Shown: in pieces, positions 1-64,000 of the stretch
Position numbering within the stretch: the first letter of the stretch is position 1
Layout of the letters: the number at the start of each line of letters is the position of its first letter
NCBI RefSeq assembly: GCF_000024405.1
Contig: NC_013517.1
Span: forward strand, 2,232,001-2,296,000
DNA length: 64,000 bases
Direction of reading: 5' to 3'
From: Sebaldella termitidis ATCC 33386
Lineage (GTDB): Bacteria > Fusobacteriota > Fusobacteriia > Fusobacteriales > Leptotrichiaceae
Translations under genes and position numbers: made by a program
The notes under the pieces: model-generated
What the model was told of the DNA's origin: nothing
Seen by the model: the letters and a program-made list of their open reading frames with translations, nothing else
Databases searched by the model: none

Positions 1-1611
1 ATAGCTGAAAAAATAGGATTGACAGAGGATGAATATGAACAATACGGGAAGTACAAGGCAAAGGTGGAGCTGAGCGTTCTGGAAAAATATAAGGATAAGA
101 AAGACGGTAAGCTGATTTTGGTCACAGCGATAACACCGACACCTCCGGGAGAGGGAAAATCAACAGTATCTGTAGGATTGACACAGGCATTTAACAAATT
201 CGGATATAATTCTATAGCTGCATTAAGAGAACCGTCATTAGGCCCGGTTTTCGGGATAAAAGGCGGTGCAACAGGCGGCGGGTATTCGCAGGTAGTTCCC
301 ATGGAAGATATAAATCTCCATTTTACTGGTGATCTACATGCGATAACAGCAGCACATAATTTAATCTCGGCATGCATAGATAATCATCTGAAGCATGGCA
401 ATGAACTAAATATAGACATTACACAGATTACGTGGAAACGTGTTCTGGATATGAATGACAGAGCTTTAAGAGATATAGTCATAGGAATGGGCGGAAAAGC
501 AAACGGCATACCGAGAGAGTCGTCTTTTCAGATAACTGTTGCTTCTGAAATAATGGCAATACTGTGTCTTTCAAATTCTATACCTGATTTAAAAGAAAAA
601 ATAGGAAATATAATTTTCGGATATAATGGTAAAGGTGAGCCGTTAAAAGTAAAGGATCTGAAAATAGAGGGAGCTGCGGCAGCATTGCTGAAGGAAGCAA
701 TAAAACCTAATCTGGTACAGACTTTGGAAAATACACCGGTATTTATACACGGCGGACCTTTCGCAAACATAGCCCACGGGTGTAATTCCATACTTGCCAC
801 AAAAATGGCATTGAAGCTTTCGGATTATGTAGTGACGGAAGCAGGATTTGCAGCTGATCTGGGAGCAGAAAAGTTCCTTGATATAAAAGTGAGAAAAGCA
901 GGATTAAATCCTAATGCAATAGTAATAGTAGCTACAATCAGAGCATTGAAACACCACGGCGGCGGAAGTGACCTTACATTGGAAAACATGGAAACGTTAA
1001 AAGCCGGTATGGCAAATCTGGATAAGCATATAGAAAATATGCAGAAATACGGGATACCTGTAGTGGTAGCAATAAATAAATTTATAACTGATACTGAAAA
1101 AGAGATCGGTTTTGTTAAGGAACACTGTGAAAAAGCAGGTGTTAAAACAGCACTTTGTGAAATTTGGGAAAAAGGCGGGGAAGGAGGAAAAGAACTGGTA
1201 GATATTCTTATAGACGAGACAGCAGAAGAAGGCAGAGAATACAAACCGCTGTATGAGCTGGATCTGGGCATAAAAGAAAAAATCACAAAAATAGCCATGG
1301 AAATATATGGTGCAGGAAATGTGGAATTCTCAGATAAGGCCGGAAAAACAACGGTAAAACTGGAAAAACTCGGATATGGAAATTTACCTGTATGTATATC
1401 AAAAACACAAAAATCACTTTCGGATAATCCGGCACTTCTTGGGCGTCCTGAAGGGTTTACAGTAAGAATAAATGAAATAAGAATATCGGCAGGTGCAGGA
1501 TTTATAGTAGCAATGGCCGGGGAAATAATAGATATGCCGGGGCTTCCGAAAAAACCGGCTGCGGAATTAATAGACATAGATAAAGACGGAAAAATAAACG
1601 GATTATTTTAA
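1..1611 (+). CDS. fhs: Formate--tetrahydrofolate ligase, 5'-truncated by window edge
   Basis: ATP-dependent ligation of formate to tetrahydrofolate, giving the 10-formyl-THF used by the purine transformylases. The reading frame is open from base 1 ([11 protein letters not shown]...), so the true start lies outside the window. The family is about 555 residues and 536 are visible, so roughly 20 N-terminal residues are missing; the TTG at position 19 is not the start. The P-loop [11 protein letters not shown] lies near residue 46 of the visible part, and family blocks such as [15 protein letters not shown] and [16 protein letters not shown] are intact. The gene directly precedes a guanine riboswitch and the purine operon, whose PurN and PurH need its product. 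Identification is secure from sequence motifs. Confidence 0.97.
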
Positions 1612-1757
1612 CTCATATATGTCCTGAATATGGCAGGACGTTTCTACAAGTTACCTTAAATAACGGGCTATGAGTAAGAGTACAAAGCATGAACATGTTC
1701 TGATGCTTTACTTTTACTTATGCGTATGCAGTGAATGTAAAGTATCGGAATTTTTTT
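1611..1757 (+). promoter_or_regulatory. Guanine-type purine riboswitch with transcription terminator
   Basis: Aptamer: P1 pairs ACTCATA (1611-1617) with TATGAGT (1669-1675). P2 pairs GTCCTG (1621-1626) with CAGGAC (1634-1639). The loop AATATGG and the joining segment TTTCTAC match the purine aptamer core. P3 pairs GTTA (1650-1653) with TAAC (1661-1664). The discriminator base just before the 3' P1 strand is C (1668), which indicates guanine/hypoxanthine rather than adenine. Expression platform: GATGCTTTAC (1702-1711) pairs with GTAAAGTATC (1737-1746) and is followed by T7 (1751-1757). The 3' P1 strand and following bases (about 1669-1690) can instead pair with 1703-1720 as an antiterminator. 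The predicted logic is ligand-induced termination before purL. Confidence 0.93.
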
Positions 1758-1789
1758 ATTAATTAATAATCGGCTAAGAGAGGAAAAGT

Positions 1790-4700
1790 ATGAATTTTAG
1801 AATATTTGTAGAGAAGAAAAAAGAATTTAACGTAGAGGCGAGAGAGCTTTTTGAAGATCTGAAAGAAAATCTTTTTATAAAAAAGCTCAGCAATATAAGA
1901 ATAGTGAACATCTATGATATTTTTAATATTGAAAAAAGAGAATTGAAAAATGCAAAAAAGATAGTTTTTTCAGAGATAACAGTGGATAATGTCTATGATG
2001 AAATGGATCTTTCGGGAAAAGAATGGTTCGCAGTGGAATATCTGCCAGGACAATATGACCAGAGGGCGGATTCTGCACTTCAGTGTCTTAATCTTATATC
2101 AAAAAAGAATAGAAATGCAGGGGTAAAAAGCGGAAAGCTGATTATTTTTGAAGGCAGTATAAGCAGTGAAGATATAGAAAAAATAAAAAAATATTATATA
2201 AATTCTATTGAGATGAAAGAAAAAGATCTTTCAGTTCTTGAAGAAAATGTGGAAACTGAGAACAAAAGCGAAATAGAAATATATAAAGGATTTACAGATT
2301 ATAAAAAAGAAGAGCTGGAAAAATTTCTGAAAAATATGGAACTGGCAATGACTTTTGAGGATCTTGAGTTTATTCAGAATTATTTCAATGAAACAGAAAA
2401 AAGAGATCCTACCGAGACAGAAATAAAGGTTTTGGATACATACTGGTCAGATCACTGCAGACATACTACCTTTGAAACTAAAATAAATGATATAGAATTT
2501 GAAGCCGGAAAATATAAAAAGCTTTTTCAGGAAACTTTTGATAAATACATAGAAAGCAGAAAATATCTTTTTGAGAAAAAAGAAGCTGACAGACCGATAA
2601 CATTAATGGATCTGGCAACAATTTTCGGTAAGGAGCAGAGAAAAAGAGGAAAACTTGATGATATGGAAGTATCAGATGAAATCAATGCATGCTCGGTATT
2701 TGTAGATGTGGAGATAAACGGCAAAAATGAAAAATGGCTGATGCAGTTCAAGAATGAAACACATAATCATCCTACGGAAATAGAGCCTTTTGGCGGAGCT
2801 TCCACTTGTATCGGCGGAGCTATAAGAGACCCGCTTTCAGGCAGAACATATGTATATCAGGCAATGAGAATAAGCGGATCGGCTGATCCGAGAGAAAATA
2901 TAGAGGATACACTTCCCGGAAAGCTTCCGCAAAAAGTAATAACAAGAGGTGCGGCGCACGGGTTTTCATCTTACGGAAATCAGATAGGTCTGACTACCAC
3001 TCATGTAACTGAAGTATATGATGAGGGATATAAAGCAAAAAGACTGGAAACAGGACTTGTAATAGGAGCAGCACCAATTGGAAATATCAGAAGAGATAAA
3101 CCGTTAAAAAGCGATGTAATTATACTTCTCGGGGGAAAAACAGGTAGAGACGGCTGCGGCGGTGCTACAGGCTCATCTAAGGAACATTCGCATGAATCAT
3201 TTGAAAAATGCAGTGCGGAGGTACAGAAAGGTAATGCAATAACAGAAAGAAAGATACAAAGACTGTTCAGAAATGAAGCCGTAACCAAGCTTATAAAAAA
3301 ATGTAATGATTTTGGCGCAGGAGGTGTTTCGGTAGCTATAGGAGAACTGGCAGACGGACTTGAAATTGATCTTGATAAAGTGCCGGTAAAATATACCGGT
3401 CTGAACGGTACAGAGCTTGCAATATCAGAATCACAGGAAAGAATGGCAGTTGTCGTAACAAGAAAAGACGCAGAAAAATTTATTTCACTTGCAGAAGAAG
3501 AAAATCTGGAAGCTACTGTAGTGGCCAGAGTGACTGATAAAAACAGACTGGTTATGACATGGAAAAATAAGAAGATAGTAGATATATCAAGAAAATTTCT
3601 GAATACAAACGGCGCATTGGCAGAAACTGAAATTTTTGTAAAAATGCCTGATAAAAAAGTACCTTTAATAAGGGAAGTAAACGGGAAAAATTTCCGGGAA
3701 AAATTCATAAATAATATAAAAACACTGAATACATGTTCTCAAAAAGGACTTGCAGAAATGTTCGATTCTACGATAGGAGCTTCGACAGTATTGATGCCTT
3801 ACGGCGGAAGATACCAGCTTACGCCTGCCGATGTATCAGTACAAAAATTTCCAGTCCAGGATGGCATTACAAATACTGCTTCCATGGCAGCACATGGATA
3901 TAATCCTGAAATTTCCAAATGGTCTCCTTTTCACGGGGCACTTTATGCAGTAATAGAATCTGTATCTAAAATAACAGCTGCCGGAGGAGATTATAAAAAA
4001 ATAAGATTTACATTTCAGGAATATTTTGAACGTCTCGGCAAGAATAAAGAAAAGTGGGGGAAACCATTTTCTGCATTATTGGGAGCCTATTATGCCCAAA
4101 AGGAATTTATGCTTCCTTCAATCGGAGGCAAGGATTCTATGAGCGGAACATTTAATGATCTGAATGTACCTCCTACACTGATATCCTTTGCAGTAAATAC
4201 GGTGAATGCAGAGCATGTAATATCTCCTGAATTCAAAGCAGCCGGGAATAATATCTATCTTATCAGACACGGTATAGATGACAGTTTTATGCCTGATATT
4301 CAGGAAATAATGGAAAATTATGATTATATACATAAAAATATCCTTGAAGGAAATATAATTTCTGCAATGGCTTTAAAACAAGGCGGTATAGGTGAAGCAG
4401 CAGCGAAAATGTGCTTTGGAAATAAAATAGGAGCAGAAATAAATATAGAAGAGGAAGAATTTTTCCGGTTGAATTACGGGGCGATTATAGTAGAATCCGA
4501 GACAGAGCTTGAAAATAAAAATGCTGTCTTAATAGGAAAGACAATAAGCAGTGAAGAGATGAGAGTAAACGGTGAAGTGATAGAGCTTTCCGAATTAATA
4601 GAAAACTGGGAATCTGTATTGGAAATGATTTTTCCTTCAAAGCTTCATATAAAAACAGAAAGCCTGAAAGAGTTTCCGGTAAAAAATAATATATTAAAAG

Positions 4701-5524
4701 AGGGGACAGCAGCAAAAATAAAGCATGCAAAACCCCGTGCAGGAATTCTGGTTTTTCCGGGAAATAACTGTGAATATGACACAGTGAAAGTTTTTGAAAA
4801 TAATGGTGCTGTAGCTGATACAGTAATATTCAATAATATGAGCCAGAGCAATATAGAAGATTCCATAAACAGAATAATACACCAGATATCAAATTCACAG
4901 ATACTGGTTTTGCCGGGTGGATTTAGTGCCGGCGATGAGCCTGACGGTTCAGCTAAATTTATAGCAGCAGTACTTCGTAATAAAGGAGTATCCAAAGCAA
5001 TAGAAAAATTCCTCAAAAGAGACGGATTAATATTGGGAATATGCAACGGATTTCAGGCACTGATAAAATCCGGACTGCTTCCTTACGGCAAGATAACAGA
5101 ACTGGAAGAAAATTCTCCTACGCTTACGTATAACAGTATAGGAAGACATGTTTCCAAAATAGTTCCCACTAAAATAGTTTCAAACAGATCACCGTGGCTT
5201 TCGGGAATGAATGTAGGAGATATACACAAAATAGCAATGTCGCATGGAGAAGGAAGGCTTATAGTAGATAGTGAAACAGCAGAGAAGTTATTTGAAAACG
5301 GACAGGTAATTACTCAATATGTAGATCTTAACGGAAATCCTACCATGGACTCAGTGTATAATCCTAATAATTCAGATTATGCAATAGAGGGATTAATTTC
5401 GGAAAATGGAAGAATACTTGGAAAAATGGGTCATTCGGAAAGAACGGGAACTAATCTTTATAAGAATATAAAAGGCAATAAAGATCAAAATATATTTATA
5501 AACGGAATTAAATATTTTAAGTAA
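1790..5524 (+). CDS. purL: Phosphoribosylformylglycinamidine synthase, single-chain
   Basis: Fourth step of IMP synthesis: FGAR + glutamine + ATP gives FGAM. At 1,244 residues this is the large single-chain form, with PurS-like N-terminus, two AIR-synthase-type halves and a glutaminase domain, rather than separate PurS/PurQ/PurL. The C-terminal class I amidotransferase domain starts near residue 982 (GILVFPGNNCEYD). It carries the nucleophile in GICNGFQ (Cys1085) and the His/Glu pair in MSHGEGRL (about 1152/1154). An ATP/substrate block DTYWSDHCRHTTF is near residue 220. The ATG follows GAGAGGAAAAGT. It is the first gene after the riboswitch, with purE 13 bp downstream. Identification is secure. 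Confidence 0.97.
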   Translation: MNFRIFVEKKKEFNVEARELFEDLKENLFIKKLSNIRIVNIYDIFNIEKRELKNAKKIVFSEITVDNVYDEMDLSGKEWFAVEYLPGQYDQRADSALQCLNLISKKNRNAGVKSGKLIIFEGSISSEDIEKIKKYYINSIEMKEKDLSVLEENVETENKSEIEIYKGFTDYKKEELEKFLKNMELAMTFEDLEFIQNYFNETEKRDPTETEIKVLDTYWSDHCRHTTFETKINDIEFEAGKYKKLFQETFDKYIESRKYLFEKKEADRPITLMDLATIFGKEQRKRGKLDDMEVSDEINACSVFVDVEINGKNEKWLMQFKNETHNHPTEIEPFGGASTCIGGAIRDPLSGRTYVYQAMRISGSADPRENIEDTLPGKLPQKVITRGAAHGFSSYGNQIGLTTTHVTEVYDEGYKAKRLETGLVIGAAPIGNIRRDKPLKSDVIILLGGKTGRDGCGGATGSSKEHSHESFEKCSAEVQKGNAITERKIQRLFRNEAVTKLIKKCNDFGAGGVSVAIGELADGLEIDLDKVPVKYTGLNGTELAISESQERMAVVVTRKDAEKFISLAEEENLEATVVARVTDKNRLVMTWKNKKIVDISRKFLNTNGALAETEIFVKMPDKKVPLIREVNGKNFREKFINNIKTLNTCSQKGLAEMFDSTIGASTVLMPYGGRYQLTPADVSVQKFPVQDGITNTASMAAHGYNPEISKWSPFHGALYAVIESVSKITAAGGDYKKIRFTFQEYFERLGKNKEKWGKPFSALLGAYYAQKEFMLPSIGGKDSMSGTFNDLNVPPTLISFAVNTVNAEHVISPEFKAAGNNIYLIRHGIDDSFMPDIQEIMENYDYIHKNILEGNIISAMALKQGGIGEAAAKMCFGNKIGAEINIEEEEFFRLNYGAIIVESETELENKNAVLIGKTISSEEMRVNGEVIELSELIENWESVLEMIFPSKLHIKTESLKEFPVKNNILKEGTAAKIKHAKPRAGILVFPGNNCEYDTVKVFENNGAVADTVIFNNMSQSNIEDSINRIIHQISNSQILVLPGGFSAGDEPDGSAKFIAAVLRNKGVSKAIEKFLKRDGLILGICNGFQALIKSGLLPYGKITELEENSPTLTYNSIGRHVSKIVPTKIVSNRSPWLSGMNVGDIHKIAMSHGEGRLIVDSETAEKLFENGQVITQYVDLNGNPTMDSVYNPNNSDYAIEGLISENGRILGKMGHSERTGTNLYKNIKGNKDQNIFINGIKYFK

Positions 5525-5537
5525 ACCAGGAGGAAAA

Positions 5538-6017
5538 ATGAAAGCGGCAATAATTTTTGGAAGTAAGTCAGATACTGAAAAAATGCGGGGAGCAGCAAGC
5601 TGTCTCAAAGAGTTTGGTGTGGAATTCGAGGCACATATACTGTCCGCACACAGAGTACCGGAAAAGCTTGAAGAAGTATTGAAAAGGCTTGAAGCCGAGG
5701 GGACAGAAGTAATAATAGCCGGTGCGGGACTGGCAGCACATCTTCCCGGAGTAATAGCATCAAAAACTATTCTTCCGGTGGTAGGAGTACCTTTGGAAGC
5801 GGCCTTGGACGGTCTTGATTCATTATTTTCCATTGTACAGATGCCGAAAGGGATTCCTGTGGCAACAGTGGGGATAAATAATTCATATAATGCAGGGATG
5901 ACCGCAATTCAGATAATGGCTCTGAAATACCCGGAATTAAAAGAAAAGCTTATATTGTACAGAAAAAGCATGAAGGAAAAGTTTATAGAAGAAAATAATA
6001 ATGTAGTTGATTTATAA
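5538..6017 (+). CDS. purE: N5-carboxyaminoimidazole ribonucleotide mutase, class I PurE
   Basis: Makes CAIR for the SAICAR synthetase encoded next. The 159-residue protein begins with the nucleotide-binding GSKSDTEKM and has the SAHRVPE segment with the active-site His, followed by [19 protein letters not shown]. This pattern is class I PurE (CO2 delivered as N5-CAIR) rather than the animal/treponemal class II pattern. No purK, which normally makes N5-CAIR, is present anywhere in the window. PurK may therefore be elsewhere, or the enzyme may work with non-enzymatic carboxylation in a CO2-rich habitat. The ATG follows CCAGGAGGAAAA, 13 bp after purL. Confidence 0.94.
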
Positions 6018-6039
6018 AATAAAAACCAGGAGGCACGCT

Positions 6040-6747
6040 ATGGAAAAAAAAGATTTCCTATATGAAGGAAAGGCAAAGCAGATTTATTCAACAGATGATG
6101 AAAATTACGTGATTATTCACTATAAAGATGATGCAACAGCAGGGAACGGAGAAAAAAAAGGAAGCATAAAGGATAAGGGCATAATCAACAACCAGATAAC
6201 GGCTCTTTTATTTACAAGACTTGAGGAAAAAGGGATAAGAACACATTTTAAGGAAAAGCTCAATGACAGAGACCAGCTGTGTGAAAAAGTGAAGATATTT
6301 CCGCTGGAGGTAATAGTAAGAAATATAATAACAGGCTCTATGTCAAAAAGGCTCGGTGTAAAAGAGGGAACAAAGCCTGAAAATACTATACTGGAAATCT
6401 GTTATAAAAATGATGAATACGGAGATCCGTTAATTAACGACCATCATGCTGTGGCATTAGGTCTGGCTACATACGATGAATTAAAGAAAATTTATGAAAT
6501 TACCCTGAAAATAAATGATTTCTTAAAGGAATTATTTGATAAAGAAGGAATAATACTTGTAGATTTTAAGATTGAATTTGGAAAAAACAGCAAGGGAGAA
6601 ATACTTCTTGCTGATGAAATTACTCCTGATACATGCAGACTATGGGATAAGGAAACAGGAAAAAAACTGGATAAAGACAGATTCAGACAGGATCTGGGTG
6701 GTATAGAGGAAGCATATATAGAGATTTTAAAAAGACTAGAGGCATAA
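6040..6747 (+). CDS. purC: SAICAR synthetase
   Basis: Phosphoribosylaminoimidazole-succinocarboxamide synthase joins CAIR and aspartate using ATP. The protein has 235 residues, typical for the stand-alone bacterial enzyme. The N-terminus [15 protein letters not shown] and the blocks [23 protein letters not shown] and [11 protein letters not shown] are family signatures. The frame is open upstream to 6007, but the start chosen is the ATG at 6040, which has a strong CCAGGAGG site 7 bp before it and begins with the conserved [11 protein letters not shown]. purF starts 2 bp after the stop, implying translational coupling. Confidence 0.96.
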
Positions 6748-6749
6748 CT

Positions 6750-8177
6750 ATGATAATGGAAGATAATAATTTAGCTGAGGATAAAATGGAAGAAGAATGC
6801 GGAATTTTTGGAGTTTATTCCAAAGAAGTACGCGATGATATTATGGGACTCGGATATTACGGCTTGTTTGCCCTGCAGCACAGAGGGCAGGAAAGTGCCG
6901 GACTTACTGTAAGCAATATGGGTGTTCTGGAAACCATAAAAGGAATGGGTCTGGTTTCAGAGGTTTTTACTGATAAGGATCTGACAGAAAATAAAGGAAA
7001 TGCACTGATAGGGCATGTAAGATATTCTACTACGGGAAGCTCGTCGCTTATGAATGCACAGCCTCTCGGCGGATATTTTATGCTGGGGCAGTTTGCTATA
7101 GCACATAACGGGAATTTGGTTAATACTGCAACCCTGAGAAGACAGCTGGAATCAGAAAGTGCTGTTTTTCAGACAACTACAGATACTGAACTGATACTTA
7201 ACCTGTTATCAAGATATTCCAGAAACGGAATAAAATCCATGATAGTAAATACCATGAAAACAATAAAGGGTTCATTTGCACTTGTGATGCTTATAGGGGA
7301 CAAGCTTATCGGCGTAAGAGATCCGAATGGTATAAGACCCCTTTGTCTGGGCAAAATAAACGGAGGGACTTATGTGCTGGCTTCGGAAACCTGTGCGCTT
7401 GACACTGTAGATGCTAAGTTTATAAGGGATATAGAACCCGGCGAGATAGTAATAATAGATTCTGACGGAGTAGATTCGATAAAGTATGAAAAAAACAGCT
7501 CCAAAGCTCCGTGCTCATTTGAGTATATTTACTTTGCAAGACCTGATACCAAAATAGACGGTATAGATGTTTACAGCGTAAGACATCAGACAGGAAAGTA
7601 TCTGTACAGACAGAATCCCATAGAAGCAGATGTGGTAATAGGCGTACCTGATTCGGGAATACCGGCGGCAATCGGTTATTCCGAGGAAAGTAAAATACCT
7701 TATGGTATAGGACTGGTAAAAAATAAATATATAGGAAGAACTTTTATCAGCCCCAGTCAGGAATTAAGGGAAAAATCAGTGAAAGTAAAGCTGAATGCAA
7801 TAAAAAAAGTAGTAGAAGGAAAAAGAGTAGTAGTAATAGATGATTCGCTGGTAAGAGGAACTACTTCAAAAAAATTGGTGAAAATGCTGAGAGAAGCAGG
7901 TGCAAAGGAAGTACATTTCCGATCGGCATCTCCTGTGGTAAAAAATGAATGTTATTTTGGAATAGATATTGCCACAAAAAAAGAACTCATAGGAAGTAAA
8001 ATGAGCCTTGAGGAAATAAGGGAGAAAATAGATGCAGATTCACTGGATTATCTTACACTGGAGAATCTAAAACTGACATTGGGCGGAACCAATTTCTGTA
8101 TGGGATGCTTTACAGGAAATTATCCGATAACTGATATGGAAAATAAATCTTTGGAGGATGAAGATGCTGACTTATAA
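6750..8177 (+). CDS. purF: Amidophosphoribosyltransferase, Fe-S and propeptide type
   Basis: Committed step of purine synthesis: PRPP + glutamine gives phosphoribosylamine. The 475-residue protein has an N-terminal Ntn-hydrolase glutaminase and a C-terminal phosphoribosyltransferase. The nucleophile Cys17 lies in EEECGIFGVYS, so a 16-residue propeptide must be removed, as in the Bacillus enzyme. The PRPP loop is VVVIDDSLVRGTTSKK. Cysteines in KAPCSFEY, KNECYFG and FCMGCFTGN match the four ligands of the Bacillus-type [4Fe-4S] cluster. The ATG at 6750 sits 7 bp after AGAGG and fits better than the in-frame ATG at 6756. The gene overlaps purM. Confidence 0.96.
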   Translation: MIMEDNNLAEDKMEEECGIFGVYSKEVRDDIMGLGYYGLFALQHRGQESAGLTVSNMGVLETIKGMGLVSEVFTDKDLTENKGNALIGHVRYSTTGSSSLMNAQPLGGYFMLGQFAIAHNGNLVNTATLRRQLESESAVFQTTTDTELILNLLSRYSRNGIKSMIVNTMKTIKGSFALVMLIGDKLIGVRDPNGIRPLCLGKINGGTYVLASETCALDTVDAKFIRDIEPGEIVIIDSDGVDSIKYEKNSSKAPCSFEYIYFARPDTKIDGIDVYSVRHQTGKYLYRQNPIEADVVIGVPDSGIPAAIGYSEESKIPYGIGLVKNKYIGRTFISPSQELREKSVKVKLNAIKKVVEGKRVVVIDDSLVRGTTSKKLVKMLREAGAKEVHFRSASPVVKNECYFGIDIATKKELIGSKMSLEEIREKIDADSLDYLTLENLKLTLGGTNFCMGCFTGNYPITDMENKSLEDEDADL

Positions 8178-9159
8178 AAATTCTGGGGTGGACAAAGAAG
8201 AGGGATACAAAAGCGTAGATATGATAAAGCAAATGGCTGTAAATACTTATTCGAAAAAAGTATTGAACGAGCTTGGAAGTTTTGGTGCTATGTATAAGCT
8301 GGGAAGATATAAAAACCCTGTTCTGGTATCCGGGACAGACGGAGTGGGAACAAAGCTGAAACTGGCTTTTCACCTGAAAAAATATGATACTATAGGAATA
8401 GACTGTGTTGCTATGTGTGTAAATGATATTTTGTGCCACGGAGCAGAGCCTATGTTTTTTCTTGATTATCTTGCATGCGGCAAGCTTGATGCAGGAGTAT
8501 CTTCCGAGATTGTAAAGGGAGTAGCCGAAGGGTGTCTTAGCTCGGGAATGTCTCTGGTAGGCGGAGAAACAGCTGAAATGCCGGGGTTTTATAATGAAGG
8601 GGAATATGATATAGCAGGTTTTGCAGTAGGGGTAGTAGAAAAAAAGAAAGTGATAAACGGTGAAAAAATAAAAGAGGGAGATATAATTATCGGACTTGAA
8701 TCAAGCGGTGTACACAGTAATGGATTTTCACTCGTAAGAAAGCTTGTGACTGATCTTGATGAAGAATATAACGGACAGAAAATATCCGAATATCTTTTGA
8801 CTCCCACAAAAATATATGTAAAGCCTGTATCAAAAATAATAAAGAAATTTAAGGTAAAAGGTATGGCTCATATCACAGGAGGCGGACTTATAGAAAATGT
8901 ACCGCGTGTAATCCCTGACGGTTTAAGTGCGGTAATTTACAAAGATAAAATAAAGGTTCCGGAAATTTTCACTTATCTTCAGTCAAAAGGTGTTCCGGAA
9001 GAAGAAATGTGGGGAACATTTAATATGGGAATCGGTTTTATAATAGTAGTAAAAGAAAAAGATAAGGATAAAGTAATGAAAAAGCTGTCAAAATATGGAG
9101 AAAATGCATATGAGATAGGACGTATAGAAAAAGGAGATAATAAAATATGCCTAAAATAG
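8164..9159 (+). CDS. purM: Phosphoribosylaminoimidazole synthetase (AIR synthase)
   Basis: Closes FGAM to AIR using ATP. The product has 331 residues from the start chosen here. Family motifs include VSGTDGVGTKLKLAF, VAMCVNDILCHGAEPMFFLDY, SLVGGETAEMPGFY and ESSGVHSNGFSLVR. An in-frame ATG exists at 8158, but it abuts the ribosome binding site GGAGG (8153-8157). The ATG at 8164 has the proper 6-base spacing and begins MLTYKNSGVDKEEGY, so it is preferred. The gene overlaps the purF end by 14 bp and the purN start by 13 bp, consistent with tightly coupled translation. Confidence 0.96.
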   Translation: MLTYKNSGVDKEEGYKSVDMIKQMAVNTYSKKVLNELGSFGAMYKLGRYKNPVLVSGTDGVGTKLKLAFHLKKYDTIGIDCVAMCVNDILCHGAEPMFFLDYLACGKLDAGVSSEIVKGVAEGCLSSGMSLVGGETAEMPGFYNEGEYDIAGFAVGVVEKKKVINGEKIKEGDIIIGLESSGVHSNGFSLVRKLVTDLDEEYNGQKISEYLLTPTKIYVKPVSKIIKKFKVKGMAHITGGGLIENVPRVIPDGLSAVIYKDKIKVPEIFTYLQSKGVPEEEMWGTFNMGIGFIIVVKEKDKDKVMKKLSKYGENAYEIGRIEKGDNKICLK

Positions 9160-9716
9160 CAGTTTTAATTTCCGGTGGAGGATCAAATTTACAGTCTGTA
9201 ATTGATAATATAAAAAATAGGGATCTGGACTGCAGTATCGAATATGTGATAGCTGACCGAGAATGTCACGGAATAGAAAGAGCAGAAAATGAAGGTATAA
9301 AAACAGTGCTTTTGGATAGAAAAAAATACAAAAATTCCCTGTCGGAAAAAATCGGGGAAATTTTGGAGGAAAACGTTGATTATATAGTGTTAGCAGGCTT
9401 TTTATCTATTCTTGAACCGGAATTCGTAAAAAAGTGGGACAGGAAAATAATAAATATACATCCCTCATTGCTGCCAAAATACGGAGGAGCAGGAATGTAC
9501 GGAATTAAAATACATGAAGCAGTCATTAAAAATAAAGAGAAAGAAAGCGGATGTACTGTTCATTACGTAGATACAGGTATAGATACCGGAGAAATTATAA
9601 TTCAGGAAAAGGTAGCAGTATCACCTGATGATACACCGGAAACATTACAGGAGAAAGTATTGGAAAAAGAGCATATAATTTTAACAAAGGCAATAAAGAA
9701 AGTTTTCACAGACTAG
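9147..9716 (+). CDS. purN: Phosphoribosylglycinamide formyltransferase, folate-dependent
   Basis: Transfers formyl from 10-formyl-THF to GAR. The 189-residue protein starts PKIAVLISGGGSNLQSVID, the phosphate-binding loop of GART. The catalytic Asn-His-Asp set is visible as NIHPSLLPKYGG and DTGIDTGEII. It is the folate-dependent enzyme, not the formate/ATP-dependent PurT, which fits the fhs gene at the left edge. The start overlaps the last 13 bp of purM and has AAGGAGA upstream. A 73-bp gap without a clear terminator separates it from purH. Confidence 0.95.
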   Translation: MPKIAVLISGGGSNLQSVIDNIKNRDLDCSIEYVIADRECHGIERAENEGIKTVLLDRKKYKNSLSEKIGEILEENVDYIVLAGFLSILEPEFVKKWDRKIINIHPSLLPKYGGAGMYGIKIHEAVIKNKEKESGCTVHYVDTGIDTGEIIIQEKVAVSPDDTPETLQEKVLEKEHIILTKAIKKVFTD

Positions 9717-9789
9717 CAGTATAACGAAGCATAAGCTAAAGATTAGCCGGGTATTATGCCGGAATATTTAATTTAATCGGGAGTGAGAT

Positions 9790-11292
9790 ATGATAAATAG
9801 AGCTTTGATAAGTGTTTATAAAAAAGATAATATACTGGAATTTTCAAAATTCCTTATAGAAAAAAATGTAGAAATAATATCTACAGGCGGTACATACAGA
9901 TATTTGAAGGAAAACGGAATACCTGTAACAGAAGTTTCGGAGATAACAAAATTCAAAGAGATGCTTGACGGAAGAGTAAAAACACTGCATCCAAATATAC
10001 ACGGCGGGATACTTGCTGTAAGGGATAATGCAGAGCATATGAGGACTATAGAGGAAAACGATATAAAGCCTATTGATATGGTAATTGTAAATTTATATCC
10101 GTTTTTTGAAGAGGTGAAAACGGATAAAAGCTTCGAGGAAAAAGTAGAGTTCATCGATATAGGCGGACCAACTATGCTGAGATCCGCTGCTAAATCTTTT
10201 AAGGATGTAGTGGTAATATCAGACACGGACGATTATGAAAAAATAAAAGAAGAAATAAATGAATCAGGGGATGTAAGCTTTGAGACAAGAAAAAATCTTG
10301 CAGGAAAAGTATTTAATCTTTGCTCGGCCTATGATGCAGCTATATCGGAATTTCTTCTGAATGAAGAATTCCCGCATTATCTGAATATGTCTTATGAAAA
10401 AATGTTTGACTTAAGGTACGGGGAAAATCCACATCAAAAAGCTGCTTATTATGTATCGACAGTTCAGGACGGAGCAATGAAGGATTTCAAACAGCTGAAC
10501 GGGAAGGAACTGTCTTTTAATAATATAAGGGATATGGATATAGCGTGGAAAATAGTAAATGAATTTGACGAACCGGCGTGTTCTGCAATAAAACATTCTA
10601 CGCCGTGCGGTGCAGCTGTGGGAAAAACTCCTTTTGAAGTATATCAGAAGGCTTATGAATGTGATCCTGTATCAATATTCGGAGGAATAGTGGCTGTTAA
10701 TAAAGAGGTGGATGAGGAAACTGCTGCAGAAATGGCAAAGATTTTTCTGGAGATTGTCATAGCACCTTCTTATACTGAAAAAGCCCTTGAAATATTAAAG
10801 GGCAAGAAAAACCTTAGAGTAATTGAAGCTAAAACAGGGAAGGTGCAGGATAAGCTCGAGTATGTAAAAGTAGACGGAGGTCTGCTTGTGCAGGATGTAA
10901 ATAAAGAGATGATGAAAGAATTTAATATAGTAACAAAAAAAGCTCCCGATGAAACTGAAATAGGAGATATGATTCTTGGCATGAAAGTAGTCAAGCATGT
11001 AAAATCCAATGCTATAGTAGTAGTAAAAGACGGTATGGCAAAAGGAATAGGAACCGGCGAAACAAACAGAATCTGGGCCACAATGCAGGCTTTGGAAAGA
11101 GCAAAGGACGGCTCTGTTCTTGCATCTGATGCATTTTTTCCATTCAGGGACTGTGTAGATGAAGCTGCCAAAGCCGGAATCACTGCTATAATACAGCCCG
11201 GAGGCTCGATGAGAGATCAGGAATCTGTAGATGCATGTAATGAACATGGTATATCAATGGTATTTACCGGAATAAGACATTTTAAACATTAG
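9790..11292 (+). CDS. purH: Bifunctional AICAR transformylase / IMP cyclohydrolase
   Basis: Last two steps to IMP: formyl transfer to AICAR, then ring closure. The 500-residue protein has an N-terminal MGS-like cyclohydrolase domain (about 1-190), with [18 protein letters not shown] and [17 protein letters not shown]. The C-terminal transformylase domain carries the catalytic Lys-His in [13 protein letters not shown] near residue 265, and [15 protein letters not shown] precedes it. The C-terminus [12 protein letters not shown] is characteristic. The ATG follows GGGAGTGAGAT. purD begins 8 bp after the stop. Confidence 0.97.
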
Positions 11293-11300
11293 GAGAAAAA

Positions 11301-12551
11301 ATGAAAATATTGATAATAGGAAGCGGAGGAAGAGAACACGCAATTGCATGGAAGCTGTCACAGAATCCAAAGGTAGAAAAAATATATACAGCAGCAGGAA
11401 ATGCAGGCATAGACCTTTTGGAAAAAGGAGAATGCATAAATCTGAAAACTGTTGATGAAATATTGGAATTTGCGGCAGAAAAATCAATTGATCTGACAAT
11501 AGTAGGAAGTGAAGAGCTTCTTGTGGAGGGAATAGTTGATAAATTTACCGAGAAAAATCTGAAAATTTTCGGGCCTGATAAATATGCGGCACAATTAGAG
11601 GGAAGTAAGGTTTTTTCAAAAGATTTTATGAAAAAATACGGAGTAAAAACAGCAGAATATATGACCTTTTCAGACAGCAGCAAAGCTCTGGAATACCTGG
11701 GAAAGGTAGAATTTCCCGTAGTGGTAAAGGCAAGCGGGCTTGCAGCAGGGAAAGGTGTAATAATAGCACAAAATAAAGAAGAAGCAGAAAAAGCCGTGAA
11801 TGAAATAATGGTGGAAATGAGATTTGACAGTGCCGGAAATGAAGTGGTGATTGAAGAGTTTCTTGAAGGATATGAAGCTTCTGTTTTGTCATTCACAGAT
11901 TCTGAAACAATTCTGACCATGGTAAGTGCCAAGGATCATAAAAAGATCGGAGAAAATGAAACAGGATTGAATACCGGAGGAATGGGAGCTATATGTCCGA
12001 ATCCTTATATGACTGAGGATGTAGAGGAAGCATTCAGAAAAGAGATACTGGAACCGACACTGAAGGGAATCAAAGCAGAAAAAATGGATTTTGCCGGTAT
12101 AATATTTTTTGGCGTAATGATAACCAAAAAAGGTGTATACCTTCTGGAATATAATATGAGACTGGGAGATCCGGAAACGCAGGCGGTTCTTCCGCTGCTG
12201 AAAACAGATCTTCTGGATATAATTGACAGCTGTATGAATAAAGAGCTTAATAAAATAACACTTGAATGGAAAAAAGGATTTTCATGCTGTGTAGTGGCTT
12301 CTTCCGGCGGATATCCCGGAGATTATAAAAAAGGATATGAAATTAGCTTTAATGAAAAGGACGGGCTTGTATTTCTGGCCGGGGTAACGGAAAAAAACGG
12401 GAAATTTCTTACTTCCGGAGGAAGAGTATTAAGCACTGTAGGCTTGGGAGATACTTTGGAAGAAGCAAGGAAAAATGCATATAACATTTTGGAAAATATA
12501 AATTTTGCCGGTAAATACTGCAGAAAAGATATTGGGAAAATTCCGGTATAA
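11301..12551 (+). CDS. purD: Phosphoribosylamine--glycine ligase
   Basis: Second step of the pathway: phosphoribosylamine + glycine + ATP gives GAR. The 416-residue ATP-grasp enzyme starts MKILIIGSGGREHAIAWKL. Visible blocks are VKASGLAAGKGV, ALEYLG in the linker, TGGMGAICPNP and EYNMRLGDPETQ. The ATG has AGGAGAAAAA before it. This is the last gene of the purL-E-C-F-M-N-H-D run. I found only weak hairpins and no convincing terminator in the following 90 bp. The next gene has its own promoter. Confidence 0.96.
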   Translation: MKILIIGSGGREHAIAWKLSQNPKVEKIYTAAGNAGIDLLEKGECINLKTVDEILEFAAEKSIDLTIVGSEELLVEGIVDKFTEKNLKIFGPDKYAAQLEGSKVFSKDFMKKYGVKTAEYMTFSDSSKALEYLGKVEFPVVVKASGLAAGKGVIIAQNKEEAEKAVNEIMVEMRFDSAGNEVVIEEFLEGYEASVLSFTDSETILTMVSAKDHKKIGENETGLNTGGMGAICPNPYMTEDVEEAFRKEILEPTLKGIKAEKMDFAGIIFFGVMITKKGVYLLEYNMRLGDPETQAVLPLLKTDLLDIIDSCMNKELNKITLEWKKGFSCCVVASSGGYPGDYKKGYEISFNEKDGLVFLAGVTEKNGKFLTSGGRVLSTVGLGDTLEEARKNAYNILENINFAGKYCRKDIGKIPV

Positions 12552-12637
12552 TAGTATTATAATCTGCGGGAAATAATTTTCTGATTTTTTAATAAATATT
12601 ATCTGTAAAAACAGGGATTTTTAATATTTAAATCAGA

Positions 12638-12667
12638 TTGACAAAAATATAAAATAAATGGTATATT
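12638..12667 (+). promoter_or_regulatory. Sigma70-type promoter for the beta-barrel gene
   Basis: TTGACA (12638-12643), 18-bp spacer, TATATT (12662-12667), about 75 bp before the start codon. It separates the downstream gene from the purine operon. Confidence 0.65.
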
Positions 12668-12742
12668 AGCTGTGAGGATGTTCATATTTCGGGTTATTTA
12701 ATATTTGGAATATTCTTAATACTTTTGATTTAGGAGGAAGAA

Positions 12743-13474
12743 ATGAAAAAATTATTGATTAGCTTATTTACAATTGCTTCACTGGCTTCATTCTCAGATG
12801 AACTGATTATCCGCGGAGGATTTGACGTATTTAATGATTATAACGGAATGTCGGATTTCATAACAGGAGATCCCGGTGATGACAGTCTTGGATTTGAATT
12901 GGGGATAGAATATCTGAAAACTGTCGCACCAAATTTTTTAATAGGAGCAGGTATAGGATATCAGGGACATGCCAAGGCTGAAGGGAAAAAAGTACTGCTA
13001 AACAACTGGTATGATGCATCGGGAAATTATTACGAACATACATATGGTTATGATGATCAGGTTTATTATGACAGTATACCTTTATACATAACTGCAAAAT
13101 ATGAGTTTGATACACCGAATAAATATATAAAGCCATATGTAAAAGCCAACTTGGGTTACTCTTTCAATATTCATAAGAACGATCTTACGCTTAATGACAA
13201 AGTAACACAGTATGTATATGATTGGTATTATGATGATTATGACGAGTATACTTACTCGTATGATTCAAAATCATATGATACAGACATAGAGAACGGATTG
13301 TATTACGGAATAGGCGGGGGAGTACAGATAAACGGACTTACGATAGACCTTATGTATCAGGCAAACTATGCCAAAGCTAAAATTGACAATGGAAACGGTA
13401 CAAGACAGGAACATGATCTGAATCTTTACAGACTAACATTAGGATTTGGTTATGCATTTGATTTTAGTTATTAA
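12743..13474 (+). CDS. Outer-membrane beta-barrel protein, function unknown
   Basis: The 243-residue protein has an N-terminal signal peptide (MKKLLISLFTIASLASFSD, cleavage probably before DELIIRG). Alternating hydrophobic/polar strands follow, and the C-terminal strand LTLGFGYAFDFSY is aromatic, all typical of a small outer-membrane barrel. A Tyr/Asp-rich stretch around residues 155-185 (DWYYDDYDEYTYSYD) probably forms a surface loop. The N-terminal GFDVFNDYNG resembles small porin-like adhesin/barrel families of fusobacteria, but no specific function can be named. It is a single-gene unit with its own promoter and terminator. The start follows TTAGGAGGAAGAA. Confidence 0.75.
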   Translation: MKKLLISLFTIASLASFSDELIIRGGFDVFNDYNGMSDFITGDPGDDSLGFELGIEYLKTVAPNFLIGAGIGYQGHAKAEGKKVLLNNWYDASGNYYEHTYGYDDQVYYDSIPLYITAKYEFDTPNKYIKPYVKANLGYSFNIHKNDLTLNDKVTQYVYDWYYDDYDEYTYSYDSKSYDTDIENGLYYGIGGGVQINGLTIDLMYQANYAKAKIDNGNGTRQEHDLNLYRLTLGFGYAFDFSY

Positions 13475-13496
13475 AAATATAAAAGATAAAAATATG

Positions 13497-13536
13497 AAAA
13501 AGCTGTTCCAAATTTATTTTGAAACAGCTTTTTTTT
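13497..13536. terminator. Bidirectional terminator between convergent genes
   Basis: AAAAGCTGTT (13497-13506) pairs with AACAGCTTTT (13523-13532). T-rich flanks lie on one side and A-rich flanks on the other, so it can end both the plus-strand barrel gene and the minus-strand gene whose stop it overlaps. Confidence 0.85.
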
Positions 13537-13888
13537 ATAATCCAAACATTTCCTCGTACATTTTGAATACTTCGGTAACATCAAAATAAAATTTTGCAGT
13601 TTTTCCGTCAGGCATCTGTACTGTCAGAATGTCATAAGGGGTACCCTTATCATCATAAACAAGTGCCTGTCCGAGAACTGTTGAACCCGGATAATTAACA
13701 GAAAGGTATTTGTATTCTTCATCTACAGTTTTGACTTTTATGGCTGTCTCAAAACTTGATCCGTTTCCTGATTGTGTTTTGGTAATATTTTTTGTGTTTT
13801 CTTTAATAGAATTACCGGTTTTTGAATTTGATTTTGCACTTATATTTATGGAAAGTATAAGCATAGCTAGAATAATAAATTTTTTCAT
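13535..13888 (-). CDS. Small secreted/periplasmic protein, unknown family
   Basis: 117 residues. The signal peptide MKKFIILAMLILSINISAKS is followed by a Ser/Asn/Thr-rich linker (about 20-45) and a folded C-terminal part (about 45-117) with SFETAIKVKTVDEEYKYLS and PDGKTAKFYFDVTEVFKMYEEMFGL. I recognise no enzymatic motif. On the minus strand the ATG is preceded by AAAGGAGATTTAAT, and a good promoter lies 35-60 bp upstream. Both support this as a real gene rather than a shadow. The plus-strand frame over the same DNA lacks such signals. Confidence 0.8.
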   Translation of the reverse strand: MKKFIILAMLILSINISAKSNSKTGNSIKENTKNITKTQSGNGSSFETAIKVKTVDEEYKYLSVNYPGSTVLGQALVYDDKGTPYDILTVQMPDGKTAKFYFDVTEVFKMYEEMFGL

Positions 13889-13920
13889 ATTAAATCTCCT
13901 TTTGTTTTATTATTACGTCA

Positions 13921-13949
13921 ATTATAGTTTATTTGACAAATAAAGTAAA
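13921..13949 (-). promoter_or_regulatory. Promoter for the minus-strand secreted protein gene
   Basis: Read on the minus strand: TTTACT (13949-13944), 17-bp spacer, TATAAT (13926-13921), 33 bp before the start codon. Confidence 0.6.
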
Positions 13950-14114
13950 ATATAAATATCATATTAATTAATTTATTTGATTTAGTTTTTTTCATGCTCT
14001 AAGAATGAAAAAAATTTTCTGCAAAAATAAATGGAAATTCACATTAAGTTCATATTGGAGTGTTATAATAAGTGTGTAATAATAAGATACAGTTCTGCTG
14101 TATAAGGAGGCATC

Positions 14115-14345
14115 ATGAAAAAAATAATATTAATTTTAGCATCGGTATTTATGCTGACTTCATGTATTTATGAAGACTATAATCACTATCCCCCGTCAAG
14201 AGGAAGACCGCCGTATAATAACGGCAACAAAAGACCAATTGGAAACGGAGGACCGCCCAGACCGGGGAATCCTAACAACGGAAGACCGAATCATGGAAGA
14301 CCGAATCCCAATAACGGAAGACCAAATCATAATAACAGACACTAA
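14115..14345 (+). CDS. Small Pro/Asn/Gly/Arg-rich lipoprotein
   Basis: 76 residues. The signal peptide ends in the lipobox LTSC (Cys17), predicting a lipid-anchored protein. The mature part is low-complexity: tandem variations on GRP-N(P/H)-NN (such as NNGRPNHGRPNPNNGRPNHNN) with many Arg and Pro residues and almost no hydrophobic core. It may be a flexible, positively charged surface or periplasmic tail. The start follows ATAAGGAGGCATC. A TATAAT box lies at 14064-14069 and a strong terminator follows, so it is monocistronic. A second frame through the repeats (14170-14376) has no ribosome binding site and is treated as a shadow. Confidence 0.75.
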   Translation: MKKIILILASVFMLTSCIYEDYNHYPPSRGRPPYNNGNKRPIGNGGPPRPGNPNNGRPNHGRPNPNNGRPNHNNRH

Positions 14346-14350
14346 AAATA

Positions 14351-14388
14351 AAAAACTGTTTCTTGTTTATTCTTGAAACAGTTTTTTA
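14351..14388 (+). terminator. Intrinsic terminator after the small lipoprotein
   Basis: AAAAACTGTTTC (14351-14362) pairs perfectly with GAAACAGTTTTT (14375-14386) and runs into the T tract. Confidence 0.9.
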
Positions 14389-14615
14389 TATGATCAGATA
14401 TAATAAAAAATGTAGGAAAAAATAAACAGAAAATTTATACAAAAAAGCTGATTAATATCAGTATAAAACAGAAAAAATACCAGGAAAATAAGAATTTAAA
14501 TTAAAGAAAAGCAAGGGGAAATACAGATATATCTTCATTTCAGCGGAAAAGTAAATTTGAAAATTTTTTGCAAATAACATATAATGTAAGAAATAAATTA
14601 TTCGGGGTGGAAATA

Positions 14616-15203
14616 ATGTCTAAAAATATAGTTTTTTTCGATGTGGAAACAAACGGTAAGGTAGGAAGCTCAGTTTTATCAATATCTGCAATCAAAGTAA
14701 ATTTTAACGGCGAGATACAGAAATGGGAAAAAGTAGGGGAATACGACAGATTCTACTTTCGTAATCCCGGTGAAGCAATAAACATGGGAGCAATAAATGT
14801 AAACGGTCTTACAGATGATGTGCTGGAAAAGAAAAGGGAAGGAACTATATATCCGGTTCATTTTAAAGATGATATAGAGTCTTTTTATTCATTTTGTCAG
14901 GATACTGCTCATTATGTAGCACATAATATAAAATTTGACAGAAGCTTTATACCGTTTATGCTGAAAAACCAGTTTGACACTATGTTAGAAAATGTGGAAA
15001 TAGTGAAAGCTGGAATAAACGAATACTATGGAACATATAAGTGGCCGAAGCTCAATGAATGCGCCAGATTTTATAATATTCCTTTTGACGACAGCAGTCT
15101 TCATGAAAGTTTATATGATGTTCTGATTACATTCAGAGTATTTTATAAAATGTCGAAACATCCAATTGCGAAAAATAAAATTTTTAATTTTCTGGAAAAA
15201 TAG
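14616..15203 (+). CDS. DEDDh 3'-5' exonuclease (RNase T / DNA pol III epsilon-like)
   Basis: 195 residues. The exonuclease signature is present in order: FFDVETNG (Exo I, Asp and Glu), AHNIKFDRSF (Exo II, Asp) and LHESLYDV (Exo III, His and Asp). This identifies a DEDDh 3'-5' exonuclease that removes nucleotides from DNA or RNA 3' ends. It is a stand-alone domain without polymerase or BRCT extensions, so the substrate cannot be assigned. The frame is open from 14568, but the ATG at 14616 has GGGGTGG upstream and begins directly at the fold (MSKNIVFFDVE), so it is preferred. Confidence 0.85.
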   Translation: MSKNIVFFDVETNGKVGSSVLSISAIKVNFNGEIQKWEKVGEYDRFYFRNPGEAINMGAINVNGLTDDVLEKKREGTIYPVHFKDDIESFYSFCQDTAHYVAHNIKFDRSFIPFMLKNQFDTMLENVEIVKAGINEYYGTYKWPKLNECARFYNIPFDDSSLHESLYDVLITFRVFYKMSKHPIAKNKIFNFLEK

Positions 15204-15216
15204 TAAATTTATATAA

Positions 15217-15294
15217 GCACTGTCCTTCTACTGGCTGTCTGCCGTATTTATGTCTGAAATAAAAGCGGGCAGAAGTGGCCGGGACCGTCAGTGC
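15217..15294. other. Extended imperfect hairpin, possible structured RNA
   Basis: This 78-bp stretch folds as one long rod. GCACTG (15217-15222) pairs with CAGTGC (15289-15294), CTGGC (15231-15235) with GCCGG (15278-15282), TCTGCC (15238-15243) with GGCAGA (15268-15273) and TATTT (15245-15249) with AAATA (15257-15261). There is no T tract, so it is not a standard terminator. It lies in the 330-bp gap between the exonuclease gene and the ABC operon promoter. I could not match it to SRP, 6S or a known riboswitch. The strand is undetermined. Confidence 0.45.
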
Positions 15295-15469
15295 CGATTC
15301 TTTGAATATATGCCGGATTAGAGTATGGTATTTTGACATATTTGTATTTATGAAAATAAATATATCTGCGGTATAAATATTTTATATTGTCGGTTACTGT
15401 TATGGTCTGTAAAAGCACTAGTATACACATATTATATAGGTGATATAAAAAATATATATGTGATTTCTA

Positions 15470-15498
15470 TTGACATTTATACGTGTTTTTATTATAAT
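15470..15498 (+). promoter_or_regulatory. Consensus promoter of the amino-acid ABC operon
   Basis: TTGACA (15470-15475), 17-bp spacer, TATAAT (15493-15498). Transcription would start near 15505, about 30 bp before the leader peptide. Confidence 0.85.
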
Positions 15499-15534
15499 TC
15501 TAAATAATAGAATGTAATTTTAGGAGGAACTAAA

Positions 15535-15576
15535 ATGATAAGTAAAAATCTGGAAAGCATGTGTCATCATAGGTAG
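15535..15576 (+). CDS. Leader peptide MISKNLESMCHHR
   Basis: A 13-codon frame with a strong site (TAGGAGGAAC, 15521-15530) 5 bp before its ATG. It encodes MISKNLESMCHHR and stops at TAG. It lies about 30 bp after a consensus promoter and inside the 5' arm of a predicted terminator. The last sense codons are TGT-CAT-CAT-AGG (Cys-His-His-Arg). That arrangement is typical of a leader whose translation senses aminoacyl-tRNA supply. The peptide itself probably has no other role. Since the operon encodes amino-acid transporters, Cys or His is the likely signal. Confidence 0.75.
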   Translation: MISKNLESMCHHR

Positions 15577-15656
15577 TGAGTTTGTGCAGTTATGGTACAG
15601 ACTCATGTTGAAATGATTAAATTGAGTCTTGCCTGTGATGCTTTCGGAATTTTTTT
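15553..15656 (+). promoter_or_regulatory. Transcription attenuator overlapping the leader peptide
   Basis: The 5' arm lies in the leader codons: CATCATAGG (15565-15573) pairs with CCTGTGATG (15632-15640), and GAAAG (15553-15557) with CTTTC (15641-15645). T7 follows at 15650-15656. Between the arms, GAGTTTGT (15578-15585) can pair with ACAGACTC (15597-15604), and AGACTCA (15599-15605) with TGAGTCT (15623-15629). These are mutually exclusive hairpins. A ribosome held at the Cys/His codons would cover the 5' arm and permit readthrough. Confidence 0.7.
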
Positions 15657-15678
15657 AACTTTAGTCCTTTTAAATAAG

Positions 15679-15706
15679 CTCTCAGGGAACTGAGAGAATT
15701 TTTTTT
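15679..15706 (+). terminator. Second terminator in the leader of the ABC operon
   Basis: CTCTCAG (15679-15685), loop GGAA, CTGAGAG (15690-15696), then T8 (15699-15706). It is compact and strong, and ends 29 bp before the solute-binding gene, so transcription of the operon must escape two tandem terminators. Confidence 0.88.
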
Positions 15707-15735
15707 ATTATAATCTTAAGGAAAGGAAGGTAGCT

Positions 15736-16533
15736 ATGAAGAAAATAATCTTATTATTAATATTTCTGCTGAGTATACTGATGTGTTCCAAGAAAGAGGA
15801 CGGTCAGACTGAAGCAACTGCCGGTGAGCAAAAGCTTCCTGATAAAATAATAGTCGGGCTTGATGACACATTTGCACCTATGGGATTTAGAGATGAGAAA
15901 GGCGAGCTTGTAGGATTCGATATTGATCTTGCGAAGGCAGTAGCTGAAAAACTTGGTATTGAAGTACAGTTTCAGCCGATAAACTGGGATTCAAAAGAAA
16001 TGGAGCTGAAAAACGGAAATATTAATCTTATATGGAATGGTTTGTCAATAACTGAAGAAAGAAAAAAACAGCTTTTATTCTCAGTGCCTTATCTGGAAAA
16101 TTCACAGATAATACTTGTGAAAAAAGATTCTCTTATTAAGACTAAAGAAGATCTGAAAGGCAAAATAATAGGAACACAGAGTAAAAGCAGCGGTGAAGAT
16201 GCAGTTCTTGCTGATCCTGTTAATTCAGAGCTGAAAGAGCTGAGAACATATGATACTTATGATCAGGCATTCTTAGACCTGGATGCCGGAAGAATAGAGG
16301 CAATAGCAGGTGATGAGGTACTGGCAAGATTCATAAAAGCTAATAAAGAAAAGAAAGAAGGCAAAGAATTATACACTATTCTTGAAGGCAGCGACTTTGG
16401 AAAAGAGGAATACGGAATCGGAGCAAAAAAAGAAGATACATACTTAATTGAAAAAATAAATGAAACAATAGAAGAACTAAAAAAAGACGGTACATATAAA
16501 AAGATATACGATAAATGGTTTGGTGCAGAATAG
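15736..16533 (+). CDS. Amino-acid ABC transporter, solute-binding lipoprotein
   Basis: 265 residues, family 3 extracellular solute-binding protein (polar amino-acid uptake family). The signal peptide ends at Cys17 (ILMC, a slightly poor lipobox). Family blocks are FAPMGFRDEKGELVGFDIDL, GLSITEERKKQLLFSVPYL, GKIIGTQSKSSGEDAV and DGTYKKIYDKWFG. The LIWNGLSITEER-type segment is common in cystine and related binders, but sequence alone does not fix the ligand. The upstream leader with a Cys-His-His run and the downstream methionine transporter favour cystine, with histidine as the alternative. First gene of a run to about 21.6 kb. The ATG follows AAGGAAAGGAAGGTAGCT. Confidence 0.9.
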   Translation: MKKIILLLIFLLSILMCSKKEDGQTEATAGEQKLPDKIIVGLDDTFAPMGFRDEKGELVGFDIDLAKAVAEKLGIEVQFQPINWDSKEMELKNGNINLIWNGLSITEERKKQLLFSVPYLENSQIILVKKDSLIKTKEDLKGKIIGTQSKSSGEDAVLADPVNSELKELRTYDTYDQAFLDLDAGRIEAIAGDEVLARFIKANKEKKEGKELYTILEGSDFGKEEYGIGAKKEDTYLIEKINETIEELKKDGTYKKIYDKWFGAE

Positions 16534-16541
16534 GAGAAAAA

Positions 16542-17189
16542 ATGAGCGAATTATCTATTTTTATTCAAATTCTAAGTTCATTGCCTAATGTGATAATAGT
16601 TTACACTGTTACGGCTTTGATATCGCTTCCGCTTGGTATAATCGGAGCATTGGCCTATACAGGTAATTCTGTGATCATAAAAAAAAGTATATCATTTTAC
16701 ACATGGATATTCAGGGGAACACCTCTGATACTTCAGTTATTCTTTATATATTACGGACTGCCGACGCTGACTAATAACGCAGTAGTCCTTGACAGAATGC
16801 CGGCTGCACTTATTACATTCATAATAAATTATACTGCATATCTTATAGAGATAATAAGAAGCGGACTGGAAAGCATTGATAAAGGTCAGGATGAGGCTGC
16901 CAAAGTACTTGGTTATTCATATTTCAAAAAAATATGGTATATTCTTCTGCCGCAGGCAATCAGAAGAGTACTGCCGTCACTTGGAAATGAGGCAATTACA
17001 CTGGTAAAGGATACTGCACTTATATACATAATCTCATTAACGGAAATATTAAAAACAACCAAAGAGATAGCCAGCAGATATTCCATAATAACTCCGTATT
17101 TTTACGCCGGACTGATTTATCTGGGACTTAGTTTCCTTATAGACAGAATATTTAAAAATATGGAGAAAAGAAATAAGGTGAGAGTATAG
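16542..17189 (+). CDS. Amino-acid ABC transporter permease
   Basis: 215 residues with several hydrophobic membrane segments. It carries the HisM/GlnP-type permease motif: the EAA-like loop DEAAKVLGYSYFKKIWYILLPQAIR, together with FRGTPLILQLFFIYYGLP. It forms the membrane channel for the neighbouring binding protein and ATPase. The frame is open from 16515 inside the preceding gene, but the ATG at 16542 has TAGGAGAAAAA before it, begins MSELSIFIQIL and is chosen. The ATPase starts 2 bp after the stop. Confidence 0.92.
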   Translation: MSELSIFIQILSSLPNVIIVYTVTALISLPLGIIGALAYTGNSVIIKKSISFYTWIFRGTPLILQLFFIYYGLPTLTNNAVVLDRMPAALITFIINYTAYLIEIIRSGLESIDKGQDEAAKVLGYSYFKKIWYILLPQAIRRVLPSLGNEAITLVKDTALIYIISLTEILKTTKEIASRYSIITPYFYAGLIYLGLSFLIDRIFKNMEKRNKVRV

Positions 17190-17191
17190 CC

Positions 17192-17923
17192 ATGGACATT
17201 ATAGAAATAAGAAATATAAACAAAAGTTACGGTGAAAACAGGGTTTTGAATGATATTTCACTGAAAGTGGCAAAAGGGGAAGTAGTTTCCATTATCGGAC
17301 CTTCGGGAAGCGGAAAGTCGACACTGCTGAGAAGTATAGCTGATCTTGAAACAGTAGACAGCGGAAGTATACTTATAGAAGGTTACGATATAACTGAAAA
17401 ATCTATGGATAAGAAGGAAAAGAAAAAAATACTTTTGAAAACCGGCATGGTATTTCAGAATTTTAATCTTTTTCCTCATATGACTGTAAGAAATAATATA
17501 GCAAGAACCTTGAAGGTAGTAAAAAAAGCATCTGCTAAAGAAGCTGATGAAATAACAAAACAGATGCTGGCAAAAGTGGGACTTATAGATAAAATAGATA
17601 ATTATCCAAATGAGCTGTCAGGCGGTCAGAAACAGAGAGCTGCAATAGCGAGGGCTATGGCGCTTGATCCAGATATTATGTTATTTGACGAGCCGACCTC
17701 GGCACTTGATCCTGAACTGGTAAAAGAGGTTCTTGATCTGATAAAGAAGCTGAGAGATGAAAAAACTACAATGTTAATAGTCAGCCATGAAATGAAATTT
17801 GTAAAAGAAATTTCCGATAAAGTAATAGTTATGGAAAAAGGAAAAATACTTGAGGAAGGAACATCTGGAAAAGTTTTTGAAAATTCTTCTTCTGAAAGAG
17901 TAAGGGAATTTTTGAAAAAGTAA
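17192..17923 (+). CDS. Amino-acid ABC transporter ATP-binding protein
   Basis: 243 residues with all ABC ATPase motifs: Walker A GPSGSGKST (near residue 36), Q-loop VFQNFNLFPHMT, signature LSGGQKQRAAIARA, Walker B IMLFDEPTSALDP and switch His in LIVSHEMKF. It belongs to the GlnQ/HisP/TcyC-like polar amino-acid group and powers the transporter with the two preceding genes. The start codon lies 2 bp after the permease stop, with AAGGTGAG inside the end of the permease gene. The next gene begins 15 bp downstream, so cotranscription is likely. Confidence 0.94.
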   Translation: MDIIEIRNINKSYGENRVLNDISLKVAKGEVVSIIGPSGSGKSTLLRSIADLETVDSGSILIEGYDITEKSMDKKEKKKILLKTGMVFQNFNLFPHMTVRNNIARTLKVVKKASAKEADEITKQMLAKVGLIDKIDNYPNELSGGQKQRAAIARAMALDPDIMLFDEPTSALDPELVKEVLDLIKKLRDEKTTMLIVSHEMKFVKEISDKVIVMEKGKILEEGTSGKVFENSSSERVREFLKK

Positions 17924-17938
17924 AGATGTAACAAGATT

Positions 17939-18727
17939 ATGAAGAAATCTTTTATAGTTACAATCACTGACTCAAAAGGAATCAAAAGTTATAAATTCAG
18001 TCAAAAAATAAAAAAGATAGTCTCTATGCTGGGAATTTCCGTAACAATATATCTGTTAATTTCTATAATTGCTTTATTATTTCTTGGAGGGTCTTATCTA
18101 AAAAATATAGATATTTTATCCCAAAACAGCGAACTGAGAAAATTTAAGAATGATTATGAAGAGGAACAGAAAAGGGAACAGGAAAGAGAAAATAAAAAAG
18201 CTACAATGAGCAATCTGAATGAGGTATCAAAAACAAAAAAAAGAAAAGTGCTTACAATGATACCAAATTCATATCCTGTAAAACCGGATACAAGAGTAAC
18301 AAGTCCGTTCGGCGGAAGAATACACCCTATAGCAGGTGTGCAGAAAGATCATAAAGGGATTGATTTCGGAACAGGAATGAATGCTGATATATTTTCTACT
18401 GCTGATGGTATAGTAAGCTTTGCAGGACAGCAAAACGGATATGGAAATGTGGTAATAATCGATCACAGCTTCGGGCTGCAGAGCTTTTATGCACATTTGG
18501 ATTCATATTCGGTAAAAACAAGGGAATTTGTAAAAAAAGGGCAGGTAGTAGCCAAAAGTGGAAATACCGGTAACAGCACCGGGCCGCACCTGCATTATGA
18601 AATAAGATTCTACGGGGTGCAGCTTGATCCTATGAATTTTATAAAATGGAGCGAAGATGATTTTGAATATTTATTTAAAAACGAGAGGAGTATAGAATGG
18701 GAGTCTTTTCTAAAGGAAATAATATGA
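17939..18727 (+). CDS. Membrane-anchored M23 (LytM) endopeptidase
   Basis: 262 residues. One transmembrane helix (about 30-55, VSMLGISVTIYLLISIIALLF) is followed by a charged, probably coiled-coil segment (about 65-100) and a C-terminal M23 peptidase domain (about 120-245). Zinc ligands are visible in HKGIDF (His, Asp) and HLHYEI (HxH); SPFGGRIHPI and GNTGNSTGPH also match. It should cut peptidoglycan cross-bridges in the periplasm. The bactofilin gene starts inside its 3' end. Such M23-bactofilin pairs are a known cell-shape module. The start ATG has only a weak site upstream. Confidence 0.92.
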   Translation: MKKSFIVTITDSKGIKSYKFSQKIKKIVSMLGISVTIYLLISIIALLFLGGSYLKNIDILSQNSELRKFKNDYEEEQKREQERENKKATMSNLNEVSKTKKRKVLTMIPNSYPVKPDTRVTSPFGGRIHPIAGVQKDHKGIDFGTGMNADIFSTADGIVSFAGQQNGYGNVVIIDHSFGLQSFYAHLDSYSVKTREFVKKGQVVAKSGNTGNSTGPHLHYEIRFYGVQLDPMNFIKWSEDDFEYLFKNERSIEWESFLKEII

Positions 18728-19092
18728 TTTCGGAAACAAATATAACAGTAATATCACAAAATACAGAACTGAAGGGTGATATAGTAACTGAGGGAATAAT
18801 ACAGATAGAGGGGAAAATAGACGGGAAAGTAGTTTCTAAGGATTCTGTAATTATAGGGACAGACGGTATAGTAAACGGTGAAATTTATTCAGAGGAAGCT
18901 GTAATAAACGGAACTCTTCTGGGAAAAGTAGAAGCTACAAAAGTAAAAATCGGTGAAAGAGGAAAAGTAAACGGTACAATAATATCAGAAGTATTTGCAA
19001 TATCTGAAGGCGGAGATTTTGAAGGTGACAAAAAAATGAGAATCAAAAAAGCAGAATCATCATATTCAGATGTAAGTTCGGAATTGTCTTAA
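18697..19092 (+). CDS. Bactofilin
   Basis: 131 residues dominated by the bactofilin beta-helix repeat: ISQNTELKGDIVTEGIIQIEG, GKIDGKVVSKDSVIIG, GIVNGEIYSEEAVING and GKVNGTIISEVFAISEGG. Bactofilins polymerise without nucleotide into filaments that position cell-wall enzymes. The start is ATG 18697, with GAGAGGAG 6 bp upstream inside the peptidase gene, giving a 31-bp overlap. The C-terminus is short and polar (KKAESSYSDVSSELS). Adjacent M23 peptidase and bactofilin genes occur in several phyla (for example Helicobacter CcmA with Csd1), so the two probably act together. Confidence 0.93.
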   Translation: MGVFSKGNNMISETNITVISQNTELKGDIVTEGIIQIEGKIDGKVVSKDSVIIGTDGIVNGEIYSEEAVINGTLLGKVEATKVKIGERGKVNGTIISEVFAISEGGDFEGDKKMRIKKAESSYSDVSSELS

Positions 19093-19112
19093 AATAATGA
19101 GAGGTGGAAAAG

Positions 19113-20126
19113 TTGGCAAAACACATAGAAGTAAAAAATCTGACTAAAATATATACAAATGTGGACAAAGAATTCAAAGCTGTGGACGATATTTCACTGT
19201 CAATCAATAAAAATGACATTTATGGAATAATGGGACTGAGCGGAGCAGGAAAGTCAACTTTTATCAGAATGTTAAACAGGTTAGAGGAACCAAGCTCCGG
19301 AGAAATCTATGTAAACGGAGAAAACATAGTAGAATTACCCAAAAAAAGGCTGTTGGAATATAGAAGAAAAACAGGAATGATATTCCAGCATTTTAATCTT
19401 TTAAGCTCAAGGGATGTAAAGGGAAATGTGGCTTTTGCCCTTGAGCTGGCCGGATGGCCGAAGAATAAAATAGAACCGAGGGTAGATGAATTACTTGAAT
19501 TAGTGGGGCTTGAAGACAAAAGAAATGTGTATCCAAGCCAGCTGTCAGGCGGTCAGAAGCAGAGAGTAGCAATTGCACGGGCATTGGCAAATTATCCCGA
19601 AATTCTGCTTTCAGATGAAGCTACAAGTGCTCTGGATCCCAGAACTACAGTCTCTATTCTGGAGCTGCTGAAAAATATTCAGAAAAAACTGGGACTGACT
19701 ATAGTACTGATAACCCACCAGATGGAAGTAATAAGAAAGGTATGTAACAGAACTGCTATATTGTCTGACGGAAAACTGATAGAAGAGGGAAGCACAAAGG
19801 AAATATTCCTGAATCCCAAGAATGAGCTCACAAGAGAATTCGTATCACATATAGCACCTGAAACAGAAAATAAAAAAGAAAAAATGAAAATAACAGGAAA
19901 ACAAATGCTGAAACTGAATTTTCAGGGAGAACAGGCTGAGAAACCTTATATATCAGACATGGTAAAAAAATACGGACTGGATGTAAATATTCTCGGCGGT
20001 ACTATAGATGAGCTTGCAGATGACAAGGTAGGCCATCTTTTGGTAGAGATTCTCGGGAGTGACACAGATAGAAACAGTGCGATAAACTGGCTGAAAGAAA
20101 ATAAGATAGAAGTGGAGGAAGTATAA
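19113..20126 (+). CDS. metN: Methionine ABC transporter ATP-binding protein
   Basis: 337 residues. Walker A is GLSGAGKST, the signature LSGGQKQRVAIARAL, Walker B ILLSDEATSALDP and the switch His is in LITHQMEV. The C-terminal NIL domain (about 265-337, MLKLNFQGEQAEKPYISDM onward) is the methionine-sensing regulatory domain that defines MetN. I choose TTG 19113 (MAKHIEVKNLTKIY), 5 bp after GAGAGGTGG. The GTG at 19104 lies inside that binding site. The stop overlaps the metI start (TAATG). Confidence 0.94.
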   Translation: MAKHIEVKNLTKIYTNVDKEFKAVDDISLSINKNDIYGIMGLSGAGKSTFIRMLNRLEEPSSGEIYVNGENIVELPKKRLLEYRRKTGMIFQHFNLLSSRDVKGNVAFALELAGWPKNKIEPRVDELLELVGLEDKRNVYPSQLSGGQKQRVAIARALANYPEILLSDEATSALDPRTTVSILELLKNIQKKLGLTIVLITHQMEVIRKVCNRTAILSDGKLIEEGSTKEIFLNPKNELTREFVSHIAPETENKKEKMKITGKQMLKLNFQGEQAEKPYISDMVKKYGLDVNILGGTIDELADDKVGHLLVEILGSDTDRNSAINWLKENKIEVEEV

Positions 20127-20806
20127 TGCAATTTGACTGGGCTGAATTTTTTAATTTTGGAAATATGCTTATTCCCCTCTGGGAAACCGTATATATGGTT
20201 TTAATATCTATGTTTTTTGCACTGCTTATAGGAATGCCTCTGGGAGTCCTTCTTGTAACAAGCTCTGAAAATCATATTGCACCTAACAGAAGTCTGAATA
20301 AAATTTTGGATATTATCCTTATTAATATTACAAGATCAATTCCTTTTATTATATTAATGGTAGTATTGATTCCTATAGCAAGAGGCATTATAGGAAAATC
20401 ATTCGGGAATGAAGCGTTTATTGTTTATCTGGCACTTGGCTCGGCTCCGTTTGTTGCACGTGTAATAGAGGGCGCTTTGAATGAGGTAGACAAGGGGCTG
20501 ATAGAAGCTTCAAAATCACTGGGAGCTACTAATTTTCACATAATAACAAAGGTGATGCTTCCGGAAGCACTTCCGTCTTTGATACACGGAATGGTACTTG
20601 CTCTTATAACACTCATAGGATATTCTGCAATGGCAGGTATAGTAGGCGGAGGAGGACTTGGAAACCAGGCGGTAGTAGCCGGTTTTCAGAACAGCAATCC
20701 TGCTATAATATGGAAAGCAACACTGATCATTATATTATTGGTACAGGTAATACAATTTTTTGGCAACCTTATAGTAAAAAAAATATATAAAAAACGAGGG
20801 AAATAG
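20126..20806 (+). CDS. metI: Methionine ABC transporter permease
   Basis: 226 residues with about five membrane segments. The MetI-specific blocks are TRSIPFIILMVVLIPIARGI, the EAA loop DKGLIEASKSLGATNFHII and IGYSAMAGIVGGGGLGNQAV. It pairs with MetN and MetQ for D/L-methionine uptake. Translation is coupled: its ATG overlaps the metN stop codon by one base. metQ begins 11 bp after the stop. Confidence 0.95.
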   Translation: MQFDWAEFFNFGNMLIPLWETVYMVLISMFFALLIGMPLGVLLVTSSENHIAPNRSLNKILDIILINITRSIPFIILMVVLIPIARGIIGKSFGNEAFIVYLALGSAPFVARVIEGALNEVDKGLIEASKSLGATNFHIITKVMLPEALPSLIHGMVLALITLIGYSAMAGIVGGGGLGNQAVVAGFQNSNPAIIWKATLIIILLVQVIQFFGNLIVKKIYKKRGK

Positions 20807-20817
20807 GAGGTAACAAA

Positions 20818-21642
20818 ATGAAAAAATTTTTAATAGGAATTCTGACATTGGGTGTAATATTTTCTTGCGGAAAAAAAGAAGAAACACCTGCAGCTGATAC
20901 AGGAAATCCAGAAGCACAAAAAGAACAGAAACTGGTAATTGGGGCAACACCAACACCGCATGCAGAAATTCTAGAACAGGTAAAAGAAGAACTGAAAAAA
21001 GAAGGAGTAGATCTTGAAATAAAAATATTTGATGACTATGTACTTCCAAACAGACTTCTTGGAGAAAAAACGCTGGATGCGAACTATTTTCAGCATGTTC
21101 CTTATATGGAAGAATTTGCACAGAAAAATAATATGGAGCTTGTTGCAGTAGCAAAAATACATGTGGAACCGCTTGCTGTATATTCTAAAAGTGTTAAGGA
21201 TTTATCTGAACTGCCTGAAGGTGCAGATGTATTAATTCCAAACGATCCTACTAACAGAGGAAGAGCATTGATATTACTGGATAAAAGCGGAATAATTAAA
21301 TTAAAGGATAACCAAAAACTTGACTCTACAATTGAGGATATAGCTGAAAATCCTAAAAAACTGAAAGTTACAGCATTAAATGCCGATCAGATTCCAACAA
21401 GACTTGGTGAAGTTGGGGCAGCAGTAATTAATGGTAATTTTGCAATGAAAAATAATCTGAATCCGCTTACAGACAGCATATTTATCGAAGATAAGGATTC
21501 ACCTTATGCAAATGTGATTACGGTTCTAAAAGGAAATGAAAATGACGAGAGAGTACAGAAATTGGTAAAAGCACTTCAAAGTGAAAAAATTAAAAAATTT
21601 ATTGAAGAAAAATATCAGGGATCTGTAGTACCGGCATTTTAA
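20818..21642 (+). CDS. metQ: Methionine-binding lipoprotein MetQ/NlpA
   Basis: 274 residues, NlpA family. The lipobox is VIFSC (Cys17), followed by a Lys/Glu/Ala linker and the fold beginning KLVIGATPTPHAEILEQV. Blocks DYVLPNRLLGEKTLDANYFQH, ALILLDKSGIIKL and GAAVINGNFAMKNNL are typical. It delivers methionine to MetNI. The start follows AATAGGAGGTAACAAA. It ends at a strong terminator, closing the run of genes that begins at 15.7 kb. A paralogue lies 256 bp downstream. Confidence 0.94.
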   Translation: MKKFLIGILTLGVIFSCGKKEETPAADTGNPEAQKEQKLVIGATPTPHAEILEQVKEELKKEGVDLEIKIFDDYVLPNRLLGEKTLDANYFQHVPYMEEFAQKNNMELVAVAKIHVEPLAVYSKSVKDLSELPEGADVLIPNDPTNRGRALILLDKSGIIKLKDNQKLDSTIEDIAENPKKLKVTALNADQIPTRLGEVGAAVINGNFAMKNNLNPLTDSIFIEDKDSPYANVITVLKGNENDERVQKLVKALQSEKIKKFIEEKYQGSVVPAF

Positions 21643-21650
21643 TAAAATAA

Positions 21651-21692
21651 AAAATCAGAAAGAGGTTTTCCAAATTCTTATCTGATTTTTTT
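21651..21692 (+). terminator. Terminator after metQ
   Basis: AAAATCAGA (21651-21659) pairs with TCTGATTTT (21681-21689) and continues into T8. Confidence 0.85.
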
Positions 21693-21706
21693 TAAAACTT
21701 TTTATC

Positions 21707-21841
21707 TAGTGTAGTGTTCTGGTCATAATCAGCTAAATGTTTAATAATTACGGCATTGTTACTGGTTTATATGATTTCTGCCGTGCAGAATGATAAATTA
21801 ATCAAAGTTTTTTTACTAATTGTGAGCAGGACACTGCACTA
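21707..21841. mobile_element. 135-bp MITE-like element with 26-bp terminal inverted repeats
   Basis: The left end (21707-21732, TAGTGTAGTGTTCTGGTCAT...) and the inverted right end (21816-21841) match at 21 of 26 positions. The termini begin and end in TA. The element is non-coding, and it has an internal inverted repeat ACGGCA/TGCCGT. It sits between the metQ terminator and the second metQ gene. TA-bounded terminal repeats suggest a miniature element mobilised by an IS630/mariner-type transposase. No transposase gene is in the window, so the family is an inference. Confidence 0.55.
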
Positions 21842-21898
21842 AAGATAAAGGATTTAAAGATATTCTATACAATGAAATACTTATAACAGGAGGAAAAA

Positions 21899-22702
21899 AT
21901 GAAAAAGATATTACTGGGAATACTAATGGGGGCATTTTTGCTTTCATGCGGAAACAAAGAGGATACAGCGGCAAAACCTGAAGGGGAAAAAGTTCTTTCG
22001 GTAGCAGCTACGCCTGAGCCTCATGGTGAAATACTGAAAGAAGCAGTACCGCTTATGGCAAAAGAAGGTATAGAGCTTAAAGTGGAGATTTTTAATGATT
22101 ATGTAATGCCGAATAAGGTTCTTACGGAAAAATCCGTTGATGCAAATATATTTCAGCATAAGCCGTTTTTAGATAACTATAATGAGAAAAACGGAACAGA
22201 TATAGTGGATGTGGCAAGAAGCTATACAGCGCCGCTTGCACTCTATTCAGACAAATATAAGGCTCTTGGCGAGCTGGAAGACGGAGCAGAAATTTTGATA
22301 GCAAATGATCCTACGAATCTGGCAAGATCATTGATACTGCTGGATAAAAACGGTATTATAAAATTAAAGGACCCAAATAATGTTGTAGCTACACTTGAGG
22401 ATATAGTGGAAAATCCTAAAAATCTGAAAATAACAACAATAACAGCGGATCAGATAGCAATAAGATTAAAAGAAGTGGGTGCAGCAGTAATTCCGGGAAA
22501 CTATGCAGTGAAAAACGGGCTTAATCCAAGAGAAAGTCTAGCAGTAGAAAGCAAAGATTCACCATATGTTAATATTATCGCAGTATTAAAAGGAAACGAA
22601 AATGATGAAAGAATACAGACATTAATAAAAGTACTTCATAGTGATGAAATGAAGAAAATAGTCGAGGAGAAATATCAAGGTTCAGTAATGCCGACATTCT
22701 AA
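21899..22702 (+). CDS. Second MetQ/NlpA-family lipoprotein
   Basis: 267 residues, clearly paralogous to the preceding MetQ: lipobox FLLSC (Cys17), VAATPEPHGEILKEAV, DYVMPNKVLTEKSVDANIFQH, LILLDKNGIIKL, KGNENDERIQTLIKVL. The two differ throughout (for example the loop before SIFIEDKDSPYAN versus LAVESKDSPYVN), so this is an old duplication rather than a recent copy. It may bind a different methionine derivative or serve as a second receptor for the same MetNI. The start has ACAGGAGGAAAAA. It is separated from the first copy by a terminator and a MITE-like element, so it is probably controlled separately. Confidence 0.92.
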   Translation: MKKILLGILMGAFLLSCGNKEDTAAKPEGEKVLSVAATPEPHGEILKEAVPLMAKEGIELKVEIFNDYVMPNKVLTEKSVDANIFQHKPFLDNYNEKNGTDIVDVARSYTAPLALYSDKYKALGELEDGAEILIANDPTNLARSLILLDKNGIIKLKDPNNVVATLEDIVENPKNLKITTITADQIAIRLKEVGAAVIPGNYAVKNGLNPRESLAVESKDSPYVNIIAVLKGNENDERIQTLIKVLHSDEMKKIVEEKYQGSVMPTF

Positions 22703-22710
22703 TGTTTTAA

Positions 22711-22780
22711 AGTTCATTTATTCTGATTATATAAATGAACTATGATAACAGAAAGCCTCTTCAAAAAAGAGGCTTTCTTT
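22711..22780 (+). terminator. Tandem hairpins and terminator after second metQ
   Basis: AGTTCATTTAT (22711-22721) pairs with ATAAATGAACT (22731-22741) but has no T tract. GAAAGCCTCTT (22751-22761) pairs with AAGAGGCTTTC (22767-22777) and is followed by a T-rich stretch; this second hairpin is the likely terminator. Confidence 0.8.
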
Positions 22781-22933
22781 ATTTCATATTTTTTGTATAT
22801 ACATATTTTGTCGTTTGGAAATTATGCAAATAATTGAGTTCAGGTACAAATTATTAAATTTGAGATCATTGATTTTTGCTGAAAAATTTGATAAAATATA
22901 GGTGCAAATTTTATAGAAAGGGAGTTTTATAAC

Positions 22934-24445
22934 TTGAAGAACTTAAAAATATTACTATGTTCATTAATTATTTCGGTATTTTCATACGGGTTCGAAGCAC
23001 CGCAAATATACAAAAATAAAGAAATGAAAATAGATGGTTATGAATTACTGGAAAGCGATATAACACTGAAAGACGGAAAGCCTGCTAAAATGGCAGTTTA
23101 TTACAGAAATACTGATGATAACAGTATGGATACATTTTTCAATGTTTACGAACAAAAAGGAAGCGAATATAAACTCATATTACAGTCGGAAAAAAACTTT
23201 AAATACAGCTATGATTTTATTAAAGAGCTTGATACTTATAAAAATAATCTGACAGCTACTGTAAATGGCAATACTGACGGATTATCCGAAAACGAGACAA
23301 GGGAGATAGAGGTCTTTGATACTTACAAGCCAGAAGAAATGAAGTTTGAACTGAAATATGATAAAAATGCACCAAAATTTGACGATTTCTTATTCATAAA
23401 GAAAACAGTCGATGTTAATTCAGAACCGGTTCTTACATCAGAGGTTATCGAGACAGTAAAATATCCTCAGAAAATAAAAACTACATCTTTGATAAAATCA
23501 AATATCAACGGTGAATGGTATGAAGTAATACTTGCTGACGGTAAAAAAGGATACATTCCTGTTTCGGAAAATGTAGAGAAGAGAAATTTCAAATGGAGTG
23601 CAATGGTTGATAAAATGGATATAGTAAATGATTTTATCAGCGAAACACTAAAAAAAGAACAGAAGCTATATACAATAAGTGCTTATGCACCTCTTTCGAG
23701 GGATTACTACGGTGAAAAAGATAAATTTAATAACCGTCCCAACCAAAGTGTAAAAGGATTTATCAGCCCGGATTCAAAAGAGTATATTAATATACCCGAC
23801 AGGACAATATTCAGAATAATTTCTGAAAAAGACGGTTTTTATGAAATCGAAACTCCGTTTTACGGCGGTCCTTATTATATCAAGGCAAACCCGAATACTA
23901 TAGCAGAGGAAACAGAGCTTAAGGATATAATCAAGCATTTTATCGTAATAGATCCTGACAGCCAGTCAGAAGTTATAGTGGAGAAAGCTGATGATAAGTG
24001 GAATGTAATAACATATTCTTTTGTTACAACGGGAAAAGATAACGGATACTCATCTTATGAAACACCGCATGGTGCATTTTTGGTGGCATACAGCAAGCCT
24101 GTAATGCAGTATACAAGAAACAGAAAAAAAGACGAGACAGAAGTAGCAAAACACTTAAAGGTAGCTTCAAGAGACGATCTTGTAATATCAGGCGAAGCAC
24201 TCTACGCGGTAAGATTCAGCGGAGGAGGATATCTTCATGGTATTCCTGCAACGTACGGCGGCGGGACAGCAGCCAAAAAAGCTTATACAGGACAAAAAAT
24301 CGGAACTTATAAGGAATCACATAAATGCGTAAGACATTACGACGATCAGATAAAATTCGTATATGACTGGCTGGGAGATGCTTCTCCGAATGATGAAAGA
24401 GGTCATAGAAAACCAGTTACGCCTACAGTTGTAATTGTATTATAA
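22934..24445 (+). CDS. Secreted L,D-transpeptidase family (YkuD) protein with SH3-like domain
   Basis: 503 residues from a TTG start with AAAGGGAG upstream. After a signal peptide (MKNLKILLCSLIISVFSYGF) come an N-terminal domain, an SH3-like segment (about 140-215, GEWYEVILADGKKGYIPV) and a C-terminal YkuD domain. In that domain HFIVIDPDSQSEVIVEK, GGYLHGIPA and SHKCVRHYDD correspond to the catalytic core. The nucleophile is Cys465. The usual SHGCVR/I motif reads SHKCVR here. Such enzymes form 3-3 peptidoglycan links or attach proteins to the wall. A longer paralogue follows 57 bp downstream. Confidence 0.85.
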   Translation: MKNLKILLCSLIISVFSYGFEAPQIYKNKEMKIDGYELLESDITLKDGKPAKMAVYYRNTDDNSMDTFFNVYEQKGSEYKLILQSEKNFKYSYDFIKELDTYKNNLTATVNGNTDGLSENETREIEVFDTYKPEEMKFELKYDKNAPKFDDFLFIKKTVDVNSEPVLTSEVIETVKYPQKIKTTSLIKSNINGEWYEVILADGKKGYIPVSENVEKRNFKWSAMVDKMDIVNDFISETLKKEQKLYTISAYAPLSRDYYGEKDKFNNRPNQSVKGFISPDSKEYINIPDRTIFRIISEKDGFYEIETPFYGGPYYIKANPNTIAEETELKDIIKHFIVIDPDSQSEVIVEKADDKWNVITYSFVTTGKDNGYSSYETPHGAFLVAYSKPVMQYTRNRKKDETEVAKHLKVASRDDLVISGEALYAVRFSGGGYLHGIPATYGGGTAAKKAYTGQKIGTYKESHKCVRHYDDQIKFVYDWLGDASPNDERGHRKPVTPTVVIVL

Positions 24446-24502
24446 AATACTGCCCTGACTTATGAAAATCCAGATACAGGGTAGAAGTAAGGAGGTATAA
24501 CC

Positions 24503-26188
24503 GTGAAAAGAAAAATTGCTGTTCTTTTTATGCTGTTTTCTCTTATGATATTTTCAGAATTACTGAAAGTACCGGACAAATATAACGGCTCTAAGATGGA
24601 ACTGGACGGATGGAGCCTTAATGAAAAGAAAATTGACTTAAATCAGGACGGACAGGCAGATATACTTTTAATATATTACAAAGTAGTATCTACTAATGTA
24701 GTTACCAATTATGTTTCATATATAAATCAGGGAAATGACACATATAAAAAAGATTATCAAACTGAAAAAGTATTTCCTACAGATACATTTGGAAGTGAAT
24801 TTGGTAAATTTACAAATGACTTTATCGCCAATTATTTTGAATATAAAGCTGGCAAGAAGACAACATCAGCCACTCAGACTCCAGTGAAAAAACCCGAGGA
24901 AACTGTAAAGAAACCGGAAGAAAATACAAAGAAACCAGAAGAAACACCTAAAAAACCGGAAACAGTCCCGGCAGAAAATCCGGAGAAACAGCCTGAAAAT
25001 ACACAAACAGCTGAAACACCCGGAGAAACAGGATATAAGGTACTGGAACAATACAGTGATAAAAAGCCTGATAACATGACCTTTAATCTAAAATACAATA
25101 AAAATGCACCTAAGGATCTGGATAATTTTGTTTTTGTAAAATCTGATGTAAAAATAAGAAAGGCACCAAATTATCAGTCAGAAATTATTATTAATGCAAA
25201 ATATCCCGAGAAAATAAAAGTTCTGAGAAAACTGGACAGAAACAGTGTTAACAGCGAATATGACTGGTATGAGGTAGAGCTTTCGGATAAAAGAATCGGA
25301 TATGTATATGCAGACGGTGTACTAAAAAGAGAATTTAACTGGAATGAAATGGCAAACAGAATAGATAAGACAAATAAATTTCTGAATCAGGCCTTTAGTG
25401 AAAAAAAGGATATATACGTGGTAGATCAGTATGTAGCCCTAAGCAAAGATGTAAATACCCCTAAAGATAAATTCGGAAACAGGGAAAATCAGAGTATAAG
25501 AGGCTATACAGCACCTAACTCAAAGGAATTCATAAATATTCCCGACAGGTCTATACTAAAAATACTTGATGAGAGCGGCGGCTTCATAAAGGTGGAGACA
25601 TTGGCATACGGAGGACCGTATTATATAAGCTCTTCCAATAAGACAAAGCTGAAAAATGCCAATATTACTGCTGAAATAAACCGTTTTATAATAGTGGATT
25701 CCGAAAGTGAAAATGAAGCAGTAATGGAAAAAACAGACGGAAAGTGGAATGTAATAACTTACTCTTTTGTTACTACAGGAAAGGATGACGGAGCTTCTTC
25801 ATATGCAACGCCGTACGGTGATTTTCTTGTTGCATATTCAAAACCTGTGATGGTTTATACAAGAAGAGCCAGATCAAATGAGCAGGTAGAGGATAGTAAA
25901 AAGATTGCCGGGAGAACAGATGTGGTAATAGACGGAGAAGCTGCATATGCGGTGAGATTCAGCGGAGGAGGATATCTTCACGGGATTCCTGCTTCTTACG
26001 GACCAAACAGAGATGCAAGAAAAGCAACAACTGCAAAAAAAATAGGAACATACAGAGAATCACACAAGTGTGTAAGACACTATGATGATCAGATAAAATT
26101 TATTTATGACTGGCTTGGGAATTCTACTCCGGGGGATAAAAACGGATACAGAGCTCCTAAAGAGCCGACTTTGGTAATAGTAATGTAA
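24503..26188 (+). CDS. L,D-transpeptidase family (YkuD) paralogue with Pro/Lys/Glu linker
   Basis: 561 residues from a GTG start (AAGGAGGTATAACC before it). The order is signal peptide, N-terminal domain, low-complexity linker (about 125-180, repeats of KKPEE/KPEN), SH3-like segment (about 195-270) and YkuD domain. The same variant active site SHKCVRHYDD is present with Cys523, and GGYLHGIPASYG aligns with the upstream copy. The linker, absent from the first copy, could span the wall or reach the outer membrane. The two genes are close enough to be cotranscribed. No terminator separates them. Confidence 0.85.
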   Translation: MKRKIAVLFMLFSLMIFSELLKVPDKYNGSKMELDGWSLNEKKIDLNQDGQADILLIYYKVVSTNVVTNYVSYINQGNDTYKKDYQTEKVFPTDTFGSEFGKFTNDFIANYFEYKAGKKTTSATQTPVKKPEETVKKPEENTKKPEETPKKPETVPAENPEKQPENTQTAETPGETGYKVLEQYSDKKPDNMTFNLKYNKNAPKDLDNFVFVKSDVKIRKAPNYQSEIIINAKYPEKIKVLRKLDRNSVNSEYDWYEVELSDKRIGYVYADGVLKREFNWNEMANRIDKTNKFLNQAFSEKKDIYVVDQYVALSKDVNTPKDKFGNRENQSIRGYTAPNSKEFINIPDRSILKILDESGGFIKVETLAYGGPYYISSSNKTKLKNANITAEINRFIIVDSESENEAVMEKTDGKWNVITYSFVTTGKDDGASSYATPYGDFLVAYSKPVMVYTRRARSNEQVEDSKKIAGRTDVVIDGEAAYAVRFSGGGYLHGIPASYGPNRDARKATTAKKIGTYRESHKCVRHYDDQIKFIYDWLGNSTPGDKNGYRAPKEPTLVIVM

Positions 26189-26316
26189 AAAAATACTAAA
26201 ATATAATACTGCTGATAAACAGAAATTATGATAAAATAACAATAATTTTGTATTTTTAAATAAATATGTTTTGATGCAGTATTTTTATTTGAGATTTTAA
26301 TATGGAGGAGTATAAA

Positions 26317-26904
26317 ATGAAAAATATTTTGATATTGGTTTTATTAGCATTATTAATATCTTGTAACAAATCTACAAATAATTTTCCCAAAAAAGAGGAA
26401 GTTATTAAAAAGGGAGAGACAGATAATACTGTATCAGCTGAAAAAGAAAAAAAAGAGGAGCCGGAAATCACAGAAAAAGGCGGAGAATTAACAATAACTT
26501 TCAAATCGGAGACTGAAGAAGAAGAAATATATGTAATAAGTGCAGTAGAAAGAAAGAGCAAAGAGAGTAATCCTTATGTAAAGGAAGAGATGGAAAGCAG
26601 ACTTAATGAAGACGAAAAATTTTATCTGTTAACTGTGAAAATAAAAAATGGCGGTGAAAATCCTTTAGTAAATATCAAACCTTCTCATTTGCAGGTAGAA
26701 ACAGAGGAGGGCGTGCTTTATAAAAATACTACGGATTATCTGGCTACAGGTGAAGTAGGTTCCATGAAGGATTCATATGAAATTGAGGTTATCCCTGCCG
26801 GAACAAGCCGTGAAGTGAAGTTAAATTATAGAATAAAGGGGGAACCGAAGTATCTTGATTTTATTGCAGATAACAGAATAATCGGCAAACTTCTGCTGAA
26901 ATAG
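26317..26904 (+). CDS. Lipoprotein with DUF4352-like immunoglobulin-type domain
   Basis: 195 residues. The start is ATG 26317, 8 bp after ATGGAGGAG; the earlier in-frame ATG at 26302 contains that site. The lipobox LLISC gives Cys14. A charged linker (about 20-55) precedes a beta-sandwich part with KFYLLTVKIKNGGENPLVN, LQVETEEGVLYKN and VIPAGTSREVKLNYRI. This is the pattern of the DUF4352 family of secreted, lipid-anchored proteins of uncertain function. The similarity is judged by eye. It may be cotranscribed with the transpeptidases or stand alone; a terminator follows. Confidence 0.75.
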   Translation: MKNILILVLLALLISCNKSTNNFPKKEEVIKKGETDNTVSAEKEKKEEPEITEKGGELTITFKSETEEEEIYVISAVERKSKESNPYVKEEMESRLNEDEKFYLLTVKIKNGGENPLVNIKPSHLQVETEEGVLYKNTTDYLATGEVGSMKDSYEIEVIPAGTSREVKLNYRIKGEPKYLDFIADNRIIGKLLLK

Positions 26905-26917
26905 ACGGATTACAGAT

Positions 26918-26945
26918 ATGGGCATAATAGATTATGCTCATTTTT
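26918..26945 (+). terminator. Terminator between the lipoprotein gene and smc
   Basis: ATGGGCATAAT (26918-26928) pairs with ATTATGCTCAT (26931-26941, one G-T pair), followed by a T-rich tract. A TATAAT box for smc lies just beyond, at 26971-26976. Confidence 0.8.
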
Positions 26946-27005
26946 ATTTATATATTTTCTATATTTATGATATAATATTATAATAAATCTACAATCGGAG
27001 GAAAG

Positions 27006-30000
27006 ATGTATTTAAAAGCATTAGAGCTGAACGGTTTTAAATCATTTGCCGAAAAGACTGTAATAGACTTTACTAACGGTATTACATCAATAGTCGGACC
27101 TAACGGGAGCGGGAAGAGTAATATTCTTGATGCAATTCTTTGGGTGCTGGGGGAACAGAGCTATAAGAGCATAAGGGCAAAGGACAGTTCAGATGTTATA
27201 TTTTCCGGCGGGAAAAACAGGAAAGCCAAATCAGTGGCGGAAGTAAGTCTTATCATAGATAACAGCGACAGATATCTCGATATAGATTTTACAGATCTGA
27301 AAATTACCAGAAGAATATATAGAAGCGGAGAAAATGAATATCTAATAAATAACAGAAAAATTCGTCTGAAAGATATAAATAATCTGTTTATGGATACCGG
27401 AATAGGAAAGCAGGCTTATTCCATCATAGGGCAGGGAAGAGTAGAAAAGATTATCAGCTCCACTCCCAAAGAATTAAAAGAGCTCATAGAAGAGGCAGCA
27501 GGTGTAAAAAGAGCCAAAACAGAAAAAGAAGAATCCGTAAAAAAGCTGAATGATATTCAGAGTGAAGTGGAGAAAATAGAATATGTGGAAAATGATCTTG
27601 CCTCAAGAGTAAGCATATTAAAGGAACAGAGTGATAAAGCAAAGCTTTATAAAGCACTTACAAGAAAGATAAATACTTTGAAGCTGATGACTGTAAACTA
27701 TAACATAAATCAGAAAAATATCGATAAAAAAGATATGAAAGATAAAATCGAAGCATTAAATGAAAAAATAAAAGAAGTAGAAAACGAATTTTCTGTAAAA
27801 GAGGCGGAATTAAGAGAAATAAACCAATACAGGGAAAATTCTTATACAAGGCTTCAGGAAAAAAAAGATGCTAATATGGAGATATTCAAAGAATTGGAAA
27901 TATTGAAAAATAAGATTTCCGAAATTAATAACAGGTCATCTAATCTTGAGGTGGAATTCCAGGAAAAAGGTAAAAGAAAAGACAATATAGAAAATGAATT
28001 AAAAGAAAAAAATCTGGTACTTGAAAATAGTAAAAAAGAGCTTGATGAGATAAAAAAAGTATTTGATGAAAAAAATAACGATAAAAATAACCTTGAGAAA
28101 GAACTGGAATCTATAAAGGAAGAAAGCCTTGCAATTGAAAAAACTCTTGAAAGCCTGAGCAGTGAAAATAGAAATTCTGAAATAGAAAAGATAAAACTGA
28201 ATGGCGAGCTTGAAGATCTGGAAAAAAGGATAAATCTCGCCAAAGCAAGGGTAAACTCTATTTTAAAAGAAAAAGAAAAAATACTTGAAGATTTTGATAA
28301 AATAAGTGCAACAATAAAAAAGTATGAGGAAGCTTCTTCCAAAAACAGTGAAAATCTTGAAGAAAAAAAACAAAAGCTTAAGATAAACAGTGAAAAGCTT
28401 CAGGAAATACAAAAAAATAAGGACCTTATACTAAAAAAGCTTAATGAGCTGAATTATAAAAATACAAATTTGTCAACTAAAAAAAGAGCCATAGAAAATA
28501 TTATAGAAAATAATGAAACATTCGGCAGATCAATAAAGCTGATATTAAATAAAAAAATTGACGGTGTTTTGGGTGCATTTGCCAATTTAATAACAATACC
28601 GGAAGAATACCATTATGCTGTGCAGATATTATCGGGAAGTAATTTTCAGGATATAGTTACGGATAATGACGGCACTGCCAAAAAGTGTATAGAAATATTA
28701 AAGAATGAAAAAATAGGAAGGGCATCTTTTCTTCCGCTGGAAACTATAAAAACCGGAAGATTTATAGACAAACTTCCTGCCGGAGAAAATATAGTCGGGT
28801 TTGTAAGAGATATAGTCAGTTATGATAAAAAGATAGAAAAGGCAGCTTTTTTTGTATTTGGCAATGCTATTCTGGTAAAGGATCTGGACAGCGGACTGAA
28901 AATACTGAAAAATGGTTTTAATGACAGGATTATTACTGTAGACGGTGAACTGATAACTTCAAGGGGAAGAATAAGCGGCGGTTTTAAAACTAAAGGTAAA
29001 GACGAGCTTTTTGAAAGAAAAAAAGAACTTGGAGAAATAAACAGCTCACTTGAAAGCTTAATAAAAGAAACAGAGCTGTGTACAGCAGAAATAGAAAAGG
29101 CAGAAATCCTTGAAAAAAAGACAGCTGAACATATACAGGAAGAAAGAATTATTCTTCAGGATTTGGAAAGCAGCAACAGAGATTTTAACAACGAATTTGA
29201 AAGTGCAAAATCTGAATACAGCAGAAGCAAGAGAGAACTGGACACTGTTAATTTTGAAGAAAATGATAATAAAGAGTTTATAGAAAAACAAATTTTGAAA
29301 ATCGAAGAAAATAAAAAAATAATTTCACAGATTGATCTTAATATTGAAAATAATAATAAGCTTATTATTGAAACAGCTGAAAAAAAGGAAAAAATAAAAG
29401 ATACAGGGGAGCTTACTGCTAAGCTTAATGAAATATCCATAGAAAGTGCCATATTAAATGAAAAATTTATGAATTATAAGGCGCGATATGAAGAAATCAG
29501 CAGTGAATACGAAAGACTGAAGAATGAGAAGCTGGAACTGGACTCTTTCTTTTCTGAAAACAGAAATCTGAAAGAAGAGTTGAGCGTAAAAAATAAAGAG
29601 ATACTGGATACTATTAATAAAAAAGATAAGGAGAATTCAAAGCTTCTTGAAGAGATAAAGGAGCTTGAGCTGGAAATAAGAAAACTGGAATCAGGCGAAA
29701 AAGAGTTGATAAGTAAGGTAAAGGATGTAGAAACAAAAATCATTCTGAATAAAAACGAGCACGTAAAATATGTAGAAAATTTTACAAAATTAACCAAGGA
29801 ACTGGAATATCTCGGGCAGGAATATGAAGAAATGCAGTCAGAGGAAATTAATGATGAAGAGTATGAGGAAATATCCGATGATAATATCCTGGCAGCTACA
29901 AGAAGAAAAATGTCGGTTAATGAAAAGTCAAGAATGGATATAGGACCTGTAAATCTAGCTTCTATAGAAGAATATGAAAAAGAAGAGGAACGATACAGAT

Positions 30001-30533
30001 TATTATATGAACAGAAAGAGGATCTTTTGAAAAGCAGGGAGTCACTCTTCACGCTTATAAAGGATATAGAAGGTGAGATAACCGAAAAATTTTCATATGC
30101 TCTAAAAGAAATAAACAGCAACTTTGTTTATATGTGTAAGGAAATACTTAATAATGCCAAAGGGGAAATAAAAATTCTGGATGAGGAAAATCTGCTCGAA
30201 ACCGGTCTGGAATTAAGTGTAAAATATAAAAATAAACCGGAGCAGACTTTGCTGTTATTATCCGGCGGGGAAAAATCAATGCTTGCGGTCTCATTCATTA
30301 TGGCAATATTTATATTTAAGCCTAGTCCGTTTACGTTTTTTGATGAGATAGAAGCAGCACTTGATGATGCTAATACTAAAAAGATAGTGAAACTTCTTAA
30401 TGAGTTTACAAATAAATCTCAGTTTATTCTTATTACACATAATAAAGAAACAATGAAAGGATCCCACAGACTTTACGGAGTAACTATGAATAAGGAAATA
30501 GGGGAATCTAGAATAGTAAGCGTGGATATATAA
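27006..30533 (+). CDS. smc: Chromosome segregation protein SMC
   Basis: 1,175 residues, the normal length for bacterial SMC. Walker A is GPNGSGKSN (31-39). Two long coiled coils (about 165-500 and 670-1010) flank a hinge domain (about 505-665, with VLGAFANLI and GRISGGFKTKGKDELFERK). The C-terminal half-ATPase has the signature LLSGGEKSMLAVSFI (near 1083) and Walker B TFFDEIEAALDD. Dimers with ScpA/ScpB organise and segregate the chromosome. The ATG follows CGGAGGAAAG. No scpA or scpB lies nearby. The gene appears monocistronic. Confidence 0.97.
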   Translation: MYLKALELNGFKSFAEKTVIDFTNGITSIVGPNGSGKSNILDAILWVLGEQSYKSIRAKDSSDVIFSGGKNRKAKSVAEVSLIIDNSDRYLDIDFTDLKITRRIYRSGENEYLINNRKIRLKDINNLFMDTGIGKQAYSIIGQGRVEKIISSTPKELKELIEEAAGVKRAKTEKEESVKKLNDIQSEVEKIEYVENDLASRVSILKEQSDKAKLYKALTRKINTLKLMTVNYNINQKNIDKKDMKDKIEALNEKIKEVENEFSVKEAELREINQYRENSYTRLQEKKDANMEIFKELEILKNKISEINNRSSNLEVEFQEKGKRKDNIENELKEKNLVLENSKKELDEIKKVFDEKNNDKNNLEKELESIKEESLAIEKTLESLSSENRNSEIEKIKLNGELEDLEKRINLAKARVNSILKEKEKILEDFDKISATIKKYEEASSKNSENLEEKKQKLKINSEKLQEIQKNKDLILKKLNELNYKNTNLSTKKRAIENIIENNETFGRSIKLILNKKIDGVLGAFANLITIPEEYHYAVQILSGSNFQDIVTDNDGTAKKCIEILKNEKIGRASFLPLETIKTGRFIDKLPAGENIVGFVRDIVSYDKKIEKAAFFVFGNAILVKDLDSGLKILKNGFNDRIITVDGELITSRGRISGGFKTKGKDELFERKKELGEINSSLESLIKETELCTAEIEKAEILEKKTAEHIQEERIILQDLESSNRDFNNEFESAKSEYSRSKRELDTVNFEENDNKEFIEKQILKIEENKKIISQIDLNIENNNKLIIETAEKKEKIKDTGELTAKLNEISIESAILNEKFMNYKARYEEISSEYERLKNEKLELDSFFSENRNLKEELSVKNKEILDTINKKDKENSKLLEEIKELELEIRKLESGEKELISKVKDVETKIILNKNEHVKYVENFTKLTKELEYLGQEYEEMQSEEINDEEYEEISDDNILAATRRKMSVNEKSRMDIGPVNLASIEEYEKEEERYRLLYEQKEDLLKSRESLFTLIKDIEGEITEKFSYALKEINSNFVYMCKEILNNAKGEIKILDEENLLETGLELSVKYKNKPEQTLLLLSGGEKSMLAVSFIMAIFIFKPSPFTFFDEIEAALDDANTKKIVKLLNEFTNKSQFILITHNKETMKGSHRLYGVTMNKEIGESRIVSVDI

Positions 30534-30675
30534 ATATTTATTATTTATCTGCCGCCAAGATACAGATATAGAATATTTTATAGTTTAATCATTTTTTATT
30601 TTAGAATATAAAAAAAAATGATATAATGTAAATTAATTTCAGGAAATAAAAAATAGATATATAAGGAGTTAGAGT

Positions 30676-31974
30676 ATGAAGTTAAAAAAACTGATTTTGA
30701 CAGTAATGGTGTTTATATTTTCTGTCATTTCATTCAGTGCTGAAAATGATGATGTATATGAAGTAGCTAAGAATTACCCATATAAAGACAGTCCTCTCAT
30801 GGCAACTGTTTTTGGAACACCGTCAAAAGACTGGTATAAATTTAATAAAACAAAGCTGCCTAAAAAGGATCATGTGAAAGCAACAAGGGAGAATATGCCT
30901 GAAATATTGAGAAAATGGACAAATTATGATTATAATATCTGGATACAGAAAGAAGAAGCTCCTCTGATGATAATCATATCAGGAACAGGATCTACATATG
31001 ACAGCTCTCTGTCGATGTATCTGGGAATGATGTTCAATGACAACGGATATAATGTAATTGCCATAAGCTCTACAAGTACGCTGCCTTTTATAGTAAGTCA
31101 GGGGCAGAATAACTATTCGGGCTATCTTAAAGATGATATAAAGGATGTATATAGCATACTGCAGGGGATTATTTCAAAGTATTCCGGTACTATGAAGGTA
31201 TCTGATGTATATGTTACAGGATACAGTCTTGGAGGCTTTCAGTCTTTGCTTCTTCATGAATACGACAGTGAACAGAAAAAAATAGGAATTAAAAAATCAT
31301 TGCTGTTAAGCAGTCCTACAGACATATTTAAGGCTTCACAGATTTTGGACGGATACCTTGTGAAAAACGGAATATATGATGCTGAAGGAATAGAGAAATA
31401 TTTTGATTCTATATTTCAAAAAATGCTAAAGAGTAAAGATATAAAGCTGGCTAATTTTGATATGAACAATCTTCCTGAATTAATGAAAGGTCTGGATTTA
31501 TCTGACAGAGATTTAGGAATACTTACAGGGCTTCTGTTCAGAGTTTATTCAGCCAATCTTACATTTACCGGTGATGTGTTTAACGGCGGAGGAAGATTGG
31601 TAAAACCGGGGAAAGTTCCTGCAAGGTTTGACAGTGTAACTAATTATTTTCTGGATGGTTTATCAATATCATATGATGAATATGCTTCAGAGATATTATA
31701 TCCGTATTTAGTAAAAAATGGAAAGTTCAGCGGAAGTTACAATGATTTTCTCATGACATTTTCCATGAAAAACAGTGAAGAGTTCATAAGAACACATAAT
31801 GAAGATATTATTTTTGTTACATCACTGGATGATATACTGATAGATCAAGCTGATATTGCTTATATAAGAAGAACTTTTAAAAACAGGGTATTTTTTCCGT
31901 ATGGAGGACATACCGGAATATTATGGCATGAAGATGTTGATAAAATATTACTGGAAAAGTTAAAGGAGGAGTAG
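30676..31974 (+). CDS. Secreted alpha/beta-hydrolase next to mlaA
   Basis: 432 residues with a signal peptide (MKLKKLILTVMVFIFSVISFSAEN). The alpha/beta-hydrolase elements are an oxyanion-strand IIISGTGSTYDS, the nucleophile elbow GYSLGGFQ (Ser near residue 190), a candidate acid in TSLDDILID and a candidate His in GGHTGILWHED. The substrate is not known. Its stop is 2 bp from the start of an MlaA-family gene, so the two are almost certainly translated together. That suggests an activity in outer-membrane lipid metabolism, for example a phospholipase or esterase, but this is inference. The start has ATAAGGAGTTAGAGT. Confidence 0.82.
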   Translation: MKLKKLILTVMVFIFSVISFSAENDDVYEVAKNYPYKDSPLMATVFGTPSKDWYKFNKTKLPKKDHVKATRENMPEILRKWTNYDYNIWIQKEEAPLMIIISGTGSTYDSSLSMYLGMMFNDNGYNVIAISSTSTLPFIVSQGQNNYSGYLKDDIKDVYSILQGIISKYSGTMKVSDVYVTGYSLGGFQSLLLHEYDSEQKKIGIKKSLLLSSPTDIFKASQILDGYLVKNGIYDAEGIEKYFDSIFQKMLKSKDIKLANFDMNNLPELMKGLDLSDRDLGILTGLLFRVYSANLTFTGDVFNGGGRLVKPGKVPARFDSVTNYFLDGLSISYDEYASEILYPYLVKNGKFSGSYNDFLMTFSMKNSEEFIRTHNEDIIFVTSLDDILIDQADIAYIRRTFKNRVFFPYGGHTGILWHEDVDKILLEKLKEE

Positions 31975-31976
31975 TA

Positions 31977-32933
31977 ATGAAGAAATTTATGTTGGTAGGC
32001 TGTCTTTTATCAGCAGCAATGGGTTTGAATACTGCTTTTTCCAGCAGCCATACTGATCAGATAGAGGTAGAATTTAATAAGAATAATATATATGAAGAAT
32101 TTACAGATGAAATAGAAATTCCAAATTCCGACAAATATTTTGTTAATGAAGAAACTGAACCGGATTTGATCATTGATGAAGGAAAAGTAGAAAAGATAGA
32201 AAACTATGTAGTAATTCCAAAGGATGATTTCGGAATTCTGGCAAGTAATATAAAATATCCTGATGAAGATTATATAATAGCGGACAAGGTATTCAAATTT
32301 ACAGATATAGAAGACAGTCTGGAACCGTTTAACAGAAGAATGTACGCCTTTAATACAGAAGTAGACCGTTATGTATATATACCGATTACCAGCGTATATA
32401 CTGCCTTTGTTCCGAAGCCTATCAGAGTGGGAATAAATAATTTCTTTGTAAATCTGGGAGAAATAACGACTACATTTAATTCAATATTGCAGCTGAGACC
32501 GGATAAAGCACTAAATTCAATAGGGCGTTTTGCTATAAACAGTACAATAGGTATCGGCGGAATATTTGATGTTGCTAAACATGCAGGACTAAAAAATGAT
32601 CCTGAAACATTCGGAGAAACTTTGGGAGTATACGGCGTAAATCCGGGTTCTTATCTGGTAGTACCTCTTACAGGGCCGACAACAGTAAGAGATGGAGTAG
32701 GAATGCTGGTAGATGGTTATGTTTCCGGAGAAATACAGAATGAAATTTTTGACAGCACAATTTATGAAATAGGAATAGAAAAAAATATATTTTTCCCAAC
32801 TAAGACTACAGCACAAGGGCTAAATGCACGTGCAATGGTAAAGTTCAAATATGGTGATATGAATTCCCCGTTTGAATATGATCTGGCAAGAGCTTTTATA
32901 TATAATTACAGACAGCTGCAAATAGGAAAATAA
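31977..32933 (+). CDS. mlaA: MlaA (VacJ) family outer-membrane lipid-asymmetry protein
   Basis: 318 residues. The signal peptide is followed by an acidic linker (about 25-105) and the MlaA domain from about residue 110: DSLEPFNRRMYAFNTEVDRYV, VRVGINNFFVNLGEITTTFNSILQ-type block, RFAINSTIGIGGIFDVA and SYLVVPLTGPTTVRDGVG. MlaA forms a ring in the outer membrane that removes surface phospholipid. The only early Cys (Cys9) is too close to the start for a normal lipobox, so the protein may not be lipidated. The long acidic linker before the domain is unusual. No mlaBCDEF genes are in the window. A terminator follows. Confidence 0.92.
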   Translation: MKKFMLVGCLLSAAMGLNTAFSSSHTDQIEVEFNKNNIYEEFTDEIEIPNSDKYFVNEETEPDLIIDEGKVEKIENYVVIPKDDFGILASNIKYPDEDYIIADKVFKFTDIEDSLEPFNRRMYAFNTEVDRYVYIPITSVYTAFVPKPIRVGINNFFVNLGEITTTFNSILQLRPDKALNSIGRFAINSTIGIGGIFDVAKHAGLKNDPETFGETLGVYGVNPGSYLVVPLTGPTTVRDGVGMLVDGYVSGEIQNEIFDSTIYEIGIEKNIFFPTKTTAQGLNARAMVKFKYGDMNSPFEYDLARAFIYNYRQLQIGK

Positions 32934-32957
32934 AAATACAATAAAAATAAAATGAAG

Positions 32958-33005
32958 TGTATCTCAAAGGTTAGACAATTCTAACAAATAGAGATACATT
33001 TTTTT
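32958..33005 (+). terminator. Terminator after mlaA
   Basis: TGTATCTC (32958-32965) pairs with GAGATACA (32991-32998), with a nested GTTAG/CTAAC stem, then a T tract. Confidence 0.88.
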
Positions 33006-33059
33006 ATAATACTAACAATATTGAAAATTTTATCAGTATATAATAATTTTTATATAACA

Positions 33060-33088
33060 TTGACTTTTTTCTTTAAGTTTAGTAAAAT
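33060..33088 (+). promoter_or_regulatory. Promoter of the autotransporter gene
   Basis: TTGACT (33060-33065), 17-bp spacer, TAAAAT (33083-33088), about 110 bp before the start. The long untranslated leader is AT-rich. Confidence 0.6.
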
Positions 33089-33199
33089 ATGGTATATCTA
33101 TTATTATCTAAAACACATAAGAAAGTAGGTGTGAAAAGAATTAAAGTATTTAGAAATAAAAGGATAGTATAATTGAAAAAAATTATCAGGAGAAAGATT

Positions 33200-36100
33200 A
33201 TGAATAAAAATAAAAAATTATTAGTTTCATTTGCAGCTATGAATGCATTGCTGCCGGCATATGTAAATGCCGGACAATCTGCATCTGGTATAAAATATGA
33301 CAGATTGTATAACAATATGGTAAAAAATATAAAAGCAGGAAAATCAAACAATAATAATTATAAACTTATAGAAAAAGTATTGAATAAAAGAAATAAAGAA
33401 TTAAAAGATCTGTATCTTCAGAGTGACTATATAGTAAAGCCGGAATATCTTGAATGGCAGATATTTTTCAGCGGGTTCTATCATGAAAATGAAAATAATG
33501 ATAACACTAGTGAAAATGCCCGGTACCATTCTAAAGTAGAATACGGGACGTCAGGCTACTATAATGCAGACGGGGAGTATGTAGTAACAGGTATAGAGCA
33601 GAGTGTGATCGGAAAACCATATCAGCCGCTGCAAACCGGTAAAGAAATAGATCTGGGTGTTTCCATACCGATAAAAGGGATTACAAGAGATCCTTCAGCT
33701 CTGAATCCTGTAGCTCCTGCTGAAATAAATGTAAGTCCGGGAATTTTTAATGTGACGCCACCTCAGAGTGCAAATGTACCTGTTGTAAATACGCTGATTT
33801 TTCAGCCTATTACACCGGAAGTAGAATCACCGACTCTTACTTCAGTACCTGTTATTACAGTAAAAGGTGCAGGAGGAGGAAATTCGGACGGAGCTTATTT
33901 TTATCAGGGCGGTTCCAGTCACGCAGTAATAAGTCAGTGGGATATGATAACGGGAGATATTAATATAAGAGCCACTGCTTTTCAAAATTACAGCTATACT
34001 ATGAACAATGCAACGGGAACAATAAGTTTATCCGGACAAAGACTAAGTCCCGGAAGCTCGACGGTTCCTGGTGCGTATACTTCAGCAGCTCTTCCGTCTT
34101 CATTGATAACGCAATCAGGCGTATCAATGCAGGGATTCTATAGAATAGTAGGAGCACCGGTAGTAAGACTGGGTGCCGGAGTAACATTCACACTTGAAGG
34201 AGATAACAGTGCACTTTCATTATCGCAGCATATTCTTCATTATGATGCACATGGAGAACAGGCTTCGACACTTGATTGGCTTGAAACAAATGGAAGAATA
34301 AGCGCAGCTGAAAAAACTGAATTTACAAAATATGTTCCAAATACAAATTCAACGTTTTTTCAATATGTAGTAAATGAAGGAAAAATGAATCTGGTGGGAA
34401 GAGACGTACTTGCGGTAAATCAGCAGGGACATACTTATTCCGGCGATACACCTGTTTCAGTTTTTGCAAATAAAGGAGAAATAACAGGGTTAAATGATCT
34501 GACAACAAGCGGCTATACTTCTATGAGACAAACCGTATTTGCATTTTTGGAATCTGGGAATACGCCGGGAAGAGAACAGATTTTTGATAATACTGCAAGC
34601 GGTAAAATAGAACTGAGAGCACCTGAAAGTATTGTATATAACATAGGAAGCAATTATGACAGAGTACATAGTGCCAGCTTTTTTAATTCAGGTTCGATAA
34701 AAATGTACGGTCTGAAAAATGTGGGTGTTTATACTGCCGGAGCATATACCGGTTACAGTCCGTCTGCAGGTTTGGCAAAACCGGGGAGAATTGTATTTGA
34801 CACACCAATAGAAATACTGGGTGACCAGTCTATAGGTATAGATTTGGAAAGACCAATAAACGGTGCCCAGAGTAAAATAAACCTGAAAATCGGTGGTGAA
34901 GGAAATTCATATTCCGGAAATGCAGGAATCGGATATGACCCTTCATTGGTAGAAGAATCAACAGGATTATATTATAAATTAACTGCAGGCGGCGCAAATA
35001 CACTTGTAACGCTTGATGATTATCTTATAAAAGCAGATTCTTACTCTAAAAAGAGTTATCTTGTAAGAGTAGAGGACGGGACATTAACATTAGGCGACGG
35101 TAACAGTATAAATAATTCAGGTAAAAACCAGCTTATAGAAAGTGACGGAGGAATAGAAAACGTACTTTTAGCAGCAATAGGAAAAACGGCAAAGCTGGTA
35201 ACAGACGGAGATATAACTGTAAATGCATTAAACGGTGTAAGACAGACAGGTATTTATGCAGGAGATTTTTCTACTACACCGAGCAATGGCGGAGGAAAAA
35301 TAGAATTTGCCGGAAAACTTAATGTCAGCGGTGATGCTTCAAAAGGTATAGTTGTAGATAAAGCAGGAACGAGCTCTGCGACAGGAGCATCAATTGTTAA
35401 CAGCGGTGAAATGTCTGTTTCAGGAGGAAGCTATTATGACAGCGTGCTTAATAAAACAGTAGGATCTGTTGGAGTAATAGTAAACGGACAGTATTCGAAA
35501 TTTGAATCTTCAGGAACAGGAAGTACTCTTAATGTCGATGTAGCTGATAAAGAATCTACTGCTATTTTTACAAATGACGGTATTGCTGATATAACAAACG
35601 GAAATATCAAGACTTCCAACGGAGCATTTAATTTATATTCAAAAGGAAGCACTGCATCAATCAAACTTACTGATACTTTTCTGGAAACAGGACAGAAATC
35701 ATTATTATTTTATAGTGAAAGTAACGGTAAATTTGATTTGAATAATGTAACAGCCCGTATAAAAGGCGGAACAAATGCCGGTGACAGAGGGACGGCATTC
35801 TATTATCAGGGAACAGGCGGAAGTATTAATGCTACGGCAATTGAAAATTATATAAAAAATATGCTTAATAATACACAGGGACAGCTGACGCTTGATATGG
35901 AAAGCGGATCAAGACTGTTTATTCTGGATAATGTAGCAGTGGATCTGAGCTCTGCTGCCGGAGCGGTAGGATCTTTGGGAATTAATTTTACTCCCACATC
36001 AACTGATTATAAAACTTATATGATGTATAAAAGCTCATTGGGAATTGATCAGAATATAGATCTGGATTCTGCTTCTGATGCATACAATGCCCTTGAGATT

Positions 36101-39100
36101 GCGACTTCAAGTATAACAAATAACGGAAAATCAATAACAGGGAATTTAGCAGGCAATGTAGCAATAGCACAGGAAAATGGACTGGATGCATCGGGAACTC
36201 CTCTTGCAAGAAATATGGTTACTCTTACAAATGACGGAGGTGTTATAAGCCTTGGCGGAGCAAATTCTGTCGGAATGTATTCTAGTTTTGGAGAAATATA
36301 CAATAAGAATAATGCTAAAATAACTGCAAGCGGTGATAATTCAATAGGAATATATGCTGTAAACGGTGCAAAGGTAGAAAATCAAGCCGGTTCGGAGATT
36401 ACGATAGGAAAGAGCGGAACAGGAATATTTGCTGAAGGATATAAACAGGGAACTGCACAATCATTTGGTGATGGAAAGCTTGATATCAAAAACAGCGGAT
36501 TAATAAAATCTGGAACCGGGTCAGGAGCTGTGGGAATATTTCTTAGTAATAATTCCGGAGCTGCTAAATCAGATATAAAGCTGGATCTGGACAACGGAGT
36601 AATAAATTTGAAGGATTCTGAAAATGCAGTAGGTGTTTATGTTGACAAAGGAACTGTTACAGATAATGCTTCTACGATAACTGTAGGGAAAAATGGAATT
36701 GCATTTTATGCCAAAGACAGTGATGTTACTTTGAATGGAACGACAATAAATCTGTTTGGAGATAATGCACTTGGATTATATCTGGATTCGCCTTCAAGCT
36801 TTACAGGAACTGGAAATATAAATATAGACGGACAAAATGCAGTGCTTTTTAACATAGTTTCAAGCGGTGTAACAATAACTAATAATTTTACGCTTGGTAC
36901 AGTTACATCTGGTTCTACTTATTCTATCGGGAATATTACTGGTGGAGAAATAGAATATACTGGAAATACAACATTGGGTAACAACGGGACTATGATGGCA
37001 GGTATAAATTCTGCTATATATCTAAACGGTTCTGTTATAACAGCAGCTCCGGGAGCAGTGAATACAGCTGCGATGGCATTAGACGGACAGTATGGAAGTG
37101 CTGTGTCTTTCCCTACAATGTCTTTAAATACAGACGGGGAAAATGCCGGAACAATAGCTTTGGGAGATAGTTCCATAGGTATTTACGGTAAAAATAGTTC
37201 AAGATTAAGCAATAAAGGTACAATAACAATGGGAACAGGATCTGCGGCAATATCTACATCAGGAGCTGGTTCTACAGCAGTAAACAGCGGGCAGATAAAT
37301 CTGGGTGCTAAGTCTCAGGGAATATATATGAAAGACGGAGATAAAATAAGCAATACATTAACAGGGAAAATAGAAAGTGACGGAGAATCTTCAATAGGAA
37401 TTTTCGGTAATAATATATCTTCTTCTATAGAAAATGACGGGCTTATAAATTTATCAGGAAACAGTACAATCGGTATTTATACATCCGGCGGAACAGCAAA
37501 AACTGTTACCAATTCCGGAACAGGAATTATAAATATCGGGAATTCAGTATCTCAAGATGAGCCGGGAGTGGGAATTTTCAGTCAGACAGCGGGAGATACT
37601 ATAATTAACGCAGGAACAATAACAGGCGGAGATAATACAATCGGAATATTTTCACAGGATGCAGCAGTAACAAACAGCGGAAATATGAGCACAGGCAGCG
37701 GCGGGACTGCAATATATGTACGAGGCGGTTCTTTAAATATGGCTGGCGGAACGATAACTACCGGCGGAAATGGTTCTATAGGAGTATACGCTTCTGATTT
37801 AACTTCTCCAATAGTAAATAATACTGTCTTTAATATGGGAAGCGGTACAGACACTAATAATGCTTATGGTTTTGTATTCACAGGAACTATTGCGCCCGAT
37901 TTTACAAATAATGCGGCTGCAGCTATGGATAGTAACAGTGTATTTGTTTATTCCAAAACCGGAGGTCTGATAACAAACAATGCAAATATAACAATGAACG
38001 GGTCAAATAATGTGGCCTATTATGTGGAACAGGCCGGAGCAGTAGTAAATAATGCACAGATAAAAGGCGATACCGGAGTAGCAAATATCGGAATATTTGG
38101 AAAGGGTATTTATGACAGTCTTGGCAATCTGGTTTCAGAAGGAAGCATAAGAAACACATCTGATATATTACTGGGTGACTCAAATCTTATAGAGCTGACT
38201 GATCAATACGGACAGAAATATAAGAGCGGATATTCTGTAGGAATATACGGGGAAGGATCAAGTGTACAAAATGACTCTTCTGCGTCAGTAAAAGTAGGAA
38301 AAGACGGAATAGGAATATACGTTAAAGATGCACAAAGCAGTTCGGTAAATCACGGAAATATCATAGGAACTGGCGATAATTCAATAGGAATATTTGCAGA
38401 TAATACAAAAATAGAAAACTACGGGACAATAGATATGACAGGGGAAAATGTCATAGGTATAGCAGTAAGAAACGGTGCAGAACTTCTGAACAAAGGGACA
38501 ATCAAAGTAAACGGAAATAACGTATACGGTATTTATATGTCAGGAGAAAACACAGTAGTAAGAAATGAAGGAAATATAATAATAAGCGGAACAGGACTGG
38601 GAATCGGATATACACCAAATATAAACATAAATAACATTCATGATACAACCGGGACAACAACAGGTTCCACTTCAAAATATTACGAGCTTCCGGAAATGCC
38701 TACACTGATTAATTCGGGAGTAATAAATATCGAATTGGGAAGTAACTTTAATTATGACGGGGTTAAGGTAATAGTAAAAGTAGACCCTTCTACAAATACA
38801 CCTACTACAAATTCATCAAATCAAGTTGGATTTGGCGGTACAATACCGGATAAATTTGAGATAACTCCTGATTTTTCACAGGGAACATCAGCAGACAGAT
38901 ATATACTGGAAAATATCTTCATGGGACAATCAGGAAGAGGAGAATATATCTCTCAATCCTTAACATGGGATGCAACAGCTCAGGGAAGTAACATGGTAAT
39001 GACAAGAAAATCTTATACTGATTTTACAGATGGTTTGTGGTATGAAGATTTTGGACGTGTTCTAAATGAGAATTATGCTTCTTCTACAGGTGACGGACTG

Positions 39101-40117
39101 AAAATATATGATAAGATTGACTATATAACTACAGAAAAAGATTTTAGAGATGTAATGGCAAGTCTTGCAGGAAATGTGTATGCGAATATCAATCAGAGAG
39201 AGGAAGATATTGCCAGAGCTTTTGAAAATTCACTGGATCTATTGTCAAATTCTGTAAATAATACAAAAGAAAATGTAAAGATAAATGTAATAGCCGGAAA
39301 AGGAAAACATAAAGACGGTACAGACGGAGTAGTAGGATATGATTATACAACAACAGGTGTACTTGCCCTGCGTGAAGTAGAAAGAACCTACAGACATACA
39401 TTTGGATATTCACTGGGTTATTTACATACAGGATTTGAGTTCAGTGACGGAAATGAAAGTGAAGAATGGGTAGATACGGTTCAGCTCGGAGTGCATAATA
39501 AATATAATGCCGGCGGATGGAAAGTAAGAAATGATCTTACAGGAAGAGTAAGTATCCATAATATAGACAGAAATATAGACTGGCCTTCTCCGAATAAAAG
39601 ATCGGAAATGAACGGATCATATGAAACATACTCTGTAACCTCAGACAATATACTGGGAAAAGAGTTTGAAATAGGAAAACAAGTCAGCATAACTCCGTAC
39701 GGTGCTTTCAGAGCAATGTACGTAACAAGACCTTCATTTGAAGAAAGCGGTCTTGAAAGACTTGAAGTAGAAGGAAATGACGCATGGAGTGCAAAACCAA
39801 GAGCAGGAGTAGAGCTGAAAGGAGCTGTACCGCTTGGAAACAAGAACAGCTGGCAGCTGAAAGGATCACTGGATGTAGCTTATGAGTACGAGCTTGCAGA
39901 TTTGAATGAACGGGAAAAGGCAAGACTCGCAGCTGTAGAAAATGATTATCATAAGCTGTCAAATCCTGAGGAAGAAAAAGGAACATTCAGAACAAAAGCT
40001 TCTATTGGTGTGGAAGTAGAAGACAGATACGGAATATTCCTTACAGGTGAATATGCTAAAGGGAATGACAGTCAGGATGATTACAGAGCAGGATTAACAT
40101 TAAAAGCAGTATTTTAA
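33200..40117 (+). CDS. Giant type V autotransporter (beta-helix passenger)
   Basis: 2,305 residues. The start is ATG 33200 with AGGAGA 6 bp upstream; the frame is open from 33173 but without a better site. A signal peptide (MNKNKKLLVSFAAMNALLPAYVNAG region) precedes a fusobacterial-type N-terminal region. A Gly/Asn/Ser-rich passenger follows, built from many degenerate repeats such as GDNSIGIF, NKGTI, SIGIYG and AVGIY, consistent with a long beta-helix. The C-terminal autotransporter barrel spans about 2026-2305 and ends in the aromatic LTLKAVF. No protease or lipase motif was seen, so the passenger is probably an adhesin. It is monocistronic. Confidence 0.92.
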   Translation: MNKNKKLLVSFAAMNALLPAYVNAGQSASGIKYDRLYNNMVKNIKAGKSNNNNYKLIEKVLNKRNKELKDLYLQSDYIVKPEYLEWQIFFSGFYHENENNDNTSENARYHSKVEYGTSGYYNADGEYVVTGIEQSVIGKPYQPLQTGKEIDLGVSIPIKGITRDPSALNPVAPAEINVSPGIFNVTPPQSANVPVVNTLIFQPITPEVESPTLTSVPVITVKGAGGGNSDGAYFYQGGSSHAVISQWDMITGDINIRATAFQNYSYTMNNATGTISLSGQRLSPGSSTVPGAYTSAALPSSLITQSGVSMQGFYRIVGAPVVRLGAGVTFTLEGDNSALSLSQHILHYDAHGEQASTLDWLETNGRISAAEKTEFTKYVPNTNSTFFQYVVNEGKMNLVGRDVLAVNQQGHTYSGDTPVSVFANKGEITGLNDLTTSGYTSMRQTVFAFLESGNTPGREQIFDNTASGKIELRAPESIVYNIGSNYDRVHSASFFNSGSIKMYGLKNVGVYTAGAYTGYSPSAGLAKPGRIVFDTPIEILGDQSIGIDLERPINGAQSKINLKIGGEGNSYSGNAGIGYDPSLVEESTGLYYKLTAGGANTLVTLDDYLIKADSYSKKSYLVRVEDGTLTLGDGNSINNSGKNQLIESDGGIENVLLAAIGKTAKLVTDGDITVNALNGVRQTGIYAGDFSTTPSNGGGKIEFAGKLNVSGDASKGIVVDKAGTSSATGASIVNSGEMSVSGGSYYDSVLNKTVGSVGVIVNGQYSKFESSGTGSTLNVDVADKESTAIFTNDGIADITNGNIKTSNGAFNLYSKGSTASIKLTDTFLETGQKSLLFYSESNGKFDLNNVTARIKGGTNAGDRGTAFYYQGTGGSINATAIENYIKNMLNNTQGQLTLDMESGSRLFILDNVAVDLSSAAGAVGSLGINFTPTSTDYKTYMMYKSSLGIDQNIDLDSASDAYNALEIATSSITNNGKSITGNLAGNVAIAQENGLDASGTPLARNMVTLTNDGGVISLGGANSVGMYSSFGEIYNKNNAKITASGDNSIGIYAVNGAKVENQAGSEITIGKSGTGIFAEGYKQGTAQSFGDGKLDIKNSGLIKSGTGSGAVGIFLSNNSGAAKSDIKLDLDNGVINLKDSENAVGVYVDKGTVTDNASTITVGKNGIAFYAKDSDVTLNGTTINLFGDNALGLYLDSPSSFTGTGNINIDGQNAVLFNIVSSGVTITNNFTLGTVTSGSTYSIGNITGGEIEYTGNTTLGNNGTMMAGINSAIYLNGSVITAAPGAVNTAAMALDGQYGSAVSFPTMSLNTDGENAGTIALGDSSIGIYGKNSSRLSNKGTITMGTGSAAISTSGAGSTAVNSGQINLGAKSQGIYMKDGDKISNTLTGKIESDGESSIGIFGNNISSSIENDGLINLSGNSTIGIYTSGGTAKTVTNSGTGIINIGNSVSQDEPGVGIFSQTAGDTIINAGTITGGDNTIGIFSQDAAVTNSGNMSTGSGGTAIYVRGGSLNMAGGTITTGGNGSIGVYASDLTSPIVNNTVFNMGSGTDTNNAYGFVFTGTIAPDFTNNAAAAMDSNSVFVYSKTGGLITNNANITMNGSNNVAYYVEQAGAVVNNAQIKGDTGVANIGIFGKGIYDSLGNLVSEGSIRNTSDILLGDSNLIELTDQYGQKYKSGYSVGIYGEGSSVQNDSSASVKVGKDGIGIYVKDAQSSSVNHGNIIGTGDNSIGIFADNTKIENYGTIDMTGENVIGIAVRNGAELLNKGTIKVNGNNVYGIYMSGENTVVRNEGNIIISGTGLGIGYTPNININNIHDTTGTTTGSTSKYYELPEMPTLINSGVINIELGSNFNYDGVKVIVKVDPSTNTPTTNSSNQVGFGGTIPDKFEITPDFSQGTSADRYILENIFMGQSGRGEYISQSLTWDATAQGSNMVMTRKSYTDFTDGLWYEDFGRVLNENYASSTGDGLKIYDKIDYITTEKDFRDVMASLAGNVYANINQREEDIARAFENSLDLLSNSVNNTKENVKINVIAGKGKHKDGTDGVVGYDYTTTGVLALREVERTYRHTFGYSLGYLHTGFEFSDGNESEEWVDTVQLGVHNKYNAGGWKVRNDLTGRVSIHNIDRNIDWPSPNKRSEMNGSYETYSVTSDNILGKEFEIGKQVSITPYGAFRAMYVTRPSFEESGLERLEVEGNDAWSAKPRAGVELKGAVPLGNKNSWQLKGSLDVAYEYELADLNEREKARLAAVENDYHKLSNPEEEKGTFRTKASIGVEVEDRYGIFLTGEYAKGNDSQDDYRAGLTLKAVF

Positions 40118-40133
40118 AATGATAAAAATGAAG

Positions 40134-40156
40134 ATGAGCCTTACGGCTCATTTTTT
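40134..40156 (+). terminator. Terminator after the autotransporter
   Basis: ATGAGCC (40134-40140), loop TTAC, GGCTCAT (40145-40151), T6. Confidence 0.9.
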
Positions 40157-40179
40157 ATGTAAAAAAATTTTAAATTTAC

Positions 40180-40216
40180 AAAAAATAAAAAAGCCGGTCA
40201 AATATATTGACACGGC
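40180..40216 (-). terminator. Terminator of nagB-nagA (minus strand)
   Basis: GCCGGTCAA (40193-40201) pairs with TTGAC-A-CGGC (40207-40216), with one bulged base. The A-rich run at 40180-40192 gives the U tract when read on the minus strand. Confidence 0.82.
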
Positions 40217-40222
40217 CTTATA

Positions 40223-41365
40223 TTAATTAAATTTTTTATATTTTCCTTTGGCAACTATTCCCAAAACATCAAAGTTATCATTCAGAATAGCAAAGTCAGC
40301 TACATATCCGGGCTTTATAAAACCATATCTGTCTTCTACAGATATTGCCTTGGCCGGGTATGAAGTAGCCATTCTCAAAGCTTCTTCTTTTGGCAGGCCT
40401 GTATGATGGACAAGATTTCTTACTCCTGCATTCATAACAAGGGCTGAACCGCCAAGAGTACCGTTTTCATCGAAGCATTTACCATTTTCATGAAAAACCC
40501 TCTTACCTTCAAAGATAAATTCTTTCATGTCAGTACCAGCTGGACTTACAGCATCAGTTACCAGATATAATTTATCCTGAAGTACTCCGTGGGCTATTCT
40601 GATACTTGCAAAGTCACTGTGAAAGCCATCAGCAATAACTCCTGCATAAATATCTTTCTTATCAAAGATGAAGCCTACAACTCCGGGTTCTCGTGAACCA
40701 AATTCTGTCATGGCATTAAAAAGATGTGTGGCATTTTTAAAGTAATCTTTTTTAGACTCGCATTCTGAATATTTTGCAAAAGTATGGCCGATAGAAACAT
40801 GAATTCCGGCACCCTTTAATTTCTCAAGATGTGCAGGCTGTGCTTTTTCCGGAGCCATAGTAATAATTTTTACTGTTTTATTTCCGGAAGAAGCAATTCT
40901 GTCTACCATATCATCTGAAAGTATTCTTATGTAATCAGCATTATGTATTCCTTTTTTTTCAAGACTAATATTAGGGCCTTCAATATGAAGTCCGAGAACT
41001 CCTATCTGCTCCATATCATTCATATTATCAATTAAATCAAGAGATTTTAATATTTTTTCATCCGGTGATGTGATTAATGTTGGTAAAAATGAAGTACATC
41101 CATATTTCTGGTTTGTTTCATTCATTATTTCCAATGTTTTACGGGAAATATCATCATTAAAGAGAACACCGCCGCATCCGTTCAGCTGCAGATCAATAAA
41201 GCCAGGTGATAAAACAGAATTATTAAGGTCAATAGTCTCTTTGTCAGTGTAATCTGACAGTTCAGATTCCGGCAGAGTTTTAATGATTTTGTCATCTTCA
41301 ATTAGAACAGCAGTATCATTAATAAATGAATTTCCGTCAAAAATTCTACAATTTTTTAATATCAT
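40223..41365 (-). CDS. nagA: N-acetylglucosamine-6-phosphate deacetylase
   Basis: 380 residues. It converts GlcNAc-6-P to glucosamine-6-P and acetate. Amidohydrolase blocks: GFIDLQLNGCGGVLF, HIEGPNIS (metal Glu), SIGHTFAKYSE and ATHLFNAM (His ligands), and LVTDAVSPAG (catalytic Asp). The start has AGAGGTGCTGTTCC upstream on the minus strand. It follows nagB at a 12-bp distance, so the two form one operon, and a terminator lies just after its stop. The product feeds NagB. Confidence 0.95.
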   Translation of the reverse strand: MILKNCRIFDGNSFINDTAVLIEDDKIIKTLPESELSDYTDKETIDLNNSVLSPGFIDLQLNGCGGVLFNDDISRKTLEIMNETNQKYGCTSFLPTLITSPDEKILKSLDLIDNMNDMEQIGVLGLHIEGPNISLEKKGIHNADYIRILSDDMVDRIASSGNKTVKIITMAPEKAQPAHLEKLKGAGIHVSIGHTFAKYSECESKKDYFKNATHLFNAMTEFGSREPGVVGFIFDKKDIYAGVIADGFHSDFASIRIAHGVLQDKLYLVTDAVSPAGTDMKEFIFEGKRVFHENGKCFDENGTLGGSALVMNAGVRNLVHHTGLPKEEALRMATSYPAKAISVEDRYGFIKPGYVADFAILNDNFDVLGIVAKGKYKKFN

Positions 41366-41377
41366 GGAACAGCACCT

Positions 41378-42208
41378 CTATTTCAGTTTTAATAATTCCT
41401 CTTTTAATTTGTTTGTATCAAGATTTTCAGCTTCTATTTCTTTAAAATAGTTATATGTTTTTACTTTTAATTCTACAGCTGCAGATTCATCAACAACAAC
41501 AATTGCTCTTCTGTGTAATTGCAGTGCTGAAAGAGTACAAAGATGATTAACTCCGTTTTCTATTCCCTGATGTACAGCATTTGCTTTTTTATACCCGTCT
41601 GCCATTATTACTACTTCCTCAGAGTCAAGCAGAGTTCCTACTCCTACAGTTAATGCTACTTTTGGTACTTTGGTAATATCATTGTCAAAAAATCTTGAAT
41701 TAGCAAGAATAGTATCATAAGTCAGTTCTTTGTCTCTTGTTCTTGATTCAAGCGAAGAACCGGGCTCATTAAATGCAATGTGACCGTCTTCACCTACACC
41801 GCCTAAGAATAATTTTATTCCACCGTAAGATTTTATTTTTTCTTCGTACTCCTCACATGTTTTTTTGATATCAGTAGTTAATCCGTCAAGGATGTTTATA
41901 TTTTCTTCTCTTGCATCTACATGCTTAAAGAAAGTATCATACATAAAATAGTGGTAACTTTGCGGATGATCAGGAGCCAGTCCGATATATTCGTCCATAT
42001 TAAATGTAACAACGTTTTTGAATGATACAACTCCGTCTTTATGTAATTGGATCAGATTTTTATATGTTTCCATAGGAGTGCTGCCTGTAGGCAGTCCCAA
42101 TACGAATGGTCTGTCCTCTGTTGGTTTGAATTCCAGTATTTTTTTTGCAGTATGGTAAGCTACCCACTTTCCGATATCTTCCTTGTCTTTTAAAATGATA
42201 AGTCTCAT
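41378..42208 (-). CDS. nagB: Glucosamine-6-phosphate deaminase
   Basis: 276 residues, the length of the hexameric E. coli-type enzyme. It converts glucosamine-6-P to fructose-6-P and ammonia. Motifs: [54 protein letters not shown] and the catalytic-site loop around [18 protein letters not shown]. The start has AGAGAGGTGAATTTTTT upstream on the minus strand. First gene of the nagB-nagA operon, read divergently from the RpiR-type regulator. Confidence 0.96.
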
Positions 42209-42263
42209 AAAAAATTCACCTCTCTATATAATATTTAATAAATAAATTTTACTATCTATATTA

Positions 42264-42292
42264 GTTATACTATATTAAGTCTAAAAAATCAA
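42264..42292 (-). promoter_or_regulatory. Promoter of nagB-nagA
   Basis: On the minus strand: TTGATT (42292-42287), 17-bp spacer, TATAAC (42269-42264), 55 bp before the nagB start. It faces away from the regulator gene across a 526-bp AT-rich intergenic region in which I see no other gene. Confidence 0.65.
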
Positions 42293-42647
42293 GGTTTTTT
42301 GAATTAAAATAAAAAAAATGAAAAAAAGAGTATTTTTAGTATTTCCATAAGAAAATAACTGTAAAAAAGAAATTAAAATTCATTTTATATGAATAAGTGT
42401 GAATCTATTTTTGAATTAGGTTTTTTTATTGTAAACAAAGGGTTAGATTGTGTTTTTTTGAAAAAATCATATGAATTTCTAAGAAAGCAATAATTGCTAA
42501 AAATATTTGATTTGAAATTTATAAAATTAAATTTTACCAATAAAATCAATATAAATTTATATGTAAGTCTATAAAAATGAAAATTCAATAATTTTTTTCA
42601 ATAAAAAATTATATTTTGAAAAAATAGAAATATTTTTTTTAAACCTA

Positions 42648-42694
42648 TTGACTTTTGAAAAAAACGTGGTATTATAATAGTGAATTTGAATTCA
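42648..42694 (+). promoter_or_regulatory. Promoter and palindromic operator candidate before the RpiR gene
   Basis: TTGACT (42648-42653) and TATAAT (42673-42678) are spaced 19 bp. A perfect 14-bp palindrome TGAATTTGAATTCA (42681-42694) lies immediately downstream, where a bound repressor would block initiation. The operator role is inferred from position. Confidence 0.5.
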
Positions 42695-42734
42695 GATAAT
42701 GATTCGGAAAATGAATTATAAGTTGGTGATAGCA

Positions 42735-43565
42735 ATGTTTCAAGTGAAATTAAAATCTGTATATAACGATTTAACAAAATCAGAAAAAAAAATTGCTAAT
42801 TTCATAATGAAAAATTTTGAGAAGACAAAAACAATGACTTCATATGATATATCGAAAAAAGTCAATGTGGGGCAGGCAACTGTCATCAGATTCTCAAAAA
42901 AGCTGGGGTATAGTAGTTTTAATGAACTTATAAATTCAATCAATAAATTAGATCAGGAAGATATTCTGGAAAAAAATATTAGTCTGGGAGATGATATAGC
43001 AACAACTAATACAAAAATAGCCAATCAATATATAGATGTCATAAAACTGACACTTGAGCTGAATCCGGTTTATGTATTTGAAGAGGTTATAGAGGCTATA
43101 ATTGCAGCTGAAAGAATAGTGGTTTTGGGAATAGGCAACTCTGCGATTGTATCCACAGACTTTGTAAATAAGCTTGCCAGAGTGGGAATGAATGCCTTTA
43201 CCAATCTGGACACACATTTACAGTTTTCCATGATTTCCAATCTCGGAAAAAATGACTTACTGATACTGATATCTGATTCTGGAGAAACGAGAGAAATAAT
43301 CGAAGCTGCTAAGCTGGCAAAGCAAAATAAAACAAGAATAATTTCGATAACAAAGTTTACTAAAAACAAGCTTCATGCTTACTCTGATTTTATTCTGAAA
43401 ACTGCAAGCTTTGATATTAATCTCCGGCTAGATGCCACTACATCCAGAATAACACAGTTTACAATTATTGATATGATTTTTATAAATATCTTAAAAACAG
43501 ATTTTTCCAAGTATAAGGAAATAATTACAAACAGCGATAACGCTGTAAAGCTACTAAAATATTAA
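42735..43565 (+). CDS. RpiR/MurR-family transcriptional regulator
   Basis: 276 residues. The N-terminal RpiR helix-turn-helix (about 1-75, MTSYDISKKVNVGQATVIRFSKKLGYSSFNEL) is followed by a SIS sugar-phosphate domain (about 110-255, VVLGIGNSAIVSTDFVNKL, ILISDSGETREIIEAAKLAK). Members sense phosphosugars; MurR senses MurNAc-6-P. I start at ATG 42735, 6 bp after GGTGAT; earlier in-frame ATGs (42699, 42711) lack a good site. It lies between divergent nagBA and the PTS genes, so control of amino-sugar uptake and breakdown is the natural role. The effector is not determined by sequence. Confidence 0.88.
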   Translation: MFQVKLKSVYNDLTKSEKKIANFIMKNFEKTKTMTSYDISKKVNVGQATVIRFSKKLGYSSFNELINSINKLDQEDILEKNISLGDDIATTNTKIANQYIDVIKLTLELNPVYVFEEVIEAIIAAERIVVLGIGNSAIVSTDFVNKLARVGMNAFTNLDTHLQFSMISNLGKNDLLILISDSGETREIIEAAKLAKQNKTRIISITKFTKNKLHAYSDFILKTASFDINLRLDATTSRITQFTIIDMIFINILKTDFSKYKEIITNSDNAVKLLKY

Positions 43566-43616
43566 TAAAAAATATTTGATAAAAAAGAACAATTAATTTT
43601 GAGAGGTGTGGTTTTA

Positions 43617-44990
43617 ATGTTAGCAAAATTACAAAAACTAGGGAAAGCATTGATGCTTCCGATCGCAGTACTTCCAATAGCTGGTATACTTTTAAGAATA
43701 GGACAGCCGGATGTTTTGAATATGCCTTTTATAGCAAGTGCCGGCGGAGCAATATTTGATAACCTGGCAGTATTATTTGGTATAGGTATAGCAGTTGGAC
43801 TGGCAAAAAACAATGACGGTGCTGCAGGATTAGCAGGGGCAATAGCCCATTTTATATTATTGGCAACAGCAACAACAATAGTGGCAGCAAGATATCCTGA
43901 TCTGAAATTCAGTGTGGGTGTACTTACAGGGATAATCGGAGGTATTACTGCAGGTCTACTTTATAATAGATTCCATGATATAAAAGTTCCGGAATTTTTG
44001 GGTTTCTTTGGCGGAAGACGTTTTGTTCCTATTATTACAGGTTTATTCGCACTTGCGGAAGGTGCAATTCTAGGACTTATTTATCCGATATTTGATCTTT
44101 TCTTTACAAAAACTGGTACATGGATTGTAAATTCAGGACCAATAGGATCATTTGTATTCGGACTGCTTAACAGATTATTAATCCCGACAGGATTACATCA
44201 CATATTAAACAGTTTCGTATGGTTTGTATTTGGAACTTACAATGAAAAAACAGGGGATTTGAACAGATTCTTTGCAGGAGATCCTAATGCTGGTCAGTTT
44301 ATGACAGGATTTTTCCCGGTAATGATGTTTGGTGTAGCCGGTGCTGCATTAGCAATGTATCTTACTGCTAAAAAAGAAAGAAGATCTGAAGTAGGCGGAA
44401 TGCTTATATCAGTGGCTTTAACAGCATTTTTGACTGGAATAACTGAACCGTTTGAATTTCTGTTTATGTTCTTATCACCAGTATTATATCTAATTCATGC
44501 TGTCTTAACAGGGTCATCTATGGCGTTAACATATGCAATGGGTATGAGAGACGGTTTCTCATTCTCGGCCGGGGCAATTGACTATTTTCTGAATTTCGGA
44601 ATAGCAACGAAACCTTTGGGTATAGCTTTATTCGGGGTAGTATATTTCTTCTTGTACTTTGTGATATTCTATTTCATGATAAAAACATTCAATCTTAAAA
44701 CACCGGGAAGAGAAGATGAAGATGTAGCTGCAATGACAGCTCCTGATCTTGGAATAACAGAAGAAACAGCAAAATATGTAGAACTGTTAGGCGGTATAGA
44801 TAATATAAAATCAATAGATTCATGTATAACTAGACTAAGACTTACAGTAAATGATTCAAGCAACATAAGTGATGCGAAATTAAAAGCACTTGGAGCAAAA
44901 GGTGTAATCAGACCATCAAAAGACGCAGTACAGATAGTGTTAGGACAAAAGGCTGAAAAAATGGCTGACGAATTAAGAAAACTAAAGTAA
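43617..44990 (+). CDS. PTS EIICB, N-acetylglucosamine type
   Basis: 457 residues. The EIIC domain (about 1-370, glucose/GlcNAc family) has MLPIAVLPIAGILLRIGQPD, NRLLIPTGLHHILNSFVWF and GITEPFEFLFMFLSPVLYLIHAVL. The EIIB domain (about 380-457) has the phosphorylated Cys403 in IDSCITRLRL. There is no EIIA domain, so a soluble EIIA is needed from elsewhere. The IIC-IIB order matches Bacillus NagP rather than MurP (IIB-IIC). It should import and phosphorylate GlcNAc, feeding nagA/nagB. The start is ATG 43617, 8 bp after GAGAGGTG. An upstream in-frame TTG (43599) overlaps that site region. Confidence 0.9.
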   Translation: MLAKLQKLGKALMLPIAVLPIAGILLRIGQPDVLNMPFIASAGGAIFDNLAVLFGIGIAVGLAKNNDGAAGLAGAIAHFILLATATTIVAARYPDLKFSVGVLTGIIGGITAGLLYNRFHDIKVPEFLGFFGGRRFVPIITGLFALAEGAILGLIYPIFDLFFTKTGTWIVNSGPIGSFVFGLLNRLLIPTGLHHILNSFVWFVFGTYNEKTGDLNRFFAGDPNAGQFMTGFFPVMMFGVAGAALAMYLTAKKERRSEVGGMLISVALTAFLTGITEPFEFLFMFLSPVLYLIHAVLTGSSMALTYAMGMRDGFSFSAGAIDYFLNFGIATKPLGIALFGVVYFFLYFVIFYFMIKTFNLKTPGREDEDVAAMTAPDLGITEETAKYVELLGGIDNIKSIDSCITRLRLTVNDSSNISDAKLKALGAKGVIRPSKDAVQIVLGQKAEKMADELRKLK

Positions 44991-45010
44991 CTTAAATTAC
45001 ATATATTTTG

Positions 45011-45120
45011 GGAAAGAGACTCTTGGATACAGTATTATTAACAAATTTTTACAGATAATTATTACTAAAAATATTATTTGAATTAAATATTGTGATATAT
45101 TGACCAGGGTCTCTTTTTCC
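45011..45120 (+). terminator. Long-stem terminator after the EIICB gene
   Basis: GGAAAGAGAC (45011-45020) and CTTGG pair with CCAGG (45104-45108) and GTCTCTTTTTCC (45109-45120). The loop is about 78 nt. The T5 lies inside the 3' arm, so termination strength is uncertain. Confidence 0.55.
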
Positions 45121-45239
45121 GTGTAAAAAATGGAGCAGTGAAGAAATGAAAATAACTTTTAGCATGAGAAACAGCTTGGTAATATTTATTTGATTAGTTA
45201 TATTTTATAATTATATATTATTCTAGGAGGTAATATCAC

Positions 45240-46238
45240 ATGAAAAAATTATTATTTTTATTAGGAGTTCTTGCGGTGACATGCGGTGTGTCATATGCTG
45301 CAAATGGGGATGATCGTGGAGTGAGTGATGACGATCTTAAACAGATTCTGGTTCCCGGTCAGCCTGAATGGAAATTTTTAGTAAGAACTTATGTGGAAAG
45401 AGAGGATTTTGATAACGGATCACCGCTTATCAACGGCTCATACGAAGACGGCTTATTCTGGGGAGTAGGATTTAATGCCGGACTTGGAAAGTGGAATTTT
45501 GATTTAGCAGCAGAAAGAAGATGGGGCGGAGATTGGGATTCTCCAGATTACGATACGATGAGAGTGGATTACAAAATCAGATATCAGGTTATTCCTCAAT
45601 TAGGTGTCCATTTTAAGTACAGATCAGAAAACAGAGACAGAGATTATGGAAAATCAACTTGGTATAATTCTTCGACAAGAGACAGGGTAGAATTAGGGAC
45701 AGATTTTGATTTCTTCGGCGGGTATTTCTCAGGATGGCTTGTGGGAGGACACGATGAAGATAAATTTGACAAGGTAGACCCTCTTACAGGATATGTAAAC
45801 GGATCTGGAAGAGATCATGGTAATTACTGGGAAGGTGACTTCGGACCTACATTTAAATTAACAGACAGAATATCTTTAAGACCAACTATTTATACAACTG
45901 GAGAATACTATGATAGCTACAGAATGACAGAAGAGCAGTTCAGATTAATGGCTACTTTCAAGGTTAATGACAGAGTGGAAATCATGCCGAGAATAAGAAT
46001 GACACTTGATAAAAACCTAAGAAACAAGCCAAATACAGAAACAGGATATGATATTGATTTTGCTGAAAGAATCAGATACGAATTGCTTGGAAATGTTAAG
46101 ATAACAGACAAAATGAGTCTTTTCTTAGGACTTGCTTATGATGTACAGGATAGAAAACTTGTGACACCGGGTAATACTTCTGATGGAAAAGATATCAATA
46201 TGTGGTGGTGGACAGGACAGCTAAGTTACGCATTTTAA
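45240..46238 (+). CDS. Outer-membrane porin, KdgM/OmpG-like
   Basis: 332 residues. The signal peptide (MKKLLFLLGVLAVTCGVSYA) is followed by a protein made almost entirely of amphipathic strands rich in Trp, Tyr and Arg, such as WKFLVRTYVERED, WNFDLAAERRW and RVEIMPRIRMTLDKN, ending in the aromatic WWWTGQLSYAF. This resembles monomeric sugar-acid porins (KdgM/NanC/OmpG type). Its place between two PTS genes of an amino-sugar locus suggests that it admits GlcNAc-containing sugars or muropeptide fragments. That substrate assignment is inference. The start has CTAGGAGGTAATATCAC. Confidence 0.85.
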   Translation: MKKLLFLLGVLAVTCGVSYAANGDDRGVSDDDLKQILVPGQPEWKFLVRTYVEREDFDNGSPLINGSYEDGLFWGVGFNAGLGKWNFDLAAERRWGGDWDSPDYDTMRVDYKIRYQVIPQLGVHFKYRSENRDRDYGKSTWYNSSTRDRVELGTDFDFFGGYFSGWLVGGHDEDKFDKVDPLTGYVNGSGRDHGNYWEGDFGPTFKLTDRISLRPTIYTTGEYYDSYRMTEEQFRLMATFKVNDRVEIMPRIRMTLDKNLRNKPNTETGYDIDFAERIRYELLGNVKITDKMSLFLGLAYDVQDRKLVTPGNTSDGKDINMWWWTGQLSYAF

Positions 46239-46285
46239 TATTTAAAATTAGGAAGAATATATATTTCTTGGTTAAGATTATGTCT

Positions 46286-46409
46286 AATAAATTAATTAAC
46301 TTTATTAATATATAGAGCGGTCATACAGGTTATAACTTTGAAGAGAAAAGTGAGAAAAATTTCTCTTCAAAGTCTATATTCAATAAATTAATTAACTTTA
46401 TTAATATAT
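46286..46409. repeat. Two 28-bp direct repeats flanking a 14-bp perfect hairpin
   Basis: The same 28-bp AT-rich sequence (AATAAATTAATTAACTTTAT...) occurs at 46286-46313 and 46382-46409. Between them, ACTTTGAAGAGAAA (46335-46348) pairs perfectly with TTTCTCTTCAAAGT (46360-46373), without a following T tract. Each repeat contains AATAAA/TTTATT arms around TTAATTAA. The second copy lies 40 bp before the EIIC start. Operators, or a small repeated element, are both possible. Confidence 0.8.
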
Positions 46410-46449
46410 GGGAATTAAATATATATAGATAAGAAAAGGAGAAAATAAT

Positions 46450-47805
46450 ATGGAAAAATTTACTGCGTTTTTGGAAAAACATCTTATGCCGATTGCAACA
46501 AAATTAGCAACAAACAAATACTTAACAGCCTTAAAAGATTCATTTGTTTATACTATGCCGTTTTTGATAGTAGGGTCAGTAGTCCTTCTTTTGGTAAATC
46601 TGCCAATAGGAGCACCCGAACTTTCAGAAGGTGTAAAGAACCCTATGTATGTGAAGTGGTATGGAGACTTTATGGCGCTGCATAAGGCATCTTTAGTTCA
46701 GCCGTTTTATGTAAGTATGGGAATAATGTCTATATTTGTAGCTTTCGGAATAGGATACAGCCTATCACAGCAGTATCAGCTTAATGCCATTACAGGAGGA
46801 TTTCTATCATTATTTACCTTCCTTATAATGGGTGCTAAATTTGACTGGTTGCCAATTGGTGAAGCAACAGGAGGACCTGCATTATTTCACATAGCAGAAG
46901 GCGGATGGATGCCTGTGATGGACGGACGGTATCTGGATGCAAACGGATTATTTACGGCAATAATCGGAGGCTTTATAGCAGTGGAAATATACAGATTTAT
47001 GTTAAAAAAAGGATTTGTAATTAAGCTTCCGGAGTCAGTTCCGCCGGCAATAGCAAGATCATTTGAATTGTTAATGCCTATAGTTGTGGTAATAATTATA
47101 TTCCAGCCGCTTAGTATCTTTGTACAAAGTAAGGCAAATGTAATGATACCTGAATTACTTATGGGAATTGTAAGACCGATAATAAAAGCTTCTGATACTC
47201 TGCCGGCAGTATTGTTTATACTATTAATAGTACATTTATTGTGGTTCTGCGGACTTCACGGTGTAAACGTCGTGGTAGCAGTTATAAATCCGATTATTTT
47301 AAGCAATCTTGCGGAAAATCAGGCGGCATTGCAGGCCGGGCAGCAGATACCAAGAATATTCGCAGGTGGTTTTCTTGATGCATTCGTATATCTCGGCGGT
47401 TCTGGAGCAACAATAGGTCTGGCAATAGCAATGGCACTTTCAAAGAATGCCCATATGAAATCAATAGGAAGACTCTCAGTGGTTCCGGGAATCTTCAATA
47501 TAAATGAACCGGTAATTTTCGGTGCTCCGATAGTCATGAATCCGGTATTGTTCATTCCGTTCCTGTTCGTACCTATGATAAATGCAACAATAGCATGGAT
47601 ATGTCTGAAAACAGGACTTGTAGGAAGAATAGTAACACTGGTTCCATGGACTACTCCGTCACCAATAGCAGCATTGCTTGCTACGAACTTTAATGTAATG
47701 GCTTTTGTATTAAGTGCATTCCTTGTAGTATTATCAACAATATTATATCTGCCTTTCCTGAAAGCATATGCAGATATACTTAATAAACAGGAAGCAGCTC
47801 AATAA
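46450..47805 (+). CDS. PTS EIIC, lactose/cellobiose (diacetylchitobiose) family
   Basis: 451 residues with about ten membrane segments. It starts MEKFTAFLEKHLMPIATKLATNKYLTALKDSF, the CelB/ChbC signature. WFCGLHGVNVVVAVINPI and FNINEPVIFGAPIVMNP are the substrate-site blocks of the disaccharide EIIC family. No IIA or IIB genes are present here, so those must come from elsewhere. The neighbouring mupG gene suggests that the substrate is a GlcNAc-type disaccharide (MurNAc-GlcNAc) rather than plant cellobiose; this is inference. The start has AAAAGGAGAAAATAAT. Confidence 0.9.
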   Translation: MEKFTAFLEKHLMPIATKLATNKYLTALKDSFVYTMPFLIVGSVVLLLVNLPIGAPELSEGVKNPMYVKWYGDFMALHKASLVQPFYVSMGIMSIFVAFGIGYSLSQQYQLNAITGGFLSLFTFLIMGAKFDWLPIGEATGGPALFHIAEGGWMPVMDGRYLDANGLFTAIIGGFIAVEIYRFMLKKGFVIKLPESVPPAIARSFELLMPIVVVIIIFQPLSIFVQSKANVMIPELLMGIVRPIIKASDTLPAVLFILLIVHLLWFCGLHGVNVVVAVINPIILSNLAENQAALQAGQQIPRIFAGGFLDAFVYLGGSGATIGLAIAMALSKNAHMKSIGRLSVVPGIFNINEPVIFGAPIVMNPVLFIPFLFVPMINATIAWICLKTGLVGRIVTLVPWTTPSPIAALLATNFNVMAFVLSAFLVVLSTILYLPFLKAYADILNKQEAAQ

Positions 47806-47889
47806 AATCAGTATTTTGCTTTAAAAGTCATTAAATATCTGACAGATAAAATATTAGTCAGTAACCTGAATACATAGATAAAAACCCGG

Positions 47890-47928
47890 ACTTCTTCTCA
47901 TGATAAAAATATGGGAAGAAGTTTTTTT
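47890..47928 (+). terminator. Terminator after the EIIC gene
   Basis: ACTTCTTCTCAT (47890-47901) pairs with ATGGGAAGAAGT (47911-47922, one G-T pair), then T7. It could limit expression of the following mupG gene. Confidence 0.88.
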
Positions 47929-47990
47929 GAAAATATATTATAATAGAAATGTACCAGCATTATAAAAAAATATAATGAAAGGAGAAGTAT

Positions 47991-49076
47991 ATGAGAAAAC
48001 TGGGAATATCCGTATATCCAGAGCATGCCGAACTGGAAGAAAATAAGAAATATATAGAATTAGCAGCAAAATACGGCTTTAGCAGGATATTTACATGCCT
48101 GCTGTCCGCAGAAGGTGATAAGGAGAAAATAAAGCAGGATTTTAAAGATATGATTTTACATGCCAAAAAATATAATTTTGAAGTAATTGCAGACGTAGTA
48201 CCGAATATATTTCATGAATTTGGAATATCATATGGTGATTTGAGCTTTTTTCATGAAATGGGTGTAGATGGAATCAGGCTTGATGAAGGATTCAGCGGTA
48301 ATGAAGAATCACTTATGACTTTTAATCCTTATAATCTTATGATTGAATTAAATGCGAGTCAGGTAACAGGGTATCTGGATAATATTATTTCTTATCATCC
48401 CGATAAACATATGCTTTTGGGATGCCATAATTTTTATCCTAAAAAAAGATCCGGACTTTCAAGGAAGCAGTTCATAAGAGGATCTGAGCAGTTTAAGAAA
48501 TACGGAATAAGAGTAGCGGCATTTATTAGTTCGCATTCAGCTAGCTTCGGACCGTGGCCGGTATCAGAGGGGTTATGCTCACTGGAGGAACACAGATTTC
48601 TTCCTGTAGATGTACAGGCTAAAGACCTTTTCAATACCAATCTTGTAGATGATGTAATAATCGCAAACTGTTTTGCAAGCGAAGAGGAATTAAAAAAATT
48701 AAGTGAAATAAATAAAGCGCTTATGGTTCTGGATGTGGAGCTGGAAACTGAAATAAGCGAAACAGAAGAAAAAATTGCCTTTGAAGAGCTTCATTTTTTC
48801 AGGGGAGATGTAAGTGAATATACAGTTCGTTCGACACTTCCAAGAGTAAAATATAAAGAGTATGAAATTAAGCCGAATAATACGAGAAGTGTAAAAAAAG
48901 GAGATGTTCTTATAGAAAATTCCAATTATTCAAGATACAAGGGAGAGCTTCATATAGCCCTGAAAGATTTTGAGAATGAAGGAAATACCAATGTAATAGG
49001 AAGAGTAAGCAGCAGTAACTTCAGATTTATCGACCAGATACAGCCATGGCAGAAATTCAGATTAAAAAAAATATAA
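47991..49076 (+). CDS. mupG: MupG-like 6-phospho-N-acetylmuramidase (DUF871)
   Basis: 361 residues. The N-terminal TIM-barrel-like part (about 1-235) has LGISVYPEHAELEENKKYIELAA, VDGIRLDEGFSG, MIELNASQVTGYL and LLGCHNFYPKKRSGLS. The C-terminal beta domain (about 255-361) has FFRGDVSEYTVRSTLPRVKY. The family was once DUF871. Staphylococcal MupG cleaves MurNAc-6-P-GlcNAc to MurNAc-6-P and GlcNAc. The neighbourhood (EIIC, porin, EIICB, RpiR, nagBA) fits peptidoglycan-sugar catabolism. The MurNAc-6-P etherase MurQ that would be needed next is not in this window. The start has AAAGGAGAAGTAT. Confidence 0.85.
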   Translation: MRKLGISVYPEHAELEENKKYIELAAKYGFSRIFTCLLSAEGDKEKIKQDFKDMILHAKKYNFEVIADVVPNIFHEFGISYGDLSFFHEMGVDGIRLDEGFSGNEESLMTFNPYNLMIELNASQVTGYLDNIISYHPDKHMLLGCHNFYPKKRSGLSRKQFIRGSEQFKKYGIRVAAFISSHSASFGPWPVSEGLCSLEEHRFLPVDVQAKDLFNTNLVDDVIIANCFASEEELKKLSEINKALMVLDVELETEISETEEKIAFEELHFFRGDVSEYTVRSTLPRVKYKEYEIKPNNTRSVKKGDVLIENSNYSRYKGELHIALKDFENEGNTNVIGRVSSSNFRFIDQIQPWQKFRLKKI

Positions 49077-49091
49077 TGATAGAGGTGATTT

Positions 49092-50132
49092 ATGAAAAGA
49101 TTGATAGGTTTTTTACTGTTATTTAGTATTTATTTTGCAGAACCATGTGTTACAAATTTTGAAAATCAAAAAATGATTGATGAACTTGCCCAGACCGGTA
49201 TTTATTACTACTGGAACGGCGGGGATCTGAAAAAGGTAGAGGAGGAATTCTTTAAGGGAATAACTCTCAAAGGAAAATATGATGTAGTAGAAGAGTCTTT
49301 CAAGAAAGCAAGTATACTTGATCCTGAAAGACTAAACCTGAAATTTTCAGTAGCTTCTACACAGATCATTCAGAAAAAAGTGCCGGAAGCACTTGCTACT
49401 TATGAAGAAATCTTGAAACTGGATCCTAAAAATTTTGAAGCCGGTATCCTGCATGCGGGATATGCAAAAGCTACTAATAATCTAACTGTTTATAATAATG
49501 ATATTGCCGCATTAAAGAAAATTTATCCTCAAAAAACAGAAGCTTATCTGAAAAAATTTAAAAACATAGAAAATGTAAGTAAAATGAGGCTAAATGTAAA
49601 GGCAGAAAATAAAAATGCTGACTTTATAGTAACACTGGGATACGCTCTTAATAACGACGGGACTATGAATGAGGTTCTCATAAAAAGGCTTGAACAGACA
49701 TATGAAGCTGCGAGACTTAATCCTAATGCCAATATAATAGTCACAGGAGGCGTACAAAAAGGCGGGCTTACAGAATCATATCTTATGAAAAACTGGCTTG
49801 TAGAAAAAGGAATTGCTGCAGACAGAGTTATAATAGAGGATAAAGCAAGAGATACTGTAGAAAATGCTATCTATTCAACAGAAATATTAAAAAAATATAA
49901 CCCAAAAAGAGTTATACTAATAACAAGTGCAAGTCATATAAGAAGAGGAACGGCATTACTGCAGGAAGCGGCAGATAATGCAGGATTAAAAATTACACTG
50001 GATAATCTGGTTTATTTGGATTACAAGACACTAAATGATGCAATGAAAGTAGAGGAAACTGAAACTTTGGTTATTTTCAGGGATTTATTCAGAGTATCTG
50101 GAATTTGGGCTTATCCGGGGATACAAAGATAA
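49092..50132 (+). CDS. Secreted TPR-DUF218 (YdcF/ElyC/SanA-like) protein
   Basis: 346 residues. A signal peptide (MKRLIGFLLLFSIYFAEP) is followed by a tetratricopeptide part (about 55-150, including AILDPERLNLKF-like and VPEALATYEEILKLDPKNFEA repeats) and a C-terminal DUF218 domain (about 172-340). That domain has ADFIVTLGYALN, NIIVTGGVQKGGLTESYLM, EDKARDTVENAIYSTEIL and ITSASHIRRG. DUF218 proteins ElyC and SanA affect envelope and peptidoglycan integrity. The gene starts 15 bp after mupG and is probably cotranscribed with it, consistent with a wall-related role. The exact activity is unknown. Confidence 0.82.
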   Translation: MKRLIGFLLLFSIYFAEPCVTNFENQKMIDELAQTGIYYYWNGGDLKKVEEEFFKGITLKGKYDVVEESFKKASILDPERLNLKFSVASTQIIQKKVPEALATYEEILKLDPKNFEAGILHAGYAKATNNLTVYNNDIAALKKIYPQKTEAYLKKFKNIENVSKMRLNVKAENKNADFIVTLGYALNNDGTMNEVLIKRLEQTYEAARLNPNANIIVTGGVQKGGLTESYLMKNWLVEKGIAADRVIIEDKARDTVENAIYSTEILKKYNPKRVILITSASHIRRGTALLQEAADNAGLKITLDNLVYLDYKTLNDAMKVEETETLVIFRDLFRVSGIWAYPGIQR

Positions 50133-50225
50133 AAATAATTTTGAATATATTAAATAGACCTTTTATGCATTTTTATGATATAATATTGTGTAAAATAAAA
50201 ATTTAGAAATAAATTTTTTATTTTA

Positions 50226-50783
50226 TCAGAGTAACCATATTATTGAATTTATCAACAGGCTTAATGAAGCCGAAATAAAAATAATTAATATAGGATTTAT
50301 TTTAGTCTTTAATAACAGTAAAAATGAAAAAATGAATAAAATTACAGAAACATAGTCAACAGACTTATTAAGATGAATAAAAGCCGGGACGGAAAGATTC
50401 AGTGCTGCTATGAAGATCATACCGACAATCAAAGGTTTTAAAACATAGAAGATAGTTTTCTGTATAAGCTGATCACTGTTTTTGAAATAAAAGCCGGATA
50501 TAAAAAGCGTTATGATAAATGACGGCAGCACAACCCCGGCAGTACTTACCATTCCCCCGAATATGCCGAACATTTTATTTCCTACAAATGTAGCGGTATT
50601 CAGCGAAATAGGTCCGGGAGTAACAGCAGCTATTCCTACTATATTGGCAAAGGTAGAGCTGTCTATCCAGTTATGCTTATATATTATTTCCTTTTCAATC
50701 ATAGGAATAATAACATAACCGCCTCCGAAACTAACTAAACCAATTTTGAAAAATGATATAAAAAGTTGAATTATTTTACTCAT
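50226..50783 (-). CDS. Chromate transporter-type membrane protein, second half
   Basis: 185 residues, a short-chain CHR protein (half of ChrA) with about six membrane segments. FKIGLVSFGGGYVIIPMIEKEI and GIAAVTPGPISLNTATFVGNKMFG are the family motif. I start at MSKIIQLF (ATG at 50783), 5 bp after AGGAGG on the minus strand, rather than at the upstream ATG at 50819. Short CHR proteins usually act as heteromeric pairs, and the partner is the upstream gene, whose end overlaps by 8 bp. The substrate in an anaerobe need not be chromate. Confidence 0.88.
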   Translation of the reverse strand: MSKIIQLFISFFKIGLVSFGGGYVIIPMIEKEIIYKHNWIDSSTFANIVGIAAVTPGPISLNTATFVGNKMFGIFGGMVSTAGVVLPSFIITLFISGFYFKNSDQLIQKTIFYVLKPLIVGMIFIAALNLSVPAFIHLNKSVDYVSVILFIFSFLLLLKTKINPILIIFISASLSLLINSIIWLL

Positions 50784-51378
50784 TATGCTCCTCCTTATCT
50801 GATACTTTTTTATCATCAAATTTTTCTCTCATTTTACTGTTAAAGAAAAAATATATAAATATACCAAGTAAAATACCAAATAAAATCACATAAATCGGAT
50901 TTAATCCAAGAAATTTTACTGTTATAACTGATACAGCCAGCAGTATAATTCCGAGCTTATCTTTGATGCCGGATTTATATGCTGAAATGCAGGCAACAAC
51001 AATAAGTGCCACTACCGCTGCATTAATTCCTCTCAGAGCTGTCTGGACATAAATATTTTTTTCAACAGAGTCAAAGAAGTAAGCGATAACAGTAATCGTA
51101 ATGTATGACGGGAGAACAATTCCCATAGTAGTGACAAATGCTCCGATATTTTTCTTTAGTTTATATCCTATAAGGATAGAAGTATTAACAGCAATTGCTC
51201 CGGGTATAGACTGTGCTATAGTAAATAGATCTATAATTTCATCAGGACTGATCCACTTTCTTTTAGTTGAAATTTCCCTCTGAAATATAGGGATCATAGC
51301 GTAGCCGCCTCCAAAAGTAAAAAAGCCTATTTTGAAAAATATCAGGAACAACGACCATAAATTAACATTTTTTTTCAT
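50776..51378 (-). CDS. Chromate transporter-type membrane protein, first half
   Basis: 200 residues, with the same half-ChrA fold: FFKIGFFTFGGGYAMIPIFQREI and LFTIAQSIPGAIAVNTSILIGYK. I start at MKKNVNLW (51378), which has TGAGGT upstream on the minus strand; the frame is open to 51432. The C-terminus is charged (KMREKFDDKKVSDKEEHNE) and its last bases overlap the start of the partner gene, so translation is coupled. It is divergent from glgC. Confidence 0.88.
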   Translation of the reverse strand: MKKNVNLWSLFLIFFKIGFFTFGGGYAMIPIFQREISTKRKWISPDEIIDLFTIAQSIPGAIAVNTSILIGYKLKKNIGAFVTTMGIVLPSYITITVIAYFFDSVEKNIYVQTALRGINAAVVALIVVACISAYKSGIKDKLGIILLAVSVITVKFLGLNPIYVILFGILLGIFIYFFFNSKMREKFDDKKVSDKEEHNE

Positions 51379-51485
51379 AATTTCGTACCTCAAAAATAAA
51401 GTTATTACTAACATATTAACATTTTTTTGCAAGAAAATCTATAATACTTTATGAAATGTGATAAAAGTAGGGTATAATATATTAG

Positions 51486-51522
51486 TGCAGTATTGTCCGT
51501 AAATATTGAATGTGATACTGCA
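51486..51522 (+). other. Hairpin in the glgC 5' untranslated region
   Basis: TGCAGTAT (51486-51493) pairs with ATACTGCA (51515-51522), just after a TATAAT-like box (51472-51480 region) and about 30 bp before glgC. It has no T tract, so it is not a terminator. It could affect mRNA stability or translation. Confidence 0.45.
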
Positions 51523-51554
51523 TGAGAGGCATAAAATTTAAGGAGGGATAGTAT

Positions 51555-52811
51555 ATGGAAATATTAGCTATGATTTTGGCAGGAGGAAGAGGTTCAAGGC
51601 TGGATATTCTGTCTGAAAAACGTGTGAAGCCCAGTGTTCCGTTCGCGGGAAAATTCAGGATAATAGATTTTACACTTAGTAATTGCTCAAATTCGCATAT
51701 CTATAATATAGCACTGCTTACACAATATATGCCGTTTTCGTTAAACGAACATATTGGTTCAGGAAGACCGTGGGATTTTGACAGAAGAGACACCAGCATA
51801 ACACTGCTTCAGCCTCATGAAAAACCGGACGGACATTCAAAATGGTATATGGGAACAGCAGATGCCATTAAGGATAATATCGAATTTATAAAAAGGAAAG
51901 AACCAAAATATGTCCTTATTCTTTCAGGTGATCATATTTACAAGATGAATTACAACTGGATGCTTAATGATCATAAAAATAATAATGCAGAGCTGACAGT
52001 AGCAGTAAAAAGAGTACCAATGGAAGAAACAAGCAGATTTGGAATTTTTGAAGTAAATGAAGATTCAAAAATAATTTCCTTTGAAGAGAAACCAAAAGAG
52101 GCAAAATCTGATTTAGCATCAATGGGTATATATATATTTAACACAGATGTTTTGATAAAATATCTGGAAGATATGCTGGAGGAAGACCTTGATTTCGGAA
52201 AGCATGTGATTCCAAAGATGATAGAAGACGAAAGAAAGGTATTCACGCATACATATGACAGCTACTGGATGGATGTAGGAACTTATGATTCTTATCTTGA
52301 GGCAAATCTGGACTTAATAAAGAAATCAGAAGAGGTAGGAATAAATCTTTATGATCAGGACTGGAAAATATACACAAGAAGTGAGGATCTCGCACCTGTG
52401 AGAATAGGTGCTACCGGAAGCGTGCTGAACAGTCTTGTATGTAACGGATGTAAGATAGAAGGGCGTGTAGAAAATTCAGTACTGAGTCCCGGAGTAACAG
52501 TCAGAAAAGGAGCAACAGTAAAAAACAGCATTATTTTTAATAATACTTATATAGATGAGAATTCTCATCTGGACACTGTAATAATAGACAAGAAAGTTTA
52601 TATAGGAAAAAACTGTCTGATCGGACATGGTGATGATCTGACACCAAATAAGGAAAAGCCCGAATTATTGGAAAACGGAATATCAGTAATAGGCAGAAGT
52701 ACAATTATCCCTGAAGGAGCAGTGGTGGAAAGAAATGTACGTATTTGTACAAGGGCAAAAATAGATGATAAGAACAAATTGATTAAAAGTGGAGAAACAT
52801 TAAGGAGATAA
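51555..52811 (+). CDS. glgC: Glucose-1-phosphate adenylyltransferase
   Basis: 418 residues. It makes ADP-glucose for glycogen synthesis. The N-terminal nucleotidyltransferase domain has [20 protein letters not shown] and [14 protein letters not shown], with the substrate blocks GTADAIKDN and GDHIYKMNY. The C-terminal left-handed beta-helix begins near residue 285 ([21 protein letters not shown]). The start has AAGGAGGGATAGTAT. glgA begins 4 bp after the stop. No branching enzyme or phosphorylase gene is in the window. Confidence 0.96.
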
Positions 52812-52815
52812 TTTT

Positions 52816-54237
52816 ATGAATGTAGTTTATGTGGCGTCAGAAGTGTTCCCATTTTTCAAAACAGGAGGATTAGCGGATGTAATGTATTCGCTTCCAAGAA
52901 AAATGAGCAGAATTGGACATGATGTAAGTGTAATCATGCCGAAGTATTCACAGATTTCACAAATTTATACGAGAAAAATGGAACATGTAATTTCAGTTGA
53001 GTATAGCGGAAGAGTATTTAATATTTATAAGATAGTAGAGGGATATGTAATCTATTATTTTGTGGAAAATAAAGAATTATTCGAACGTTCTCAGGTATAC
53101 GGATGCGATGATGAAGATATACAGTTTAGTGTATTTTGCGAAATAGTATTAAAATTTTTAAGAAAAATACAGCTTAAAGCTGATATAATACATTGTAATG
53201 ACTGGCAGACAGGATTATTGCCTTTCTTTTTGAAAAAACGTTATATTTTGAGTGATGAATTTTTTGCTAATATGAAAACAGTTTTTACAATACATAATTT
53301 GATGTATCAGGGGAAATTTTCCAAAACCTCGCTTCACAGGTTAGGTTACGATGTAGAGGGCGACGGTTTGAACTTTATGAGAATTGGTATGGAATATGCT
53401 GATATAGTCACAACTGTGAGTAAAACTTATGCTGAAGAAATAAAATACCCTTACTTTAGTGAAGGGCTGGAAGATATGACTACATCAAAAAAAATATATG
53501 GTGTTTTGAACGGAATTGATGTCATTTATTTTAATCCTGAAAGAAACAGCAGCATATATGTGAATTATAATATTTACACCAGAAAAGACAAGGCAAAAAA
53601 TAAAATGTTTCTGCAGCAGGAAATGAAGCTTCCGGAAACAGCTGAAACACCTGTGATTTCCATGATTACAAGGCTTGTAGAAGGAAAAGGAATGGATCTT
53701 GTCAGATACAATATTGAAGAACTGCTGAAAGATCCTGTACAGATAATAATTCTGGGAAGCGGAGATAAGCAGTACGAGGAATTTTTCTGGAATCTGGAAA
53801 AAAAATATCCATCAAAATTCAAAATAAAACTCGGATATGATCCTGTGCTTGCAAATAAAATTTATGCAGGAAGTGACATGTTCCTGATGCCCTCCAGATA
53901 TGAACCGTGCGGTTTGAGCCAGATGATAGCAATGAAATTCGGAACAATACCAATAGTGAGGGAAACCGGAGGACTGAAAGATACAGTTACATCCTATAAT
54001 AAATATACCGGAGAAGGAAATGGATTTACATTTGCCAATTTTAACGCAGATGACATGCTCTACACATTAAGACGTGCCGAAAGATATTATTTTAATGATA
54101 AAGGAGTATGGGATAAGCTTATAGAAAGAAATATGAATCTGGATTTTTCATGGATAAGATCTGCAAGGGAATATGAGAAACTTTACTGGATAGCTAAAGG
54201 AGACAAGGTGCTGAAAGCAGACCTCGCCGAGAAATAA
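52816..54237 (+). CDS. glgA: Glycogen synthase (ADP-glucose)
   Basis: 473 residues, GT5 family. The N-terminal ADP-glucose/primer loop is FFKTGGLADV; HCNDWQTGLLPFFLKK and VFTIHNLMYQG follow. The C-terminal Rossmann half has MITRLVEGKGMDLV and the conserved FLMPSRYEPCGLSQM. It elongates alpha-1,4-glucan from ADP-glucose. The start has AAGGAGATAATTTT overlapping the end of glgC. A long nested terminator follows, so glgCA is a two-gene operon. Confidence 0.96.
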   Translation: MNVVYVASEVFPFFKTGGLADVMYSLPRKMSRIGHDVSVIMPKYSQISQIYTRKMEHVISVEYSGRVFNIYKIVEGYVIYYFVENKELFERSQVYGCDDEDIQFSVFCEIVLKFLRKIQLKADIIHCNDWQTGLLPFFLKKRYILSDEFFANMKTVFTIHNLMYQGKFSKTSLHRLGYDVEGDGLNFMRIGMEYADIVTTVSKTYAEEIKYPYFSEGLEDMTTSKKIYGVLNGIDVIYFNPERNSSIYVNYNIYTRKDKAKNKMFLQQEMKLPETAETPVISMITRLVEGKGMDLVRYNIEELLKDPVQIIILGSGDKQYEEFFWNLEKKYPSKFKIKLGYDPVLANKIYAGSDMFLMPSRYEPCGLSQMIAMKFGTIPIVRETGGLKDTVTSYNKYTGEGNGFTFANFNADDMLYTLRRAERYYFNDKGVWDKLIERNMNLDFSWIRSAREYEKLYWIAKGDKVLKADLAEK

Positions 54238-54245
54238 AATATATG

Positions 54246-54329
54246 GATTGCCTTAAAACAGGAGCCTGTTAAATAAATACTATTATAGTAAGAATTAACA
54301 GGTTGATATTTTAAGGCAGTCTTTTTTTT
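54246..54329 (+). terminator. Large nested terminator after glgA
   Basis: GATTGCCTTAAAA (54246-54258) pairs with TTTTAAGGCAGTC (54309-54321). An inner CCTGTTAA/TTAACAGG stem and an apical TACTATTATAGTA lie inside it. T8 follows. Confidence 0.92.
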
Positions 54330-54472
54330 ATGCAGATAATCAAGAATGATTTTCTTTTTAATTTGACAAAACATTATCGGACTTTATTTCTTTGATATTT
54401 TGCAAAATTATAGAATATCAAACTAAAAAATAATGAAAAAATATTAATAATAAAATAAAAATAAGTGGAAAT

Positions 54473-54505
54473 ATTAAAAAAAATGATCCTGATAATTCAG
54501 GATCA
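54473..54505 (-). terminator. Terminator of the 53-aa gene (minus strand)
   Basis: TGATCCTG (54484-54491) pairs with CAGGATCA (54498-54505). The A run just to the left (about 54476-54483) becomes the U tract on the minus strand. It ends 7 bp after the small gene's stop codon. Confidence 0.85.
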
Positions 54506-54511
54506 GATTCA

Positions 54512-54673
54512 TTAAACAAGCTTGAAATTTTCCAGGATATCCTGTATAATGATACCTAGTTCAAGATAGAATTTTTCAGTCTTTAAGTCGTCTTCTTCAG
54601 AAGCAATACATATAAGACCTTCTTCAAGAAGCTTGTTAATCAGATAAAGTGAAAATAGTCCGTCTTTAGACAT
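54512..54673 (-). CDS. 53-residue cytosolic protein, unknown
   Basis: A minus-strand frame encoding 53 residues (MSKDGLFSLYLINKLLEEGL..., ending ILENFKLV). It is supported by a complete transcription unit: a TTGACC-17-TATAAA promoter, a GGGGG-type ribosome binding site 9 bp before the ATG, and a tight intrinsic terminator 7 bp after the stop. The composition is acidic and helical (LINKLLEEGL; EEDDLKTEKFYLELGIIIQDILENF), with no signal peptide or membrane segment. It lies divergent to an S24-like regulator, across about 130 bp. I recognise no family; a small regulatory or antitoxin-like partner is possible but unproven. Confidence 0.75.
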   Translation of the reverse strand: MSKDGLFSLYLINKLLEEGLICIASEEDDLKTEKFYLELGIIIQDILENFKLV

Positions 54674-54708
54674 TTAATTCGTCCCCCTTTTGATTATTTT
54701 GTAATTAA

Positions 54709-54737
54709 TTTATAGCATAAAAGTAGATTAAGGTCAA
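54709..54737 (-). promoter_or_regulatory. Promoter of the 53-aa gene
   Basis: On the minus strand: TTGACC (54737-54732), 17-bp spacer, TATAAA (54714-54709), 36 bp before the start codon. Confidence 0.7.
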
Positions 54738-54801
54738 CGTTTTTTATAAAAAATATAAAAAAATTACTTAAAATGTAGTAAAATAAAACTGAGGAGGGGA
54801 T

Positions 54802-55485
54802 ATGGATAATTTTGAAAAACTTGTTATGATTTTGAAAGAAGCAAGACTGGAAAAGGAGTATTCTTTCAGACAAGTAGAAATGTATCTGAATCATAAGGGG
54901 GTGAAATATAATTTTACATCATTGAAAAAATTGGAGGATGGCAAGATAAGATCAATATCGCCAAGAGTTCTGCATACTTTAGCGGAAATTTACGGACTTA
55001 ATGCCGTGGAGCTTTTTAAAATGGCTGATTTTCTGGATAAGAACTACGAAATAGAGAGGGTTCATTTTATTGATTATAAAATGATAGGCGTATCTTCTTT
55101 TGAATATGTTCAGTTTAATGATATTCAGGAGCTCTATGATGCAACTGAGCTGTACAACCAAAGAGAAAACGATACATATGTAATAAAAATGAAGGATCAG
55201 AGCATGCAGGGTCTCGAGAATAGAAATATACCGGATGGTTCTTATCTTGTAGTGGAGTCAGACGTGCCTGACAATATTTTTAAGCTGCATAATGAGGTCT
55301 GCATTTTCAAATTTATGGACAAATTTTATGTAAGAGAGCTTCAGATAGTAAATGAAAGAGTATTTTTGAGATCATTTAATAAAAAATATGCAGATATCAT
55401 GATTAGTAATCTCAGAGATTTGAAGTGCGAAGGAAGAGTAAAAAAATGCTATTATGTAAAAGAATTTAGCAGAAAAATACAATAA
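54802..55485 (+). CDS. HTH (XRE) and LexA/S24-like transcriptional regulator
   Basis: 227 residues. The N-terminal XRE helix-turn-helix (about 5-75) has LKEARLEKEYSFRQVEMYL and ISPRVLHTLAEIYGLN. The C-terminal S24-like fold (about 120-205) has YVIKMKDQSMQGLENRNIPDG and YVREL. The Ser of the usual G-x-SM motif is kept (QSM), but the position of the catalytic Lys (usually VK-x-L) reads Arg (YVREL). Self-cleavage may therefore be lost. The start has TGAGGAGGGGAT. The divergent 53-aa gene shares the control region. Target genes are unknown. Confidence 0.82.
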   Translation: MDNFEKLVMILKEARLEKEYSFRQVEMYLNHKGVKYNFTSLKKLEDGKIRSISPRVLHTLAEIYGLNAVELFKMADFLDKNYEIERVHFIDYKMIGVSSFEYVQFNDIQELYDATELYNQRENDTYVIKMKDQSMQGLENRNIPDGSYLVVESDVPDNIFKLHNEVCIFKFMDKFYVRELQIVNERVFLRSFNKKYADIMISNLRDLKCEGRVKKCYYVKEFSRKIQ

Positions 55486-55567
55486 TTTTAGAATTACCGG
55501 AGTATCCGGCCCCCGTTACTATAGAAAAATCAAATATAGCAGCATATTTAGATTACTAATTATTTCC

Positions 55568-55597
55568 TTGACAAATGAATAATTAATTTGTTAATAT
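55568..55597 (+). promoter_or_regulatory. Promoter upstream of the mini-ORF and hpt operon
   Basis: TTGACA (55568-55573), 18-bp spacer, TAATAT (55592-55597). Transcription would begin near 55604, before the 32-codon frame. Confidence 0.7.
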
Positions 55598-55631
55598 ATA
55601 TTGTAAACTATTAATAAGAATGGTGAGAAGA

Positions 55632-55730
55632 ATGGCTGAAAAATCAAAGATGTATAAAAGTATATTTTTTGATAATGTCTCAAAACCTGAGATAGTTTTA
55701 AGGTATAAACAAATAAATAACTTCATATAA
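55632..55730 (+). CDS. 32-codon small ORF before hpt
   Basis: A short frame (MAEKSKMYKSIFFDNVSKPE..., 32 residues) with GGTGAGAAGA upstream of its ATG. It lies about 30 bp downstream of a promoter and ends at the 5' arm of a terminator. The complete promoter-RBS-ORF-terminator arrangement makes it either a real small protein or a regulatory leader for the hpt-purA-purB operon. The residues show no obvious run of a single amino acid that would identify a sensing role. No family recognised. Confidence 0.5.
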   Translation: MAEKSKMYKSIFFDNVSKPEIVLRYKQINNFI

Positions 55731-55764
55731 CTCTAGAGCTATAAGTGCATACTAGAGTTTTTTT
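55729..55764 (+). terminator. Terminator between the 32-codon ORF and hpt
   Basis: AACTCTAG (55729-55736) pairs with CTAGAGTT (55752-55759), followed by T7. Its 5' arm begins inside the small ORF stop codon. hpt starts 40 bp later, so the operon is either attenuated here or transcribed from an unseen promoter. Confidence 0.85.
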
Positions 55765-55803
55765 ATGAAATAAATTTTGAAAAAATAAAAAAGGAGTATG
55801 GTA

Positions 55804-57616
<1,813 letters not shown>

Positions 57617-57652
57617 TTTTTGAAAATTTAATATATACTGAAAGGAAGTAAT

Positions 57653-59092
57653 ATGAAAAAAGATGTGTATGATAATCCGCTTATAGAAAGATACAGCAGT
57701 AAAGAGATGCTTTATAATTTTTCACCTGAAAAGAAATTCGGAACATGGAGAAAATTATGGGTAATTCTGGCTGAATGTGAAAAAGAAATGGGACTTGATA
57801 TAATAAGTGATGCACAGATACAGGAGCTGAAAAAATTTGAGAATGATATAAATTTTGAAACAGCAAAAGAATACGAAAAAAAATTGAGACATGATGTAAT
57901 GTCGCATGTCCATGCATATGGTGAACAGGCAGTAAATGCAAGGGGGATAATTCATTTAGGAGCTACAAGTGCTTTCGTAGGGGATAATACAGATCTGATT
58001 CAGATAAGAGACGGACTGGAAATTATAAAAGAAAAAATGGTAAATTTGATAAAAAGTCTGAAAGATTTTGCACATAATAATAAAGATATTCCAACGCTGG
58101 GATTCACTCATTTTCAGGCAGCACAGCTTACTACTGTAGGGAAAAGGGCAACGTTATGGCTGCAGTCTCTGCTTCTGGATTTCGAAGAACTGGAATTTCG
58201 TATTGAAAATTTAAGATTCAGAGGAGTAAAAGGAACAACTGGAACACAGGCAAGCTTCAAAGAGTTATTTAACGGTGATTTTGAAGCAGTAAGAGAACTG
58301 GATAAAATGGTTACAAAAAAAGCAGGATTTAATAAATTACAGGGTGTAACCGGTCAGACTTATGACAGAAAAATTGACAGCCATACTTTGGAGCTTCTTT
58401 CAAATATCGCACAGTCGGCACATAAATTTACTAATGATATGAGATTGCTGCAGCATTTGAAAGAGCTGGAAGAGCCTTTTGAAAAAAATCAAATAGGGTC
58501 GTCAGCTATGGCGTATAAAAGAAACCCGATGAGAAGTGAAAGAATTTCATCACTTGCTAAGTTTGTCATGTCATTGTCAATGAACGGAGCTTTGGTATAT
58601 TCGACACAATGGTTCGAAAGAACACTTGATGATTCGGCAGATAAGCGTCTGTCTATTCCGCAGGCATTTCTTGCAGTGGATGCCATTCTTATAATATGGC
58701 TGAATATACTGGATGGAATAGTAGTTTATCCTAAGGTAATAGAAGCTAATATTATGAAAGAGCTTCCGTTTATGGCATCTGAAAATATAATTATGGAAGC
58801 TGTGAAAAACGGTCAGGACAGACAGGAAGTACATGAGATTATCAGGGAATTATCAATGGAAACTACTAAAAGGGTAAAACTGGAAGGACTTTCGAATGAC
58901 CTTATAGAAAGAATTAAAAAAGACGGAAGAATCAAAGTAAATCCGGAAAAGCTGGATAGTATACTGGAACCGGGGAAATTTACAGGATTTGCGGCTGAAC
59001 AGACAGAAGTATTCATAAATGAAGAAGTGGAACCTATATTAGTAAGATATAATCATTTGATAAAAAAGATTGATTCTGATCTGAAAGTATAA
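57653..59092 (+). CDS. purB: Adenylosuccinate lyase
   Basis: 479 residues, fumarase/aspartase superfamily. It acts twice: SAICAR to AICAR in de novo synthesis (missing from the purL-purD operon) and adenylosuccinate to AMP. The signature SSAMAYKRNPMRSERIS lies near residue 283. DVMSHVHAYGEQA and HLGATSAFVGDNTDL carry the His/Ser region, and TLGFTHFQAAQLTTVGKR is a substrate block. The start has GAAAGGAAGTAAT. It completes the set of purine genes from PRPP to AMP except purK. Confidence 0.97.
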   Translation: MKKDVYDNPLIERYSSKEMLYNFSPEKKFGTWRKLWVILAECEKEMGLDIISDAQIQELKKFENDINFETAKEYEKKLRHDVMSHVHAYGEQAVNARGIIHLGATSAFVGDNTDLIQIRDGLEIIKEKMVNLIKSLKDFAHNNKDIPTLGFTHFQAAQLTTVGKRATLWLQSLLLDFEELEFRIENLRFRGVKGTTGTQASFKELFNGDFEAVRELDKMVTKKAGFNKLQGVTGQTYDRKIDSHTLELLSNIAQSAHKFTNDMRLLQHLKELEEPFEKNQIGSSAMAYKRNPMRSERISSLAKFVMSLSMNGALVYSTQWFERTLDDSADKRLSIPQAFLAVDAILIIWLNILDGIVVYPKVIEANIMKELPFMASENIIMEAVKNGQDRQEVHEIIRELSMETTKRVKLEGLSNDLIERIKKDGRIKVNPEKLDSILEPGKFTGFAAEQTEVFINEEVEPILVRYNHLIKKIDSDLKV

Positions 59093-59102
59093 AAAAATAA
59101 TG

Positions 59103-59137
59103 CAGCTGAAAGTTTGAAAATATTGGACTTTCAGCTG
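59103..59137 (+). other. Perfect 11-bp hairpin after purB
   Basis: CAGCTGAAAGT (59103-59113) pairs with ACTTTCAGCTG (59127-59137). A T tract is absent on the plus strand, but an A run precedes it, so as an intrinsic terminator it would favour the minus strand. It may stabilise the purB mRNA end. Confidence 0.55.
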
Positions 59138-59158
59138 TCAAAATAACTAGGAGGGAAT

Positions 59159-59749
59159 ATGTATAAGCTGAGGACACTTTTTATATTAATCTTCGCATTA
59201 ACAATATCAATTTTAACCTTTTCAAAATCCAAACCGGAAACTTCATCAGATAATTTTTATGAACTGAAGAAAATCAATCAGATAGTAATAAAATTAATAA
59301 AAAAACGAGATATAAGCGCTTTATCTAAATATGCACATCCTAAAAAAGGGATTATGTTTTCACCTTATTCTGATTTGAAAAATAATGATAATCAGATAAT
59401 TGAAAAAAAAGAACTGGTAAAAATTTATGAGAAAAATGAAGAACTGGTATGGGGAGAGTATGACGGAACAGGAGTCCGTATTCTTCTTACATTTGATAAT
59501 TATTTTGACCGATTTATATATGATGAAGATTTTATAGAGTATGAGCCGAATTATGACAGTATAATGGGAACCGGCAATAGTATTGAAAATATGAATAGTG
59601 TTTTTCCTTATGCAAGATCTGTGGAGTATTATACTCCGGGCACAGAAGAGTATGCATATATGGACTGGAAGAGTCTGAGACTTTTATATGAGATATACAG
59701 AGGGAAATACTATCTTGTAGCAGTAGTTCATAATGAATGGACAATATAA
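59159..59749 (+). CDS. Secreted protein of unknown function
   Basis: 196 residues. The signal peptide is MYKLRTLFILIFALTISILTFS. The mature part starts with a helical segment (NFYELKKINQIVIKLIKKRDISALSKYAHPKKGIMFSPYSDL region). It continues with WGEYDGTGVRILLTFDNYFDRFIYDEDF and ends WKSLRLLYEIYRGKYYLVAVVHNEWTI. The H-P-K-x-G-x-x-FSPY and WGxYDGxG elements resemble a conserved family of exported proteins seen in several Bacillota and fusobacteria, for which I know no activity. The start has CTAGGAGGGAAT. It is monocistronic or follows purB. Confidence 0.75.
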   Translation: MYKLRTLFILIFALTISILTFSKSKPETSSDNFYELKKINQIVIKLIKKRDISALSKYAHPKKGIMFSPYSDLKNNDNQIIEKKELVKIYEKNEELVWGEYDGTGVRILLTFDNYFDRFIYDEDFIEYEPNYDSIMGTGNSIENMNSVFPYARSVEYYTPGTEEYAYMDWKSLRLLYEIYRGKYYLVAVVHNEWTI

Positions 59750-59771
59750 CATTATCAGGCACTTTTTTAAT

Positions 59772-59800
59772 TTGACAATTATTTTAAAATAAGTTATAAT
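59772..59800 (+). promoter_or_regulatory. Consensus promoter of the VOC-family gene
   Basis: TTGACA (59772-59777), 17-bp spacer, TATAAT (59795-59800): a full consensus match, 30 bp before the start codon. Confidence 0.85.
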
Positions 59801-59829
59801 TGCTTATACAAATATAAGAGGTATTAATT

Positions 59830-60663
59830 ATGATGAAAATAGATAATGTAATATTGAAGGTTAAGGATATAGATAAAATGACTGCTTTTTATGAGAAAGT
59901 TTTAGGAATGAAAGTAAGAAAGCGGGATAGTGAGAGAACAGAACTCGGGACAGATAAAGATACTCTGCTTATCCTAAAAACAAATGAAAAATTAAAATAC
60001 AGAAAACCAGAAACAGCAAATTTATATCATATAGCATATTTACTTCCGGAACGGACTGATCTTGCAGTCTTTCTAAGACATATTATGGATATAGGCTTTG
60101 ACGGGTTAGGAGCTGCTGATCATCTGGTAAGTGAAGCTATTTATCTAAATGACCCTGAAAATAACGGGATAGAGATATATACAGACAGAAATAAGGAAGG
60201 ATGGAGTTATACTAATAATGGTGATGTAGTAATGGATACTCTTTCATTGAATGCTGACGAGCTTTATTATCTCAGCAGTAATTCAAATTTCAGAATGCCG
60301 GACGGCTCAAGAGTAGGGCATGTTCATATGCAGGGAGTAAATATTCCGGAAATAAGAAAATTTTATGAGGATATATTGCTTTTAAATAAGACAGCTGTTA
60401 TGCCAAATGCAGTTTTTATGTCATATGACGGTTATCACCATCATTTTGCATTTAACCACTGGGATTCCAGAATTTCAAAACCAGGGGATAATACAAGTAC
60501 AGGACTTGAAGCTATTGAATATGAAATAGATAAAGAGAGATACGAGCATATAAAAAATAATGCGGAAAAAAATTTGAAGTATCCTGATTTAGAAATAATG
60601 GACGGATATTTTATGATTAATGATTTGAATAATGTAAAGCTTATAATTAATAATAAGAATTAA
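59830..60663 (+). CDS. VOC-superfamily protein (CatE / catechol 2,3-dioxygenase-like)
   Basis: 277 residues with two vicinal-oxygen-chelate modules (about 1-120 and 160-265). Candidate metal ligands are in NLYHIAYLLPE (His), GIEIYTDRNKEGW (Glu), VGHVHMQGVNI (His) and LEAIEYEIDKE (Glu). FYEKVLGMKVRKR and FYEDILLLNKTAVMP are the repeated VOC helices. It resembles Bacillus CatE-type ring-cleavage dioxygenases. In an anaerobe an oxygen-dependent role is doubtful; a glyoxalase-like or other metal-dependent role is possible. Monocistronic, with a consensus promoter and a terminator. Confidence 0.83.
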   Translation: MMKIDNVILKVKDIDKMTAFYEKVLGMKVRKRDSERTELGTDKDTLLILKTNEKLKYRKPETANLYHIAYLLPERTDLAVFLRHIMDIGFDGLGAADHLVSEAIYLNDPENNGIEIYTDRNKEGWSYTNNGDVVMDTLSLNADELYYLSSNSNFRMPDGSRVGHVHMQGVNIPEIRKFYEDILLLNKTAVMPNAVFMSYDGYHHHFAFNHWDSRISKPGDNTSTGLEAIEYEIDKERYEHIKNNAEKNLKYPDLEIMDGYFMINDLNNVKLIINNKN

Positions 60664-60670
60664 ATATGAA

Positions 60671-60709
60671 AAAAGCCGGTTTTTGGAAATATTGATACCC
60701 GGCTTTTTA
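60671..60709 (+). terminator. Terminator after the VOC gene
   Basis: AAAAGCCGG (60671-60679) pairs with CCGGCTTTT (60699-60707) and a T tract. Confidence 0.88.
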
Positions 60710-60715
60710 ATTTAC

Positions 60716-61151
60716 TGTAATACATCATAAAAAATACTTAGAAACCGAGAAATTTTAAGTATGCTTTTTTCTTGACAAGTTTGAAATATTACTGTTATCA
60801 TGTAATTGTGAGATAATTATCAGGTAAGGAACAGCAGGGATTGGATCTAAGAAAAATGTATTATAAAATGATTTAGCAGACTATGTATAAACATAGCAAA
60901 TGATAATATTATTTTCTTATTACCACTTGACAAACTGCCTTTTTAACCTTATAATCTTATATATCATTTATATATATACTTGACTGTGATAATTATAAAA
61001 AATGTATATAGTTAAATATTTTATATTTATGTTTGGAAAAATATAATAAAGCTTATATTTAGACTGTTTTGATGTTTATATAGAGTGAATAATTTTAAGT
61101 TTATATTTATATAAATATTAATAAAATAAATTTTTGGAGGATAAAATAAGA
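60716..61151 (+). promoter_or_regulatory. 436-bp control region before aconitase
   Basis: No gene recognised. The region is very AT-rich. The best promoter is TTGACA (60927-60932), 17 bp, TATAAT (60950-60955), leaving an approximately 190-nt leader before aconitase. A weaker TTGACA near 60773 (followed by TTATCA) and a TTGACT near 60980 could also serve. I saw no clear riboswitch fold or terminator in the leader. Confidence 0.6.
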
Positions 61152-63086
61152 ATGGGACTAAGTTTAACTTACAAAATACTAGGTCAAAATTTGTTAAAAG
61201 GTGAATTGAGACCGGGAGAAGAAATCTGTGTGAAGGTCCATCAGACTCTGACTCAGGATTCTACAGGAACTATGGCCTATCTGCAGCTGAATGCTATGAA
61301 TGCAGATAAGGTAAAGACAGAAGTATCAGTAGCATATATTGATCATAATATGCTTCAGGCAAGTTTTGAGAATGCCGATGATCATGAGTTTATAAAAACT
61401 TCGGCAGCCAAACACGGAATAATCTTTTCCAAACCCGGCAACGGAATATGTCACAGACTGCATCTGGAAAAATTCGGAAAACCCGGAAAAATATTAATAG
61501 GCTCAGACAGTCATACTCCTACAGGTGGGGGACTGGGCATGATAGCCATGGGAGCTGGAGGGCTTGATGTAGCTATTGGTATGGCAAGAGGTTTATACTA
61601 TTTGAAAGCTCCAAAAGTTTATAATGTGGAATTAAGAGGAAAACTGCAGCCTTGGGTTTCTGCCAAGGATATAATACTTCATGTATTAAGAGAGCTTACT
61701 GTAAAAGGCGGAGTAGGCTATGTAATAGAGTATACAGGCGAGGGTGTAAAATATCTGTCTGTAGATGACAGAGCAACTATCACAAATATGGGTGCAGAGC
61801 TGGGAGCAACTACATCGATATTTGAAAGCAATGAAGAAACATTGGATTTCTTAAAGAAGCAGGGACGTGAGGAGGATTACATACCTCTTTCAGCAGATCC
61901 GGACGCAGAATATGATGAAAAATTAGTGGTAAATCTTGATGAGCTTGTACCGCTTGCAGCATTTCCACATAGCCCGGACAATGTTCATGAAATACCGGAA
62001 AGTGAAAAAATAAAAGTTGATCAGATAGCAATAGGCTCTTGTACGAATTCATCATATTCAGATTTTATGAAACTTGCAAAAATACTGGAGGGAAAAAAGG
62101 TACATCCTGATGTGAGTCTTGTTTTATCTCCGGGATCAAGCAATATAATGAATATGATATCTGAAAACGGAGCATTAGCTACTTTGATAGCTGCCGGAGC
62201 AAGAGTGCTGGAGGCATCATGCGGTCCGTGTATAGGTATGGGGCAGGCACCAAAATCCGAAGGAATCTCGTTAAGAACTTTTAACAGAAACTTTAAAGGA
62301 AGATGCGGAACTATGAATGCCGAGGTTTATCTTGTAAGTACGGAAACAGCAGCAGTGTCATCGATAACTGGGTATTTTACTGATCCAAGAACTTTTGGTG
62401 CTGACATTAAGGTGGAGTTCCCTGAAAAATATGCATTATATGACAATTACTATATATATCCGCCCGAATCAGACGAAGACAGAAGAAAGACAGAGATAAT
62501 AATGGGGCCGAATATAAAGCCGTTTCCGATAAATAAACCTCTTGAGGATGAATTTATCAGAAAAGTAATATTAAAAACAAAGGATAACATAACAACAGAT
62601 GATATTTGTCCTTCTAATGCAAAGCTTCTGCCTTTTAGATCAAATATACCAAAATTATCTGAGTATTGCTTTAATACAATAATACCTGATTTTAAAGAGA
62701 GAGCAGAAAATAATGACGGCGGTATTGTAGTAGGCGGAGATAACTATGGTCAGGGCTCGAGCAGGGAACATGCAGCTTTACTTCCGCTGTATTTAGGAAT
62801 AAAAGCAGTAATTGCTAAATCTTTCGCCAGAATACATAAGGCTAATCTTGTAAATGCAGGAATTATACCTTTAGAATTTATTAATGCCGAGGACTATGAT
62901 AAGATTGACGAATATGATGAACTGGAATTCAAGGATACAAAATCATCTTTGGAAACTGGAGTATTTAAAATACTGAACAAAACAAAAAATATAGAATTTG
63001 AAGCCGGATTTACAGGTTCCGAAAGAGAAAAGAAAATATTGGAATATGGCGGATATCTGAACTTTGCCACAAGTTCTGAATTTTAA
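61152..63086 (+). CDS. Aconitate hydratase, short form
   Basis: 644 residues. It isomerises citrate to isocitrate with a [4Fe-4S] cluster. The cluster cysteines are in IAIGSCTNSSYSD and EASCGPCIGMG. Active-site blocks are SDSHTPTGGGLGMIAMG, FNRNFKGRCGT and the swivel-domain NYGQGSSREHAALLPLYLG. The length is that of the short aconitase/homoaconitase group rather than the roughly 890-residue AcnA. The frame is open to the TTG at 61134, but that codon overlaps the binding site TTGGAGG; ATG 61152 (MGLSLTYKILGQ) is chosen. The next gene starts 22 bp after the stop. Confidence 0.92.
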   Translation: MGLSLTYKILGQNLLKGELRPGEEICVKVHQTLTQDSTGTMAYLQLNAMNADKVKTEVSVAYIDHNMLQASFENADDHEFIKTSAAKHGIIFSKPGNGICHRLHLEKFGKPGKILIGSDSHTPTGGGLGMIAMGAGGLDVAIGMARGLYYLKAPKVYNVELRGKLQPWVSAKDIILHVLRELTVKGGVGYVIEYTGEGVKYLSVDDRATITNMGAELGATTSIFESNEETLDFLKKQGREEDYIPLSADPDAEYDEKLVVNLDELVPLAAFPHSPDNVHEIPESEKIKVDQIAIGSCTNSSYSDFMKLAKILEGKKVHPDVSLVLSPGSSNIMNMISENGALATLIAAGARVLEASCGPCIGMGQAPKSEGISLRTFNRNFKGRCGTMNAEVYLVSTETAAVSSITGYFTDPRTFGADIKVEFPEKYALYDNYYIYPPESDEDRRKTEIIMGPNIKPFPINKPLEDEFIRKVILKTKDNITTDDICPSNAKLLPFRSNIPKLSEYCFNTIIPDFKERAENNDGGIVVGGDNYGQGSSREHAALLPLYLGIKAVIAKSFARIHKANLVNAGIIPLEFINAEDYDKIDEYDELEFKDTKSSLETGVFKILNKTKNIEFEAGFTGSEREKKILEYGGYLNFATSSEF

Positions 63087-63108
63087 TACATACAAAAAAG
63101 GAGGAATT

Positions 63109-64000
63109 ATGAGAAAAGTAACTCTCATTCCGGGAGATGGAATCGGTCCGGAAATATCAAAAAGTGTAACGGATATATTTGAAGCAGCCGGTGTAGAAGT
63201 AGAATTTGAAATAGAAAACGCCGGAGAAAAAGTCTATAATGAAACAGGGGAGCTTATACCCGAATCATTATATAAAAGTATAGAAAAAAATAAAGTTGCT
63301 TTGAAAGGGCCGATAACAACACCGATAGGTAAAGGATTCAGAAGTATAAACGTATATCTTAGAAAAAAATATGATTTATATTCTAATATAAGACCGATAA
63401 AAACTCTTCCGGGAATCAAAACAAGATATGAAAATATTGATCTGGTTATATTCAGGGAAAATACCGAGGGACTTTATATTGGCGAGGAAAAATTTGAAAA
63501 CGAAGAACAGACATCAGCAATAGCAATAAAGAGAATTACAAAAAAAGGAAGCTTCAGAATAATAAAAGCAGCTTTTGAATATGCAAAAGCCAATAATCTT
63601 AATAAAGTAACCGTGGTTCATAAAGCGAATATACTTAAAATAACTGACGGATTGTTTCTGGATACGGCAAGAGAAATAGCAAAAGATTATCCGGGAATAA
63701 CTGTTGAGGAAGTAATAATAGACAATATGTGCATGCAGCTGGTTATGAACCCTGAAAAATATCAGGTAATAGTAACTATGAATCTGTACGGCGATATTCT
63801 TTCAGATCTTTGTGCCGGTCTTGTAGGCGGTCTAGGGCTGGCTCCGGGCGCAAATATCGGGGAAGATATTGCTGTTTTTGAAGCAGTACACGGATCAGCA
63901 CCTGATATAGCCGGTCAGAATAAGGCTAATCCTCTGGCACTTTTATTTACATCTATAGATATGCTGAAATATCTTAAAGAAAATGAAAAAGCTGAGCAAA
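63109..64000 (+). CDS. NAD-type isocitrate dehydrogenase, 3'-truncated by window edge
   Basis: 297 codons are visible and the gene runs off the right edge. AAAAAAGGAGGAATT precedes the ATG. Motifs of the isocitrate/isopropylmalate dehydrogenase family: [84 protein letters not shown] and [20 protein letters not shown]. The SxNVxLRKxxDLYxNxRP block matches NAD-dependent isocitrate dehydrogenase rather than isopropylmalate dehydrogenase. Together with aconitase it makes 2-oxoglutarate, probably for glutamate synthesis. The last ~35-40 residues should lie beyond the window. Confidence 0.9.

Follow-up and report, generated by a model that had tools for sequence, protein, structure and literature searches.

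The leader RNA that precedes an amino-acid ABC transporter operon in the window (the whole 64,000-nucleotide stretch of Sebaldella termitidis DNA analysed here) is very probably a ribosome-mediated transcription attenuator. It would sense mainly charged tRNA-His, would control an operon whose substrate is probably histidine, and would represent one copy of a scaffold on which the sensor codons have been exchanged. Genome comparisons show a leader ORF, conserved codons, co-evolving arms and agreement between the codons and the genes downstream. An earlier note on this DNA had proposed an attenuator in which a stalled ribosome masks the 5′ arm and allows readthrough, and the orthologous ORFs and covarying arms support that proposal.

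Elements of the leader and the transporter operon

The window's genome (4.49 Mb, 3 contigs) carries the following elements, given in window coordinates:

15470-15498, + strand: sigma70-type promoter TTGACA-17-TATAAT (12/12 consensus match; hexamers invariant in three congeneric genomes)
15522-15527, + strand: leader-ORF Shine-Dalgarno sequence AGGAGG (unchanged across three congeneric genomes)
15535-15576, + strand: leader ORF of 13 codons, MISKNLESMCHHR-TAG (homologous leaders with terminal His codons in about 30 genomes)
15562-15564, + strand: Cys codon within the leader ORF
15565-15570, + strand: His sensor codons within the leader ORF
15553-15575, + strand: arm 1, leader codons, partner of arm 4 when ribosome-free (fold, helix 1 covariation, swap test)
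15577-15587, + strand: arm 2, TGAGTTTGTGC, partner of arm 3 (helix 2 covariation; GTTTG recurrence after the stop)
15594-15605, + strand: arm 3, GGTACAGACTCA, partner of arm 2 or arm 4
15622-15645, + strand: arm 4, TTGAGTCTTGCCTGTGATGCTTTC, partner of arm 1, arm 3 or arm 5 (fold, covariation, swap test)
15646-15656, + strand: GGAA and T7, the tail of terminator 1 in the earlier note, probably the 3′ strand of an extended 1:4 helix (T run absent in genomes G001 and G003)
15676-15686, + strand: arm 5, AAGCTCTCAGG, terminator 5′ arm and antiterminator partner of arm 4 (duplex, family swap test)
15679-15706, + strand: intrinsic terminator, stem 15679-15685 with 15690-15696, then T8 (helix 3 covariation)
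15594-15709, + strand: match to Rfam RF04312 over the full model (1-107), below threshold at 21.1 bits vs. a cut-off of 59
15736-16533, + strand: amino-acid ABC transporter substrate-binding lipoprotein, probably for histidine
16515-17189, + strand: ABC transporter permease, polar amino-acid family
17192-17923, + strand: ABC transporter ATPase, GlnQ/TcyN family

The promoter ranked first among 25 promoter matches within 5 kb, and transcription would start near 15505. It had been recognised in the earlier note, as had the 13-codon ORF with its strong RBS and the amino-acid transporter operon downstream; all three stand, the operon comprising three genes of the polar amino-acid ABC family, for a lipoprotein, a permease and an ATPase. 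The predicted leader peptide is M-I-S-K-N-L-E-S-M-C-H-H-R-stop.

RNA 15505-15656 folds at −41.2 kcal/mol, compared with −26.6 ± 3.4 kcal/mol for shuffled sequences (z = −4.3; none of 200 as good). In this fold 15630-15645 pairs with the leader codons across a 7-nt bulge, which agrees with the assignment of the codons as a 5′ arm. Two mutually exclusive hairpins had been placed between the arms, and both inner pairings exist (15577-15587 with 15594-15605 vs. 15594-15605 with 15622-15633). The antiterminator pairing of 15631-15643 with 15676-15686 is absent from the earlier note; the arm 4:5 duplex of the window copy amounts to −12.0 kcal/mol, and AAGCTCTCAGG is invariant in seven leaders. The arm sequences include TGAGTTTGT in arm 2, TTGAGTCTTGCCTGTGATGCTT in arm 4 and CTGAGAG in arm 6. 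An unpaired motif resembling TTTTGTATT or TGTTGTATT was also seen in the loop of hairpin 3:4, e.g. at 15606-15621 of the window, and recurs across codon types.

The first hairpin with its T7 had been read as an intrinsic terminator, and this part of the earlier interpretation failed. The position of the T run (15650-15656) reads AATTATC in G001 and AAACTTG in G003, two sister species, and its absence from both speaks against a functional terminator. The G003 change has a counterpart on the 5′ side (AAAGTTT with AAACTT), being complementary to the altered leader codons; the T7 stretch is therefore regarded as a helix strand, and terminator 1 probably does not end transcription. The regulated terminator is instead the second (15679-15706), which was found as described at 15679-15696 followed by T8 and is retained in 32/32 elements of our first set of homologs.

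The structure model of the substrate-binding protein has a mean pLDDT of 89. Compared with histidine-bound 4ohn it shows 41% identity and a Z score of 24.4, and compared with ancestral arginine/glutamine binders 44-45% identity. The transported substrate is probably histidine, a reading based mainly on the leader codons. The region downstream of the transporter (17939-22702) holds metN-metI-like genes with two metQ-like lipoproteins, which an M23-type peptidase-like gene and a bactofilin-like gene set apart from the transporter; immediately upstream of metN no attenuator was seen in this region.

Pairing, ribosome position and the probable amino-acid signal

Homologous leaders were found by pattern and then with covariance model R1. 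Three of the 32 elements in the first set lie before other genes and carry Cys or Met codons. Across 31 sequences, 94.6% of cells in helices 1:4, 2:3 and 5:6 are paired, vs. at most 48% in slid controls, and these helices hold 60 double changes vs. 18.0 in shuffles (0/500); covariation of the arms had been named in the earlier note as a check, and the arms do covary. Helix 3:4 holds 21 double changes vs. 7.9 in shuffles (0/500). For arms 4:5, 97.7% of cells are paired in the Fusobacteriaceae-type leaders (slid controls at most 46%), and covariation within this one family did not exceed that of shuffles. Cognate 4:5 duplexes reach −11.3 and −12.8 kcal/mol vs. −6.3 and −3.9 for between-family swaps and −5.3 for shuffled sequences. 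As the swapped arms pair far worse than the cognate ones, we assign 4:5 as the antiterminator; a competing terminator and antiterminator are thus both present (32/32 terminators; antiterminator swap test). Swap tests also showed that leader codons and arm 4 co-evolve in the His, Pro, Thr, Asn, Trp and Cys types; cognate pairing of codons with arm 4 was no better than non-cognate pairing in Tyr- and Met-type leaders.

The effect of ribosome position was examined by masking a footprint of assumed size and folding the RNA up to the terminator 5′ arm, in equilibrium calculations. Among 109 leaders, engagement of the terminator arm with upstream sequence was 0.24 on ribosome-free RNA, rose to 0.47 when the A site held a sensor codon and was 0.38 when the ribosome stood at the stop codon; shuffled spacers gave 0.38, 0.40 and 0.38 for the same states (difference p = 5e-12 and 4e-4). 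The three expected states are clear in the homologs G018met, G018cys and G037. In ensemble folding of the window copy, the stop-codon state was not separated from the stalled state. Because the off-state at the stop codon was not cleanly reproduced there, the support for the window copy is mostly comparative.

We propose the following mechanism. On a leader without a ribosome, arm 1 would pair with arm 4 around hairpin 2:3; with arm 4 occupied, the terminator 5:6 would form and the operon would be off. Under a shortage of histidine, a ribosome stalled on the His codons would mask arm 1 and leave arm 2 free, hairpin 2:3 would form, and, given the co-transcriptional kinetics that we infer, free arm 4 would take arm 5 before arm 6 is made, giving readthrough (on). 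With ample histidine, a ribosome at the stop codon would mask arms 1 and 2, arm 3 would take arm 4, and the terminator 5:6 would again form (off).

About 30 Fusobacteriota genomes have homologous leaders with strong RBSs upstream of the same ABC transporter, so that the ORF is present in the orthologous operons that the earlier note had named for comparison. Across the phylum these transporter leaders end in HHR, HHHR, HHHHR(Y), HHHHHR or HHHHHHR, the ORF ends seen being MCHHR, MHHHR, THHHR, YHHR, LHHHHRY, IHHHHHR and HHHHHHR. The terminal His codons are conserved, usually together with Arg, and Cys is not conserved, being limited to part of the window's own family of transporter leaders. The window leader itself has only two His codons, beside one Cys codon. 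Leaders from two congeneric genomes share 81-90% identity with the window copy; ESMCHHR, the last seven codons, does not vary among three congeneric genomes, whereas the codons before it do. Upstream of the closest homologs of the substrate-binding protein (L021-L067), no clear C-H-H or HHR leader was found before the transporter. The covariance models were built partly from CAT-rich leaders and are biased toward His types.

The earlier note had named charged tRNA-Cys or tRNA-His as the signal. Histidine stood as the conserved sensor, and cysteine as the principal family-wide signal was ruled out, since Cys is not kept in the orthologous leaders. Within this genus, the operon might still encode a cystine-type transporter and its attenuator respond to cysteine, or to cysteine and histidine jointly, and we consider this rather unlikely. 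The invariant ESMCHHR (also found in G012) would fit such sensing, as would Cys-rich leaders of relatives on the same scaffold (MCCCM, MCCYM, MCSHRC), and a ribosome stalled at Cys would likewise free arm 2. However, G011, G009, G021 and all Fusobacteriaceae-type orthologous leaders lack Cys and keep His, the Cys-type paralogs sit before other genes, and the substrate-binding protein is nearer to histidine- and glutamine/arginine-binding proteins. Arginine was considered as well, since AGG/AGA is nearly invariant before the stop, and was rejected: a ribosome there would mask much of arm 2, and the AGG/AGA nucleotides are presumably required for pairing. Histidine is thus the most likely amino acid sensed.

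A transporter cluster in G009 (L109) has two attenuators, with a YHHR leader before the binding protein and an MCSHRC leader before the permease, after which it continues with an ATPase and metN; the binding-protein ORF has only 205 codons and may be broken.

Probable codon exchange on a shared scaffold

With the broader covariance models R2 and R3, whose matches were counted at E ≤ 0.01, the scaffold was found in 67/98 Fusobacteriota genomes. Genes downstream of representatives were named by NCBIfam and Pfam. Pro leaders precede putP, Thr leaders thrS, Tyr leaders tyrS and Trp leaders trpS; Asn leaders were found before asnA, and Met leaders before metN, metG and metY. Leaders with Trp/Tyr/Phe codons precede DAHP synthase, and Trp/Phe/Tyr leaders precede transporters; Thr-Ile(-Met) occurs before asd, Cys or Cys-Met before sulfite reductase, and His before hisZ. 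Where a gene could be assigned, the codons match it in 96/98 distinct leaders. The agreement among non-His genes alone is 48/50, compared with a mean of 11.5 and a maximum of 24 in 2000 permutations. The covariance E-values were not taken at face value: since some non-fusobacterial matches (L275, L277-L281) have no codon run, the codon-gene agreement served as an independent test.

The window's genome has three further copies, with the leaders KHHHIGRV before hisZ, NMCMCSRRV before a gene of the sulfite/nitrite-reductase family and NMMMYMRYRV before an O-acetylhomoserine-sulfhydrylase-type gene. In G018 the paired nucleotides CATAGGTA are kept and read in another frame, ...ATG TCA TAG (AMCMS), before metN. 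The sequence GTTTG lies within 25 nt of the stop in 57/105 leaders vs. 4.9 expected, and this shared post-stop sequence argues for common descent rather than convergence. Homologous leader-peptide attenuators would change their amino acid by a codon swap, with the RNA arms following, a behaviour best known from T-boxes.

Copies outside the phylum carry matching codons too, and a restriction of the scaffold to Fusobacteriota is thereby refuted. Clostridia copies have Phe and Tyr codons before sodium:neurotransmitter-type symporters and His codons before hisS-like and hisZ-like genes; in Bacilli, His codons (HHHH leaders) precede hisZ-like genes, and Trp and Tyr/Phe codons precede genes for TrpX-like binding proteins. 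The Clostridia and Bacilli genes were named from their N-terminal sequences, except in L276. No scaffold was found at E ≤ 1e-4 in 101 genomes of the class of Campylobacteria, to which G106 (Campylobacteraceae) belongs.

Leader codons may also predict the substrates of transporters: histidine for the window transporter, and, for sodium:neurotransmitter-type symporters, those indicated by Trp and Phe runs. An AGCS-family symporter gene and one for a TrpX-like binding protein follow Tyr-run leaders (L264 in G048 and L257 in G043), which predict tyrosine transport. In G070 (L243), a Thr-Ile-Met attenuator (MFRLTITTTIIIM, 311-464) is followed at 687-835 by a tandem glycine-type riboswitch (RF00504; also an RF03166 glycine-GGAnGA match of 95 bits, below the RF03166 cut-off), giving two stacked RNA controls before aspartate-semialdehyde dehydrogenase.

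Relation to the trpB motif and other leaders

The trpB motif (RF04312, SRC-39-1) was described by Narunsky et al. (2024) as a strong riboswitch candidate with unknown ligand, numbering over 900 representatives across Firmicutes and Fusobacteria, and its authors left a classic attenuator possible (PMC11109978). In a permissive Rfam search, only sub-threshold matches were obtained in the window, the trpB motif among them. The orthologous leaders L101 and L088 score 52.4 and 46.2 bits, both below the cut-off of 59, and copies with His, Pro, Tyr, Asn, Met and aromatic codons also match below it; the Bacilli elements L311 and L312 (model R3) score above it. The window copy, being below the cut-off, is not formally filed in this family and is here treated as homologous through these intermediates. 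It has the order of RF04312, with a first hairpin, then the terminator hairpin, and an antiterminator in the 3′ strand of the first hairpin: the first stem of the motif corresponds to arm 3:4 and the second to the terminator, with the antiterminator in the right shoulder of the first stem. The two also share their distribution in Firmicutes and Fusobacteria and the amino-acid genes downstream. In contrast to the window scaffold, the RF04312 model begins at arm 3 and so covers neither the leader ORF nor arms 1 and 2.

We therefore think it likely that the trpB motif is the 3′ half of a codon-programmable attenuator scaffold, a ribosome-read analogue of the T-box rather than a riboswitch. Across Fusobacteriota and Bacillota this single scaffold would have been duplicated and re-coded, the amino acids served being at least His, Pro, Thr, Tyr, Trp/Phe, Asn, Met and Cys; some copies would be mixed sensors, e.g. 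Thr-Ile-Met (asd) and Trp-Tyr-Phe (DAHP synthase). Such a reading would account, in a testable way, for an orphan riboswitch candidate of more than 900 representatives.

A ligand-binding riboswitch, in which an amino-acid-related metabolite bound by hairpin 3:4 would release or sequester the antiterminator and the small ORF would be incidental, appears highly improbable. Apart from the published standing of RF04312 as a strong riboswitch candidate (PMC11109978), it would draw on the loop motif TTTTG(T/A), present in 66/105 spacers vs. 43.7 expected, of which pairing gives no account. Yet the scaffold serves His, Pro, Thr, Tyr, Trp, Asn, Met and Cys genes with codons that vary with the gene (96/98), and the leader codons co-evolve with arm 4 in the His, Pro, Thr, Asn, Trp and Cys types. 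Stalling of a TnaC- or SpeFL-like nascent peptide on a free small molecule is barely credible: the C-terminal HHR-stop is indeed conserved in the leaders of the window's family, but the other positions of this peptide of 11-14 residues diverge, and relatives have their sensor runs away from the C terminus (e.g. CYHHHHMTFVSLY; in asnA leaders 7-8 codons follow the Asn runs). A constitutive 5′ UTR with an ordinary upstream terminator, its His codons, which lie within or beside paired arm 1, being fixed only by 1:4 pairing, is hardly tenable either, as G018 keeps the paired nucleotides in another frame (CMS) before metN and non-His leaders alter arm 4 along with the codons, matching the gene.

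In the his, trp and thr attenuators of E. coli, ribosome stalling at sensor codons selects between terminator and antiterminator. The attenuator proposed here differs in that the terminator 5′ arm is taken by an arm that also pairs with the leader codons, and in that a single homologous scaffold is used for many amino acids. Like the T-box (RF00230), which binds tRNA directly, the present scaffold is retargeted by codon exchange, but here it is translation of a leader ORF that would be read. No covariance match to RF00230 was found in the window, in line with the earlier statement that the leader is not a T-box, and none to RF00514 (histidine operon leader). For bacilli, a His leader peptide has been described before hisZ and hisS* (Naville and Gautheret 2010, PMC2965389), its short ORF carrying a run of His codons and being followed by a terminator; by this description it resembles the HHHH/hisZ Bacilli copies found here, and it was described for His and bacilli only. 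The Listeria Rli60 attenuator, a ribosome-mediated element demonstrated by experiment in a Gram-positive bacterium, has a 13-residue leader for branched-chain amino acids (PMC5864092); it shares a leader peptide and terminator/antiterminator, differs as a single, branched-chain locus, and is likewise compared by description. Our literature search, which reached a minority of subscription journals and preprints and used terms other than the name of the trpB motif, found no earlier paper on such attenuators in Fusobacteria.

A survey from 2008 found no T-boxes in its two Fusobacteria/Thermotogae genomes (PMC2494555). Among the 98 Fusobacteriota genomes analysed here, 20 have any T-box match and 2 have one over the cut-off, and the codon-exchanged scaffold suggests how a phylum with few T-boxes regulates its amino-acid genes. 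The window's genome has one T-box-like match (L283, G000:C1:427326-427559) of 76 bits, below the 93-bit cut-off. Among known Rfam leaders, none reached the gathering score in the window save a purine riboswitch elsewhere, an ordinary RF00167 aptamer (63 bits, window 1593-1690, + strand) about 6.5 kb upstream of purine biosynthesis genes.
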